47,744 bases of DNA from Desulfobotulus mexicanus. GTDB lineage: Bacteria; Desulfobacterota; Desulfobacteria; Desulfobacterales; ASO4-4. Below the pieces are notes generated by a model that worked only from the letters and a program-made list of their open reading frames with translations, was not told the origin of the DNA and made no database searches. Within the stretch, counting starts at the first letter, position 1. The number at the start of each line of letters is the position of its first letter. Shown one piece after another: positions 1 through 47,744 of this stretch. The position numbers and the translations under genes are program-made. Location: the NCBI RefSeq assembly GCF_006175995.1, contig NZ_VDMB01000017.1:602-48345 (forward strand). Reading direction: 5' to 3'.

Positions 1-299
1 GTAATGTTCAGTGCATAGTGCCACTCGATATTAAGGGCATATTGCCGAATCGCCTGATCATCAGTCAGATCCTCCATCTGCTGTAACAAAACAAGTCCGA
101 GCATGGCATGGAGTTCCTTGGTAGGCCGACCCTTCCCGTCGTCAAAGAGATGAAACAGTTTCTTGACCGGAAGTCTGTGGAGGATTTCTTCACGAAACAG
201 ATGCGCCCATGATGACTCCAGAAGAGCCAGCCTCTTTGGACCAAGATGCTCAAACGGGCTGAACATGTCGTACTGTTTGTGATCTTTAACGTAGATCAT
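1..299 (-). CDS. IS1182-type transposase, N-terminal fragment cut by the window edge
   Basis: This is the first 99 codons of a transposase that runs off the left edge. The start is the ATG at 299-297, preceded by an AAGGA ribosome site seven bases upstream. The protein begins MIYVKDHKQYDMFSPFEHLG, and later shows GRPTKELHAMLGLVLLQQM and DLTDDQAIRQYALNIEWHYA. These match the N-terminal DUF772 region of IS1182-family DDE transposases; the catalytic domain lies outside the window. The upstream 100 bases are very A+T rich and probably hold the element's promoter and one terminal repeat, but I could not identify that end. The family call rests on recognising the motif pattern, not on a search. Confidence 0.75.
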   Translation of the reverse strand, partial: MIYVKDHKQYDMFSPFEHLGPKRLALLESSWAHLFREEILHRLPVKKLFHLFDDGKGRPTKELHAMLGLVLLQQMEDLTDDQAIRQYALNIEWHYALNI

Positions 300-465
300 G
301 CAAAATCCTTATAATAGATTAATATCACAGGATATATATAACAAAAACGGCTCCTTGAATCAATAGCAAAACCACATAAAAACAACAAATTTAAAAGGTT
401 ATGGAATTTTGTTTTTTTTGCGAGTCCATCACCATTTTTATTATTGCTACAGTTTTGCCATATGT

Positions 466-1344
466 TCAGGACTGCGCCCGGGAATAGTTCCGGGCCGTGT
501 CCCAGAAGGCCTTTGTGACAACGTTGCCAAGGCTTTTTTTATTGGCGCAGATGCCTATGAAGTAGGGCTCAAGGGGCGGCAGGATTTCCATAATATCAAT
601 GGTGTGCATGAAAGGACTTTTTTCCAGCACCATTTCCGGCACCAGCCCGATGCCGCAGCCCAGATGGACCATAGCAATGATGGCTTCATTACCAGTTACC
701 TGGGCGTAGATGCGGGGTTTGATTCCCATTTCCTTGCGCCAGCGGTCAAAGCGTTTTCTGGCAATGCCCTGTTTGGGCAGAATCAGCGGGGTGTCATTCC
801 AGTCAGGGCCTGTGTGGTAGTCATTTTTTTTAGATCGTATCCATACCAGAGGTGTTTTGGCTACCTCCATGGAGAGCATGTGCTCGGGCAGATTTTCCGG
901 GATGGCGGCAATGGCAATGTCCGTATCTCCTTTCTGAAGCTGTTCCAGTGCACTTTCCGCATCGCCTGTGGCCAGCTTGATGTGCACTTCGGGAAATTTG
1001 TTTCTGAATCCGTCCAGAATATCCGGAAGGATACCATAGGCTGCCGTTACGGAGCAGTAGATGGTAATTTCTCCGGAAACAATTCCCTGATCAAGGGAAA
1101 GGGCCTGTTTGCCTTCTTTCCATGTTTTCAGTATCTGTTCCGCGTAGGTTCGGAACACAAGGCCTGCCGGTGTAAGGGAAACGTTTCTGTTGTTTCTTTC
1201 AAAAAGTTTTTCTCCCACATGGCCTTCAAGCCGCTGAATGGCACGGGACAGGGCCGAAGGGCTGATATTGCTCTGGGCACTTGTTTTCTGAAAGTGACGG
1301 GTTCTGGCAAGGCTGAGAAACAGCTCCAGTTCTTCTATGTGCAT
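466..1344 (-). CDS. ilvY: LysR-type activator IlvY
   Basis: This is the LysR-family activator of acetohydroxyacid isomeroreductase, which in enterobacteria responds to acetolactate or acetohydroxybutyrate and activates the divergent ilvC. The N-terminal winged HTH contains ISPSALSRAIQRLE. The effector domain has IlvY-characteristic stretches: CSVTAAYGILPDILDGFR, KLATGDAESA and LGCGIGLVPEMVLEKSP. I chose the ATG at 1344 (292 aa), which has GGAG eight bases upstream. An in-frame ATG 30 bases earlier lacks a ribosome site and would add a non-homologous leader. The gene lies head to head with ilvC across 151 bases, as in the classical arrangement. Confidence 0.9.
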   Translation of the reverse strand: MHIEELELFLSLARTRHFQKTSAQSNISPSALSRAIQRLEGHVGEKLFERNNRNVSLTPAGLVFRTYAEQILKTWKEGKQALSLDQGIVSGEITIYCSVTAAYGILPDILDGFRNKFPEVHIKLATGDAESALEQLQKGDTDIAIAAIPENLPEHMLSMEVAKTPLVWIRSKKNDYHTGPDWNDTPLILPKQGIARKRFDRWRKEMGIKPRIYAQVTGNEAIIAMVHLGCGIGLVPEMVLEKSPFMHTIDIMEILPPLEPYFIGICANKKSLGNVVTKAFWDTARNYSRAQS

Positions 1345-1423
1345 GGGTTTGTCTCCATCAGGGTATTCTTGCATAAAATGAAACTTATGCTTTCTATTAA
1401 ATCACTTTACGCAATGTGGCAAA

Positions 1424-1449
1424 TACAATACAGTCCCTGAAATATTGTA
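1424..1449. promoter_or_regulatory. Candidate IlvY operator in the ilvY-ilvC intergenic region
   Basis: A perfect inverted repeat, TACAATA-N12-TATTGTA, lies about 46 bases upstream of the ilvC start and about 80 upstream of ilvY. Its position and dyad symmetry are what a LysR-type operator between divergent genes should show. The assignment is by position only; I do not know the binding consensus in this lineage. Confidence 0.4.
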
Positions 1450-1495
1450 AGAATTCTTTTGCAGATCAAACCCCTATTCAGGCAGGAGCAAGCAG

Positions 1496-2962
1496 ATGAC
1501 AAATTATTTTTCTTCCCTTACCTTTCGTGACAAAGTCAAGCAGCTGGGACAGTGCCGTTTTATGGATCCTTCCGAGTTCAACGGCGTGGAAAAGCTTAAA
1601 GGCAAAAAAATTGTGATCGTGGGCTGTGGTGCCCAGGGTTTTAATCAGGGCATGAATCTCAGAGACAGCGGCCTTGATGTAACCTATGCCCTGCGGGATG
1701 AGGAAATTTCCGAAAAGCTGCTCCCCTGGAAGCTTGCTTCGGAAAACAATTTTAATTACGGCACCTATGAAGATGTGATTCCCAAGGGAGATCTGGTACT
1801 TAATCTTACTCCGGATAAATATCACACCCCTGTTGTTTCCCGGGTCATGCCCCTGATGAAAAAAGGTGCCTGCCTTTCCTATTCCCATGGTTTCAACATT
1901 GTGGAAGAGGGCATGAAAATCCGTGAAGATATCACTGTCATTATGGTGGCCCCCAAATCTCCGGGTTCTGAAGTCCGTGCGGAATATGTGCGCGGCTTTG
2001 GTGTTCCCACCCTCATTGCCGTCCATGAAGAAAATGATCCCAATGGCGATGGTCTTGAAATTGCCAAGGCCTATTGTGCCGGTACCGGTGGCGACCGCGC
2101 CGGTGTTCTGCATTCATCTTTTGTTGCGGAAGTAAAGTCTGATCTCATGGGAGAGCAGACCATTCTCTGTGGTATGCTCCAGACCGGCTCTCTGCTCTGC
2201 TTTGATAAAATGGTGGAAAAGGGTGTTGATAAGGCCTATGCCGCAAAACTGGTGCAGAAGGGCTGGGAAGTGACCACCGAAGCCCTGAAGCATGGCGGTA
2301 TCACCAACATGATGGACAGGCTTACCAACCCTGAAAAGGTAAAAGCCTTTGAGCTGGCCGAAGAACTGAAAAACATCATGAAGCCCCTTTATGAAAAGCA
2401 CATGGACGATATCCTTGAGGGTGCTTTTTCTGAGAACATGATGAAGGACTGGGCAAATAACGACAGCAATCTTCTTAAGTGGCGTGCGGAAACCGGTGAA
2501 TCCGCCTTTGAAAAATGCCCCGTTCAGGAAGCGGACATTCCCGAGCAGGAGTATTTTGATAAGGGTATTCTTATGATTGCCATGGTAAAAGCCGGTGTGG
2601 AACTTGCCTTTGAGATCATGACCGAAGCAGGTATGCAGCCGGAATCCGCCTACTATGAGTCTCTCCATGAAACACCGCTGATTGCCAATACCATTGCCCG
2701 GAACAAGCTTTATGAAATGAATGTTGTTATTTCCGATACTGCGGAATACGGCAACTACCTTTTCACCCAGGCCTGTGTTCCCCTGCTGAAGGATTTTATG
2801 GCAAAAATTGATACTGACGTGATCGGTAAAGGAATAACCTTTACCGGCAATGCCGTGGACAATAAGAAGCTCATTGCCATTAATGAGGCCATTCGCAATC
2901 ATCCTGTGGAAGAAATCGGCCGGACCCTGCGTAACTACATGACCAGCATGAAAGCCATCTGA
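1496..2962 (+). CDS. ilvC: Ketol-acid reductoisomerase, class II (long form)
   Basis: This NADPH- and Mg-dependent enzyme converts 2-acetolactate or 2-aceto-2-hydroxybutyrate to the dihydroxy acids of valine, isoleucine and leucine synthesis. The 488-aa length is that of the long class II enzymes with a duplicated knotted C-terminal domain; class I enzymes are near 330 aa. The Rossmann motif is [18 protein letters not shown] at about residues 43-60. Acidic metal-site regions lie in both C-terminal repeats. An AGGAG ribosome site precedes the ATG. Divergent ilvY upstream supports activation by the substrate. A strong terminator follows the stop codon. No other branched-chain genes are adjacent. 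Confidence 0.97.
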
Positions 2963-2987
2963 TTTTGGTTAAAAATAATGTAAAATA

Positions 2988-3035
2988 GAAAACCCCCGGA
3001 CTGGCAGAAGAGCCTGTTCGGGGGTTTTCTTTTTC
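2988..3035. terminator. Bidirectional intrinsic terminator between ilvC and the 84-aa gene
   Basis: A perfect 11-bp stem (2988-2998 with 3019-3029, GAAAACCCCCG and its complement) encloses a 20-base loop. It is followed by T-rich sequence on the plus strand and also on the minus strand. It separates the convergent ilvC and the small gene at 3052-3306, and could stop transcription from both sides. Confidence 0.88.
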
Positions 3036-3051
3036 TTATACTGTCAGGGTA

Positions 3052-3306
3052 TCAGTTTACCCGGTTTGCAAGGGCAAAGACAAAACCGCCGCCCTTTTCA
3101 TCCCAGTCCGCTTCGCACCAGTAGCCAAGCTGTGCGGCTTTTTGAAATACGAGGGGAGCATTGAAGATGCGCTCGCCGTCAGGTCCAGGTGTGAGAAGTT
3201 CTTCCAGTTGTGAAAGATCTTCATCATAGATAAAAACAACGGGATCTTCGGGGGCTTTCTGACTGAAGCGGGCTTCCAGAAGTTCATTTAAGGTATCGTA
3301 GATCAT
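3052..3306 (-). CDS. Small hypothetical protein, 84 aa
   Basis: I do not recognise this family. The ATG at 3306 has a good AGGAG site six bases upstream. A longer reading from 3438 has no ribosome site and an atypical leader. The product begins MIYDTLNELLEARFSQKAPE and is acidic, with DEDLSQLEELLTPGPDG in the middle and GYWCEADWDEKGGGFVFALA near the end. It looks like a small soluble alpha/beta protein with no signal peptide, membrane helix or metal site. It is convergent with ilvC and separated by 220 bases from the kinase gene downstream, so it is probably its own transcription unit. Confidence 0.7.
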   Translation of the reverse strand: MIYDTLNELLEARFSQKAPEDPVVFIYDEDLSQLEELLTPGPDGERIFNAPLVFQKAAQLGYWCEADWDEKGGGFVFALANRVN

Positions 3307-3526
3307 TTTTTCTCCTGCCTGAATCTCTTGTTTAAAGGTGCTGAAGAGCCAGAATTCTATCATAAGGGTAAATGTGCTGCTGGTATAGGTTCTGCCATTA
3401 TAACCTGAGTCAGGGTTTGTGGCAGAACAGTATTCCATTCCATCAAAGCGGTCCCATAAGGGCCTAAATAATTCCAGCTAAATTAAGCATCTCTTATAAG
3501 GATGTAAAGGAGGAGGCTTTTCATTT

Positions 3527-6094
3527 TCAGGTATGTGTCTGCAGGTGGCATCCGTCCAGCAGATGACGGACGGCTGTGGCCAGTTGGCTGCGGGTGAAGG
3601 GTTTCATTAGAAAACTCTGTATGCCCATGTTTTCAAGTATGTCCGGGGAGAGGGCTTCGGAGAAGCCTGAGCAGAGTAAAAAAGGAATATCAGGCCTGAG
3701 GGCCAGCATATGCTGTGCCAGATTCACCCCTGTCATACGGGGCATCATCTGATCTGAAATAATCAGATCAAAATTTTCAGGACTCTGCATAAATATCTTA
3801 AGTGCATGTTCCGGTCTGGACTCAGGCCGGACTTCATAACCAAGGCCAGAGAGAATTTCTGCACAAAGCTGCAGCAGATCCGGTTCATCCTCCACAAGCA
3901 GAATGCGTTCCCGGCCTCCTTTGGGCATGGCTGGTACGGGTTCATTCCTGCGTGTTGTTGAACCTTCTTCAAGCAGAGGAAGAAAAACCCGGAAGGTACT
4001 GCCCTTGTCCGGCTGGCTTTCCACAAGAATCAGTCCCCCATGATTGCCAATTATGCCATGGCTGATGGAAAGGCCCATGCCTGTACCCTTGCCCTGAGCC
4101 TTGGTGGTGAAAAAGGGTTCAAAGATTCGGGAAATATAAGAGTCAGGTATACCGGTGCCATTATCCTGCACCATGAGTTCCGCATAAGCGGTTTTTCGGA
4201 AGGCAGGGTTAAGGGAGATAAGCTGATGGTCCGCCTCTATCCGGTGCAGACCGATGGTGATGGTGCCACCATCCGGCATGGAATGGGCTGCATTGGTGCA
4301 GAGGTTCATGATGACCTGATGAAGCTGGGTGGCATTACCGAGGACGGGAAGCGGTGAATATTTCTGAGCAAGGATGATTTCTAAAGGAGCAGGTAGGCTG
4401 GCCCGCATCAGTTTCAGCACATCTTCGGTTATTTCCGTAAGGCAGAGGGGACGCATATTGATGTGGGCACTGTCTCCACGGGAAAAGGAAAGGATCTGTT
4501 TGACCAGATCCGATGCCCTCTTGCAGGCGGTAACGGCTTTTTCCATAAAAGTCCTTGCCTGGTGATTCTTTTCCAGTCTGGCCATGGAAAGTTCCGTGTA
4601 TCCCATGATACCTGCAAGGATGTTGTTGAAATCATGGGCTATGCCACCTGCAAGGGTGCCTATGGCTTCCATTTTCTGGGACTGGAGCAGTCGGTTTTCC
4701 ATTTCCTGCATCTGAGTGATATCCCGCAGGATGAAAATGGCGGCACTTTTTTTCTTATGCGGGTCCTGATAGGGGTAGGCAGCTACGTCAATGTGACGCA
4801 GACCCCACTCAGGAAAGGACCACGAAAAACGGAAACGAACGGTTTCTCCGGCAAGGCAGCGCATCAGGGGGTCTTTTAGCTTGTGTTGGAAAAGTTCCGT
4901 GTCCGTTACAGAGGTGACGGTTCTACCTGTAAGTTTTTCAGGTACGGTGCCAAAGGCCTGGGCACAGGCCCGGTTGACCATGACAAAGCAGTGATCCTGA
5001 CCTATGAGGGCCACAGGATCTTGAGATGCTGCCACCACACCTTGATATTCAAGGAGTTTTTCCTGGGCCTGCTCTTTTTCCTTTATTTCTTTTTTCAGGC
5101 ATTCAAGGGATTTGCCCAGTGCTTCGTTATTTTTTTTCAGGTCCGTATACAGGGCCGCATTTTTAAGGGGAGACAGGGCCTGGGAAATCATGGCAGCGGC
5201 AAGGCTCAGTTCTTCTTTTGAATGGAGACGGTTTTTTGCGCTCTGTCCCAACATTATAAAAGCTGTTATTTTTTTTCCGTCCATAAGGGGAAAAAGCAGC
5301 TCCATTCCCATGTTGTCCAGAAAAAGGTAAAAAAAGGAACGCTGGTAAGGATCTTTTTCTATAAACCGGGGCCATGTTTTGGGTGAGGGTTCTTCGGGCA
5401 GCGCTATTTCCATGGGAAGGGATTTTTTTGAGGTACCTGTAAGTGCCACACGTGTAAAAATATTTTTTTCATTCTGAAGATAGAAACAGGCAGAGGTGGC
5501 CGTGAGATAGCCAGTAACGCAAAGCAGCAGTTTTTTAGCGATGGTAACCGTATCCAGCTCCGGGCTCAGGCTGGTCCCTACTTCTTCCAGGAGAGCCAGC
5601 TCAAAGACCTTCAGTTCCATTTCGTTTTTACGTTTTTCCAGATCCTGACGTATGAAAAAATGATGGATGACAAGGCCAGTCAGTATTGCAAGCTGTTGCA
5701 GAAAAGGTGCTTCAAGGAGCATTTTTTCAAAGAAGGAGGATGGAGATGCCAGAATGGCAATGATTTTCTTTCCGAATAAAACTGGCATGACAGCAAGGTT
5801 GTGGTCGGGTTTCTGATCCATGAGCAGGCTTTGCCCGGAATAAAGAGAAGGCAATTTCTCAGGATCAATGTTTAAGGAGGAAAAGGGTGCAGGGTTGAGG
5901 CCACAGGAAAAAACAAAATGTCCTTCATGGGGGTATTCATGGATGCCCAGCCAGGTTTCAAGGCCTGTATGTTCCAGAATAAAGTCAGTAAGAAGCTGAT
6001 GGAAAGTTTCAGGGGAAGCCGTCTGGCCAAGCTCAGCGATGAGCTGTACCATGGCATCGTTCAGTGGGTAGATTTCGGTGGGAGGCTGTTTCAT
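3527..6094 (-). CDS. Hybrid sensor histidine kinase (GAF-like, PAS, HisKA, HATPase, receiver)
   Basis: This 855-aa soluble kinase has no clear membrane helix. Residues about 1-330 look like one or two GAF-type sensor modules, followed by a coiled coil (about 315-350) and a PAS domain (about 350-460). The HisKA phosphoacceptor is H487 in GGIAHDFNN. The ATPase domain has an N-box around N597-N601, DNGTGIP at 644-650 and GTGMGLS at 670-676. The C-terminal receiver begins ILLVEDEPD, with phosphoacceptor D781 and conserved K831 in MKPF. It is the last gene of the signalling operon, nine bases after the STAS gene. Its receiver could feed the partner-switching proteins or act as a phosphate sink; no separate output protein is visible. 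Confidence 0.93.
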   Translation of the reverse strand: MKQPPTEIYPLNDAMVQLIAELGQTASPETFHQLLTDFILEHTGLETWLGIHEYPHEGHFVFSCGLNPAPFSSLNIDPEKLPSLYSGQSLLMDQKPDHNLAVMPVLFGKKIIAILASPSSFFEKMLLEAPFLQQLAILTGLVIHHFFIRQDLEKRKNEMELKVFELALLEEVGTSLSPELDTVTIAKKLLLCVTGYLTATSACFYLQNEKNIFTRVALTGTSKKSLPMEIALPEEPSPKTWPRFIEKDPYQRSFFYLFLDNMGMELLFPLMDGKKITAFIMLGQSAKNRLHSKEELSLAAAMISQALSPLKNAALYTDLKKNNEALGKSLECLKKEIKEKEQAQEKLLEYQGVVAASQDPVALIGQDHCFVMVNRACAQAFGTVPEKLTGRTVTSVTDTELFQHKLKDPLMRCLAGETVRFRFSWSFPEWGLRHIDVAAYPYQDPHKKKSAAIFILRDITQMQEMENRLLQSQKMEAIGTLAGGIAHDFNNILAGIMGYTELSMARLEKNHQARTFMEKAVTACKRASDLVKQILSFSRGDSAHINMRPLCLTEITEDVLKLMRASLPAPLEIILAQKYSPLPVLGNATQLHQVIMNLCTNAAHSMPDGGTITIGLHRIEADHQLISLNPAFRKTAYAELMVQDNGTGIPDSYISRIFEPFFTTKAQGKGTGMGLSISHGIIGNHGGLILVESQPDKGSTFRVFLPLLEEGSTTRRNEPVPAMPKGGRERILLVEDEPDLLQLCAEILSGLGYEVRPESRPEHALKIFMQSPENFDLIISDQMMPRMTGVNLAQHMLALRPDIPFLLCSGFSEALSPDILENMGIQSFLMKPFTRSQLATAVRHLLDGCHLQTHT

Positions 6095-6103
6095 GGTGGT
6101 CTC

Positions 6104-6451
6104 TTATTTTTTGTCTGAAAAACTGGCCAGTCCCTTTTCCATGGAATCGAATTGGGAAAAAAAATCTTCCATATCTAAAAGGGTGAAAATCCGTTTCACC
6201 CGGGGCTGCATGCCTGCAAAGCGGAGGTCTCCCCCTTTTTTACGGATGCCGCCGATGGCTCCGATAAAACATCCCATGCCTGCACTGCTGATGTATTCGA
6301 GATTTTCCACGCAAAGAAGAATCATGGGGAGGGGTTGTTTGGATAATTCATGGAGAATTTCTTCCAGCAGAGGGCTGGTTTCCGCATTTAGAATTCCCTG
6401 AAGGTGTATGGTTTCAATATTATTTAAGTTCTGTCTTCGTATGTCAAGCAT
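6104..6451 (-). CDS. STAS-domain anti-sigma factor antagonist (RsbV/SpoIIAA-like)
   Basis: This is a single STAS domain of 115 aa. In partner switching such a protein binds an RsbW-type kinase when unphosphorylated and is released by serine phosphorylation. The expected site is visible in EYISSAGMGCFIGAI, where one serine of the SSAG pair is the candidate target. I chose the ATG at 6451, with GAGG eight bases upstream; a GTG four codons earlier is possible. The gene lies between the RsbW-like kinase (69-base gap) and the hybrid kinase (9-base gap) in one operon with the SpoIIE-type phosphatase, so kinase, antagonist and phosphatase are all present. Confidence 0.9.
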   Translation of the reverse strand: MLDIRRQNLNNIETIHLQGILNAETSPLLEEILHELSKQPLPMILLCVENLEYISSAGMGCFIGAIGGIRKKGGDLRFAGMQPRVKRIFTLLDMEDFFSQFDSMEKGLASFSDKK

Positions 6452-6520
6452 GGCTGGCCTCACTAAAATAAGGGAATTGTTGAGGGTTCAGGGAGACAGG
6501 GTTAAAAAGATAAGGGGAGG

Positions 6521-7072
6521 CTATCCTGATCTGGAAAGATAGCGTTTCATGGTCAGCCTGTTGGCATTGTCCGGTCCCTTTTCATAACTAAGTTCATCCA
6601 TGATTTTTTTTATAAGATGGAAGCCAAGGCCGCCGGGTTTTGGATTGGTGTACAGGGCTTTTATATCCGGAGGAGGCAGTTTGTCAGGATGAAAGCTATG
6701 TCCGTGAACACCATGATCCGTAAGGATGATGGTCACATCCTTTGAAGAAATGCGGATTTCGGCTTCTATTAAGGCACTGGGATCATGGGTGCCGTAGGCA
6801 TGGGAAATTACATTGGTACAGGCCTCGTCCAGGGCAAGGGCAATGTCATAGGCAGCATCGGAATCCAGTCCCGGAGTTTTTTCTGTCGTGTTTCGGGCAA
6901 GTCTTCTTATAAGCTCTAGCTGTCTGGTTTCTGCGGGAAAAACAAGTCGCAGCCGACAGTCTGTTTCCATGCAGATCCTCTGTATATCCGTTTCCGGTAT
7001 ACCTAATGCCTTTGCCTGGCTTGCAAGGCTGGTCATAGGATCTTCCAGAAACAAAGGAAGTATGTCATGCAT
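6521..7072 (-). CDS. RsbW/SpoIIAB-like serine kinase (HATPase)
   Basis: This 183-aa protein is a GHKL ATPase of the anti-sigma-factor kinase type. The N-box is ALDEACTNVISHAYG, the D-box TDHGVHG and the G2 region GGLGFHLIKKIMDEL, which is characteristic of RsbW/BtrW-type kinases. It probably phosphorylates the adjacent STAS protein. I chose the ATG at 7072: the ribosome site AAGGAG is seven bases upstream of it but only one base from the alternative ATG at 7078. The site sits next to the end of the phosphatase gene, so the two are likely translated from one message. No sigma factor is adjacent, so the final target may not be a sigma factor. Confidence 0.9.
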   Translation of the reverse strand: MHDILPLFLEDPMTSLASQAKALGIPETDIQRICMETDCRLRLVFPAETRQLELIRRLARNTTEKTPGLDSDAAYDIALALDEACTNVISHAYGTHDPSALIEAEIRISSKDVTIILTDHGVHGHSFHPDKLPPPDIKALYTNPKPGGLGFHLIKKIMDELSYEKGPDNANRLTMKRYLSRSG

Positions 7073-7083
7073 GGCCATTCTCC

Positions 7084-8523
7084 TTATTGTGGCTGCCTAC
7101 AGAAACAGACTGCCACCAGGGTTACATCATCACAGGGTTCTATATGCTGGCAGAAGTCCGAAAGACGGTTCTGCATATGCCTTATAAGGTCTGCTGCGCT
7201 GGTATGGGGGGCGGCCATCGCATTCCGGATGCCTTGCTCTCCAAAGGGTATTTGTTCAGGAGAAAGGCTTTCGCTGAGCCCGTCTGTATAGGCAAATATG
7301 GTATCACCGGGCTCAAATGATAGCGTAAGGCTTTTCAGTCTCAAGTCAAATGTTTTTTGATGCAAACGGCAAAAAGGATAGCCAGGTGGCTTGAGGGACA
7401 GAATTTCTCCTGATGCTTTTTTTATAAAAACAGGATCATGTCCTGCGGATACAAGGGTTAGTTCCCTTTGATCCGTATCCAGCAGCAGATAGCTCATGGT
7501 GAGAAAGTGGCCCATGCCCATGGTCTGGGGCAGGGTGCGGTTGAGGGTTTTGAAAAGTGCTTCCGGCCTGTCCTGCTGCCGGGGGTTGGCCATCAGGAGA
7601 ACCCGTGCGGCATTGGCGATGAGTGCTGCTGGAATGCCTTTGCCAGATGCATCGGCAATTACAATGCCTAAGCGGTGATCGTCCAGAGGGAAGAAGTCGA
7701 AGTAGTCGCCGCTGACTTCAAGGGCCGGTTCAAAGGAAAAGGCAAGATCCAGAAGTTTAATGTCCGGAGGATGGGTGGGTAGCAGTACTTTCTGTATGTT
7801 GGCCGCAGCCCTCAGTTCCCCTTCCATGCGGGCCTTTTCAGCCTTCTGCTCCAGAGTTTCTGCTATGGATACCCGCATGGTATTGATGGCGTCCGCAACA
7901 ATGTCCAGCTCATCGGCTGGATTACCCGGTTTTCTGCCCTGAAGATGCAAGGGGGTTTCCAGTCTGTCCAGATTCATCTGCTGGGTGTAGCCTGCCATGG
8001 TTTTCAGGTGACGGGTGATAAGACGATGTATGATCCAAAGGAATACAAGCCCCATGAGCATAAGGTCGATGGCCCTTGCTGTGAGAATACGCAGGGCGCT
8101 GAAACGTATGTTTCGGTTGAGGGCATCCAGATCCATGGTGACCGTCAGGGAACCGATACTGAAGGGAACAAGGCCTTCTGGCTGGTAAAGGGGATAGGTC
8201 CGGCTCAGGCCTGAGATGGATTCTTCTCCCTTTTCCGCCAGAATTTTTTGTTTGTCATCTGTGATTATTACATGCATAACACCGGGAATATTGTTAATAC
8301 CGTCCGCCATCAGTCGTATTTCATCGGAGCCCATATTCCATATCAGTGAGGCAAGGGCTTTTGTGTAGGTTTCTTCAATCTGATCCAGGGTCTTTTCCGT
8401 GTTTTTCATTGCCTGTCTGCTATCCTGAATCACCATGAAAACCGTAGAAAGCAGGGTCATGAGGAGGGCAATGAGAAAAAAAACTACTGGAATCTTCAGG
8501 GATATGGAAAAGGGGCGAACCAT
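7084..8523 (-). CDS. Membrane-bound SpoIIE/RsbU-type PP2C phosphatase with HAMP
   Basis: This 479-aa protein is the likely sensor-phosphatase of the module. It has a membrane helix at about residues 11-32, a periplasmic region of about 110 residues, a second helix at about 150-168, a HAMP-type linker, and a PP2C/SpoIIE catalytic domain from about 240. Metal-binding aspartates are visible: D273 in SGDYFDFF, D291 in IADASGKG, D414 in YTDGLSE, and D465/D466 in CDDVT. Such enzymes dephosphorylate STAS antagonists in response to signals. A GGAG site precedes the ATG. It lies 58 bases after the PilZ gene and just before the RsbW-like gene. Confidence 0.93.
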   Translation of the reverse strand: MVRPFSISLKIPVVFFLIALLMTLLSTVFMVIQDSRQAMKNTEKTLDQIEETYTKALASLIWNMGSDEIRLMADGINNIPGVMHVIITDDKQKILAEKGEESISGLSRTYPLYQPEGLVPFSIGSLTVTMDLDALNRNIRFSALRILTARAIDLMLMGLVFLWIIHRLITRHLKTMAGYTQQMNLDRLETPLHLQGRKPGNPADELDIVADAINTMRVSIAETLEQKAEKARMEGELRAAANIQKVLLPTHPPDIKLLDLAFSFEPALEVSGDYFDFFPLDDHRLGIVIADASGKGIPAALIANAARVLLMANPRQQDRPEALFKTLNRTLPQTMGMGHFLTMSYLLLDTDQRELTLVSAGHDPVFIKKASGEILSLKPPGYPFCRLHQKTFDLRLKSLTLSFEPGDTIFAYTDGLSESLSPEQIPFGEQGIRNAMAAPHTSAADLIRHMQNRLSDFCQHIEPCDDVTLVAVCFCRQPQ

Positions 8524-8581
8524 GGCGGACTCCGGACCTGGTGGTTTTTTTAATAACCAGATCTAAACGGTTACGGATGCA

Positions 8582-10153
8582 TCAGCTCCGTTTTTCATTT
8601 AGCAGGCGCTGGCGCTCCAGAAGCTGAATTGCATTGATGTGACGGGCCAGAAGGGTTTCATGGTCTGCATCCAGTTGTGAAAAGGTGAACCCTGCAGAGG
8701 TTTCTTCATTGGTGCTGTCGGTTTTTTTTCTTACTAGCTTGATTTCTGCATTGATATGGATGTCTGCAAGGGTTCCTTCCACAGCTTCAAAAAAGAGTTC
8801 CAGAAGAAAGGTGTTGCCTGTATCCGGCAGTTTTGTTTCGTAGCCCGGAGGGAATTTCAGACCGATACCTGTCATGGAGATATCGTTGAATCTGAAATCG
8901 TTTTTTGATGTGAAGGTCGTATCTTTAAATCTGATTTTCCCGGCCATAAGGCTTGTGTAGGGCTGGCAGGAGCAGCGGTAAGCCTTACGTTCGCTCCTCA
9001 GGCCGGTCTGACGTATAGGAAGGGTAAAGCGCAGCATCAGGGCTTCCCGTGCCTGACCATCGGGCAGAATATACCTTGAAAGGGCTTCCAGGGAAAGGAT
9101 CTGCAGGCCGGGTCTGCCATCTTCCGGGTGATTCTGATCCGTGGAAACAAGGTCAAGGGAGTCAACACTTTTAAGACTTTTCAGGGCAGGGGAAGTCTGG
9201 GCGATAACCACCATCTGTGTATCCATATTGACTTCATAAATGATGGTTTTTAAAAAATGAGGATCAGTGGTGTTTTTGTTGAGCAGCAGGAAGCATCTCT
9301 GGCCTTTGGCGGGAAAATCAGTATCTTTTTTTGCCTGTGTCCGGCTGCGTTTTTCAAGGGATACCGGTGATATATATATGGGGATACGGAGTTCCGTTAA
9401 AAGAGGGTTGGTAAAGTCTTTCTGGTTGCGGGTAATGCGTATATAAATTTCATATTCTCCCGCATCCTCGAACCGACAGTTTCTGGAATGATTTTTATCT
9501 GTTTTGGGCATCAGGTTCCAGGTGGCTGAGGGGCTTTGCCTGCGGTAGGCAAATTCAAAGGTATAGGGTGTGTCATAGAAATCCTGATCCGTATCCACCT
9601 CAATGCGGATCAGTTCATGGCGTACTGGGTTGCCGGTGATGGAAAATCCGCGAATAAAGGGGGGCATTTCCGGCAGAGAGTCTTTATTATTTGCAGGGGC
9701 ATCATTTTCCCCAAGCAGATTTTTTTCAATATCTTCGGGAAGGGTGAGTATCCATTCTGCCAGAGTCTTGGAGACCTCCAGCCGGTGGTTGGTGAGCAGG
9801 GCAAGCATACCCTTCATGCTTGTGGCATTTTTGACCTTGAAGGTAACGGGTAGCTGTGTTTCCGCATAAATTCTGTCCATACGCATCAGCGCAATGGGCA
9901 GGGCGATGCGGGCAACCATGGCAGGTTTTTTAATGGCCATGATTCGGAGGGCGCTTTTTACCATAAAGTCGGCATTGTCTTCTGTCCTTGGGCTTAACTC
10001 CCTCATGTCTAAACAAAGGCCAAAGTCTTTGCGCATTGACCGCATACTGGCGGTGAGTTCCTGAATCAGCCGGATGGCCTCTTCTTCTGTGATAAGGCCC
10101 CGCATCCTTAAAAGAAGACAGTTTTTTTCTTCGGATTTGAAAATTCTGTACAT
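8582..10153 (-). CDS. PilZ-domain protein with STAS-like N-terminal domain
   Basis: This 523-aa soluble protein starts the signalling operon. Residues about 1-130 resemble a SpoIIAA/STAS-like fold (RGLITEEEAIRLIQEL, LCLDMREL). Residues about 165-285 are beta-rich and Ig-like (YTFEFAYRRQSPSATW, EYEIYIRITR). A YcgR-N-like stretch follows. A PilZ domain occupies about 380-510, with a c-di-GMP binding signature: RKAYR (RxxxR) and DISMTGIGL (DxSxxG). It therefore probably binds c-di-GMP. Placing it at the head of a partner-switching operon suggests it connects c-di-GMP to the kinase/phosphatase cycle. The N-terminal and Ig-like calls are weaker than the PilZ call. A GGGGGGA site precedes the ATG. 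Confidence 0.8.
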   Translation of the reverse strand: MYRIFKSEEKNCLLLRMRGLITEEEAIRLIQELTASMRSMRKDFGLCLDMRELSPRTEDNADFMVKSALRIMAIKKPAMVARIALPIALMRMDRIYAETQLPVTFKVKNATSMKGMLALLTNHRLEVSKTLAEWILTLPEDIEKNLLGENDAPANNKDSLPEMPPFIRGFSITGNPVRHELIRIEVDTDQDFYDTPYTFEFAYRRQSPSATWNLMPKTDKNHSRNCRFEDAGEYEIYIRITRNQKDFTNPLLTELRIPIYISPVSLEKRSRTQAKKDTDFPAKGQRCFLLLNKNTTDPHFLKTIIYEVNMDTQMVVIAQTSPALKSLKSVDSLDLVSTDQNHPEDGRPGLQILSLEALSRYILPDGQAREALMLRFTLPIRQTGLRSERKAYRCSCQPYTSLMAGKIRFKDTTFTSKNDFRFNDISMTGIGLKFPPGYETKLPDTGNTFLLELFFEAVEGTLADIHINAEIKLVRKKTDSTNEETSAGFTFSQLDADHETLLARHINAIQLLERQRLLNEKRS

Positions 10154-10267
10154 GGATCCCCCCGTTTTATCCGAATGTCTCTGTCATGGGAAGCTTTGAG
10201 AATCTGTATACGGTTTTTAAAAGTGTTTAGTTAATTTTATGATATTAGGAGCTGATGGTTCTAAAAT

Positions 10268-10478
10268 CAATGGTTTTTGCCTGCCTGCTTGCAAATGAAC
10301 TTATTTTTAGCAAAAAAAACAAGGTATAATGATATGAATTTACTTCCATGGAAAAGTAATGGATTCGAAACCTTGTTCTTACTTCGGATTTCTGCTAATA
10401 AAACATAAATTTTCAAAGTATCATTATAAGAAAGTGCATAAGTTGGAAAAGTGGATGGCTTTATTATAAAAACCATTG
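10268..10478. repeat. Imperfect nested palindrome in the PilZ-MCP intergenic region
   Basis: The 384-base gap between the divergent PilZ and chemoreceptor genes contains nested inverted repeats. The outermost is CAATGGTTTTT at 10268-10278 with its exact complement at 10468-10478. Inside are TTTTTAGCA with an approximate complement near 10393, and AACAAGGT (10318-10325) with ACCTTGTT (10370-10377). The centre is a TTACTT/AAGTAA hairpin at 10340-10359. A 10-mer TATAATGATA (10324-10333) also has its complement at 10419-10428, which crosses the others. This could be a degenerate miniature mobile element or a structured regulatory region. No coding potential is evident. Confidence 0.5.
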
Positions 10479-10537
10479 GTTTTACAGCTATATTTTTGTA
10501 AAATAACAGGTGGCAGAGTATATAAAGGGGGAGACAG

Positions 10538-12013
10538 ATGGGTGCATATAAGGATGCTTTCTGGAATTTTTTTGTTCCGGAAGAATTCTCGGATAATCCG
10601 GAGAAAAAAAGGGTCGCGGTTTTTCTTGTGATTTTTACCTTTTTTGCTGCAACTCTTTTTCTGCTGACAACCATTCGCTGGTTCCGGATGGGAGAGAGTA
10701 TCCTTGCAACCAACATTCTTTTTGTAATGTTCGGTGTTATTTTTGCCCCTTTTTTACAGAAAATGCTCCTTTCTTCAAGGGTGGCCGCCGCCTACATGAT
10801 GACGCTTCTGGCCTGGTATTTTCTTTTTTATATCTGGCGAACCGGAGGTATGGAGTCCAGTGCCCTGAACTGGCTTTTGGTTTTTCCCGTGCTGGCGGCC
10901 GTTTTTCAGGGACTCTGGGCCTGTGTGGGCTGGTCACTTACAATGGGATTGGCCCTTCTCTTTTTTAATTACGCTCCACAGATGGGTATTGTTTTTCCTG
11001 TTTTTAATGTGGATGCGCTACAGCGGGCAGAGTTGAGATTCGCAGATTTTGTAAGGCAGCTGACATCCATTGCCGTATGTATGTATGTGATTGAGCGTAT
11101 GCGTGTGAAGGCCATGGCTGCCCAGAAGGAGGCCGATGGGAAACAGCAGAAGGCTATGGAAGCCCAGGCAAAATCTTCCGCTGAACTGGCCCGGCATATG
11201 GAAAATCTGCAGGAGGTTTTTGAGCGGACAACCCGCAATGCCTGCGATCTTCTTGACGCTTCAAAGGCTTTGGCTGCAGGCAGTGCCAGCATGGGGGAAG
11301 AAATTGCCCATACCTACCGTATTTCATCGGAAGCTAAAGAAATTACGCAGGATATTAAAGAAATTCTCCATGTCATGGCAAGCTCAGTGGAGGAAACCTC
11401 CGTTTCCATCACAGAGGTTCGGGACCGGGTGAATGAAGGGGCTGGTGTTGCAAGGTCTGCCGTGAAGGAGGCGGATTCGGCCAATGAAATGATTGATCAT
11501 CTTTCCGAAAGCAGTCGTCGTATCGGTAATGTGACGGCGGTGATTCAGGAAATTTCCGAACAGACCAATCTTTTAGCCCTGAACGCCACCATTGAAGCAG
11601 CCCGTGCAGGAGAGGCGGGTAAGGGCTTTGCCGTTGTGGCCGGTGAAATCAAGGATCTGTCCCGAAAAACCAGGGAAGCAACGGAAGAAATCCGTAACCA
11701 CATCTCCGGTAATGAAGCCACTGTGGAAAAGGTGGTACAGAGCAATAAGGCCATCAGTCTTACCATTTCCCAGATTCGGGAAGGGGAGGACTCCATTGCG
11801 GCAGCTGTGGAACAGCAGAGCGTGGTTATTCAGGATATTGCTGCCCGTATCGGTGATTCCGCTCAGAGAAGCGATGAGGTTGCAGATCATGTGGTGGCCC
11901 TGAGTGAAGCGGTGGAGCGTATGCGTGAAGACATAGAAAAAATGGTGAAATCCGCTGTCTTCTTAGAAACAATGGCCAAAGACTTAAATGATACCTGTGA
12001 GCTGAAGGAATAG
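10538..12013 (+). CDS. Methyl-accepting chemotaxis protein with multi-helix membrane domain
   Basis: This 491-aa transducer signals to CheA/CheW. About six hydrophobic helices occupy residues 25-190, with only short loops and no large periplasmic sensor. The stimulus is therefore probably sensed within or at the membrane. A coiled coil begins near 195. The signalling hairpin tip is conserved: [20 protein letters not shown] followed by [15 protein letters not shown]. There is no C-terminal CheR-binding pentapeptide (it ends CELKE). A strong GGGGGAG ribosome site precedes the ATG. The stop lies six bases before the SnoaL-like gene, so the two are probably co-transcribed. No che genes are nearby. 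Confidence 0.95.
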
Positions 12014-12019
12014 GAAAAA

Positions 12020-12418
12020 ATGGACGAAATCAGCAGAAAAAAACTTGAGGTATGGCATGATGTGGTTTTCAACCGGAACATTGAGGCACTGGAATCCATG
12101 CTGGCAGAGGATGTGCAGTTTTATTCCCCTGCTTTATGGAAGCCTAAGAATACACGCATGGAAGCCATGGTCATGCTGGGAACGGTGATAGAGGTTTTTG
12201 AGAATTTTACATACCACAGGGAGCTGGTTCAGGGAAACAACTGGGCTTTGGAGTTCAGTGCCGATGTGGGGGAAAAATCCGTCAAGGGTATTGACCTGAT
12301 TGAGTTCAATGATGAAGGAAAGATTCAGCGTTTCGAGGTCTTTATACGTCCCCTTACGGGGCTGATGGCCCTTGCCGAAGAAATGGGCAAACGTCTGAAG
12401 GAAAAGGGTTTTATTTAG
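12020..12418 (+). CDS. SnoaL/NTF2-like protein
   Basis: This 132-aa protein has the cone-shaped SnoaL/NTF2-like pattern: an N-terminal helix (EISRKKLEVWHDVVFNRNIE), then DVQFYSPALW, a helix, and strands including WALEFSADVGEKSVKGIDLI and GKIQRFEVFIRPL. Members are small ligand-binding or enzymatic proteins, often annotated as nuclear transport factor 2 family. It follows the chemoreceptor by six bases, with AGGA upstream of its ATG. Translational coupling suggests a linked role, but no function can be assigned. It ends before a hairpin terminator at 12464. Confidence 0.8.
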   Translation: MDEISRKKLEVWHDVVFNRNIEALESMLAEDVQFYSPALWKPKNTRMEAMVMLGTVIEVFENFTYHRELVQGNNWALEFSADVGEKSVKGIDLIEFNDEGKIQRFEVFIRPLTGLMALAEEMGKRLKEKGFI

Positions 12419-12463
12419 AAGACTGAAGACAGACCCTTAATAAGGGCTTATATGAAATACAGA

Positions 12464-12487
12464 GGGGGCCATTATTGGCCCCCTTAT
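12464..12487. terminator. Intrinsic terminator between convergent genes
   Basis: A 7-bp G+C stem (GGGGGCC at 12464-12470 with GGCCCCC at 12477-12483) has a six-base loop and is followed by TTATTTATT. A second perfect palindrome, CCCTTAATAAGGG, lies just upstream at 12434-12446. Together they separate the SnoaL gene from the convergent small gene. Confidence 0.75.
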
Positions 12488-12691
12488 TTATTGCATGTTC
12501 ATGGGATTTTCTTCGGACATGAAGAATATATCATCATTATGGAAGATGGCCTCCAGCTGCTGCTGCTGGGCAATGAGACAGCGGAGACGGACGGCACAGA
12601 ATTCCCGGCATATACGGTCATCCATGCGAAAACGGGTGTAGCACTCAAGGGTGTCGTCGTGTCTGCCTGCTTTATACGGGGCTTGCTTCAT
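12488..12691 (-). CDS. Small hypothetical protein, 67 aa, cysteine-containing
   Basis: I do not recognise this family with certainty. The product begins MKQAPYKAGRHDDTLECYTR, has cysteines in RICREFCAVRLRCLIAQ (a CxxxC-x4-C pattern) and ends in a Met/Asn-rich tail. It is charged, soluble and has a sensible residue composition, while the overlapping plus-strand reading does not look like protein. A GGAG lies about 11 bases upstream of the ATG, slightly far. It ends at a terminator shared with the SnoaL gene. The cysteines might bind a metal, but this is speculation. Confidence 0.5.
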   Translation of the reverse strand: MKQAPYKAGRHDDTLECYTRFRMDDRICREFCAVRLRCLIAQQQQLEAIFHNDDIFFMSEENPMNMQ

Positions 12692-12841
12692 GGGTATCGG
12701 ACTCCATGGGACTTCGAATGTGTGGATGTGAATTTATTAAGATACACATCTATAAAATAAAAAATGTCTGTCATAGTGAAACGGCAAGCATAAAAAACCG
12801 TTTTTTCACTGGCTCCGGTATAGGCCTTTTACCGTTAAGTG

Positions 12842-14509
12842 TCAATGTAGCTCATCTTCGTTCTGGCTAAAAGGCTTTGCTCCGGTATGGGAATAGAGCA
12901 TGGTCTGCATTTCTTCCAAGAGAGGACGCAGGCTGGCCCTGTCCAGTGCAGAAACGGCAATGCCCGGATATTGTCTTAGAGCTTTTTCCATTTCTTCTTC
13001 CCCGGCCAGATCCATTTTATTGAATACCCTTATCTGGGGAATTTCTGTCAGATCCAGCTCTTCAAGGACAGTCTCCACGCTGGCCACCTGTTTTTCCCAG
13101 GAAGGATTTGAGACATCAATGACATGGAGAAGGATATCTGCGTTTTCCAGTTCTTCCAGTGTGGCACGGAAGGCCGCCACCAGCTCTTTGGGCAGGTTGC
13201 GGATAAAGCCAACGGTATCCGTGATGATTACTTCCACATCTTCAGGGAAGCGCAGCCGCCTTGAGGTGGGGTCCAGGGTGGCAAACATCTGATCCTTTGC
13301 CTCAATTTTACTTTGGGTAAGGGTATTGAGCAGGGTGGATTTACCAGCATTGGTGTAGCCCACAATGGAAAAAACCGGAAGCCCCTGACGGTTGCGCAGG
13401 GCTTTTTGCTGTTTTCTGTTGCTGTGCACTTCTTCCACGGCTTTTTCCAGTTTGAGAATCTGCTCCCTGACCCGCCGCCGGTTGATTTCAAGCTTGGTTT
13501 CTCCGGGGCCCCTGCCGCCGATACCGCCAGTAAGCCTGCTCATGGCTGTATTTTTGTCGGAAAGTCTCGGCTGAAGATATTTCAGCTGGGCGAGTTCTAC
13601 CTGTAGCTTGCCTTCCCTGCTTCTGGCCCTTCGGGCAAAGATGTCAAGGATGAGCTGGGTGCGGTCCATGACCTTGAGTTCCATGCGGTCGCTGACGTTT
13701 CTAACCTGAGCAGGGGAGAGTTCCTGATCGAAAATTATGAGGGTGGCGGCATCCTGAAGGGCCATGAGGTAGAGATCCTTCAGTTTGCCCTGACCCATAA
13801 GGGTTTTGGGGTCCGGTTTCTGGCGGGTCTGGGTGACGTGACCGATGACATGGACACCACAGGATTCCGCCAGTTCCTTCAACTCTGCCATATGGGCATC
13901 GGATTCCGCCTTGCTGAGCTTTGAAACGCCCACAAGTATGGCCCTTTCCGCACCCTTGGGGGCATCACGCAGGGAGCCGGTTCTGCCTATTTCATCTTCC
14001 AGTTCCAGAATGAAATTCAGGCAGTCGTTTTCCAGAAGTTCCCCATGGCCGGGGGGGAGAACATGGCAGGGGTGTTCCCGGTCATTGCCCGGTAGTACGT
14101 GGGCCACATGCACCTTTTCAAGGTTTCCCCTCTGGGAAGTGCAGAGGGCGCAGATGAGGTCTAAGCGCAGGAGGGCAAGGTCTGTGAGGTCATCTTCCGT
14201 CAGAGCCTCACCATTGATATGGGTGTGAACGATGCGGATGCCCCTGAGCCGTCCCGGTGCTGTTCTGAAATCCGAAAGATCCGGAATGAGAATTTCCTTT
14301 GCGTCCCCTGCAATCACCCGGACTACCTTGCCGCCCCTGTCTATGGCAAGGCCGAGCTGGCGGTTCATGGTTCTGGAAAGGGCGCAGATTTCCTCTGCAA
14401 GATCTTCGGGGAGGATGCAGTCCTGGGGAATCCTCTGATTATAAAGGGATTCCAGCTGTTTGATTTGTCGGGTTTTTAACCCGCCTGTGTTACCGAATAC
14501 ACTGGGCAT
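12842..14509 (-). CDS. hflX: Ribosome-associated GTPase HflX, long form
   Basis: HflX is a GTPase (and in some bacteria an ATP-dependent helicase) that binds and splits stalled ribosomes. The canonical parts are present: the N-terminal HflX domain from about residue 188 (AILVGVSKL), the glycine-rich GGIGGRGPGETKLE at 328-341, and G1 GYTNAGKST with K390. DTVGFI and NKMD follow. At 555 aa it is about 130 residues longer than E. coli HflX because of an N-terminal extension. That extension contains a JAMM/MPN-like stretch, HTHINGEALTEDD, at 95-107. A GAAGG site precedes the ATG. It follows dnaB by 13 bases. Confidence 0.96.
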   Translation of the reverse strand: MPSVFGNTGGLKTRQIKQLESLYNQRIPQDCILPEDLAEEICALSRTMNRQLGLAIDRGGKVVRVIAGDAKEILIPDLSDFRTAPGRLRGIRIVHTHINGEALTEDDLTDLALLRLDLICALCTSQRGNLEKVHVAHVLPGNDREHPCHVLPPGHGELLENDCLNFILELEDEIGRTGSLRDAPKGAERAILVGVSKLSKAESDAHMAELKELAESCGVHVIGHVTQTRQKPDPKTLMGQGKLKDLYLMALQDAATLIIFDQELSPAQVRNVSDRMELKVMDRTQLILDIFARRARSREGKLQVELAQLKYLQPRLSDKNTAMSRLTGGIGGRGPGETKLEINRRRVREQILKLEKAVEEVHSNRKQQKALRNRQGLPVFSIVGYTNAGKSTLLNTLTQSKIEAKDQMFATLDPTSRRLRFPEDVEVIITDTVGFIRNLPKELVAAFRATLEELENADILLHVIDVSNPSWEKQVASVETVLEELDLTEIPQIRVFNKMDLAGEEEMEKALRQYPGIAVSALDRASLRPLLEEMQTMLYSHTGAKPFSQNEDELH

Positions 14510-14522
14510 AGGATACCTTCAA

Positions 14523-15893
14523 TCAGTGGGGGTATTCGCCTGCGGCGAGGTCTTCAAAGCGTGTATAGGCACCCAGGAAGGCCATGTGGGCCGTTCCTAC
14601 GGCACCGTTTCTGTGTTTTGCCAGAATAATTTCCGCTTTTCCCCGGTTGGGGTTGTTTTCATCTTTATTATAGACTTCATCTCTGTAGATGAACATAACA
14701 ATATCAGCATCCTGTTCCAGAGAGCCGGATTCCCTGAGGTCCGAAAGCATGGGGCGCTTATCTGCCCTCTGCTCCAGCATGCGGTTGAGCTGGGAAAGGG
14801 CGATAACGGGAATGCTAAGTTCCTTGGCAAGCCCTTTGAGAGACCTTGAGATTTCTGCAATTTCCAGATCCCTTCTGTCCGAATGGGAAGAGCCCCGCAT
14901 CAGCTGCAAATAATCGATGATAAGAAGTCCAAGTCCCTTTTCCATCTTTAAGCGTCTGGCTTTGGCACGGATATCCATGGGAGAGACATCCGGAGAATCA
15001 TCTATGTATATGGGTGCTTCATAAAGGATGGAGGCGGCGGTATTGATGCGGTTCCATTCATCGGGAGACAGGGAGCCGCCCCGTACCTTTCCTGATTCCA
15101 CGCGGGCTTCTGCGGTGAGAAGGCGCATGGAAAGCTGCTCCTTGCTCATTTCCAGGGAGAAAATAGCCACGGGTACACCGGCTTCCACGGCGGCGTTTCT
15201 GGCAAGGTTGAGCACAAAGGAGGTTTTTCCCATGGCAGGCCTTGCCGCAAGAATCAGAAGGTCGGAGTTTTGTAGCCCGGAAGTCAGCTGGTCCAGCCTG
15301 CGGTAGCCTGTGGGGATGCCTGTAATATCTTTCTGGCTGCCCTGTTGCTGCTCAATGGTATCAATATTTATATCTATGAGCTGCTGAAGGGGGGAAAAGG
15401 CTTTTCGGGTTTTGTTTTCCGCAATTTCAAAGATCACACTCTGGGCAAAGTCTATGACACCATCCACGTCATCGGCATTGGAAAAACACTTGCCGACAAT
15501 CTGGGTGGCCCGTTCAATGAGCCTGCGTAAGGATGCCTTGTTCCGGATGATTTTTGCATATTCAACGGCATTGGGTGCAATGGGAATGGTATCCACAATG
15601 CGGGCCAGTGCGGCGGCTCCCCCGACATTTTCAAGCTGTCCTGAATCCTGCAAAGCATTTGCAACGGTAACCAGATCTGCAGGTTGACCTTTGGCAAAAA
15701 GGGAAATGGCTGCCCCGTAGATTTTCTGGTGGGCTGCCCGGTAGAAATGTTCAGGGTTGAGAATATCCACAATATCCATGAGGACATCGTTGTCAATGAG
15801 AATGGCACTTAAAAGGGAGGTTTCCGCCTCGGGACTGTGGGGCGGTGTGCGGGAAAAGAGTGGATCTGTTACAGCAGGGGAATTTTCAACCAT
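14523..15893 (-). CDS. dnaB: Replicative DNA helicase DnaB
   Basis: This is the hexameric 5'-3' helicase of the replication fork, 456 aa, a usual length, with no intein. The N-terminal primase-interacting domain begins near PPHSPEAETSLLSAIL. The RecA-like domain has Walker A ARPAMGKTS with K223, Walker B LLIIDYLQLM, and the R-rich DLEIAEISRSLKGLAKEL. Its position after rplI is the common rpsF-rpsR-rplI-dnaB arrangement. An AGAGG site precedes the ATG. A strong hairpin separates it from rplI, so expression may be partly uncoupled from the ribosomal genes. Confidence 0.97.
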   Translation of the reverse strand: MVENSPAVTDPLFSRTPPHSPEAETSLLSAILIDNDVLMDIVDILNPEHFYRAAHQKIYGAAISLFAKGQPADLVTVANALQDSGQLENVGGAAALARIVDTIPIAPNAVEYAKIIRNKASLRRLIERATQIVGKCFSNADDVDGVIDFAQSVIFEIAENKTRKAFSPLQQLIDINIDTIEQQQGSQKDITGIPTGYRRLDQLTSGLQNSDLLILAARPAMGKTSFVLNLARNAAVEAGVPVAIFSLEMSKEQLSMRLLTAEARVESGKVRGGSLSPDEWNRINTAASILYEAPIYIDDSPDVSPMDIRAKARRLKMEKGLGLLIIDYLQLMRGSSHSDRRDLEIAEISRSLKGLAKELSIPVIALSQLNRMLEQRADKRPMLSDLRESGSLEQDADIVMFIYRDEVYNKDENNPNRGKAEIILAKHRNGAVGTAHMAFLGAYTRFEDLAAGEYPH

Positions 15894-15929
15894 GTATACC
15901 TCTTTGGAATATGCCTCTTACCCGAAACA

Positions 15930-15967
15930 TTATCAGGCGGAAAACCATGGGGCTTTCCGCCTGATAA
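15930..15967. terminator. Strong hairpin between rplI and dnaB
   Basis: A perfect 14-bp stem (15930-15943 with 15954-15967, core ATCAGGCGGAAA) has a ten-base loop. On the plus strand it is followed by a run of eight T about five bases on; on the minus strand, the direction of rplI-dnaB, the T-run is weak. It could act as a partial terminator or processing site that lowers dnaB relative to the ribosomal proteins. Confidence 0.65.
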
Positions 15968-15994
15968 AGATGTTTTTTTTAAAAATCGGGACAA

Positions 15995-16441
15995 TCAGGC
16001 AGCCGGAACCACTTCCACTGTAATTTCCGGTTCAACGCCCTTGTAAACCCGCACAGGTACCTTGTAGGTGCCAAGGGCTTTGATGGGTTCGGGAAGAAGA
16101 AGCTGACGTCTTTCTACTTCAACGTTCTGTTCCTGCAGGGCACGTACAATGTCCTGAACAGTTATAGATCCGTAGAGTTTGCCCTCATCGGCCACTTTGG
16201 CAGAAAGAGTGATGGAAATCTCGTTGAGCCGGACAGCCAGTTCTTCGGCAATGGATCTTTCCTTGGCGATCTGGGCCTGAACACGGACCTTCATCTGCTC
16301 CATAACCTTGCGGTTCTGGGGAGTGGCAGGGATGGCCTTGCTCTGGGGGAGCAGGTAGTTGCGTGCATACCCGTCCGCCACGTTCACCTCGGATCCGATG
16401 ATGCCGAGGGACTCTATGGTTTCTTTAAGAATAACTTTCAT
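15995..16441 (-). CDS. rplI: 50S ribosomal protein L9
   Basis: L9 binds 23S rRNA near the L1 stalk and influences frame maintenance. The start is the ATG at 16441, giving MKVILKETIESLG with 148 aa, the family's usual length. The ribosome site GGAGG is five bases upstream. An ATG four codons earlier overlaps that site and is not the start. The N-domain has the typical GSEVNVADGYARNYLLPQ, the long connecting helix follows, and the C-domain ends in VPVRVYKGVEPEITVEVVP. It lies in the S6 operon after the DUF2232 gene. Confidence 0.97.
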   Translation of the reverse strand: MKVILKETIESLGIIGSEVNVADGYARNYLLPQSKAIPATPQNRKVMEQMKVRVQAQIAKERSIAEELAVRLNEISITLSAKVADEGKLYGSITVQDIVRALQEQNVEVERRQLLLPEPIKALGTYKVPVRVYKGVEPEITVEVVPAA

Positions 16442-16473
16442 ATGAACCTCCAATGGGTCTGTGAGGATATCTG

Positions 16474-17436
16474 TCAGGGCTGTGGTTTCTTCTCTATGCG
16501 TTTACGGAAGTTCAGCCAGGTATCAAAAATACCGATAACCAGAACAACCAGAAAAAGGATCTGCTGTATAAGCATCAGGGCATAAAGGGCGTTTCTGATG
16601 ATGGGGGGTACAGCCCGGTGATGGAACCAGTATGCCAGAATGGCCATGCCCTGAAGAAAATACATGGGCAAAAGCACAAGCAGGCAGGTGACACCCATAA
16701 TACGCACAAGGGGGATGGGCACCATAAGAATAAGGGCCGCAAAAATCATTCCCCATATATAATTGGGCGGTACACCCCAGTTTCTGAAAAGCCCGAGATC
16801 CGCAACCTGAATTTTTCTGTGTCTGGCCATGGGTCTTGCTGCCAGAAGATTCAGCCAGGCCGCAAAAATAAGAATAAAGGCGGCAATGGCAGGCAGCAGA
16901 CGGGTCAGGGTGTATTCAAGCCTTGGTATGGCTGCTTCAAAAAGCGCCAGTGTTTCTGCTGGCATTTCCATCTGGCGGTAAATTTCAAGGGTCATGGCCA
17001 GATTGGCAGCCACATGCTGTTCTATCAGCGCCAGGGGACCCGTGCCCTGACCGATGGCAAGTAAGATGACGGCGGCACATCCTGCACCCAGAACCATAAG
17101 AAGGCCTTTGAGAACAAAGACTTCTTTGCTGATTCCCTGTCGCCAGCCCTCTCCCATGGCAAAGCCGTAAAGAAGCATTCCTGCATAGAAAATCAGATCC
17201 GATGTAATCCTGCCCGTAAAAAGGAGCGGGATACCCAGCACCAGGGCAGCAAGGATAAGGGCAGGAAACGGCTCCCGGTTTTCCAAGCGCAGAATCAGCA
17301 TGGGCAGAGGGAGAAAAAGGGCAGGAAAGACGCCCACAAAGGGCAGCAGTACACCTGCAGTGGCAAGAAACCCGGCCAGTATGAAAATACCGGCCAGATT
17401 TTTTATATCAATCCCTTTTTCCCCATCCCTAACCAT
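16474..17436 (-). CDS. DUF2232 (YybS-like) integral membrane protein
   Basis: This 320-aa protein has about eight hydrophobic segments spread over its length (for example FILAGFLATAGVLLPFVGVF, AAVILLAIGQG, LILMVPIPLVRIMGVTC). It belongs to the DUF2232/YybS group that is often found between rpsR and rplI. Its function is unknown; a transport or S-component-like role has been suggested for related folds. A GGGAG site precedes the ATG at 17436. It lies 23 bases after rpsR and 32 before rplI, clearly inside the ribosomal protein operon. Confidence 0.85.
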   Translation of the reverse strand: MVRDGEKGIDIKNLAGIFILAGFLATAGVLLPFVGVFPALFLPLPMLILRLENREPFPALILAALVLGIPLLFTGRITSDLIFYAGMLLYGFAMGEGWRQGISKEVFVLKGLLMVLGAGCAAVILLAIGQGTGPLALIEQHVAANLAMTLEIYRQMEMPAETLALFEAAIPRLEYTLTRLLPAIAAFILIFAAWLNLLAARPMARHRKIQVADLGLFRNWGVPPNYIWGMIFAALILMVPIPLVRIMGVTCLLVLLPMYFLQGMAILAYWFHHRAVPPIIRNALYALMLIQQILFLVVLVIGIFDTWLNFRKRIEKKPQP

Positions 17437-17459
17437 TTTTACTCCCTGAGCTTTGTGGC

Positions 17460-17726
17460 TTAGTCAACGTTACCGACAAAAGGCATCAGGGCAATATTAC
17501 GGGAACGCTTAATTGCCGTTGTCAGAAGCCGCTGATGTTTGGAGCAGGTACCTGTGATTCTGCGGGGAATGATTTTGCCCCGCTCCGTTACAAAATATTT
17601 CAGACCTTTGGGGTCCTTGTATTCAATTTTTATTTTGGTATCCGCACAGAAGCGACAGACTTTCCTGCGGTGATAAACGCGTCTTTTCTTTTTTCTTGAT
17701 ACTTTGGCTGCTCTGGGATTTACCAT
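17460..17726 (-). CDS. rpsR: 30S ribosomal protein S18 (cysteine-containing form)
   Basis: S18 forms a heterodimer with S6 on the 30S platform. The 88-aa product has the family core [20 protein letters not shown] and [18 protein letters not shown]. It keeps VCRFC near residue 24 and C/H in GTCSKH, so this is probably the zinc-ribbon (C+) form. It starts five bases after the rpsF stop, and its ribosome site lies within and just after the end of rpsF, so translation is likely coupled. Confidence 0.97.
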
Positions 17727-17731
17727 GGATA

Positions 17732-18172
17732 TCAGTCCTTCCTGTGATAATTACGGTCATCATCATCATCGTCGTCATCATCGTCATCATCATCTCTGTC
17801 TCTGGCATTTTCCAGAGCAGCCGCAGCCTCAGCAGCGGCTTTTTCAGCAGCAATGTTTTCGGCTTCGATTTTTTCAAGGCTGCTGAACTTGTCAAGGAGG
17901 ACGGTGAGAAATTTGAGGACCTTGTCATCCAGGCGGAAGGTGCGTTCCATTTCAAAAATAAGATCACCTTCGCACAGATAATCCAGACGGATATAATGAC
18001 CCCGGACTTTTTTTGCTATGGGGTAGGCAAGTTTACGGTTGCCCCACTCGTCAATTTTTGCGATCTGACCACCAGTTGCTTCAATCATTCCGGTGGTGCG
18101 TTCAAGGACCTGGGTCCGGACTTCTTCGGAAATATCCGGATCCAGAATGAAAATGGTTTCGTATCTTCTCAT
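17732..18172 (-). CDS. rpsF: 30S ribosomal protein S6 with a poly-aspartate tail
   Basis: S6 is a ferredoxin-fold protein that pairs with S18. The start is the ATG at 18172 ([17 protein letters not shown]), with AAGGAG six bases upstream; the open frame 33 bases longer lacks a ribosome site. The S6 core ends near residue 100. It is followed by an alanine/glutamate-rich helix ([19 protein letters not shown]) and 13 consecutive aspartates, then RNYHRKD. The family is usually 95-140 aa; this one has 146. The Asp run is encoded by alternating GAT/GAC codons at 17756-17794. It is the first gene of the S6-S18-DUF2232-L9 operon. Confidence 0.96.
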
Positions 18173-18300
18173 GAAAACTCCTTTCGAGTTTAAAGCCCCG
18201 ATCATTTTTCAGCCCGGAGCAAGGAAAAACCTGTCCCTTTAGAAGACAGGTCAAAATCACGATTGGATACTATGCAGGGGAAAGAATGTCAAGAAGAGCT

Positions 18301-19290
18301 TTACCACCTTACATAATGATCTTCCGTCCAGCCGGGCATATCAGACAAAATAAGGGGTGAATCTCCCCTGATTTGAATCTTTCCGGAAAAGATTCCGGTA
18401 TTCTGGATAAAATCCGTAGCTATAAGACCAGCATTGACCCGCTGGGATTTGGTCCATGAAGGTTGAAAGATGAGGCAGAGGCTTTTATCCTCGCTGTGAA
18501 TCTGCCATGGATCGCTGCTGCGTTTTTCGGGAACTTTGAAAATAACAGGGCCAAGGTTTAGGGGCTGGCCGTTTATCCAGATGCGGTTTTCCGTGAAACC
18601 GGTTTCATTGACACCCCAGGCAAGATTCATCCCGAATTCCTGTCCGTCGGCAAGGATTCCTGTGGCAGCGGCCCAGTTCCAGAAGGTTTCTCTCCGAAGG
18701 ATGCCGCAGGTTCTGTCCGTAAGGGCGCGGCAGCTTTCCTGTGACAGGTCCTTGTGGACATCCCTGCAACGGAAACTTCCGCTGGCAGGGATGGATGCTG
18801 CCTTACGGGTAAAGGTCCATCCGCGCCAGCCGGTGCGGGTGCAGAGGCGTAGGGGGGACGGGCTTTCTCCGAGAAGAATTTGCAGGTGCGCATCTTTATA
18901 TTTTGCTTCAAGGAGGTTTTTTTGAAAACGGAGTGTGAGACCGGATTTTTGAAAGAAAAAATCCGGGAATTCCGATTCCGGGTCCATGGAGTTTGCGGGC
19001 AGAAGGGACATGGCTGAGGCATTGACCCAGGGCTGGCTTGTGGCAGGTCTGACGTAGAAAAAGGCCTGTTGTGCAAAGTTAAGATCAGCAAGGGCTACTC
19101 CTGCAAAAAAATCCTGGTCTGAAATGCCAAAAAACATGAACTGTCTGTATTTTAATCGAGGGAGCCATCCGGGAACAGCTTTTCCCATGGCGGACAGTAA
19201 GCGAAAGTCCTTACGGTTTATGGTGACGGGTCCGCCATGGTGACCATACACAGGCCTGCCTGTTTTCTTGCAGATGATGGGTGTTGGCAT
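18301..19290 (-). CDS. DUF2804 family protein
   Basis: This 329-aa protein has DUF2804-type features: a zinc-like start (PTPIICKKTGRPVYG), a central strand-rich region, RRETFWNWAAATGILADG, then GMNLAWGVNETGFTENRIWINGQ and PWQIHSEDKSLCLIFQPS. Members are cytoplasmic beta-rich proteins of unknown function, possibly related to lipocalin-like or carotenoid-synthesis-like folds. A GGAG site precedes the ATG. It stands alone between the S6 operon and a divergent phospholipid synthase gene. No function is assigned. Confidence 0.8.
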   Translation of the reverse strand: MPTPIICKKTGRPVYGHHGGPVTINRKDFRLLSAMGKAVPGWLPRLKYRQFMFFGISDQDFFAGVALADLNFAQQAFFYVRPATSQPWVNASAMSLLPANSMDPESEFPDFFFQKSGLTLRFQKNLLEAKYKDAHLQILLGESPSPLRLCTRTGWRGWTFTRKAASIPASGSFRCRDVHKDLSQESCRALTDRTCGILRRETFWNWAAATGILADGQEFGMNLAWGVNETGFTENRIWINGQPLNLGPVIFKVPEKRSSDPWQIHSEDKSLCLIFQPSWTKSQRVNAGLIATDFIQNTGIFSGKIQIRGDSPLILSDMPGWTEDHYVRW

Positions 19291-19609
19291 GGAAACTCCA
19301 GAATTTCAGGCTGCAAAAGGTGGTATGATTTCAACTTTGCAAAGGGTATGTTCTTGTTTTTCAAGCCTTTTATGGGTCATTTTGGAATGTTTTTTTACAG
19401 TTGAGTAAGGGTAGCACGGAACCTTTGAATGGAAAAAGCTTTTTTTTGGGTGGTGGAAGAGCTAGACTGGTAAGGATCGTGTCGTACATGATATTTAAAA
19501 AGCATATGTGATTTTTTGCCGGGAAACACAGCCAGGTTCATCCCCGAATATAGTTGCTAAGACTTTGCCGGGCGAAGTGTTTTTTTGAAAACGTAACGGA
19601 GTCAGTATC
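19291..19609. other. Intergenic region between divergent genes, no gene seen
   Basis: These 319 bases separate the divergent DUF2804 and CDP-alcohol phosphatidyltransferase genes and should carry promoters for both. I see an A/T palindrome AAAAAGCTTTTT near 19434 but no convincing promoter pair, operator, hairpin terminator or small ORF with a ribosome site. Confidence 0.5.
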
Positions 19610-20224
19610 ATGCTTGACAGTCGTTTGCGGCCTTTGATTCAGCCCCTCTTTAATCTTATGGTGAAGCCCTTCCATGCCTGTGGCATGACGGCTATGCATC
19701 TTACTTTCCTTGCCTTTGTTCTTGGTATGCTGTCTGCTTTTTGTCTTTTTATGGAATATTCGCCGATCTGGGCTGTTGTTTTTTTGTGGTTTTCCGGACT
19801 TTTTGATGTGCTGGACGGCACCCTTGCCCGAAGAAGGGGAACGACTTCTGCAACGGGAGCTTTCCTTGATGTTCTGGGAGACCGATGTGTGGAGGTGTCC
19901 ATTATTCTGGCTCTGGTTCTGGTACGGCCGGAGCTGCGTCTTGTGATGCTCTTTCTTATGGCGGCACTTTTGATTTCAGTAACTGTTCTTCTTCTCCACG
20001 GAGCACTTCTTCCGGGAGATACAAGGAAAAGTTTCAGGTATCAGCCTGGGCTTGCGGAACGCAGTGAAAGTTTTCTTTTTTTTACATTGATTATTCTCTT
20101 TCCAAGGGCAGGTGTTTTTCTGACGCTGATATTTACCTTTTTTGTGGTTGTGACAGTCGGGCAGCGTATTCTGGAAAGCCTGATGCTTTTCAGGCTTACT
20201 TCTGCCCGTGACAATGAAAAATGA
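19610..20224 (+). CDS. CDP-alcohol phosphatidyltransferase
   Basis: This 204-aa integral membrane enzyme transfers a phosphatidyl group from a CDP-linked lipid to an alcohol. The full family signature DG-x2-AR-x8-G-x3-D-x3-D is present as DGTLARRRGTTSATG followed by AFLDVLGDR, at about residues 69-92. Five or six hydrophobic helices surround it. The acceptor (glycerol phosphate, inositol phosphate or serine type) cannot be told from the sequence. The ATG has GGAG nine bases upstream. It precedes a zinc-ribbon gene by 74 bases. Confidence 0.92.
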   Translation: MLDSRLRPLIQPLFNLMVKPFHACGMTAMHLTFLAFVLGMLSAFCLFMEYSPIWAVVFLWFSGLFDVLDGTLARRRGTTSATGAFLDVLGDRCVEVSIILALVLVRPELRLVMLFLMAALLISVTVLLLHGALLPGDTRKSFRYQPGLAERSESFLFFTLIILFPRAGVFLTLIFTFFVVVTVGQRILESLMLFRLTSARDNEK

Positions 20225-20298
20225 AAGAGCTGGAAGGTTTTTTATCTGTTCTGTGGTGAAAAATTATTGTGTGTTCTGCAGAAGCAAGGAGATGTTCT

Positions 20299-20505
20299 AT
20301 GCCCATCTATGAATACCGGTGTATGAAGTGTGATCATACCTTTGAAATGCTGATGCGTCTGAAAGATCCTAAACCCGCATGTCCTTCCTGTGGTTCGGGT
20401 AAAACGGAAAAGCTGATGTCCTGTGCTGCCATCCGCCCCGAGGGGGTTCCCAGGGGAAGCGGTGGCTTTGCACCGCCATCATGTGGTGGTGGGGGAGGCG
20501 GCTGA
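20299..20505 (+). CDS. FmdB-type putative regulatory zinc ribbon protein
   Basis: This 68-aa protein starts at the ATG at 20299, with AAGGAG upstream; the ten-codon longer frame is not supported. It begins MPIYEYRCMKCDHTFEMLMR, followed by CPSCGSGKTEKLMS, giving the two CxxC pairs of the CxxC_CXXC_SSSS/FmdB zinc ribbon. The tail is glycine-rich and ends in a run of Gly with one Cys. The family is widespread and of unclear function. It lies between the phosphatidyltransferase and a tRNA gene. Confidence 0.92.
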   Translation: MPIYEYRCMKCDHTFEMLMRLKDPKPACPSCGSGKTEKLMSCAAIRPEGVPRGSGGFAPPSCGGGGGG

Positions 20506-20595
20506 AAAATCTGAAAAAGAAGGCCGGGCTGGCTTTCATGTATCTTTTTAAGTTGATTTGTTTCTGGCAATGCATTAAGAAGACTGAGTCTTGTT

Positions 20596-20670
<75 letters not shown>

Positions 20671-20680
20671 CAATAAAATT

Positions 20681-20711
20681 AAGGGCTCAGGCATTTTGCC
20701 TGGGCTTTTTT
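20681..20711 (+). terminator. Intrinsic terminator after tRNA-Gly(CCC)
   Basis: The stem GGGCTCAGGC (20683-20692) pairs with GCCTGGGCTT (20698-20707) with two or three G-T pairs and a five-base loop, followed by a T-run. It lies 11 bases after the tRNA. Confidence 0.85.
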
Positions 20712-20738
20712 TGTCTTAAAAGTGGCTGTGAAAAAAGT

Positions 20739-20772
20739 AAGCCCCTTTCCGGAGTCTTTCGGAAAGGGGCTT
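20739..20772 (-). terminator. Intrinsic terminator of the GDSL hydrolase gene
   Basis: A 12-13-bp perfect stem (AAGCCCCTTTCC at 20739-20750 with GGAAAGGGGCTT at 20761-20772) is followed on the minus strand by ACTTTTTT. It lies 32 bases after the stop of the GDSL gene. Confidence 0.9.
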
Positions 20773-20803
20773 GGTATTTTATCTTTGTACTGTAAGTAGG
20801 GTG

Positions 20804-22255
20804 TTATCCCTTGTTGTGGTTTTTACGAATGATGATCATCATCATACCAAGACCAGCCATAAGACCCATGAAGATCATGAAGGTGTTCTGGCTGGTGGCT
20901 GCGGCATCAATGAAACAGGGGCTGCCTGCAATCTCGCTGTCTACCTTGGCTGGGGTTGCTGGGGCAGGTAGTTTGCTTGCTTGCATTTTGGCAAGAACAT
21001 CTTTTGCCAGGAGTTCATGGGCTTTGGAGGTGGGGTGGATGGTATCAAAGAAAATATAGTTTGCTGCTTCTCCGGGGTTGGGATTCGGAGGTGTTTGCGC
21101 TTCAATTTTGGGAAGGGCAGGAGGTACAACACTCCCTTTAAGTTTTAACCAGCTTGTCTGATAATCAGGATACTCGATTGGTGATCCCATTGCTGATTCA
21201 ATAACCATCTGCCACGCATTATTTGCTAGAAGCTGCTCTGCTATTGTTTCAGGTGCATATTTTTGGCTTTGATTCATCGGGAATGATGTTTCGTCAGCCT
21301 GAGCAATTGCCTGATTCATAAATTTGAAAGCATTGTAATAATTGTATTCAGCATTGGGGCCCATGGCACTGAAAAGGTTTTGAAGGGCAATCATAGTAAC
21401 GTCATTAAAGGCAGCAGTAAGCTTGGATATGTTTCCCAGTGTTTCTTTGATAATCCCAGCAACCTGCTCCTGGCTCATGGTCTTGCCTGCCTGGGCAGCC
21501 TGAGCTATGGCTCCTGATGCAGCAATTCTTGCAGTTTCAATTGCTTGAGGTGTTTTTCCAAGGTCGGGAATGTTAAGTATAAGGAAGTTTTTGGCTCCTG
21601 AGCGTTCTAATGCCTGAATACCGTGGACAATATTCAGTACAATTTCATCTCTCAGGTACATCTGGATTTTCCCGTTTACCATTTCTGTTATCTTGGCTTT
21701 ACCTTCATCAGATCCAAGATATGCGGGCAGCTCACCCGGTTCTTTTCCGCTTTCTATCCATTGCTTTTGGATAGCCGCTATGGCCTCTTTAACCCATGGT
21801 CCATTATTTGCTGGATTGCTAGCATCCTGTGCGGTATTGTAGCTAATAATGGGAAGATGAGCATTCAAATCATTACCGCCTATCCATATAGCTAAAAGTG
21901 CATTTGGATCAATTCTATTATTTGAAGCATAGGCTTTAATCTGTTCCTTAAAACCGAAACTGTTAAATTGCTCATTTAAGTGCCCTGTTGTTTTTGCCCC
22001 TCCATATGCCTTGTTAATGAGTTTATCTTCAAGCCCTATTTTTTCAGCCAGAAATTCAATCCATACTTTGCCGTCACTGAATCTGGGAGGCGCAGCGCCT
22101 TCAGTTACGGTATTCATATTATTTACATCCGACAAGCTATCCCCGAAAACGAGGATATTAGAATAGGTCTTTGCCCAGGCACCGGATGCCATGGCGCAGA
22201 GGAAGAGGGCCGCAAGGCCGATGATCAATAAATTCTTTCTGGAAAATTTCAACAC
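20804..22255 (-). CDS. Secreted GDSL/SGNH hydrolase with C-terminal anchor tail
   Basis: This is an esterase/lipase-type SGNH hydrolase, probably exported. I chose the GTG at 22255 (483 aa) because an ideal AAAGGAGG lies six bases upstream. It gives a clean signal peptide: basic start, hydrophobic core LLIIGLAALFLCAMAS, then GAWA. An ATG 28 codons earlier would hide that signal. Catalytic blocks are FGDSLSDVNN (Ser), IGGNDL (Gly/Asn) and DTIHPTSKAHE (Asp/His). The C-terminus carries GSPCFIDAAATS, a Met/Gly-rich transmembrane helix and the basic tail RKNHNKG. This is the three-part layout of protein-sorting tails such as the PEP-CTERM group. The gene stands alone with its own terminator. Confidence 0.9.
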   Translation of the reverse strand: MLKFSRKNLLIIGLAALFLCAMASGAWAKTYSNILVFGDSLSDVNNMNTVTEGAAPPRFSDGKVWIEFLAEKIGLEDKLINKAYGGAKTTGHLNEQFNSFGFKEQIKAYASNNRIDPNALLAIWIGGNDLNAHLPIISYNTAQDASNPANNGPWVKEAIAAIQKQWIESGKEPGELPAYLGSDEGKAKITEMVNGKIQMYLRDEIVLNIVHGIQALERSGAKNFLILNIPDLGKTPQAIETARIAASGAIAQAAQAGKTMSQEQVAGIIKETLGNISKLTAAFNDVTMIALQNLFSAMGPNAEYNYYNAFKFMNQAIAQADETSFPMNQSQKYAPETIAEQLLANNAWQMVIESAMGSPIEYPDYQTSWLKLKGSVVPPALPKIEAQTPPNPNPGEAANYIFFDTIHPTSKAHELLAKDVLAKMQASKLPAPATPAKVDSEIAGSPCFIDAAATSQNTFMIFMGLMAGLGMMMIIIRKNHNKG

Positions 22256-22577
22256 GGTTTCCTCCTTTGGTCGGTGATTTTCTTGGGTGTACGTCTGTGA
22301 TTTTGTGAAATGCTGTTCAGGTTGCGAATCACTATACATGGGAGCATGGTGCAGGGCAAGCTATTTTCACAGTAATGGGAAAGAATTTTGTATGAAAATG
22401 AATGAGGGCAGAGACCTGATGCTGAAGGCTGTAAGGGATTTTTTTAAAGAATTCGGAAGAGAAACTGAAAGCAGAATTCCTTTGAAAGGGCATTCTGCTT
22501 TCAGTCTTAAAAAAAGTTTTTGTTTTTATGGAAGTTTTTTTATGTTTTTCTTTTTATAAAGCTGTAATTCTGTTTTT
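22256..22577. other. Intergenic region with promoter of the GDSL gene and a long hairpin
   Basis: These 322 bases lie between the recombinase-like gene and the GDSL gene, both on the minus strand. The strong ribosome site of the GDSL gene is at the low end. A long hairpin sits at 22464-22505. The rest is A+T rich with T-runs near 22500-22560. I see no convincing gene. Confidence 0.6.
22464..22505. terminator. Long perfect-stem hairpin downstream of the recombinase-like gene
   Basis: A 14-bp perfect stem (22464-22477 with 22492-22505, core CTGAAAGCAGAAT) continues, after one mismatch, into a shorter stem with a small loop. It lies about 70 bases past the recombinase-like gene's stop, so it may be its terminator. 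The following T-tract on the minus strand is only TTTCTCTT. A transposon-end or processing role is also possible. Confidence 0.6.
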
Positions 22578-23195
22578 TTAAAGCTCGTTAAGGAAAATAT
22601 CCGTTTCCTCTGGCTCCTCAATGCAGAGGTATTCTCTGGTCTGTTTCTGGCTGCTGTGATTGAATATTTTCATCAGTTTTGAAATATCTACGCCATAGCT
22701 GTGATTCTGGTGAAAGCCCCAGGTCTTTCTCAGGGTGTGGGACCCGAAATTACCGGGAAGCCCTATGCTTTTACACCATTTGGTGACCAGCCTGTGCAGG
22801 GAGGGAACCACCAGATTTCCCCGCTGGGATTTGAAAAGAAAATCTTCGTCTTCGTAGGTGTCCGTTTCCAGAAGTGCCTGTATGGCCAGTACGGAAATGC
22901 GGTTGACTGGGATGGTTTTTGCTTTTTCGTATTTGTCATCAATGATGGTGACGGAATCTCCGGGCTTTAAGTTTCTGACCTGATGGACTTTGAGGTGGAG
23001 AAGTTCGTTGGGCATCAGAGGGGTGTTGATACCCAGTGTGAAGAGGGCAGAGTTGCGGGGACTGTCTTTGATGAGAACCTTAATGGCTTTGATGTCTCTG
23101 AGCCGCCGGATGGGTTCGACCTTGGCCTGTTGCGCCGCATCCGGCTCCTGGAAATTGTCTGAAGGTTCATTATCACCTATTTCCTGGGTTTGCAT
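22578..23195 (-). CDS. Small tyrosine-recombinase-like protein lacking the first catalytic Arg
   Basis: This 205-aa protein is essentially the catalytic domain of a phage-integrase/Xer-type recombinase without a core-binding N-terminal domain. I chose the ATG at 23195, with AGGAGG five bases upstream. SHTLRKTW gives the H-x-x-R box, IFNHSSQKQT the second His position, and REYLCIEE the nucleophilic Tyr. In the first box, where the family has L-R-x-S/x-E/D-L, the sequence reads PLMPNELL, so methionine (codon 23013-23015) replaces the catalytic arginine. It may bind DNA without recombining, or be an impaired recombinase. It lies 91 bases after the Smr gene, in line with ftsK. Confidence 0.85.
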   Translation of the reverse strand: MQTQEIGDNEPSDNFQEPDAAQQAKVEPIRRLRDIKAIKVLIKDSPRNSALFTLGINTPLMPNELLHLKVHQVRNLKPGDSVTIIDDKYEKAKTIPVNRISVLAIQALLETDTYEDEDFLFKSQRGNLVVPSLHRLVTKWCKSIGLPGNFGSHTLRKTWGFHQNHSYGVDISKLMKIFNHSSQKQTREYLCIEEPEETDIFLNEL

Positions 23196-23286
23196 GGGAA
23201 CCTCCTGCATTTAAGGTTAAGTTTTGTCTGATATTGACCAAAACACAACCAGTTTTCAAGTCTTTTTTTAAATTTGTTAAAAAAAA

Positions 23287-24336
23287 CTATGGGTCAAAAT
23301 GCTTGATGTAGACAAGAACGCTGCCACCGGGTACTTTTTTCTCGTTTTCCCATTTCCAGTACAGGACCAGACCTTCTTCTTCCATCTCACGGATTTTCTG
23401 ATCCACAATATCAGGCAGCACAGCAGGGCCATCCGAGTGCAGCCCCCTGCCTGGGATGATCCTTACGGTGAAAGTCCCCTTTTCCTTTGCCTGCTGCAGA
23501 AAGATCTCCGTTTTAAGTCTGGCCTGAATACCTGAAAAACCATGGAGATCAAGGTTTTCCTGGGGCGGAGGATAACGGCGTAGACGTTCTTTCAGCGTTA
23601 TGGGTGCAGAAGCGGGAAATCCGGCCTTTTTTTCCTTCAGCAGGATATTGCCGGTTTTATTGCCAAGGGTTGACCTTAGGCTTTTGGAAAAATCATCATA
23701 AGCATCGTCTTTCCACAGGGCGACATCCGGCGTTGGGGATGATTTTTTTGTTTCAGTTCTGGCAGTCTCTTTTATGTTTTCAGTAAAAACTTCAGTGAAA
23801 TCAGTATGGTTTTTTAAAAGCGGGATACCGTTTTTATCCTTTAGAAGGGGCTTGGTTTTTTTTCCCGCAGCCATGGTTACTTTTTTTTTGATGTGGGAGG
23901 GTAACTTTTCTCCCTTGCTGGATAAGTATGGTCTTGCTGCTTCCATCTGTATCAGCAGATCCGTTTCCTGATCCAGAATGGGAAGGCCCTTGCTGTTTAA
24001 GCGGGATGGATTATTCTTTCCGGATTTCTGCTTTTTAAAAACCTTTTTTTCAGCACCTGAAAGAGGTCTTTTTTGAATCAGTCTCCCGGAGGTGGGTGGA
24101 GAGGACTCCGGATGCTGCATATCTTTGAACAGATCTTCCACTGGGGTTTCGATAAGGGGAATACCCTGCCTGTTTTTTTTCACAGGCTTCTGGCAGACAG
24201 GCGCTGCAGGTTTTTCTGATACAAAGGATGTGTCCGTATCATTATTTTTTTCTTGCAGGGTCAGTTTTTTTTCGGGATTTTTATCTTTGGCAGGGATCTG
24301 GCTGAACAGCCTCTGCAGTCCTTCAAATACACTCAT
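23287..24336 (-). CDS. Smr-domain protein with three copies of a short motif
   Basis: This is a 349-aa protein. The C-terminal Smr (MutS2-like) domain, about residues 258-345, has LDLHGFSG and IIPGRGLHSDG, the usual LDLHG and GxG boxes; Smr domains nick DNA or RNA. The first 230 residues are low-complexity, basic and predicted disordered. They contain three related segments: RQGIPLIETPVED (56-68), SKGLPILDQETD (115-126) and KNGIPLLKNHTD (168-179), spaced 59 and 53 residues apart. The ATG overlaps the ftsK stop codon (TGATG), so translation is coupled to the ZapA-FtsK protein. The motif copies may be docking sites for a partner. The Smr call is firm; the motif role is inference. Confidence 0.9.
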   Translation of the reverse strand: MSVFEGLQRLFSQIPAKDKNPEKKLTLQEKNNDTDTSFVSEKPAAPVCQKPVKKNRQGIPLIETPVEDLFKDMQHPESSPPTSGRLIQKRPLSGAEKKVFKKQKSGKNNPSRLNSKGLPILDQETDLLIQMEAARPYLSSKGEKLPSHIKKKVTMAAGKKTKPLLKDKNGIPLLKNHTDFTEVFTENIKETARTETKKSSPTPDVALWKDDAYDDFSKSLRSTLGNKTGNILLKEKKAGFPASAPITLKERLRRYPPPQENLDLHGFSGIQARLKTEIFLQQAKEKGTFTVRIIPGRGLHSDGPAVLPDIVDQKIREMEEEGLVLYWKWENEKKVPGGSVLVYIKHFDP

Positions 24337-26357
24337 CAGGCAAAACTTCCATTGGTTTCATCGGGTGCTGGCAAAAGGATTTCTCTGGGTCTGGCACCAT
24401 CTGCAGGCCCCAGAATTCCTTCCTTTTCCATGGTTTCTATGATTCTTGCCGCACGGTTGTAACCGATGCGCAGATGACGCTGCACCGCAGAAATGGAGGC
24501 CTGCCGGGTACGGAGAACCAGATCCACGGCTTCATCGTAGCGATCATCATATTCGGTTTCTTCGGTGTCGGGAGCTTCTTTATGATCCGATTCTGTTATG
24601 TCCTGAATATATTCAGGTTCCCCCTGGGATTTGATGAAGTCCGTGATGCGGGTCAGTTCCTCTTCCGTGACAAAGGCTCCGTGGATGCGCTGGATGCGGG
24701 AGGTGCCGGGTGGTACATAAAGCATGTCTCCATTACCCAGAAGGCTTTCTGCTCCCATGCTGTCAATGATGGTTCTGGAGTCAATCTTCGAAGACACCTG
24801 AAAAGAGATGCGTGTGGGAAAATTGGCCTTGATAACACCGGTGAGAACATCCACTGAAGGTCTCTGGGTGGCAAGGATGAGGTGGATGCCCGCAGCCCTT
24901 GCCATCTGGGCCAGTCTGGCCAGGGCCACTTCCACATCCCTGGAGGCTACCATCATGAGATCCGCAAGCTCGTCAATTATAATAACGATAAAGGGCAGGG
25001 GTGCATCCAGACCTGTTTCCCGCATTTTTTTATTGTAACCTGTAATGTTGCGGGTTTTGTGATCCGCCAGCAGTCCGTAACGCCTCTCCATTTCCCGAAC
25101 GGCCCAGTACAGGGCATTGGTGGCAAGTTTCATATCTGTGACCACAGGGGAGATGAGATGGGGGATGTCATTGTAAAAGGAAAGCTCAATGCGTTTGGGA
25201 TCAATCATCAGCAGTTTTACTTCATCGGGCCTTGCCTTGTAAAGGAGGCTTGTGATCATGCTGTTGAGTCCCACACTTTTTCCCGTTCCCGTGGCACCTG
25301 CAATTAGGATATGGGGCATGTGATCCATTGGTGCGACAACGGGTCGGCCTTCAATATCTTTTCCAAGGCAGAGGGTCAGGCGGGATGGGTGCTGCATGAA
25401 GGAGGGAGACTCAATCACTTCCCGCAGTCTTACCATTTCCCTGTCCTGATTGGGAATTTCTATGCCGATGACGTCCTTTCCCGGGATGGGGGCAACAATG
25501 CGTATGCTCAAAGCTGAGAGGGCAAGTGCCAGATCATCGGAAAGGTTGACAATCTTACTGATTTTAATACCGGGTGCAGGGCGGTACTCAAAGGTTGTGA
25601 TTACAGGCCCCGGAACAATGCGCACCACCTCACCACGGATACCGAAATCGCCCAGTTTTTTTTCAAGTATTTCTGATTTCATTTCCAGGGCAGCCCTGTC
25701 CTGAGTTGGAGGAGAAGGGTCCCTTGGTGTCAAAAAATCAGGTGAGGGCATTTCCCAGGAACTGTGCTGATACCTTTTCTTTTCCAGAGGAATGGTGGTA
25801 GGGGCTTGAGCCTTGTTTTCCGGTAAAGAAGATGCTGGCCGGATTTTTTTCTCCTGTCTTTCAGGGACAGATGCCTTGTCTTTTATGGTATCAGGGGCTT
25901 GTTCTGCCGGTTTTGGGTCAGAATGGGCCGGGCTGGCAGGGGGGGGCTGCTCAGGTGTCTTTTCCGGAGCTGGTGTTTTGGGTGGAGCTGATGCGGCTTC
26001 CGTAAGCGGATGCTCTGTTTTGTCCGTTAAAACAATTTCAGGGCCTGTTTTACCCGTTGCGGAATTCAGACGGGTCAGCATGTCATGGAAACGGCTGTAT
26101 GCGGAATCATTAAGGGTCCGGTCTTTTTTTTGCAAGTTGATCAGTTTTCCTGCCAGATTCAGGGCGGCAGTGAGCAGCAGTTTTTCATTGCCTACGGTAC
26201 TCTGGATTGGAGAAAAGTCCCTTTGTACATGGGCCAGTTCTGTTTTTAGAATGGCCAGCACGGATTCGGGGTTAGTCACATCGGATGAGGCGCAGATTTT
26301 ATGCGGTGTTCCGAAAATATCTATGGTTATTATTTTTTCTGATTCTGCCTGTGACAT
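24336..26357 (-). CDS. ftsK: FtsK/SpoIIIE DNA translocase with N-terminal ZapA-like domain and no membrane domain
   Basis: This is a 673-aa dsDNA pump. The motor has FtsK alpha and beta regions from about 225, Walker A GATGTGKS with K360, Walker [11 protein letters not shown] at 458-467, and ATQRP at 496-500. A winged-helix gamma domain (about 605-665; [20 protein letters not shown]) reads orientation sequences in related proteins. The usual four-helix N-terminal membrane domain is absent. Residues about 8-95 instead resemble Zap[16 protein letters not shown], a helix, then [20 protein letters not shown] and a coiled coil. A Pro/Ala/Lys-rich linker (about 105-215) follows. ZapA binds FtsZ, so this motor may reach the division ring through that domain. 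GGAG precedes the ATG. Confidence 0.93.
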
Positions 26358-26453
26358 GGATACTCCGTGTGTGTCAAAAAAATGGTAAGCGTCAGGTATT
26401 TTTTATTCTTAAATCCATGAGCTTTAATTTCAGCTGCTTAGTTCAGCCCTAAG

Positions 26454-26521
26454 GTATCCCGGCTGTTTGTGAGTGACATTGCAATCGTTTCGGATTGCGT
26501 CACGGTCAACAACCGGGATAC
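26454..26521. repeat. Structured palindromic repeat, copy 1
   Basis: The outer stem GTATCCCGG (26454-26462) pairs exactly with CCGGGATAC (26513-26521). Inside is a core of 21 nt (26473-26493, GTGACATTGCAATCGTTTCG plus G) and 12 nt (ATTGCGTCACGG, 26494-26505) that itself folds as GTGAC..GCAATC/GATTGC..GTCAC. The same 21-nt and 12-nt blocks occur reversed at 33260-33280 and 33228-33239. It lies between the DUF4388 gene and ftsK. Confidence 0.8.
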
Positions 26522-26558
26522 ATGTCTGACTGACAGATGTGGCCCTTAGCAAACGAAA

Positions 26559-28751
26559 TCATGGCCTGATGGCAAAGGCATGGCCGCAGGTTTCGGGCCC
26601 ATGGCTCTGCCTTTGAAAAACACTTTCATCCCTTGCTGTGACTACCCGGACTTCATTGGTATAGCCCCGGCTGAAAAGTTCCGAACTCCAGTACCAGCGG
26701 TTGGGGTCTGGAAGCGGGTAAGCCGGAGGATTTTTAAATATCTGGGCCAGCTCACTTTCTCTGGGCAGCCGCCAGTCCCTGTGACCACCTAGATTAAGGT
26801 TTTGTACAAAGGTTCTGGCTTCATGGAAATTAAGGCATTGGCCCGTATGGGCTTCTGAATCCGTCAGCATCCATATTTTTCCTGTCTGCCTGTCCTGTAC
26901 CGTGCCATTGTTGAGATTTATAAAGCGCTGCTGTACTCCTGCAAGCCGCCGGTTCATCTCCCTTGTGGCATTTTCAAGTCTGGCTCTGGCCTCTGCGGCC
27001 CTTGCCCTTTCTTCCGCCTGCTGACGTTGCAGGGCCAGTGCCGCCTGACGCCTTCTTTCTTCAAGGGACTCCTGCTCACGCCTTGTTCTTTCTCTAATAA
27101 TCTGGTCCCGCAGGGCCTGGGCCTGACTCCGGTAATGTTCCGGCGGGGACTCGGTGAGGTAACGGTCGAGGAGCGAGATGCGGGTCATTTCATTGAGGCC
27201 TGGGCGCTTTAGATCGGACTGCAGACTTTCCCACATCCTGTCTTCTGCTGTTTTCTGTTCCAGAAACCCTATACGCTGGCGGATAAAGGTTAAAATTTGT
27301 GGATCATTTTCTTCCCGCCTTGTTCTTTCAAAAAAACGCAGCCTTTCTTCATTGCTGTTCAGCCTGTCTGCGGAAGCCTGAAGATCCTCAATGCGCTGCT
27401 GCCGGAGAAGATTGTTCAGATGGATACGGGCCCTTTCCATACCTGCGTGTTCAGGGAAATCTTCCATATATTCACGGGCTGCGACCATGGCACGGGATCG
27501 TGTTTCTCTATTCTTGCCGGAAAGTCCGAGAATAAATGCCAGTCGTTGGTCTCCCCTTTCTTCTATGCTTTTTTCAAGAACTGCCATGCCGGGGTTTTCC
27601 GGAAAACGCTGCTGAAAGTCCCTTGCCCTCTGCAGCCAGTTTCTTTCGGCAATGTTTTCTTCTGTCATGGCAGCCATATCCTTTGCCATGGCAAGGATGC
27701 GATCCTCTCGCAGGGTTTTTACCGTATCTGCCCTTGGACCGTCAGGATGGCGTATGAGAAAACGCTCATAGAGCCTTAAGCCCTTTTCAAAGTCTTCGGG
27801 ACTGGAAGAGAGCTGTTTTTCTTCGTTCATCAGCTCAAGGTAGTCCCTCTCCAGTATGCTTTGCCGGAGCTGACCCCTTGCGTGGGTAATTTCCTGGGCA
27901 TGGGGGCTGTCCGGAAAGGCATCGAGAAAGCGGTTGAAAAGAACTTCCTGCTGTTCTGGCAGTTCCATGCGCAACAGGGATTCCTGTAATTCTGTGTAGG
28001 CCGTATTGTGCTGATATCTGGCATAGCCAAAGTAGGAAGCAGCAGCAGCGATAATAATAAATCCCATTGTTGTGAAGGTAAGAATCAGAAGCCGTTTCCT
28101 GCTGAATCTGGGGGCTGGCTTCGGATCTTCGGTTTTTTCTGCATGGGAAGAGCTGGGAGGTCTTTCGGACTGTTTTCCGGCCGACTGCATGGCCTGTATC
28201 CGGATGGGCTGCATTGATGCTTCTGGAGAAATGTTTTGGGTAAAATCCGTATTGGTAGCCTGACGCAGTTCATCGTCAGAAAATTCATAGGCACTAAGTG
28301 CGGCCAGCTCGTCATCTTCATCGTCATCAAAAACGCTTCCGCTGTCCTGATGGAAAGGCCTTGTCGGTTCCGGAGTTTCTTCAATTTCAAGCTCTGGGAT
28401 TTCATCTTCTTCGTCTTCTTCATCACCGATGTTCTGGAGCTTTTCATCCTGAAGCCTTGCCCCTTCCATCAGAAGGTGCATCATGGGCACACGGATTTTT
28501 CTTTCAGTGGCAGCACAATCCCTTTGCATATGAATGACAGGATCTTTGAGGCAGAGAATTTCATAGGCCGCATCCAGTGCTGGCAGATCCCTGTAACTGG
28601 CATCAATGACCTCACCATCCCGGATATGGATTTCTCCCTGGGATTTTTTACCCTTCACCGTGAGTGTGCAGGTGGTTTTTTCCATCTGTACCATCTGGAG
28701 GAAAGCAGGAAGGCTGAAGCCCTGAATTTTTCCGCCTGGAGATAAGCTCAT
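26559..28751 (-). CDS. DUF4388 / transmembrane / coiled repeat / DUF1566 protein
   Basis: This 730-aa protein has four parts. Residues 1-100 are a DUF4388 (PATAN-like) domain: SLPAFLQMVQMEKTTCTLTV, GEIHIRDGEVIDA. A Glu/Asp-rich linker follows. A single membrane helix near 220-250 reads LLILTFTTMGFIIIAAAASYF. A long, helical, Arg/Glu-rich periplasmic region with TPR-like spacing runs to about 610. A DUF1566 (Lcl-type) domain ends the protein: GTVQDRQTGKIWM, GGHRDWRLPRESEL, WYWSSELF. It probably senses or organises across the inner membrane, with a cytoplasmic protein-interaction domain. It sits between parC and ftsK on the same strand. Its function is unknown. Confidence 0.82.
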   Translation of the reverse strand: MSLSPGGKIQGFSLPAFLQMVQMEKTTCTLTVKGKKSQGEIHIRDGEVIDASYRDLPALDAAYEILCLKDPVIHMQRDCAATERKIRVPMMHLLMEGARLQDEKLQNIGDEEDEEDEIPELEIEETPEPTRPFHQDSGSVFDDDEDDELAALSAYEFSDDELRQATNTDFTQNISPEASMQPIRIQAMQSAGKQSERPPSSSHAEKTEDPKPAPRFSRKRLLILTFTTMGFIIIAAAASYFGYARYQHNTAYTELQESLLRMELPEQQEVLFNRFLDAFPDSPHAQEITHARGQLRQSILERDYLELMNEEKQLSSSPEDFEKGLRLYERFLIRHPDGPRADTVKTLREDRILAMAKDMAAMTEENIAERNWLQRARDFQQRFPENPGMAVLEKSIEERGDQRLAFILGLSGKNRETRSRAMVAAREYMEDFPEHAGMERARIHLNNLLRQQRIEDLQASADRLNSNEERLRFFERTRREENDPQILTFIRQRIGFLEQKTAEDRMWESLQSDLKRPGLNEMTRISLLDRYLTESPPEHYRSQAQALRDQIIRERTRREQESLEERRRQAALALQRQQAEERARAAEARARLENATREMNRRLAGVQQRFINLNNGTVQDRQTGKIWMLTDSEAHTGQCLNFHEARTFVQNLNLGGHRDWRLPRESELAQIFKNPPAYPLPDPNRWYWSSELFSRGYTNEVRVVTARDESVFQRQSHGPETCGHAFAIRP

Positions 28752-28805
28752 AAAATGCCCCTGGGTGCTTTAAGTTTTTGTGAATAAAGATTCGCCTTTT
28801 ATGTC

Positions 28806-31085
28806 TTAGGACTCTTCTTTGTTTTCCGGGTGAAGAATCTCAAAGGACTGGACATTCCTGAATCCTCTGGGCAGCAGTTGTCCCCTGCGACCCCGTACTC
28901 CCCTGAAAGGATCGAGTTGTCCCGGCTTCAGGGTGAGGCTCCGTTTTCCGGCCCAGAGAACAAGACTGGTCTCCGGAGGGAGTACCATGAGATGCTTCAG
29001 TACTTCTTCTCCGCTGGCAGCTCTGGCGGCCAGTATATTTATAATCTTATTTCCTTTTCCCCTGGGAAGTACGGGCAGATCCTCAAGGGGGAAAACAAGC
29101 ATGCGTCCTTCATTGGTTATGGCCGCAATAAGCAGGTCTTGAATATTGGAGAGTTTCAGTGGTTTTAAGGGAATGGCTTCCCGGGTCAGGGTAATGAAGG
29201 CTTTTCCTGCACGGTTTTTGGCCATCATATCCCCAAGCCTTGCAATGAAGCCATAGCCCGCATTGCTGGCCACGAGAAAACTGTCTTCGGGGTTGCCCAT
29301 GAGCAGGTACAGGGGAACGGCATCCACAGGAAAACTAAGGCGGCCGCTGATGGGTTCTCCATAGCCTCTGGCCGAAGGCAGGCCATGGGCGGCAAGGGAG
29401 TAGGATCTGCCCGTAGAGTCGATGAAAACTGCCTGCTGATCACTTTTGCCCCGGACAGCATCAAGGAAGCCGTCTCCGGATTTATAGGAAAGGCTATGGC
29501 CGTCCACCTCATGGCCTTTGGCTGCTCGAACCCAGCCTTTTTCCGAAAGAATTACGGTTAGGGGTTCTGCGGGCATCAGTTCATCCTGTCGCAGGGGGCG
29601 GGCCTCTTCCCTTGCAACCACCTGGGATCTGCGCTCATCGCTAAACTGTTTTGCATCCTGAAGAATCTCTTTTTTAATGAGACTTTTCAGTTTTTTTTCC
29701 GAACCCAGAAGTGTCTCAAGGCGGCTGGCCTCTTCTTTACAGTCATCCTGTTCGGCTTTAAGTCTTACTTCTTCCAGCCTTGCCAGTTGCCGCAGACGGG
29801 TATCGAGAATGTATTCCGCCTGAATTTCCGTAAGGCCAAAGCGTTCCATCAGGATGGGCTTTGGTTTGTCTTCATGGCGGATAATGGCTATGACCTCATC
29901 AATGTTCAGGCAGGCCAGAAGAAAACCTTCCAGCAGATGCAGCCGTTCTCTGAGTTTATTCAGTCTGTGTTCCAGACGCTGACGCACGGTTTGTGTACGG
30001 AAGGCCAGCCATTGGGAAAGAAGACTTTTTAAGCCCAGAACTCCGGGTTTTCTGTCCATGGAGATGAGATTCATGTTGACCCGGCAGTTCTTTTCCAGAT
30101 CCGTGGTTGCAAAGAGATGAGCCATAACGGACTGGGCATCTGTTTTCGGGCTTTTAAGGACAATTACAAGACGCACGGGATCTTCATGGTCGGACTCATC
30201 CCTGAGATCCACCACCATGGGGATTTTTTTGGTCTGCATCTGGCTTGCGATCTGTTCCAGAATTTTTGCACCCGAGGTCTGGTGGGGCAGGGCTGTGATA
30301 ATGATTTCCCCGTTTTCCACCGTAAAGACCGCCCGCATTTTAATGGAGCCGTGGCCGGATTCGTAGATGGAAAGTATTTCCTGTCTGGGCGTGATGATTT
30401 CCGCACCCGTGGGGAAATCCGGACCCTGAATATACTGGCATAGGGAAGCTGTGTCCGCATCCGGGTTATCAATAAGGTGTATGCAGGCCGCAGCCACTTC
30501 TCCAAGGTTGTGGGGAGGAATGTCCGTTGCCATGCCCACTGCAATGCCGGATGCGCCGTTGATGAGAACATTGGGCAGCCTTGCCGGAAGGACTCTGGGC
30601 TCCGAAAGTGTGCCGTCAAAATTGGGTATCCATTCCGTGGTGCCCTGACCCAGCTCGGAAAGAAGCAGATCCGCATAGGCTGTTAGTTTGGATTCCGTGT
30701 AACGCATGGCAGCAAAGCTTTTGGGATCATCCTGGGCACCCCAGTTGCCTTGACCGTCCACAAGGGGGTAGCGGCAGGTGAAGGGCTGGGCAAGATGAAC
30801 CATGGCCTCATAGCAGGAGGCATCTCCGTGGGGGTGGTATTTACCCAGCACATCACCCACGGTACGGGCGGATTTTTTATATTTGGCAGCAGCCTTGAGA
30901 CCAAGCTCGCTCATGGCGTAGACAATACGCCGCTGTACGGGTTTCAGGCCGTCTCCTATGTGGGGAAGGGCCCGGTCCAGAATCACATACATGGCATATT
31001 CAAGGTAGGCTGCTTCCGTAAAGGCATCAAGGCTTAAGGCTTCATCGTCTTCCAGGGTATCGGGGGTGAGGATGTCTTCGCTCAT
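28806..31085 (-). CDS. parC: DNA topoisomerase IV subunit A
   Basis: This is the breakage-reunion subunit of topoisomerase IV, which decatenates daughter chromosomes. At 759 aa it is close to E. coli ParC (752), and several blocks match it closely ([50 protein letters not shown]). The active-site tyrosine is Y129 in AAMRYTES. In the quinolone-resistance region the sequence is [10 protein letters not shown], so alanine (A89) stands where E. coli ParC has Ser80. The start overlaps the parE stop codon as ATGA, so translation is coupled. It is followed 54 bases later by the DUF4388 gene. Confidence 0.95.
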
Positions 31086-33022
31086 GAAAGGATCTCCCCT
31101 TCTTCGGTATTTTCTGCAAGGGTTTTATCCCCATGGGTTTCCAGCCATACACGGCGGTCCTGGGACCGTTTTTTTGCCAGCAGCATATCCATCATATCAA
31201 AGGTCCGGCTGTTATTGTCCAGGGTAAGGCGTACCAGCCTGCGGGTATCCGGAGCCATGGTGGTTTCCTTGAGCTGCATGGGGTTCATTTCGCCAAGACC
31301 CTTGAAACGGACCACATTGATGGTGGTCTTTTTCCCTTTTTTCCTGGCAATCCGGTCTAAAATGGCTTTTTTTTCCGACTGATCCAGAGCATAAAAAACT
31401 TCTTTGCCAGCGTCAATGCGGAACAGAGGTGGCATGGCTACATGGACGTGTCCCTTTTCGACCAGAGGTCTGAAGTGTCGCATGAAGAGGGCGCAGAGTA
31501 GAGTGGCAATGTGCAGACCATCGGAGTCCGCATCCGCCAGAATACAGACTTTACCGTATCTCAGTCCGGAAAGGTCGTCTGAGGCAGGGTCAACGCCTAT
31601 GGCAACGGAGATGTCGTGGATTTCCTTTGATGCCAGGACCTGTCCCGATTCCACCTCCCAGGTGTTGAGGATTTTTCCCCTAAGGGGCATGACTGCCTGA
31701 AACTGTCTGTCCCTGGCCTGCTTGGCAGAGCCTCCTGCAGAATCCCCTTCCACCAGAAAAAGCTCCGTTCTCCCGCTTTCATGGGAAACGCAGTCCGCAA
31801 GTTTTCCGGGCAGGGCCGGTCCTGCGGTGATTTTTTTTCTGGAGACTGTCTTTGCAGCCTTCAGTCTTTTCATGGCCGCCTGTATGACTATGGAGGCAAC
31901 GGCTTCTCCCACTTCAGGGTGGCGGTTTAGCCAGAGGCTGAAGGTATCCTTGACTGCAGTGGAAATAAAGCTGGCAGCCTGACGGGACGAAAGCCGCTCT
32001 TTGGTCTGGCCGGAAAACTGTGGTTCCGACATTTTCAAAGAAAGGACAAAGGAGCAGGATTCCCACACATCCTCCGGTGCCAGCTTGACTCCCCGCTGCA
32101 GAAGGTTTCTGAACTCACAGAATTCTTTCAGGGCCGCCAGAAGTCCGGATCGGAAACCGTTGACATGGGTACCGCCCTGGGGGGTGGGGATGAGGTTTAC
32201 ATAGCTTTCTCCCACAGAACCCGGACCTTCGGCCATCCATGTGGCAGCCCATTCAACGGATTCATTTTCTGTATCATGGCTGCCGGTAAAGGGTACTTCG
32301 GGAACCCTTTCCTGCATACCCAGTGTGGTGTCCAGATAGTCCCTGAGGCCGTCTTCGTAGTGCCAGTGTTCCTTTGTTCCAGCAATTTCATTGGAAAAAA
32401 TTACCTCAAGGCCGGGGCAGAGAACGGCTTTGGCCCTTAATATATGGCGTAGTTTGGTAACGGAAAAATCTGGAGCATCAAAATATCGGGGTTCCGGCCA
32501 GAATCTGACCTGGGTTCCTGTATTTCTTCGGCTGACCGTGTCTATGAGAGCAAGGTCTTCTACCCTGTATCCCTGTTCAAAGGCAATTCCGTAGCGATTG
32601 CCATCCCTTCGGATTTCCACTTCCAGACGGCGGGAGAGGGCGTTGACAACGGAAACTCCCACTCCGTGCAGACCACCGGAAAAGCGGTAGGTTTTGCTGG
32701 AAAATTTGGCCCCAGCATGGAGGCGTGTCAGAATAAGCTCCACGCCGGTGAGGCCTTCTGCCGGATGCATGTCTACTGGCATCCCCCGGCCGTCATCCAG
32801 CACGGAGAGGGACTGATCCTTGTGCAGGGTCACGGTGATTTTTTTTGCAAATCCTGCAATGGCTTCATCCACGGCATTGTCGATAACCTCCTGGGCCAGA
32901 TGGTTGGGCCGCTGGGTGTCCGTGTACATGCCGGGACGCTGCCTTACAGGGTCGAGGCCCCTTAGAACCTCTATGGATTCCGATGTATATTCTGTGGATG
33001 ACGGTGCCGCTCTGTCGAACAT
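31082..33022 (-). CDS. parE: DNA topoisomerase IV subunit B
   Basis: This is the ATPase subunit of topoisomerase IV, 646 aa, close to E. coli ParE (630). The GHKL ATPase has [22 protein letters not shown] and [15 protein letters not shown]. The Toprim domain has [27 protein letters not shown] and DADSDGLHI. The N-terminal [23 protein letters not shown] resembles ParE more than GyrB. It is the first gene of the parE-parC pair and starts 371 bases after the IclR gene stop. A repeat element lies in that gap. Confidence 0.95.
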
Positions 33023-33165
33023 GAAAATCCCGATACCTCATTGTTGAAACTTTGGGGCAGCAGAGAAGTGCTTCTCCTGCTGCCGGAAACAAAGTTTTAT
33101 ATATACCTCAGATTCATCCGGAACGAAAACCGTCTTTTTATGGAAAATAAAAAAGGAGGTAACAG

Positions 33166-33361
33166 TTCAGCACAGTTTTCCAAGTACCATACCTGCAAGA
33201 CAGATGCACAGGCCCCAGGCTATTTGCCCGTGACGCAATTTTATTCTTAGAGCTTCTTGCCGAAACGATTGCAATGTCACTTGCAAATAGCCACAGAGCC
33301 TTGTGCCAGTACGAAGCTGCTGTAATTACAGCATTGGCAGTTCAGAATAAACTGTGCTGAA
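33166..33361. repeat. Structured palindromic repeat, copy 2, MITE-like
   Basis: This 196-bp imperfect palindrome is bounded by 13-bp terminal inverted repeats: TTCAGCACAGTTT (33166-33178) and AAACTGTGCTGAA (33349-33361). Inside, a 10-bp perfect stem GGCTATTTGC/GCAAATAGCC (33218-33227 with 33283-33292) encloses the core shared with copy 1. The core blocks are 12 nt (33228-33239) and 21 nt (33260-33280), in reverse orientation and separated here by 20 extra bases. A 16-nt perfect palindrome lies at 33318-33333. No ORF is present. It fills most of the gap between the IclR gene and parE. Confidence 0.8.
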
Positions 33362-33392
33362 TAATAACAAAAGGAGGAGGCAAAGGGAAAAG

Positions 33393-34148
33393 TCAGGGAA
33401 GATAACCGAGGGCCCTTGAAACTTCCATGGCCGTTGCCAGAAGATCCCTTGTGTGATGGTCACGGTCCGGCCCGGAAAGCAGTGCCGGGCTGTCGGAGAT
33501 GCTTATTGCTCCGGCACACTCTCCGGTACTGTCCCATACGGGGGCAGCAATGCAGCTCATTCCGTTCATGTATTCTTCGGATTCCGTTGCAAAACCCGTT
33601 AAGCGGATTTGTCTTATTTCCTCCCTGAAAAGGCCTTTTTCCGTACGGGTTCTGGGTGTGAAAGGTATAAAGTCAGTATTTTCCACAAACTCATTGTATT
33701 TTTCTTCAGGAAGAGCTGCCAGCATGACCTTACCCAGAGCCGTGCAGTAGGCAGGCAGTCTCGGTCCCAGATGATGCTGGAAACCAGCATGGAAGTGGGG
33801 AAAAAGGTTAAGGGTTACAAGGGCTGCATTTCTGTCCCATATGGCAAGTCTTGCCATACGCCGTGTGGATTCTGCCAGCCTGCGGGTGGGGACCATGCCC
33901 ACCTGATTGATTTTTAAGGTGGCAGAAAGGTAGGTTCCCAGCTCATAAATTTTGAGACCCAGACCATATTTTCTGGTTTCAGGATCCTGCTGCAGAAAAC
34001 CCTCTTCATGCAGGGTCTGCATCAGGCCATGTACCGTGGGTTTAGGCAGTCCCATCAGCTTGCTGACATCGGTTATGCCCAGTCTGGGATTCTTACTGGA
34101 AAAAAATGAAAGAATGCGGAGGGCACGCTGAACGGATTGTATGCTCAT
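33393..34148 (-). CDS. IclR-family transcriptional regulator
   Basis: This 251-aa regulator has an N-terminal winged HTH (SVQRALRILSFFSSKNPRLG, LPKPTVHGLMQTLHEEGFL) and a C-terminal IclR effector domain (PAYCTALGKVMLAALPEE, GFATESEEYMNGMSCIAAPV, GAISISDSP). IclR proteins usually control catabolic operons in response to small carbon acids. Its start overlaps the stop of the upstream sensor kinase gene as ATGA, so it is translated with it. That is unusual, as kinases normally pair with response regulators. No catabolic genes are adjacent, so the targets are unknown. Confidence 0.93.
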   Translation of the reverse strand: MSIQSVQRALRILSFFSSKNPRLGITDVSKLMGLPKPTVHGLMQTLHEEGFLQQDPETRKYGLGLKIYELGTYLSATLKINQVGMVPTRRLAESTRRMARLAIWDRNAALVTLNLFPHFHAGFQHHLGPRLPAYCTALGKVMLAALPEEKYNEFVENTDFIPFTPRTRTEKGLFREEIRQIRLTGFATESEEYMNGMSCIAAPVWDSTGECAGAISISDSPALLSGPDRDHHTRDLLATAMEVSRALGYLP

Positions 34149-36145
34149 GGAATATCTGCTCCAGGGTTTTCCGGGGTGACGGTTTTCAGACCGTCAGGCT
34201 GTTGTTGTTCAATGGATAAGGGAAAGCGGATCACAAATCGTATTCCGCCACTTTCAGGGCTTTCACAGGAAATGGTCCCTTTAAGGGTCTGGGTTACAAG
34301 GTTGTAGGTAATGTGCATCCCAAGTCCTGTGCCGCCTTCTCCTCTGGCTGTGGTGTAAAAGGGATCAAAGATGTGTCTGAGGGTCTGGGGAGAAATACCT
34401 CTGCCATTGTCCCAGTAAATAATTTCTACTATATCACCGCTTGTACTTATATCAAAATGTATTTCTCCTTCATCATCCGGATCAAAGGCATGGGTTACGG
34501 AGTTGAGGATGAGGTTGGTGGCAATCTGGGAAATGGCTCCGGGATTCTGAAAAAGTAACAGGTCGTTTCTACAGTTAATAATAACTTTCTGGCAGGTATG
34601 CCGCAGTCTGGGGCTGAGGCTGAGCAGGGTATCCTCAATATGGGCCTTGAGCTTGAATTGTCTGCACTGGTTCGAGGTTTGATCCACGGCCACCTGTTTG
34701 AAGCTGGCAATGAGATCAGCAGCTCTCTGGAGGTTTGCCTGAAGAATTTCAGTGGCCTCCTTTGCCGTATCCATAAATGATGTGAAGTCTGACTGGCGCA
34801 GTTCGTTTTTAGAAAATAAATTTAGAATATTAAGGGTTTTTTCCCCGAGAAAGGTGGCTGCTGTAATGCTGTTGCCTATGGGCGTGTTTATTTCATGGGA
34901 AATGCCCGCCACAAGGGAGCCAAGGGAGGCCATTTTTTCCGATTGAACCAGTTGTTCTCTGGCACTTTGCAGGGCTTTGATGGAATCTGTCAGTTCCTTG
35001 TTAATTCTTTCAAGCTCATCACTACGTTCTTTAAGTATATTTTCAGCTTCCTTCTGCATGGTGATATCAAAGGCCATTTCATAGCGGACTACGCGGCCAT
35101 CTGGCCAGCGGATGCTCCTGTTTAAACGGCGGAACCAGTTCAGGCTTGCAGGATTGAAAAACTCATGGGGTTTGGTATGAGGCTTGCCAGACTCTAAATT
35201 AAGAGTGGTGCAATGTATGCAGGGAAGATTATTGCCGTGGATAATTTCATGGCATTTTTTTCCTGTGGCATCTCCCCATAGTTCCTTGAATGCCTGATTA
35301 ACAAAGAGAATTTCATGATTTGATGGATCTGTGACATAAATGACTTCATCAATACTGTCAAAAATGGAGAGAAGCTGTTCCCGCTCCCTGCTCAGATCGG
35401 CGGTTCTTTCTTTCACCCTCTGTTCCAGTTCCTGATTAAGTGCCTGTAGTCTGCTGAGAATTTCGTTGACGGTTTCCGCCAGTTGCCCAAGCTCATTTTC
35501 TTCATTGCCATGGGGGATTAAAATTCTCTGTTTTCCTGGTCTGGAGGGATGAATGGTGGAGATCTGAGTTGTCATGCGGAGCAGGGGCCGGCCCAGAGTA
35601 TGGTAAAAAATATAGGCAAGGATTGCTGCCATAGTCAGATACTGGATGACATCCATCATCATTGCCAGAGCAGAGCGCCGGAAGAGCTCCATGAAAATGG
35701 GATGGGCATCCAGTTCAATTTCTATGTAGCCCACAGCCGTATTTGCAGGGGAGAAAACAAGGGCATGGCGGAAGGGTGCAGGCTGAATGATTTTTACCAT
35801 GAGTGGGGTAAGGGCATGATCCGCCCGGTCTCTCTCCCTTTGTACGAAAACCATGCCGAAGTCATCCACAAGGCGGACACGGCCAATGATGGGAAGGGAG
35901 AAGAGGCCTTCTGCAATGCGTTCTCCCTGTCTTGTATCCAGATGGTAAAGGGACTGTGCCGCAGAGGCTTCGCTGATGATAAAAAGCTGCTCTATGTGTT
36001 CCTTCAGGAATTCCTGATCCCTGTAGTAGTCCGTGGTCATTCGTACGCTGCTGGTAATAAGGCCCGTGAGCATTGTCAGCGCAAGAACCCAGAAGGTCTG
36101 CCGTAGTGCCAGGCTGCGCCGCATATGCAGAGAAAAATTTTTCAT
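34145..36145 (-). CDS. Membrane sensor histidine kinase (HAMP, PAS)
   Basis: This 666-aa kinase has a membrane helix at about 15-33, a periplasmic domain, a second helix at about 157-183, and a HAMP-type region (about 184-240). A coiled coil and a PAS domain (about 255-365) follow; the PAS carries a Cys pair, PCIHC, which could hold a metal or cofactor. The phosphoacceptor is H417 in AGISHEINTPIGNS, of the HisKA subtype with EINTP. The ATPase domain has NLILNSVTHAF, DNGRGIS at 579-585 and GTGLGMH. The start overlaps the upstream binding-protein gene and the stop overlaps the IclR gene, both as ATGA. No response regulator is adjacent. Confidence 0.93.
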   Translation of the reverse strand: MKNFSLHMRRSLALRQTFWVLALTMLTGLITSSVRMTTDYYRDQEFLKEHIEQLFIISEASAAQSLYHLDTRQGERIAEGLFSLPIIGRVRLVDDFGMVFVQRERDRADHALTPLMVKIIQPAPFRHALVFSPANTAVGYIEIELDAHPIFMELFRRSALAMMMDVIQYLTMAAILAYIFYHTLGRPLLRMTTQISTIHPSRPGKQRILIPHGNEENELGQLAETVNEILSRLQALNQELEQRVKERTADLSREREQLLSIFDSIDEVIYVTDPSNHEILFVNQAFKELWGDATGKKCHEIIHGNNLPCIHCTTLNLESGKPHTKPHEFFNPASLNWFRRLNRSIRWPDGRVVRYEMAFDITMQKEAENILKERSDELERINKELTDSIKALQSAREQLVQSEKMASLGSLVAGISHEINTPIGNSITAATFLGEKTLNILNLFSKNELRQSDFTSFMDTAKEATEILQANLQRAADLIASFKQVAVDQTSNQCRQFKLKAHIEDTLLSLSPRLRHTCQKVIINCRNDLLLFQNPGAISQIATNLILNSVTHAFDPDDEGEIHFDISTSGDIVEIIYWDNGRGISPQTLRHIFDPFYTTARGEGGTGLGMHITYNLVTQTLKGTISCESPESGGIRFVIRFPLSIEQQQPDGLKTVTPENPGADIP

Positions 36146-36969
36146 GGTTCCCCCCGGACGGGCTGGGTAATGGTGAAATAGGGTTCAAGGGTTCCGTCAG
36201 CTTTCATCTCTTCTATGGCCCTGTTGATATCTCCAATAAGGGCCGAAGCCGGACTGTTCTTTGCAATACCGATGTGCATGTCCCATGATTCCAGAGGTAC
36301 GGGCCATATGGAGAAAAAATGGGACTGGGGGATATCTTTCATTTGTTCTGAGATGCTGATTTCCTTGCCGATTAGCAGATCAATGCGACCGGCTCCCAGG
36401 GTTCGCAGCCCCGCTTCAATGCTGGGAAGGTTCTCAATATCAAGCTGATGAGAATCCGCTTTTTTTTCAATGCCAGGAGAATGGCCGGGAATCAGTCCCA
36501 GGGTGTATCCTTTCAGGCTTTCAATGCCTTTATATTCGAAGTTGGGATGTTTTCGTGTGTCGTAACAGATGATGGTGTGGCTGGTAAAAACAGGGAGGGA
36601 GTAGAGTAGCAGATCGTTAAGCTCATCCTGATGCTGAACAAGGAGAATACCGTCGAGTCTGCCGAAATCCAGCATCCGCAGTACACGGTTCCAGGGGTGT
36701 ATCAGAACCTGTATGGAGTTACCGGTTCTGGAAAAGACTTCAGAAACAAGGTCAATGGCGGGACCCTGGCTGGCAGGACCATAGCTGCCTTCTACCAGTG
36801 GGGGCATGGGGTCTGTAGCCAGAATATAGGGGATGTCAGCACGCAGATTTCCCTGTCCCAGACAGAAAGTCGTGAGAAGGGCTATGGGTAAGAGAAGTCT
36901 GCGAAAAAATGAAAAAATCATAAAAAAGTCAGATGATAGAAACTGCACTCCGGTCAAGGTCTGCAGCAT
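36142..36969 (-). CDS. Periplasmic solute-binding protein (SBP_bac_3-like)
   Basis: This protein is up to 275 aa. A signal peptide starts at the internal Met17 (ATG at 36921): FSFFRRLLLPIALLTTFC, then QGNLRA. The mature part has the binding-protein family 3 pattern: ATDPMPPLVEG near the start, GPAIDLVSEVFSRTG, RLDGIL, GYTLGLIPGHSPG, GAGRIDLLIG and MHIGIAKNSP. Neither possible ATG has a good ribosome site, so the start is uncertain. No permease or ATPase is nearby. The gene overlaps the sensor kinase gene, which suggests it delivers a ligand signal to the kinase rather than to a transporter. Confidence 0.85.
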   Translation of the reverse strand: MLQTLTGVQFLSSDFFMIFSFFRRLLLPIALLTTFCLGQGNLRADIPYILATDPMPPLVEGSYGPASQGPAIDLVSEVFSRTGNSIQVLIHPWNRVLRMLDFGRLDGILLVQHQDELNDLLLYSLPVFTSHTIICYDTRKHPNFEYKGIESLKGYTLGLIPGHSPGIEKKADSHQLDIENLPSIEAGLRTLGAGRIDLLIGKEISISEQMKDIPQSHFFSIWPVPLESWDMHIGIAKNSPASALIGDINRAIEEMKADGTLEPYFTITQPVRGEP

Positions 36970-36987
36970 AAAAAAAGAGCTGGCCCA

Positions 36988-39183
36988 TCAGGGATCGGGA
37001 AACCATGGGCGCAGATCTATGGTATCAGGAATACCGTCGCCGTCCATGTCCGTATCCATTGTGAGTCCAGTGGCCTTTATGGCATCCTCTGATGCCAGAG
37101 GCGAAAAGAAATCGGGCTTTCCATCGGCATCCGTATCAAAGCGTACGGTCTGACTTCCTGAAAATGCGTTGTATCCAAGAACGTTCTGGCGCATCCGGGT
37201 GATCAGAAAAGGAAAAATTTCTTCGCTTACAGGAACTCCTTCCATGACTCTGTAGGCATCCCGGAACCATCCGCCGGAACCCCATAACTCCGCAGTACGG
37301 AATTTAAGCTGATACGCAAGGTCAGGGTTTTCCACATGGGAAATCAGTTCTTCGCATTCCAATATCAAAGAACGGGTAATATTGTCACGTACATTAAACA
37401 GAAGCCGTGTACGGGCAGCCTGTAAAAGGGCGGCAAAGTGTTTTTCCAGATGCCGGTCTCTGCCAAGTCCCGTAGCATGTCTGGAGACATTTTCCAGCAG
37501 ATTTTTTCTGTGAAGTTCCAGGATTTCATTTTGCAAGTCCCCATTGTTAAGCCTTCGGGCAGCCGTTGTCATCAGCTGAATGCTGTTGTCGATTTTCCCG
37601 GATTCTGTTTCTGTATCATCATATAAACTCAGAGCTTTCAGGAGTATTTTTTCTGCGCTGATCGAATCCTTTTCAACAAAAATCCTTGCAAGGGCAGCGA
37701 GCTGCTCTGCTTTATCACTTCCATAGAGGCCCTTTTCTATTTTCTGCATTTCTTCTTTCAGTTTTGTTTGGGCTTCAGCTTCTCTGTCAGCCAGAAGAAG
37801 GGCCCTGATGATGCGTCGGTTTTCAAGGGCTGCGGGTTCTTTATAATGGTGTTTTTTCTGTATTTCATTCAGCCGGGACAAAAACAGTTCTGCATTTTTG
37901 CCTGCTTCAAGGCGGGTCTCGGTGGCACGGATAAGAAGATCCCTGTACCAGGAGGGGTCTGTACCGGTTTTTATCCATGAGAGGGTCTGCTCCTCGTTCA
38001 TTTCAGGGCCCATAAGGGCTGCAATACGAAGGGCTATGATTCGTTTGATTCTTTTTGGTCGCTGAAAATTATAGCGACGCAGGTCTGACTGTAAAATGAT
38101 CTGTGTTTCAGGATTCAGTCGGGAATCCGGATGGATGGCAAAGGGAAAAGTTTTGGGGATCTGGTTTATAATGTCAAGGGCTTCTTCCTGAAAGCCTCCA
38201 GTGTAAAGGGCCTCTGCAAGGGAAGTGAGGCGGCTTTCAAAGCTTTTCCCCGAATATCTGGCTTTAAGCGCTTCATGCCATTCTTTCATCAGCTCATGAT
38301 ATAATCTTAAAACCTGATTTTTTTCTCCTGTTTCAGAATAAATCCTGAGAATATAGATTTTTGCAATGGAGCGTCCTGTGCCTGGCTGGGACCAGTCTTC
38401 GCGGGCCAGGAAAACGGTATGGCTCATATCCTGAGCTTCTTCAGTTCCGGGCAGAGGCCTGGAGAGAGGTGTAAAATCAATCATGCTTTCCATGGCAGAG
38501 GCAATGCTCAGGGCTGTTTCATAATCCTTTTCCTGTATTGCCACCTGGGCGGTCTGCCGGAGATTATGAAAGATATCCAGATGGTTTTTATCCGGTACAA
38601 TACCCTGTTTCACTTGTTTTTCCGCCTTTTTGAAATATTTTACAGCAGCTTTGTACCGGCCCTTAATCTGGTAAAAATCCATCATATGAAGCGTAAAGTA
38701 AATGCTGTTTCTTTCCTTGCGAGGGAAGCTTTGTTTCAGTCTGTAAAAAAGCGTATCGGCTTTTTTTTCCTGACCGACATCCACAAGATAGCTGTGGCAG
38801 GCCTTGTAGATCCTGAATCTGGCTTCTAAGTCCAGGCGTGTATCTGCCACATGCAGGGCAGCCTCTGCTTCATCCCGGCTGAGCAGAAGACGGGCGAGCA
38901 GTTCATTGTAAAGGGGGTGCTGTTCAAAATCAGGGATTCTGTAAAGTATGCGCCATGCATAGCTTGCAGGTGAGGCATCGGAGATATGGAAAAGGGCTGC
39001 CCTTGCGGCATTGTCATTGCCGGGAATATCTTCAGGATGCAGGGGGATATCTGCGGGAAGGGGGTGAAGGTTGTCCAGGGCAAGACGGTTCGGGCTGAGA
39101 TCATTTTTGGGCAGGGGACTGTGGGCACAGGCAGATAAAAGCATAATGCCTGTAATTATGAAGGAGAGTCTCAGGCACTTCAT
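36988..39183 (-). CDS. Lipoprotein with helical repeats and C-terminal calcium-type repeats
   Basis: This 731-aa protein has a lipoprotein signal: ITGIMLLSACAHS, with Cys in LSAC. A long all-helical, TPR-like body follows (for example YNELLARLLLSRDEAEAALHVA, YKAAVKYFKKAEKQV, KAEQLAALARIFVEK). The last 50 residues have thrombospondin-type-3-like acidic repeats: DTDADGKPDFF and DTDMDGDGIPD, then DLRPWFPDP. These bind calcium in other proteins. It is probably an outer-membrane- or periplasm-facing lipoprotein scaffold. Its start overlaps the stop of the upstream zinc-ribbon gene as ATGA. Confidence 0.8.
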   Translation of the reverse strand: MKCLRLSFIITGIMLLSACAHSPLPKNDLSPNRLALDNLHPLPADIPLHPEDIPGNDNAARAALFHISDASPASYAWRILYRIPDFEQHPLYNELLARLLLSRDEAEAALHVADTRLDLEARFRIYKACHSYLVDVGQEKKADTLFYRLKQSFPRKERNSIYFTLHMMDFYQIKGRYKAAVKYFKKAEKQVKQGIVPDKNHLDIFHNLRQTAQVAIQEKDYETALSIASAMESMIDFTPLSRPLPGTEEAQDMSHTVFLAREDWSQPGTGRSIAKIYILRIYSETGEKNQVLRLYHELMKEWHEALKARYSGKSFESRLTSLAEALYTGGFQEEALDIINQIPKTFPFAIHPDSRLNPETQIILQSDLRRYNFQRPKRIKRIIALRIAALMGPEMNEEQTLSWIKTGTDPSWYRDLLIRATETRLEAGKNAELFLSRLNEIQKKHHYKEPAALENRRIIRALLLADREAEAQTKLKEEMQKIEKGLYGSDKAEQLAALARIFVEKDSISAEKILLKALSLYDDTETESGKIDNSIQLMTTAARRLNNGDLQNEILELHRKNLLENVSRHATGLGRDRHLEKHFAALLQAARTRLLFNVRDNITRSLILECEELISHVENPDLAYQLKFRTAELWGSGGWFRDAYRVMEGVPVSEEIFPFLITRMRQNVLGYNAFSGSQTVRFDTDADGKPDFFSPLASEDAIKATGLTMDTDMDGDGIPDTIDLRPWFPDP

Positions 39184-39485
39184 GGCGCTTTTCCCTTTGG
39201 GTCAATATAAAAAAAAGCTGCTTCTATAAAGGTCTGACGGCAGTCCGGGCATTTGCCGGGTTTTGAGAAGCGCTTTCTGTCCGAAAAGGTGTATCCGCAT
39301 CCCTGACACCGGGCAGGAATCTGGCTGAGCTTGAGCTTCATGGGCTTCAGACTTTTTTCCACATGGGGCAGTTCTTTTAGAATTTCTTTTTCCGGCAGCC
39401 TGAGTTCAAGGGAAAGATCCCGAAGGTTATGGGGTTGGGAGAGAAGCAGAGATCGGATTTTCTGCCTCGGGGTGTGGTTTTCCAT
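39180..39485 (-). CDS. Predicted HTH plus zinc-ribbon regulator
   Basis: This 101-aa protein has an N-terminal winged-helix-like segment (RQKIRSLLLSQPHNLRDLSL, LPEKEILKELPHVEKSL) and a zinc ribbon with CQGCGYTF and CPDCRQTF. This is the architecture of the COG3357 group, predicted transcriptional regulators. The gene overlaps the TPR lipoprotein gene and lies 57 bases after mrp. The ribosome site is weak. The target is unknown; it might regulate the neighbouring lipoprotein gene or work with Mrp. Confidence 0.82.
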   Translation of the reverse strand: MENHTPRQKIRSLLLSQPHNLRDLSLELRLPEKEILKELPHVEKSLKPMKLKLSQIPARCQGCGYTFSDRKRFSKPGKCPDCRQTFIEAAFFYIDPKGKAP

Positions 39486-39542
39486 ATTGATCTGTCCGTT
39501 TTTACAGGGGGGCGGGCCGTCTTAAGGACGACCCGCACGGAT

Positions 39543-40370
39543 TCAAAGCTGTTCCATCAGTTTCTGGATAACCTTTTGCAGATCCCTTGTAAAACCGGAA
39601 TCTTTGCGTGCAATGGGAGTTCCTTCATCACAGGCATCCACAACCTTTGCATCGTAGGGCAGAGTGCCGAGAAAAGCAATACCAGTTGCCATTGCAGTGG
39701 TTTCACCACCACCGGTTTTGAACAGGGCAATGCGTTTATTGCAGTGGGGGCAGTCAAAGGGCCCCATATTTTCCACAAGGCCTGCAATTTTCAGATTTAC
39801 GGTTTTGCAGAAATTGATGGATTTGCGTACATCAGCAAGGGCCACTTCCTGGGGCGTTGTAACAACAATGGCTTTGGCATCGGGCACACTCTGTACAACG
39901 GTCAGGGGTTCATCTCCTGTACCCGGAGGGGCATCAATGATCAGAAAATCCAGATCTCCCCATTCCACTGAAGTAATGAACTGCTGAATCATGCCGGACT
40001 TGGCAGGACCGCGCCAGATTACAGCCTGATCCTTGTCCTGCATCAGGGACTGCATGGAAATAACTCCGAGATTTTTGCCACCATTGGCGGGAATGAGCTG
40101 CTTGGTTTCGGAAACATCCAGAAGCCCTGATAGTCCCATCATCTGAGCAATGCTCGGGCCATGGAGATCCACATCCATCAGTCCGGTTTTAAATCCTTTT
40201 TCTGCCAGGGAGACGGCGAGGTTGGTGGCGACTGAGCTTTTGCCAACGCCGCCCTTACCACTCATGACCAGAAGCTTATGGCGGATTCTGCCAAGGGATG
40301 CTTTCATCATGGCGTCTTTTTCTTCGGCGTGATTCTTTTTTTTCTGGTCAGGCATTTTTTCGTGAATCAT
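39543..40370 (-). CDS. mrp: Mrp/NBP35-family iron-sulfur carrier ATPase
   Basis: This 275-aa P-loop ATPase binds and transfers iron-sulfur clusters. I chose the ATG at 40370 with AGGAGG six bases upstream; the open frame 44 codons longer has no support. The deviant Walker A is SGKGGVGKSSVATNLA, followed by MDVDLHGPSIAQMMG, DFLIIDAPPGTGDE, and a C-terminal CPHC at which two subunits share a 4Fe-4S cluster. There is no N-terminal MIP18 domain, as is common in anaerobes. It is followed by the HTH/zinc-ribbon gene. Confidence 0.95.
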   Translation of the reverse strand: MIHEKMPDQKKKNHAEEKDAMMKASLGRIRHKLLVMSGKGGVGKSSVATNLAVSLAEKGFKTGLMDVDLHGPSIAQMMGLSGLLDVSETKQLIPANGGKNLGVISMQSLMQDKDQAVIWRGPAKSGMIQQFITSVEWGDLDFLIIDAPPGTGDEPLTVVQSVPDAKAIVVTTPQEVALADVRKSINFCKTVNLKIAGLVENMGPFDCPHCNKRIALFKTGGGETTAMATGIAFLGTLPYDAKVVDACDEGTPIARKDSGFTRDLQKVIQKLMEQL

Positions 40371-40601
40371 GGTGTTTCCTCCTGCGTTTCTTATATTTTT
40401 AAGTATCTCGGTCAGATTTGACTGAAAAATCCAGCGATCCTCACGTGCAGCAGCTGTGGTGTGCCTCAGAAGCCGATAAAATGGCACAGAGATTTTTTGC
40501 ACTCTCCTGCCTTAATCTGCCATGGCAGAAAAGCATGCATGGCAGAAAGGGTTTTATTGCCTCCCATTAAAAGCGTCAACAGAATAATTTTGAGATAATG
40601 C
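40371..40601. other. Intergenic region between lolB-like gene and mrp
   Basis: These 231 bases contain a 14-nt perfect palindrome TCTGCCATGGCAGA at 40516-40529, with a half copy (CATGGCAGAAA) 15 bases further on. The palindrome may be an operator or hairpin. The region should hold the mrp promoter. No gene is seen. Confidence 0.5.
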
Positions 40602-41372
40602 TCATAAGCTTGCTTGCTGTAGTTTTTTCAAAGATGAAGGGGGTAAAAGACTGAGGCGGAAAAGGGAGGTGTCCATGGGTGATGCTGATTCAACATGGCG
40701 GATGCGCAGTCGCAGGCTGTGCTCTTTGTTTTCAATCTGCCAGATGCGGGGTTTCGTATGCAGGGAGGTGAGGGTATAGACCACATGGTTTCTTTGCAGT
40801 CGTTCCAGTCGCAGGAGATCCCCTCTGGTATCCAGAAAAAGGCGTGCCTGGGCGCGGCGGCCATTCATCAGGAGGAAGGTGGAAGGGCCTTCTGAAACTA
40901 CGGCTGTCCACTCAGGCAGGGGAACTTCTCCTGACAGCAGAAGGGAAAGTTCGTTCATATCCAGATGGATGCCCAGCAATCTGCGGGTGAGTGCTTCAAG
41001 GGAGTTTGCCCTTTGCAGTTTTCCCGATTCCATATCCCGGATATGTACATGGCCGGGTGCTGCGGTCATTTCCAGAAAAGGTGCTCCCATGGGTGTAAGT
41101 ACTGCCATGCGGAGTCCCCTGTTAAGGGATACGGCATAGGCCAGCTGAAGGCTGCCCCCCGGTGGCAGAGAATCAGGCAGTGTTAGTATGGCCCGTCCTT
41201 TGAAGTTTTCAGGGATATTATGTTCCGCCCTGAGGATTTCCGGAAGATTCTCAGGGTCCATGGCAGCAGGCCTGTGCATGCTGCATGCTGTAATACATAT
41301 TAGGAAAGTCATTGCTGCAATGGTTCGGATGGTACGATATCCCGCAGGGGAAGGCAGATCAGGGTTTTTCAT
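40602..41372 (-). CDS. LolB/DUF4292-like outer-membrane lipoprotein
   Basis: This 256-aa protein has a lipoprotein signal: AAMTFLICITACSM, with Cys in ITAC. The mature part resembles LolB/DUF4292 beta-barrel folds: FKGRAILTLPDS, LRMAVLTPMGAPFLEMTAAPG, a helix, then LSGEVPLPEW and strand pairs such as HVVYTLTSLHTKP. LolB inserts lipoproteins into the outer membrane. The assignment is by general pattern and context, and the specific function is unproven. The start overlaps the stop of the upstream TPR lipoprotein gene (ATGA). Confidence 0.75.
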   Translation of the reverse strand: MKNPDLPSPAGYRTIRTIAAMTFLICITACSMHRPAAMDPENLPEILRAEHNIPENFKGRAILTLPDSLPPGGSLQLAYAVSLNRGLRMAVLTPMGAPFLEMTAAPGHVHIRDMESGKLQRANSLEALTRRLLGIHLDMNELSLLLSGEVPLPEWTAVVSEGPSTFLLMNGRRAQARLFLDTRGDLLRLERLQRNHVVYTLTSLHTKPRIWQIENKEHSLRLRIRHVESASPMDTSLFRLSLLPPSSLKKLQQASL

Positions 41373-43369
41373 GGAAGTGTCTCTGTTTTTTGGGAAAGGG
41401 CTTCCATTTTTTCCCGTACTTCGGGATCATCCTTAAATTGAAGGGATTTTTTATAGGCCTCCACAGCGGCATTAATTTTTCCGAGGCTGCGGTAGGCGTC
41501 GCCCAGGTGATCCAGAATAACCGGATCTTCCGGTAGGAGCCGGGCGGCTTTTTCGAGGTAGGGAAGGGCCTTCTCCGGCTTTCCCTGCTTGAAGTAGACC
41601 CATCCCATACTGTCTGTGATATAACCGTCTCCGGGTTTCAGCTCCATGGCCCTGCGGATCATGGCTTCGGCCTCATCCAGACGTATTTCCATCTCCGTCA
41701 GGGTGTAGCCCAGATAGTTCAGGGCATTGGCATGGTCCGGGTTTTGTTCGATGAGGATTGCCATTTGTTCCATGGCTTCCTCTTTTTTATCCATCCTGTC
41801 AAGGACAACGCCCAGCCTGTAGCGGATATGGTGATCTTCCGGGTCTTTTTCAAGGCTGTCTATAAAAATATCGGCCGCATCTTCAAGGCGATCCGCCTCC
41901 TCATAAAAGGCTCCGAGGTAGAGCCGCAGGGTGGCATCATCTGGGTTGATGGAATGGGCTTTTTCCAGTATTTCGATACCTTTGTCTGTGTTGCCGCTCT
42001 GGCTGTCAATGTAGGCAAGGTGAATGACAGCTTTACGGAAGACGGGATTAGCAGGATCAATGGAAGCATAGAAGCTGCGGGCTTTTTCCCTGTTTCCCAT
42101 TTCTTCATGTACAAGACCCAGTGCATAGCTGATTTCTCCGTTTTCAGGTTCCTGGCTACGGAGTCCTTCCAGAAGAAAAATGGCATCTTTATATCTTTTG
42201 TTTTCCGCAAAAACGGAAAAAATTCTTCTGATCACCTCTTCCCGTGTCTCATCCAGATTAAGGAGAGCCATGACTTCCATGGCTGCATCATTCCTGCCGG
42301 TCTGATACAGAAAGAGGGCATAGTCCATTCGTATTTCAACGGATTCCGGGTTCATTGTCAGAAGATCCGTGTAGGCCTGCTGTATGGCCGTGACCTCGGG
42401 GTTGTTTTCTCTCGGGGGCAGAAGAATTTTCTTACCCTTTTCCAGATGGTTGGTATCTTCAAGCTGGGGATTGAGAGCCATGACCTGTATGCGAAGGGCT
42501 GGTGTCGGTCTGCCGGAATGTTTTGCCAGGAGGGCATCCAGAGTATCACCTTTTTTGATTTCTACGGAAAGGGAGCGGGTCAGGCGCTGGCTCAGGATCT
42601 TGATACGCTCCAGATAGGGCTCCAGAAGATTCGGGGCTTTTTCAATGACAGTATCAAAACTTTCAAGGGCCTCATCTTCTCTTCCTAGGAGTACAAGGAG
42701 CTGGCCCAGATAATAATATCCTGCATAATTATCCGGATGCCGTGTAATGAGATTTCTGTAAACGGTTTCAGCCTTTGCAGTTTCCTTCTGTGCCAGATAA
42801 AGATTTCCGAGAATCAGATAAATGCGCTCCCTGTCCGGATCAAGCGCAATGACTTTTTCATAGATGGGAATGAGTTCTTTGATATCCTGTTCCAGCATCT
42901 GCTGTATGCCCGCAAGGACGATAAGGGTTTCCGGATCGTCAGGGTCCAGCTCCAGAGACTTTCTGATGGCCTGCAGGGCAGCCTGGGGCTGTCCTGTGCG
43001 TACAAGGATGGCAGCCAGTTCCCGCTGGAGAAAGGCGGATTCAGAGTCCAGTGCAGCTGCCTGCCTGAGAAATCCTATGGCCTCCAGAGGTCGGTTCCGG
43101 TTCAGTCGGATCTGCGCCTCTGTGTAATAATAGTAGGGAGATTCCGATGCTCTGGGTGCAGGAGTGATGATGGTCACTGTTTCGTTTAGTGAAACCGGGG
43201 CGGCAGGTTCTGTCGCCTGCTGGCCGGGAGATCTGGATGCGCAGGCTGACAGCAGGAATAGCAGGAGTGTTATCAGACAAAGGTAAAGGCTGCCTTTAAT
43301 GGAAAATTTTGTTTGCAGATCAAAGATTGGGGCTGAGGAAGAAGTCTGCATACAGCTCTTTGCTTTCAT
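41369..43369 (-). CDS. TPR lipoprotein with an embedded LysM-like domain
   Basis: This 666-aa protein has a lipoprotein signal ending LLSAC (Cys43). TPR units cover about 80-260 and 330-650 (for example YYYLGQLLVLLGREDEALESFD, ALNYLGYTLTEMEIRLDEAEAM). Between them, at about 268-318, is a LysM-like segment: VEIKKGDTLDALLAKHSG, then MALNPQLED, then LEKGKKILLPPRE. TPR proteins of this type are scaffolds; the LysM could bind peptidoglycan. It is co-translated with the LolB-like gene. Neither ATG (43369 or 43351) has a strong ribosome site. A hairpin separates it from rpoH. Confidence 0.88.
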   Translation of the reverse strand: MKAKSCMQTSSSAPIFDLQTKFSIKGSLYLCLITLLLFLLSACASRSPGQQATEPAAPVSLNETVTIITPAPRASESPYYYYTEAQIRLNRNRPLEAIGFLRQAAALDSESAFLQRELAAILVRTGQPQAALQAIRKSLELDPDDPETLIVLAGIQQMLEQDIKELIPIYEKVIALDPDRERIYLILGNLYLAQKETAKAETVYRNLITRHPDNYAGYYYLGQLLVLLGREDEALESFDTVIEKAPNLLEPYLERIKILSQRLTRSLSVEIKKGDTLDALLAKHSGRPTPALRIQVMALNPQLEDTNHLEKGKKILLPPRENNPEVTAIQQAYTDLLTMNPESVEIRMDYALFLYQTGRNDAAMEVMALLNLDETREEVIRRIFSVFAENKRYKDAIFLLEGLRSQEPENGEISYALGLVHEEMGNREKARSFYASIDPANPVFRKAVIHLAYIDSQSGNTDKGIEILEKAHSINPDDATLRLYLGAFYEEADRLEDAADIFIDSLEKDPEDHHIRYRLGVVLDRMDKKEEAMEQMAILIEQNPDHANALNYLGYTLTEMEIRLDEAEAMIRRAMELKPGDGYITDSMGWVYFKQGKPEKALPYLEKAARLLPEDPVILDHLGDAYRSLGKINAAVEAYKKSLQFKDDPEVREKMEALSQKTETLP

Positions 43370-43395
43370 GGGAGTTTGGTTTTGATTGTGTGGGA

Positions 43396-43416
43396 TCTGC
43401 GGTTAATAACCGCAGA
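43396..43416. terminator. Hairpin between rpoH and the TPR lipoprotein gene
   Basis: A 9-bp perfect stem, TCTGCGGTT with AACCGCAGA, has a three-base loop. The T-run is on the plus-strand side; on the minus strand it is absent, so termination of rpoH here may be partial. Confidence 0.5.
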
Positions 43417-43452
43417 CCTTTTTTCTTTCCGGAACAGAATAACTGAGGTATT

Positions 43453-44391
43453 TCAGGAAAGGTCCGATGTGTAGATATCAAAATCAGGAAGTTCTTTTTG
43501 AAAATAGACCTGCATTTTTTTGATGATTCCCGTTTCAATCTGTCGGACCCTTTCCCTTGAAATACCATAGGTTTCACCAATTTCCTGAAGGGTGACAGGT
43601 TCATCGGAAAAAATCCGTTTTTCAAAAATTTCAAGCTCTCTTTTGTTCAGCTGGGATGTGAAGGAAGCAATTTTTTCATGGAGCATGTTTTCAATCTGTT
43701 TGCGTGCGACCTCATCTTCTGCAGAAACAGCATCGGATCCGAGAAAGGACATGCGGTCTGTATCCGAGTCATCCCTTACCGGAGCATCCAGTGAGAGATC
43801 CCATGAGTCCAGGCGCTGATCCATGTCAATGACTTCCTTCTGGGAAACCCCCAGACGTTCAGCCAGCAGTTTGGGTTTGGGGTCAAAACCCTGATCAATG
43901 AGGTTCTGTTTTTCTTTTTTCAGTTTGAAGAAAAGTTTGCGCTGGCCCTGGGTCGTTCCGATTTTGACAAGACGCCAGTTATCCATGATGAATTTGAGAA
44001 TATAGGCCTTGATCCAGAAGGATGCATAATAGGAAAACTTGACGCCTTTATATGGGTCAAATTTACGAACTGCCTGCATCAGGCCGATGTTACCTTCCTG
44101 AATCAAATCCAGAAGGTTCTGCATCCATACCCGTTGAAATTCCATGGCAATTTTAACCACAAGCCTCAGGTTGGCTGTGGTGAGCATGTAGGCGGCCTCG
44201 GGATCATTGTCTTCCTGTACCCTGCGTCCCAGCTCAACCTCTTCTTCTCTGGTCAGCAGTTTATAGCGGCTGATTTCAGAAAGATAACTCTGAAGAGGAT
44301 CTATTTTGGCAAGGGCCCTGGTTGTTTCCTGTCGTGGAACGGGCAGATTTTTTTTTGTGGTGTTTTTTTGTGTTTTTTTATCTTCTGTCAT
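43453..44391 (-). CDS. rpoH: Heat-shock sigma factor sigma-32
   Basis: This 312-aa primary-like sigma factor is of the RpoH type. Region 2 has LLDLIQEGNIGLMQAVRKFD and YKGVKFSYYASFWIKAYIL. The RpoH-specific box QRKLFFKLKK is at 150-159. Region 4 ends with an HTH (LQEIGETYGISRERVRQIE). It lacks region 1.1. It directs heat-shock transcription in related bacteria. A Lys/Thr-rich N-terminal 15 residues precede the conserved part. The ATG has GGAAG upstream. It is the first gene of a run with the TPR and LolB-like genes. Confidence 0.95.
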   Translation of the reverse strand: MTEDKKTQKNTTKKNLPVPRQETTRALAKIDPLQSYLSEISRYKLLTREEEVELGRRVQEDNDPEAAYMLTTANLRLVVKIAMEFQRVWMQNLLDLIQEGNIGLMQAVRKFDPYKGVKFSYYASFWIKAYILKFIMDNWRLVKIGTTQGQRKLFFKLKKEKQNLIDQGFDPKPKLLAERLGVSQKEVIDMDQRLDSWDLSLDAPVRDDSDTDRMSFLGSDAVSAEDEVARKQIENMLHEKIASFTSQLNKRELEIFEKRIFSDEPVTLQEIGETYGISRERVRQIETGIIKKMQVYFQKELPDFDIYTSDLS

Positions 44392-44637
44392 TGTGGCACT
44401 TCCAGATGGTCGGTTAAGCTTTGCTGATGCGTTCCGGGGCTGCCGGGATGACTGTCATCCAGGTTCATAAAGGGGCAAAAGCCTCGGGCTTTCCCGGAAA
44501 GTATATCATCCCATGCCTGAATAAAGATGTAAACCTTGCAGGGGTATTTTCATGAACAATCATTTTGTTTTTATAATTTTTGAGTAACTTGTTATTCCTC
44601 AAAAATCACCTTTTTTTTGTATTCAGGCTCTTTTTTC

Positions 44638-44666
44638 TGGACAAGGTGGAAACCCTCTGCTAAAAG
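44638..44666 (+). promoter_or_regulatory. Candidate sigma-70 promoter of the tRNA cluster
   Basis: TGGACA (44638-44643), a 17-base spacer and TAAAAG (44661-44666) lie 14 bases before the first tRNA. Five of six and four of six positions match the consensus. No other good pair is seen nearby. Confidence 0.4.
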
Positions 44667-44679
44667 GTCTTTTCGTTAA

Positions 44680-44756
<77 letters not shown>

Positions 44757-44796
44757 AGTGCCTTTTAAAGAAAGCTTCTGAAAGCCTTTAAAATGG

Positions 44797-44871
<75 letters not shown>

Positions 44872-44903
44872 CTTAATTGTTTTTTATTTTACCCCCCCCT
44901 TAT

Positions 44904-44978
<75 letters not shown>

Positions 44979-44988
44979 TTATGATAAT

Positions 44989-45020
44989 AAAGGGCCATCT
45001 TTAAAAAGGTGGCCTTTTTT
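44989..45020. terminator. Intrinsic terminator after the tRNA cluster
   Basis: The stem GGCCATCTT (44993-45001) pairs with AAGGTGGCC (45006-45014) with one G-T pair, and is flanked by A and T tracts. It lies between the tRNAs and the convergent glpK fragment and could work in both directions. Confidence 0.8.
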
Positions 45021-45059
45021 ATATTTTCTGATCTTCATTATATTTCAGCTGTTTATATT

Positions 45060-47079
<2,020 letters not shown>

Positions 47080-47080
<1 letters not shown>

Positions 47081-47697
47081 TTCCTAAAAATGGCTGGAAG
47101 CCTCTGTACGAATCCGAAAACAAGGGTAAAGACGGGAATGGCAAAGAATGGGCAGAGGTCTGTTTCGTTCCCAATAAAATTGCCAATAAAAAGAATGGTA
47201 GAGAGTATCGATATCTTGTAACCCGTGAAATTATCGTGGAACAAGGAGAATTCCCTGGCATGGAAGAAGAAAAAGAATACCCTTTTCCAACGACAATAAT
47301 GGATGGCAAAAATTATAAGATTTTCGGTATTGTAACCAATATGGATTGGGAAGGAGAAAAACTGATTCAGTGGCTTTACAAGCGCTGTGGGGAAAGCGAA
47401 GAGATTCATCGAGCCATGAAAGAAGATTTTGCAGGTGGTCGCCTGCCCTCTTCCAACCTGGGCGAAAATGCTGCCTGGTGGTGGATTATGATTCTATCGA
47501 TGAATCTTCATGTGGCCATGAAAAAGCTGGCTCTGGGGGAAAATTGGCTCACGAAGAAGATGAAAATCATTCGTTTTAACCTGATTCATATCCCGGCCCA
47601 TGTCTATGAAAAGGCATCTGCCTTGATCATACGATGTAAAAGATCTGTGGGTTGGATGATGGAAATAAGAAAAAGACTAAGCCTTTTAAAGGCTTAG
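47080..47697 (+). pseudogene. IS1380-type transposase, C-terminal part
   Basis: About 205 codons read open from the edge of the neighbouring insertion sequence to a stop at 47697. The stretch WAEVCFVPNKIANKKNG, YRYLVTREI, FGIVTNMDWEGEKLIQWLYK, CGESEEIHRAMKEDFAGGRL and NLGENAAWWWIMILSMNLHV is the C-terminal half of an IS1380-family DDE transposase. The N-terminal part with the first catalytic Asp residues is missing. An internal ATG at 47236 gives only a shorter reading and is not a real start. The fragment runs to near the window edge, so its 3' terminal repeat may lie at or beyond the end. Confidence 0.85.
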
Positions 47698-47744
47698 ACC
47701 AGCCTGACTCAGTACCAAGGCAGAAGAATAGTTTTTAGATTGTT

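What the first reader, a model, noticed from the sequence alone, without database searches (positions are those of the whole stretch)
26454..26521. Structured repeat whose shared core sits inside different, self-complementary outer stems
Copy 1 here and copy 2 at 33218-33292 (reverse orientation) share an exact 21-nt block and an exact 12-nt block. The outer stems are unrelated in sequence (GTATCCCGG/CCGGGATAC against GGCTATTTGC/GCAAATAGCC), yet each is perfectly paired. This looks like selection for shape around a fixed core, as in REP/BIME, mobile hairpins or attachment sites. Both copies lie between a gene end and the start of the next minus-strand gene.
Basis: seen in the sequence. Interest (0 to 1): 0.65.

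Follow-up and report, generated by a model that had tools for sequence, protein, structure and literature searches.

The report
Mobile DNA hairpin with fixed core
The two structured repeats are shortened copies of a small transposable element with over a hundred copies in this bacterium's genome, and the element carries a long hairpin whose unpaired bases recur in distantly related bacteria while the paired bases around them are free to change.

Summary
In detail: the two copies share an exact 21-mer and 12-mer inside unrelated, paired stems. They are not the only copies: 118 places in the own genome (reversed control 0), 230 and 19 in two congeners, 0 in 37 other genomes of the order.

The repeat is a non-autonomous transposon (MITE): terminal repeats GTAAYTRTTCAGCAC and an 8-bp target duplication, exact in 17 of 69 copies with both ends (38 of 69 at 7/8 or better; shifted controls 0). 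Copy 2's site is empty in the sister species; copy 1's is occupied there by a longer form. Full copies fold into one long hairpin; both window copies lack its top.

Unexpected: a covariance model of the hairpin hits 6 genomes outside the genus, with shared unpaired motifs (CTGTYTGAG/CGAGTT) in different stems. An apex pattern occurs in 9 of 395 phylum genomes (control 0); a looser one also in Variovorax, Dechloromonas and Clostridium. Stems covary. No Rfam family matched.

Transposition is well shown. The transposase and the hairpin's role are inferred.

The parts
26385..26572 (+). Copy 1: old MITE copy between the start of ftsK (26357, minus strand) and the end of the next minus-strand gene (26559); right end uncertain
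   Evidence: Left end GTAAGCGTCAGG; same site occupied in G001 by a longer form; CM hit 26453-26523, 44.1 bits
26454..26521 (+). Copy 1 hairpin base: outer stem GTATCCCGG/CCGGGATAC, 21-mer 26473-26493, 12-mer 26494-26505; hairpin top missing
   Evidence: G001 ortholog has 255 nt where copy 1 has 32, bounded by direct repeats CGGAT
33159..33368 (-). Copy 2: 210-bp MITE copy between gyrB and an IclR-type regulator, with both terminal repeats
   Evidence: Both ends found, 8/8 target duplication; site empty in G001; CM hit 33209-33300, 76.4 bits
33151..33158 (.). Target duplication AAAAGGAG, left
33369..33376 (.). Target duplication AAAAGGAG, right
33218..33292 (-). Copy 2 hairpin base: stem GGCTATTTGC/GCAAATAGCC, 21-mer 33260-33280, 12-mer 33228-33239, remnant of the hairpin top between them

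Best explanation
Both sites are shortened copies of one non-autonomous transposon family (a MITE). SHOWN: (1) The full element, about 345-354 bp, has terminal repeats GTAAYTRTTCAGCAC, duplicates 8 bp of target and has spread over this genome. (2) It is one long hairpin; inside variable outer arms lies an asymmetric hairpin core with fixed loops, and stems that change on both sides. (3) The same core, recognised by its loops rather than its stems, occurs in other families of the order, in at least two lineages inside elements that also duplicate 8 bp, one of them with different ends; its apex module occurs in other phyla. INFERRED: a DDE transposase, perhaps of IS66 type, moves it in trans; the fold is needed while the element multiplies, probably as a single strand (RNA or extruded ssDNA) recognised at its loops; after insertion, slippage across the palindrome deletes the hairpin top, which made the two short window copies.
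For: 118 places, reversed control 0. Exact 8-bp duplications 17 of 69, 7/8 or better 38 of 69, six shifted controls 0; same in G001 (28 of 47) and G002 (6 of 10). Empty sister-species site at copy 2. One hairpin of -174.5 kcal/mol for the consensus of 27 full copies. Covariation in the genus (13 pairs changed on both sides against 8.0 shuffled, 0 of 500) and across 17 genomes (score 0.552 against 0.167, 0 of 500). Model hits in 6 genomes outside the genus; apex pattern in 9 of 395 phylum genomes with control 0. Target duplications in other lineages: 12 of 19 at 7/8 or better in the G094/f24 type; L342 and L344 exact in G079. Deletion junctions at direct repeats.
Against: No autonomous parent was found: IS66 transposase (PF03050) is absent from G000 and G002; the one in G001 has ends sharing only GTAACT and shows no target duplication. 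After insertion the inner part changes only slightly more slowly than the arms (3.6% against 5.3-5.9%), so it is not strongly kept in place. E-values of the model are rough and its hits per genome are capped. On the cross-lineage alignment two of five measures are weak: pairs with changes on both sides 13 against 11.4 (4 of 500), further pair types 32 against 30.9 (190 of 500). 32 of 101 copies lacked one or both ends.
Confidence: 0.75

Rival explanations
1. REP/BIME-type repeat moved as single-stranded DNA by a REP-associated tyrosine transposase (RAYT, Y1).
For: High copy number, intergenic hairpins with internal bulges; Y1 genes exist in the three congeners.
Against: Terminal inverted repeats and 8-bp duplications, unlike IS200/IS605 elements as described in PMC2817692 (passages). 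No core or terminal repeat in the three Y1 loci read, of 8 Y1 matches.
Confidence: 0.04
2. The hairpin is chiefly a host-useful RNA element (mRNA end, RNase III site or insulator) that happens to ride in a MITE.
For: Asymmetric fixed loops with covarying stems; many sites between genes.
Against: No strand preference: 11 sense and 16 antisense tandem sites, 15 convergent, 9 divergent (crude gene calls). Copies at shared sites decay and lose their tops. No Rfam family.
Confidence: 0.2
3. The paired but different arms come from mutation alone: template switching within palindromes makes both arms match, with no selection on shape.
For: A known mutational mechanism for imperfect palindromes (own knowledge); outer arms are the fastest-changing part.
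Against: It should also erase the mismatched loops, yet unpaired motifs persist on one arm: CTGTYTGAG exact in 90 of 106 inner copies of the genus and recurring in other phyla.
Confidence: 0.2
4. The inner part looks conserved because copies exchange it by gene conversion, not because it is needed.
For: Inner divergence between paralogs 6.6% against 22-26% in the arms, while orthologs differ little between parts; L168 pairs a common shell with an inner variant otherwise seen in other shells.
Against: Conversion inside one genome cannot explain the same loops in other families and phyla; the hairpin centre is less conserved than its flanks.
Confidence: 0.3

Closest known systems
[quoted passage not shown]
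   Same: Terminal inverted repeats, target duplication, no transposase gene, many intergenic copies
   Different: About 345 bp rather than generally under 300 (PMC3189936, passage); the whole body is one hairpin whose core recurs far beyond the genus
IS66-family insertion sequences
   Same: 8-bp duplication (PMC3281130, table passage); ends beginning GTAA (copy 1 GTAAGCGTC; the IS66 pattern of ends is recalled, but the G001 IS66-type element has GTAACT)
   Different: No transposase; no IS66 element with the same ends found in the three congeners
REP/BIME and REPIN elements with RAYT
   Same: Abundant intergenic palindromes with changes kept complementary
   Different: Ends, size, target duplication, no linked Y1 gene
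NEMIS/Correia, RUP, ERIC, enterobacterial RU elements (recalled; RU seen only in a search listing)
   Same: Small mobile intergenic elements, some folding as RNA
   Different: As far as I recall those are limited to a genus or family; here the apex module is in several phyla

Membership tests
MITE | Terminal inverted repeats | tested here: met
   Both ends placed in 69 of 101 copies
MITE | Target-site duplication and empty orthologous sites | tested here: met
   8 bp; 38 of 69 at 7/8 or better, controls 0; empty sites in G001
MITE | No transposase of its own; moved in trans by a parental IS | tested here: inconclusive
   No room for a transposase in 345 bp; parental IS not found
IS66-derived element | 8-bp duplication | tested here: met
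   IS66 value from PMC3281130 passage
IS66-derived element | Ends shared with an IS66 transposase-bearing element | tested here: inconclusive
   Only GTAACT shared with the single IS66-type element found, in G001
REP/BIME with RAYT | Y1 transposase gene flanked by the repeat | tested here: not met
   3 of 8 Y1 loci read, no core or end
REP/BIME with RAYT | No larger target duplication | tested here: not met
   8-bp duplication
Known Rfam RNA family | Score above the family's gathering cut-off | tested here: not met
   Only tRNAs in the window; none in 10 loci of other lineages; 3 sub-threshold hits in 6 loci
Integron attC-type site | R boxes and integrase | not tested
   Considered only; target duplications make it unlikely

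The most novel reading that the evidence does not exclude
A widespread, undescribed class of mobile hairpin in which the unit of inheritance is the fold. Asymmetric loops (CTGTYTGAG/CGAGTT at the apex, a TGACATTG-type loop at the base) persist across phyla, while stems, terminal repeats and perhaps the transposase are swapped. The hairpin would be recognised as a single strand by a conserved host factor and would ride in whatever 8-bp-duplicating transposon shell is active in each lineage.
Probability: 0.35. Interest if true: 0.85.

Novelty: new variant of a known kind. Interest (0 to 1): 0.66.

Why it matters
Small mobile repeats are usually thought of as lineage-bound, with interiors that are filler. 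Here the interior is the old part: its unpaired bases recur in Desulfobacterota, Betaproteobacteria and Clostridium while stems and ends turn over. That makes it testable what keeps such repeats alive (host factor, RNA role or a need in transposition), and gives a model for annotating unlabelled intergenic repeats. It also shows palindrome-driven deletion between sister species.

Tried and rejected
REP/BIME with RAYT: rejected. A separately mobile inner module inserted at a fixed core: my first idea for the missing tops. Weakened when the end of the 65-nt inner piece B (TCCGGCACTCAAG, up to 2 mismatches) gave, away from the core, 17 of 28 hits in the G000 sample and 21 of 79 in the G001 sample that looked like background, with one hairpin-like exception, and when deletion junctions showed direct repeats (CGGAT at copy 1; one junction in 5 copies). 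Autonomous parent between distant pairs of ends: G001 C26 was two MITEs; a 4.6-kb interval on C30 was not searched for proteins. Viral contigs, one strict apex pattern: 0. Apex patterns in 1.35 Mb of FtsK-neighbour loci: 0. Plasmids: full element 0 records; a Variovorax segment 13 records, no annotation under the best places, several of them matching only a second hairpin-like piece of about 50 bases. Apex strings in papers: one search listed unrelated papers; one search found 0. A guess at the genus (Desulfobotulus-like) led to one uninformative paper search and is not claimed.

Full report
OBSERVATION. The 21-mer lies at 26473-26493 and, reversed, at 33260-33280; the 12-mer at 26494-26505 and 33228-33239; each pair is closed by a different stem. 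Allowing 2 mismatches, the 21-mer has 118 places in the own genome (3.83 Mb, 69 contigs), the reversed pattern none. Two congeners hold 230 (G001) and 19 (G002); 37 other genomes of the order hold 0. The tool listed 100 of the 118 places. From the loci around these and the window, 101 distinct copies with up to 3 mismatches entered the analysis. A few places at contig ends may be one site assembled twice.

THE UNIT. In 69 of 101 copies both ends could be placed: GTAAYTRTTCAGCAC on the left, its complement on the right. An exact direct repeat outside the ends occurs in 17 of 69 at length 8 and in 0 to 2 at each other length from 3 to 12. 38 of 69 agree at 7 or 8 of 8 positions; six shifted controls gave 0 of 69. 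In G001 28 of 47, in G002 6 of 10 agree at 7/8 or better. Full copies cluster at 345-354 bp, with shorter (179-195) and longer (411-420) groups. Window copy 2 is 33159-33368 with AAAAGGAG on both sides.

SISTER SPECIES. In G001 the gyrB-IclR interval lacks copy 2. Copy 1's site upstream of ftsK is occupied in G001 too, but there 255 nt stand between the two core blocks where copy 1 has 32, and another insert of about 140 bp sits beside it. Of 100 copies in hand, 23 sites had both flanks matched in the G001 stretches fetched: 8 are shared, 13 have no core in G001, 2 are unclear. In five of the 13 the flanks lie within 20 bases of each other.

STRUCTURE. 27 full-length copies give a 348-nt consensus that folds into one hairpin at -174.5 kcal/mol. 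I aligned 60 of 106 distinct inner hairpins. 97.7% of cells form standard pairs; 13 pairs have changes on both sides against 8.0 (sd 1.5) in shuffles, 0 of 500 reaching it. The outer helix holds 9 of those 13.

WHERE CONSERVATION ACTS. Among the 27 full copies the outer arms differ by 22-26% on average, the terminal repeats by 15%, the inner part by 6.6% (the inner part includes the 21-mer used to find copies, which lowers its figure). Between species at the 8 shared sites the flanks differ by 8.8% (487/5523), the arms by 5.3% (36/680) and 5.9% (26/437), the inner part by 3.6% (24/675). Once inserted, the inner part drifts nearly like its surroundings; it stays alike across the family, which points to a need during spread or to exchange between copies. 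These data do not separate the two.

HOW THE SHORT COPIES AROSE. In the longer G001 form of copy 1, CGGAT stands at both ends of the missing stretch. Five copies share one other junction at a pair of GCCTGTGC repeats seen in the full consensus. This fits slippage deletion across a long palindrome. A shell shortened by 37 bp between CAGCA repeats was read at one G000 and five G001 sites, so deletion forms may themselves spread.

BEYOND THE GENUS. A covariance model of the inner hairpin (R1) was run on 116 genomes of the order: 9 hit, 6 outside the genus (G079 15 places, G094 7, G111 2, G067, G108 and G086 1 each). At most 19 candidates per genome were scored, and E-values are rough. The alignments show the same unpaired motifs, CTGTYTGAG with CGAGTT at the apex and a GCGARYGACATTG-like stretch at the base, in different stems; single letters vary in some copies. 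In the window genus CTGTYTGAG is exact in 90, NGAGTT in 95 and CGAGTT in 20 of 106 inner copies. A DNA pattern for the compact apex hits 9 of 395 genomes of the phylum at 26 places, reversed control 0; it does not match the window genus, whose apex is longer. A looser pattern hits 13 of 50 genomes taken from the FtsK search: 28 places against 6 in the control. I printed 22 of the 28 loci: 15, from two Variovorax, Dechloromonas denitrificans, Castellaniella, Clostridium magnum and a Desulfurivibrionaceae genome, sit in long stems by eye; 7 single hits in 7 genomes do not and are taken as chance.

CROSS-LINEAGE COVARIATION. From 40 chosen loci I took 36 distinct apex sequences of 17 genomes. The stem beside the loops was in no search pattern; it is 79.8% paired over 7 positions against 48.0% in shuffles (maximum 59.9% of 1000). 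On the alignment 85.8% of cells pair against 62.2%, covariation 0.552 against 0.167, both 0 of 500; two other measures are weak (13 pairs against 11.4, 4 of 500; pair types 32 against 30.9, 190 of 500). Sliding the partner by one column drops pairing to 47-50%. Eight rows (3 G367, 4 Dechloromonas, 1 G060) pair poorly in this register. The apex letters were fixed by the patterns, so their constancy is not itself evidence; the R1 copies were also found with a model that rewards them.

OTHER SHELLS. In G079 the ends are GTAACTATTCAG-like. Of 10 rows, two have exact 8-bp duplications and one 7/8 by script (L342, L344, L346); in several rows the script took a wrong right end, and L348 and L349 are exact by eye. 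In the G094/f24 type the ends differ altogether, yet 12 of 19 copies have an 8-bp duplication at 7/8 or better (4 exact), and none at lengths 5-7 or 9-12 (the boundary is the best of 256 offsets; neighbouring offsets are nearly as good). Same core, different ends, same stagger: the basis of the shell-swapping reading.

ENZYME. PF03050 (IS66) is absent from G000 and G002 and present once in G001, where the ends GTAACTTCTCAATAAG share GTAACT with the element and no target duplication was seen. IS66 members make 8-bp duplications (PMC3281130, table passage). The IS66 assignment is a guess from ends and stagger. Y1 transposases exist (8 matches in three genomes); the three loci read carry neither core nor end.

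FUNCTION. Crude gene calls on 400 kb of G000 and about 788 kb of G001 give no strand preference (11 sense, 16 antisense, 15 convergent, 9 divergent; 28 of 83 inside open frames of 100 codons or more, which include frames through the element; 4 at stretch edges). I favour a role of the fold in the element's own multiplication over one in host mRNA, with modest confidence.

LITERATURE. Searches of an open-access library showed no description of this element in the listings; (two or more apex strings together) returned 0 papers. Only passages were read of PMC2817692, PMC3281130, PMC3189936, PMC4666352 and PMC2267715. Subscription papers are not covered.

Noticed in passing
L023, L029; G001 ortholog of copy 1 (L210, L263): A 65-nt inverted-repeat piece (TCCGGCACTCAAG...CTTGAGTGCCGGA) sits at two or three fixed places within the hairpin of some copies; nearly all convincing examples lie inside this element.
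   Followed up: partly
L210 (G001, upstream of ftsK): An insert of about 140 bp with ends AACCCAAGTTCG/CGAACTTGGG, absent from the window copy; looks like a second small element.
   Followed up: no
L395, L398, L407 (Variovorax, Dechloromonas): The apex hairpin occurs as inverted pairs about 240-270 bp apart, and a second hairpin of the type CTTTCTTTGGCGAAGCAAAGAAAG follows it.
   Followed up: no
A3 apex loops: Many apices are GNA or GNNA loops such as GCGAAGC, a sequence I recall as a very stable DNA mini-hairpin.
   Followed up: no
L256, L277, L280, L286 (G001) and L152 (G000): A left arm shortened by 37 bp between CAGCA repeats recurs at several sites, as if the deletion form itself moved.
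   Followed up: no
L312 (G000 C5), about 1700-1834: A pair of terminal repeats about 120 bp apart without a core: a still smaller form.
   Followed up: no
L028, L037, L148, L198: Well-kept cores with GGYRYACAGGCC-type stems but no recognisable ends: the core may also exist outside the shell, or the ends decayed.
   Followed up: partly
window 27601-27659 and 2984-3034: Weak model matches (11.3 and 10.2 bits), probably chance.
   Followed up: no
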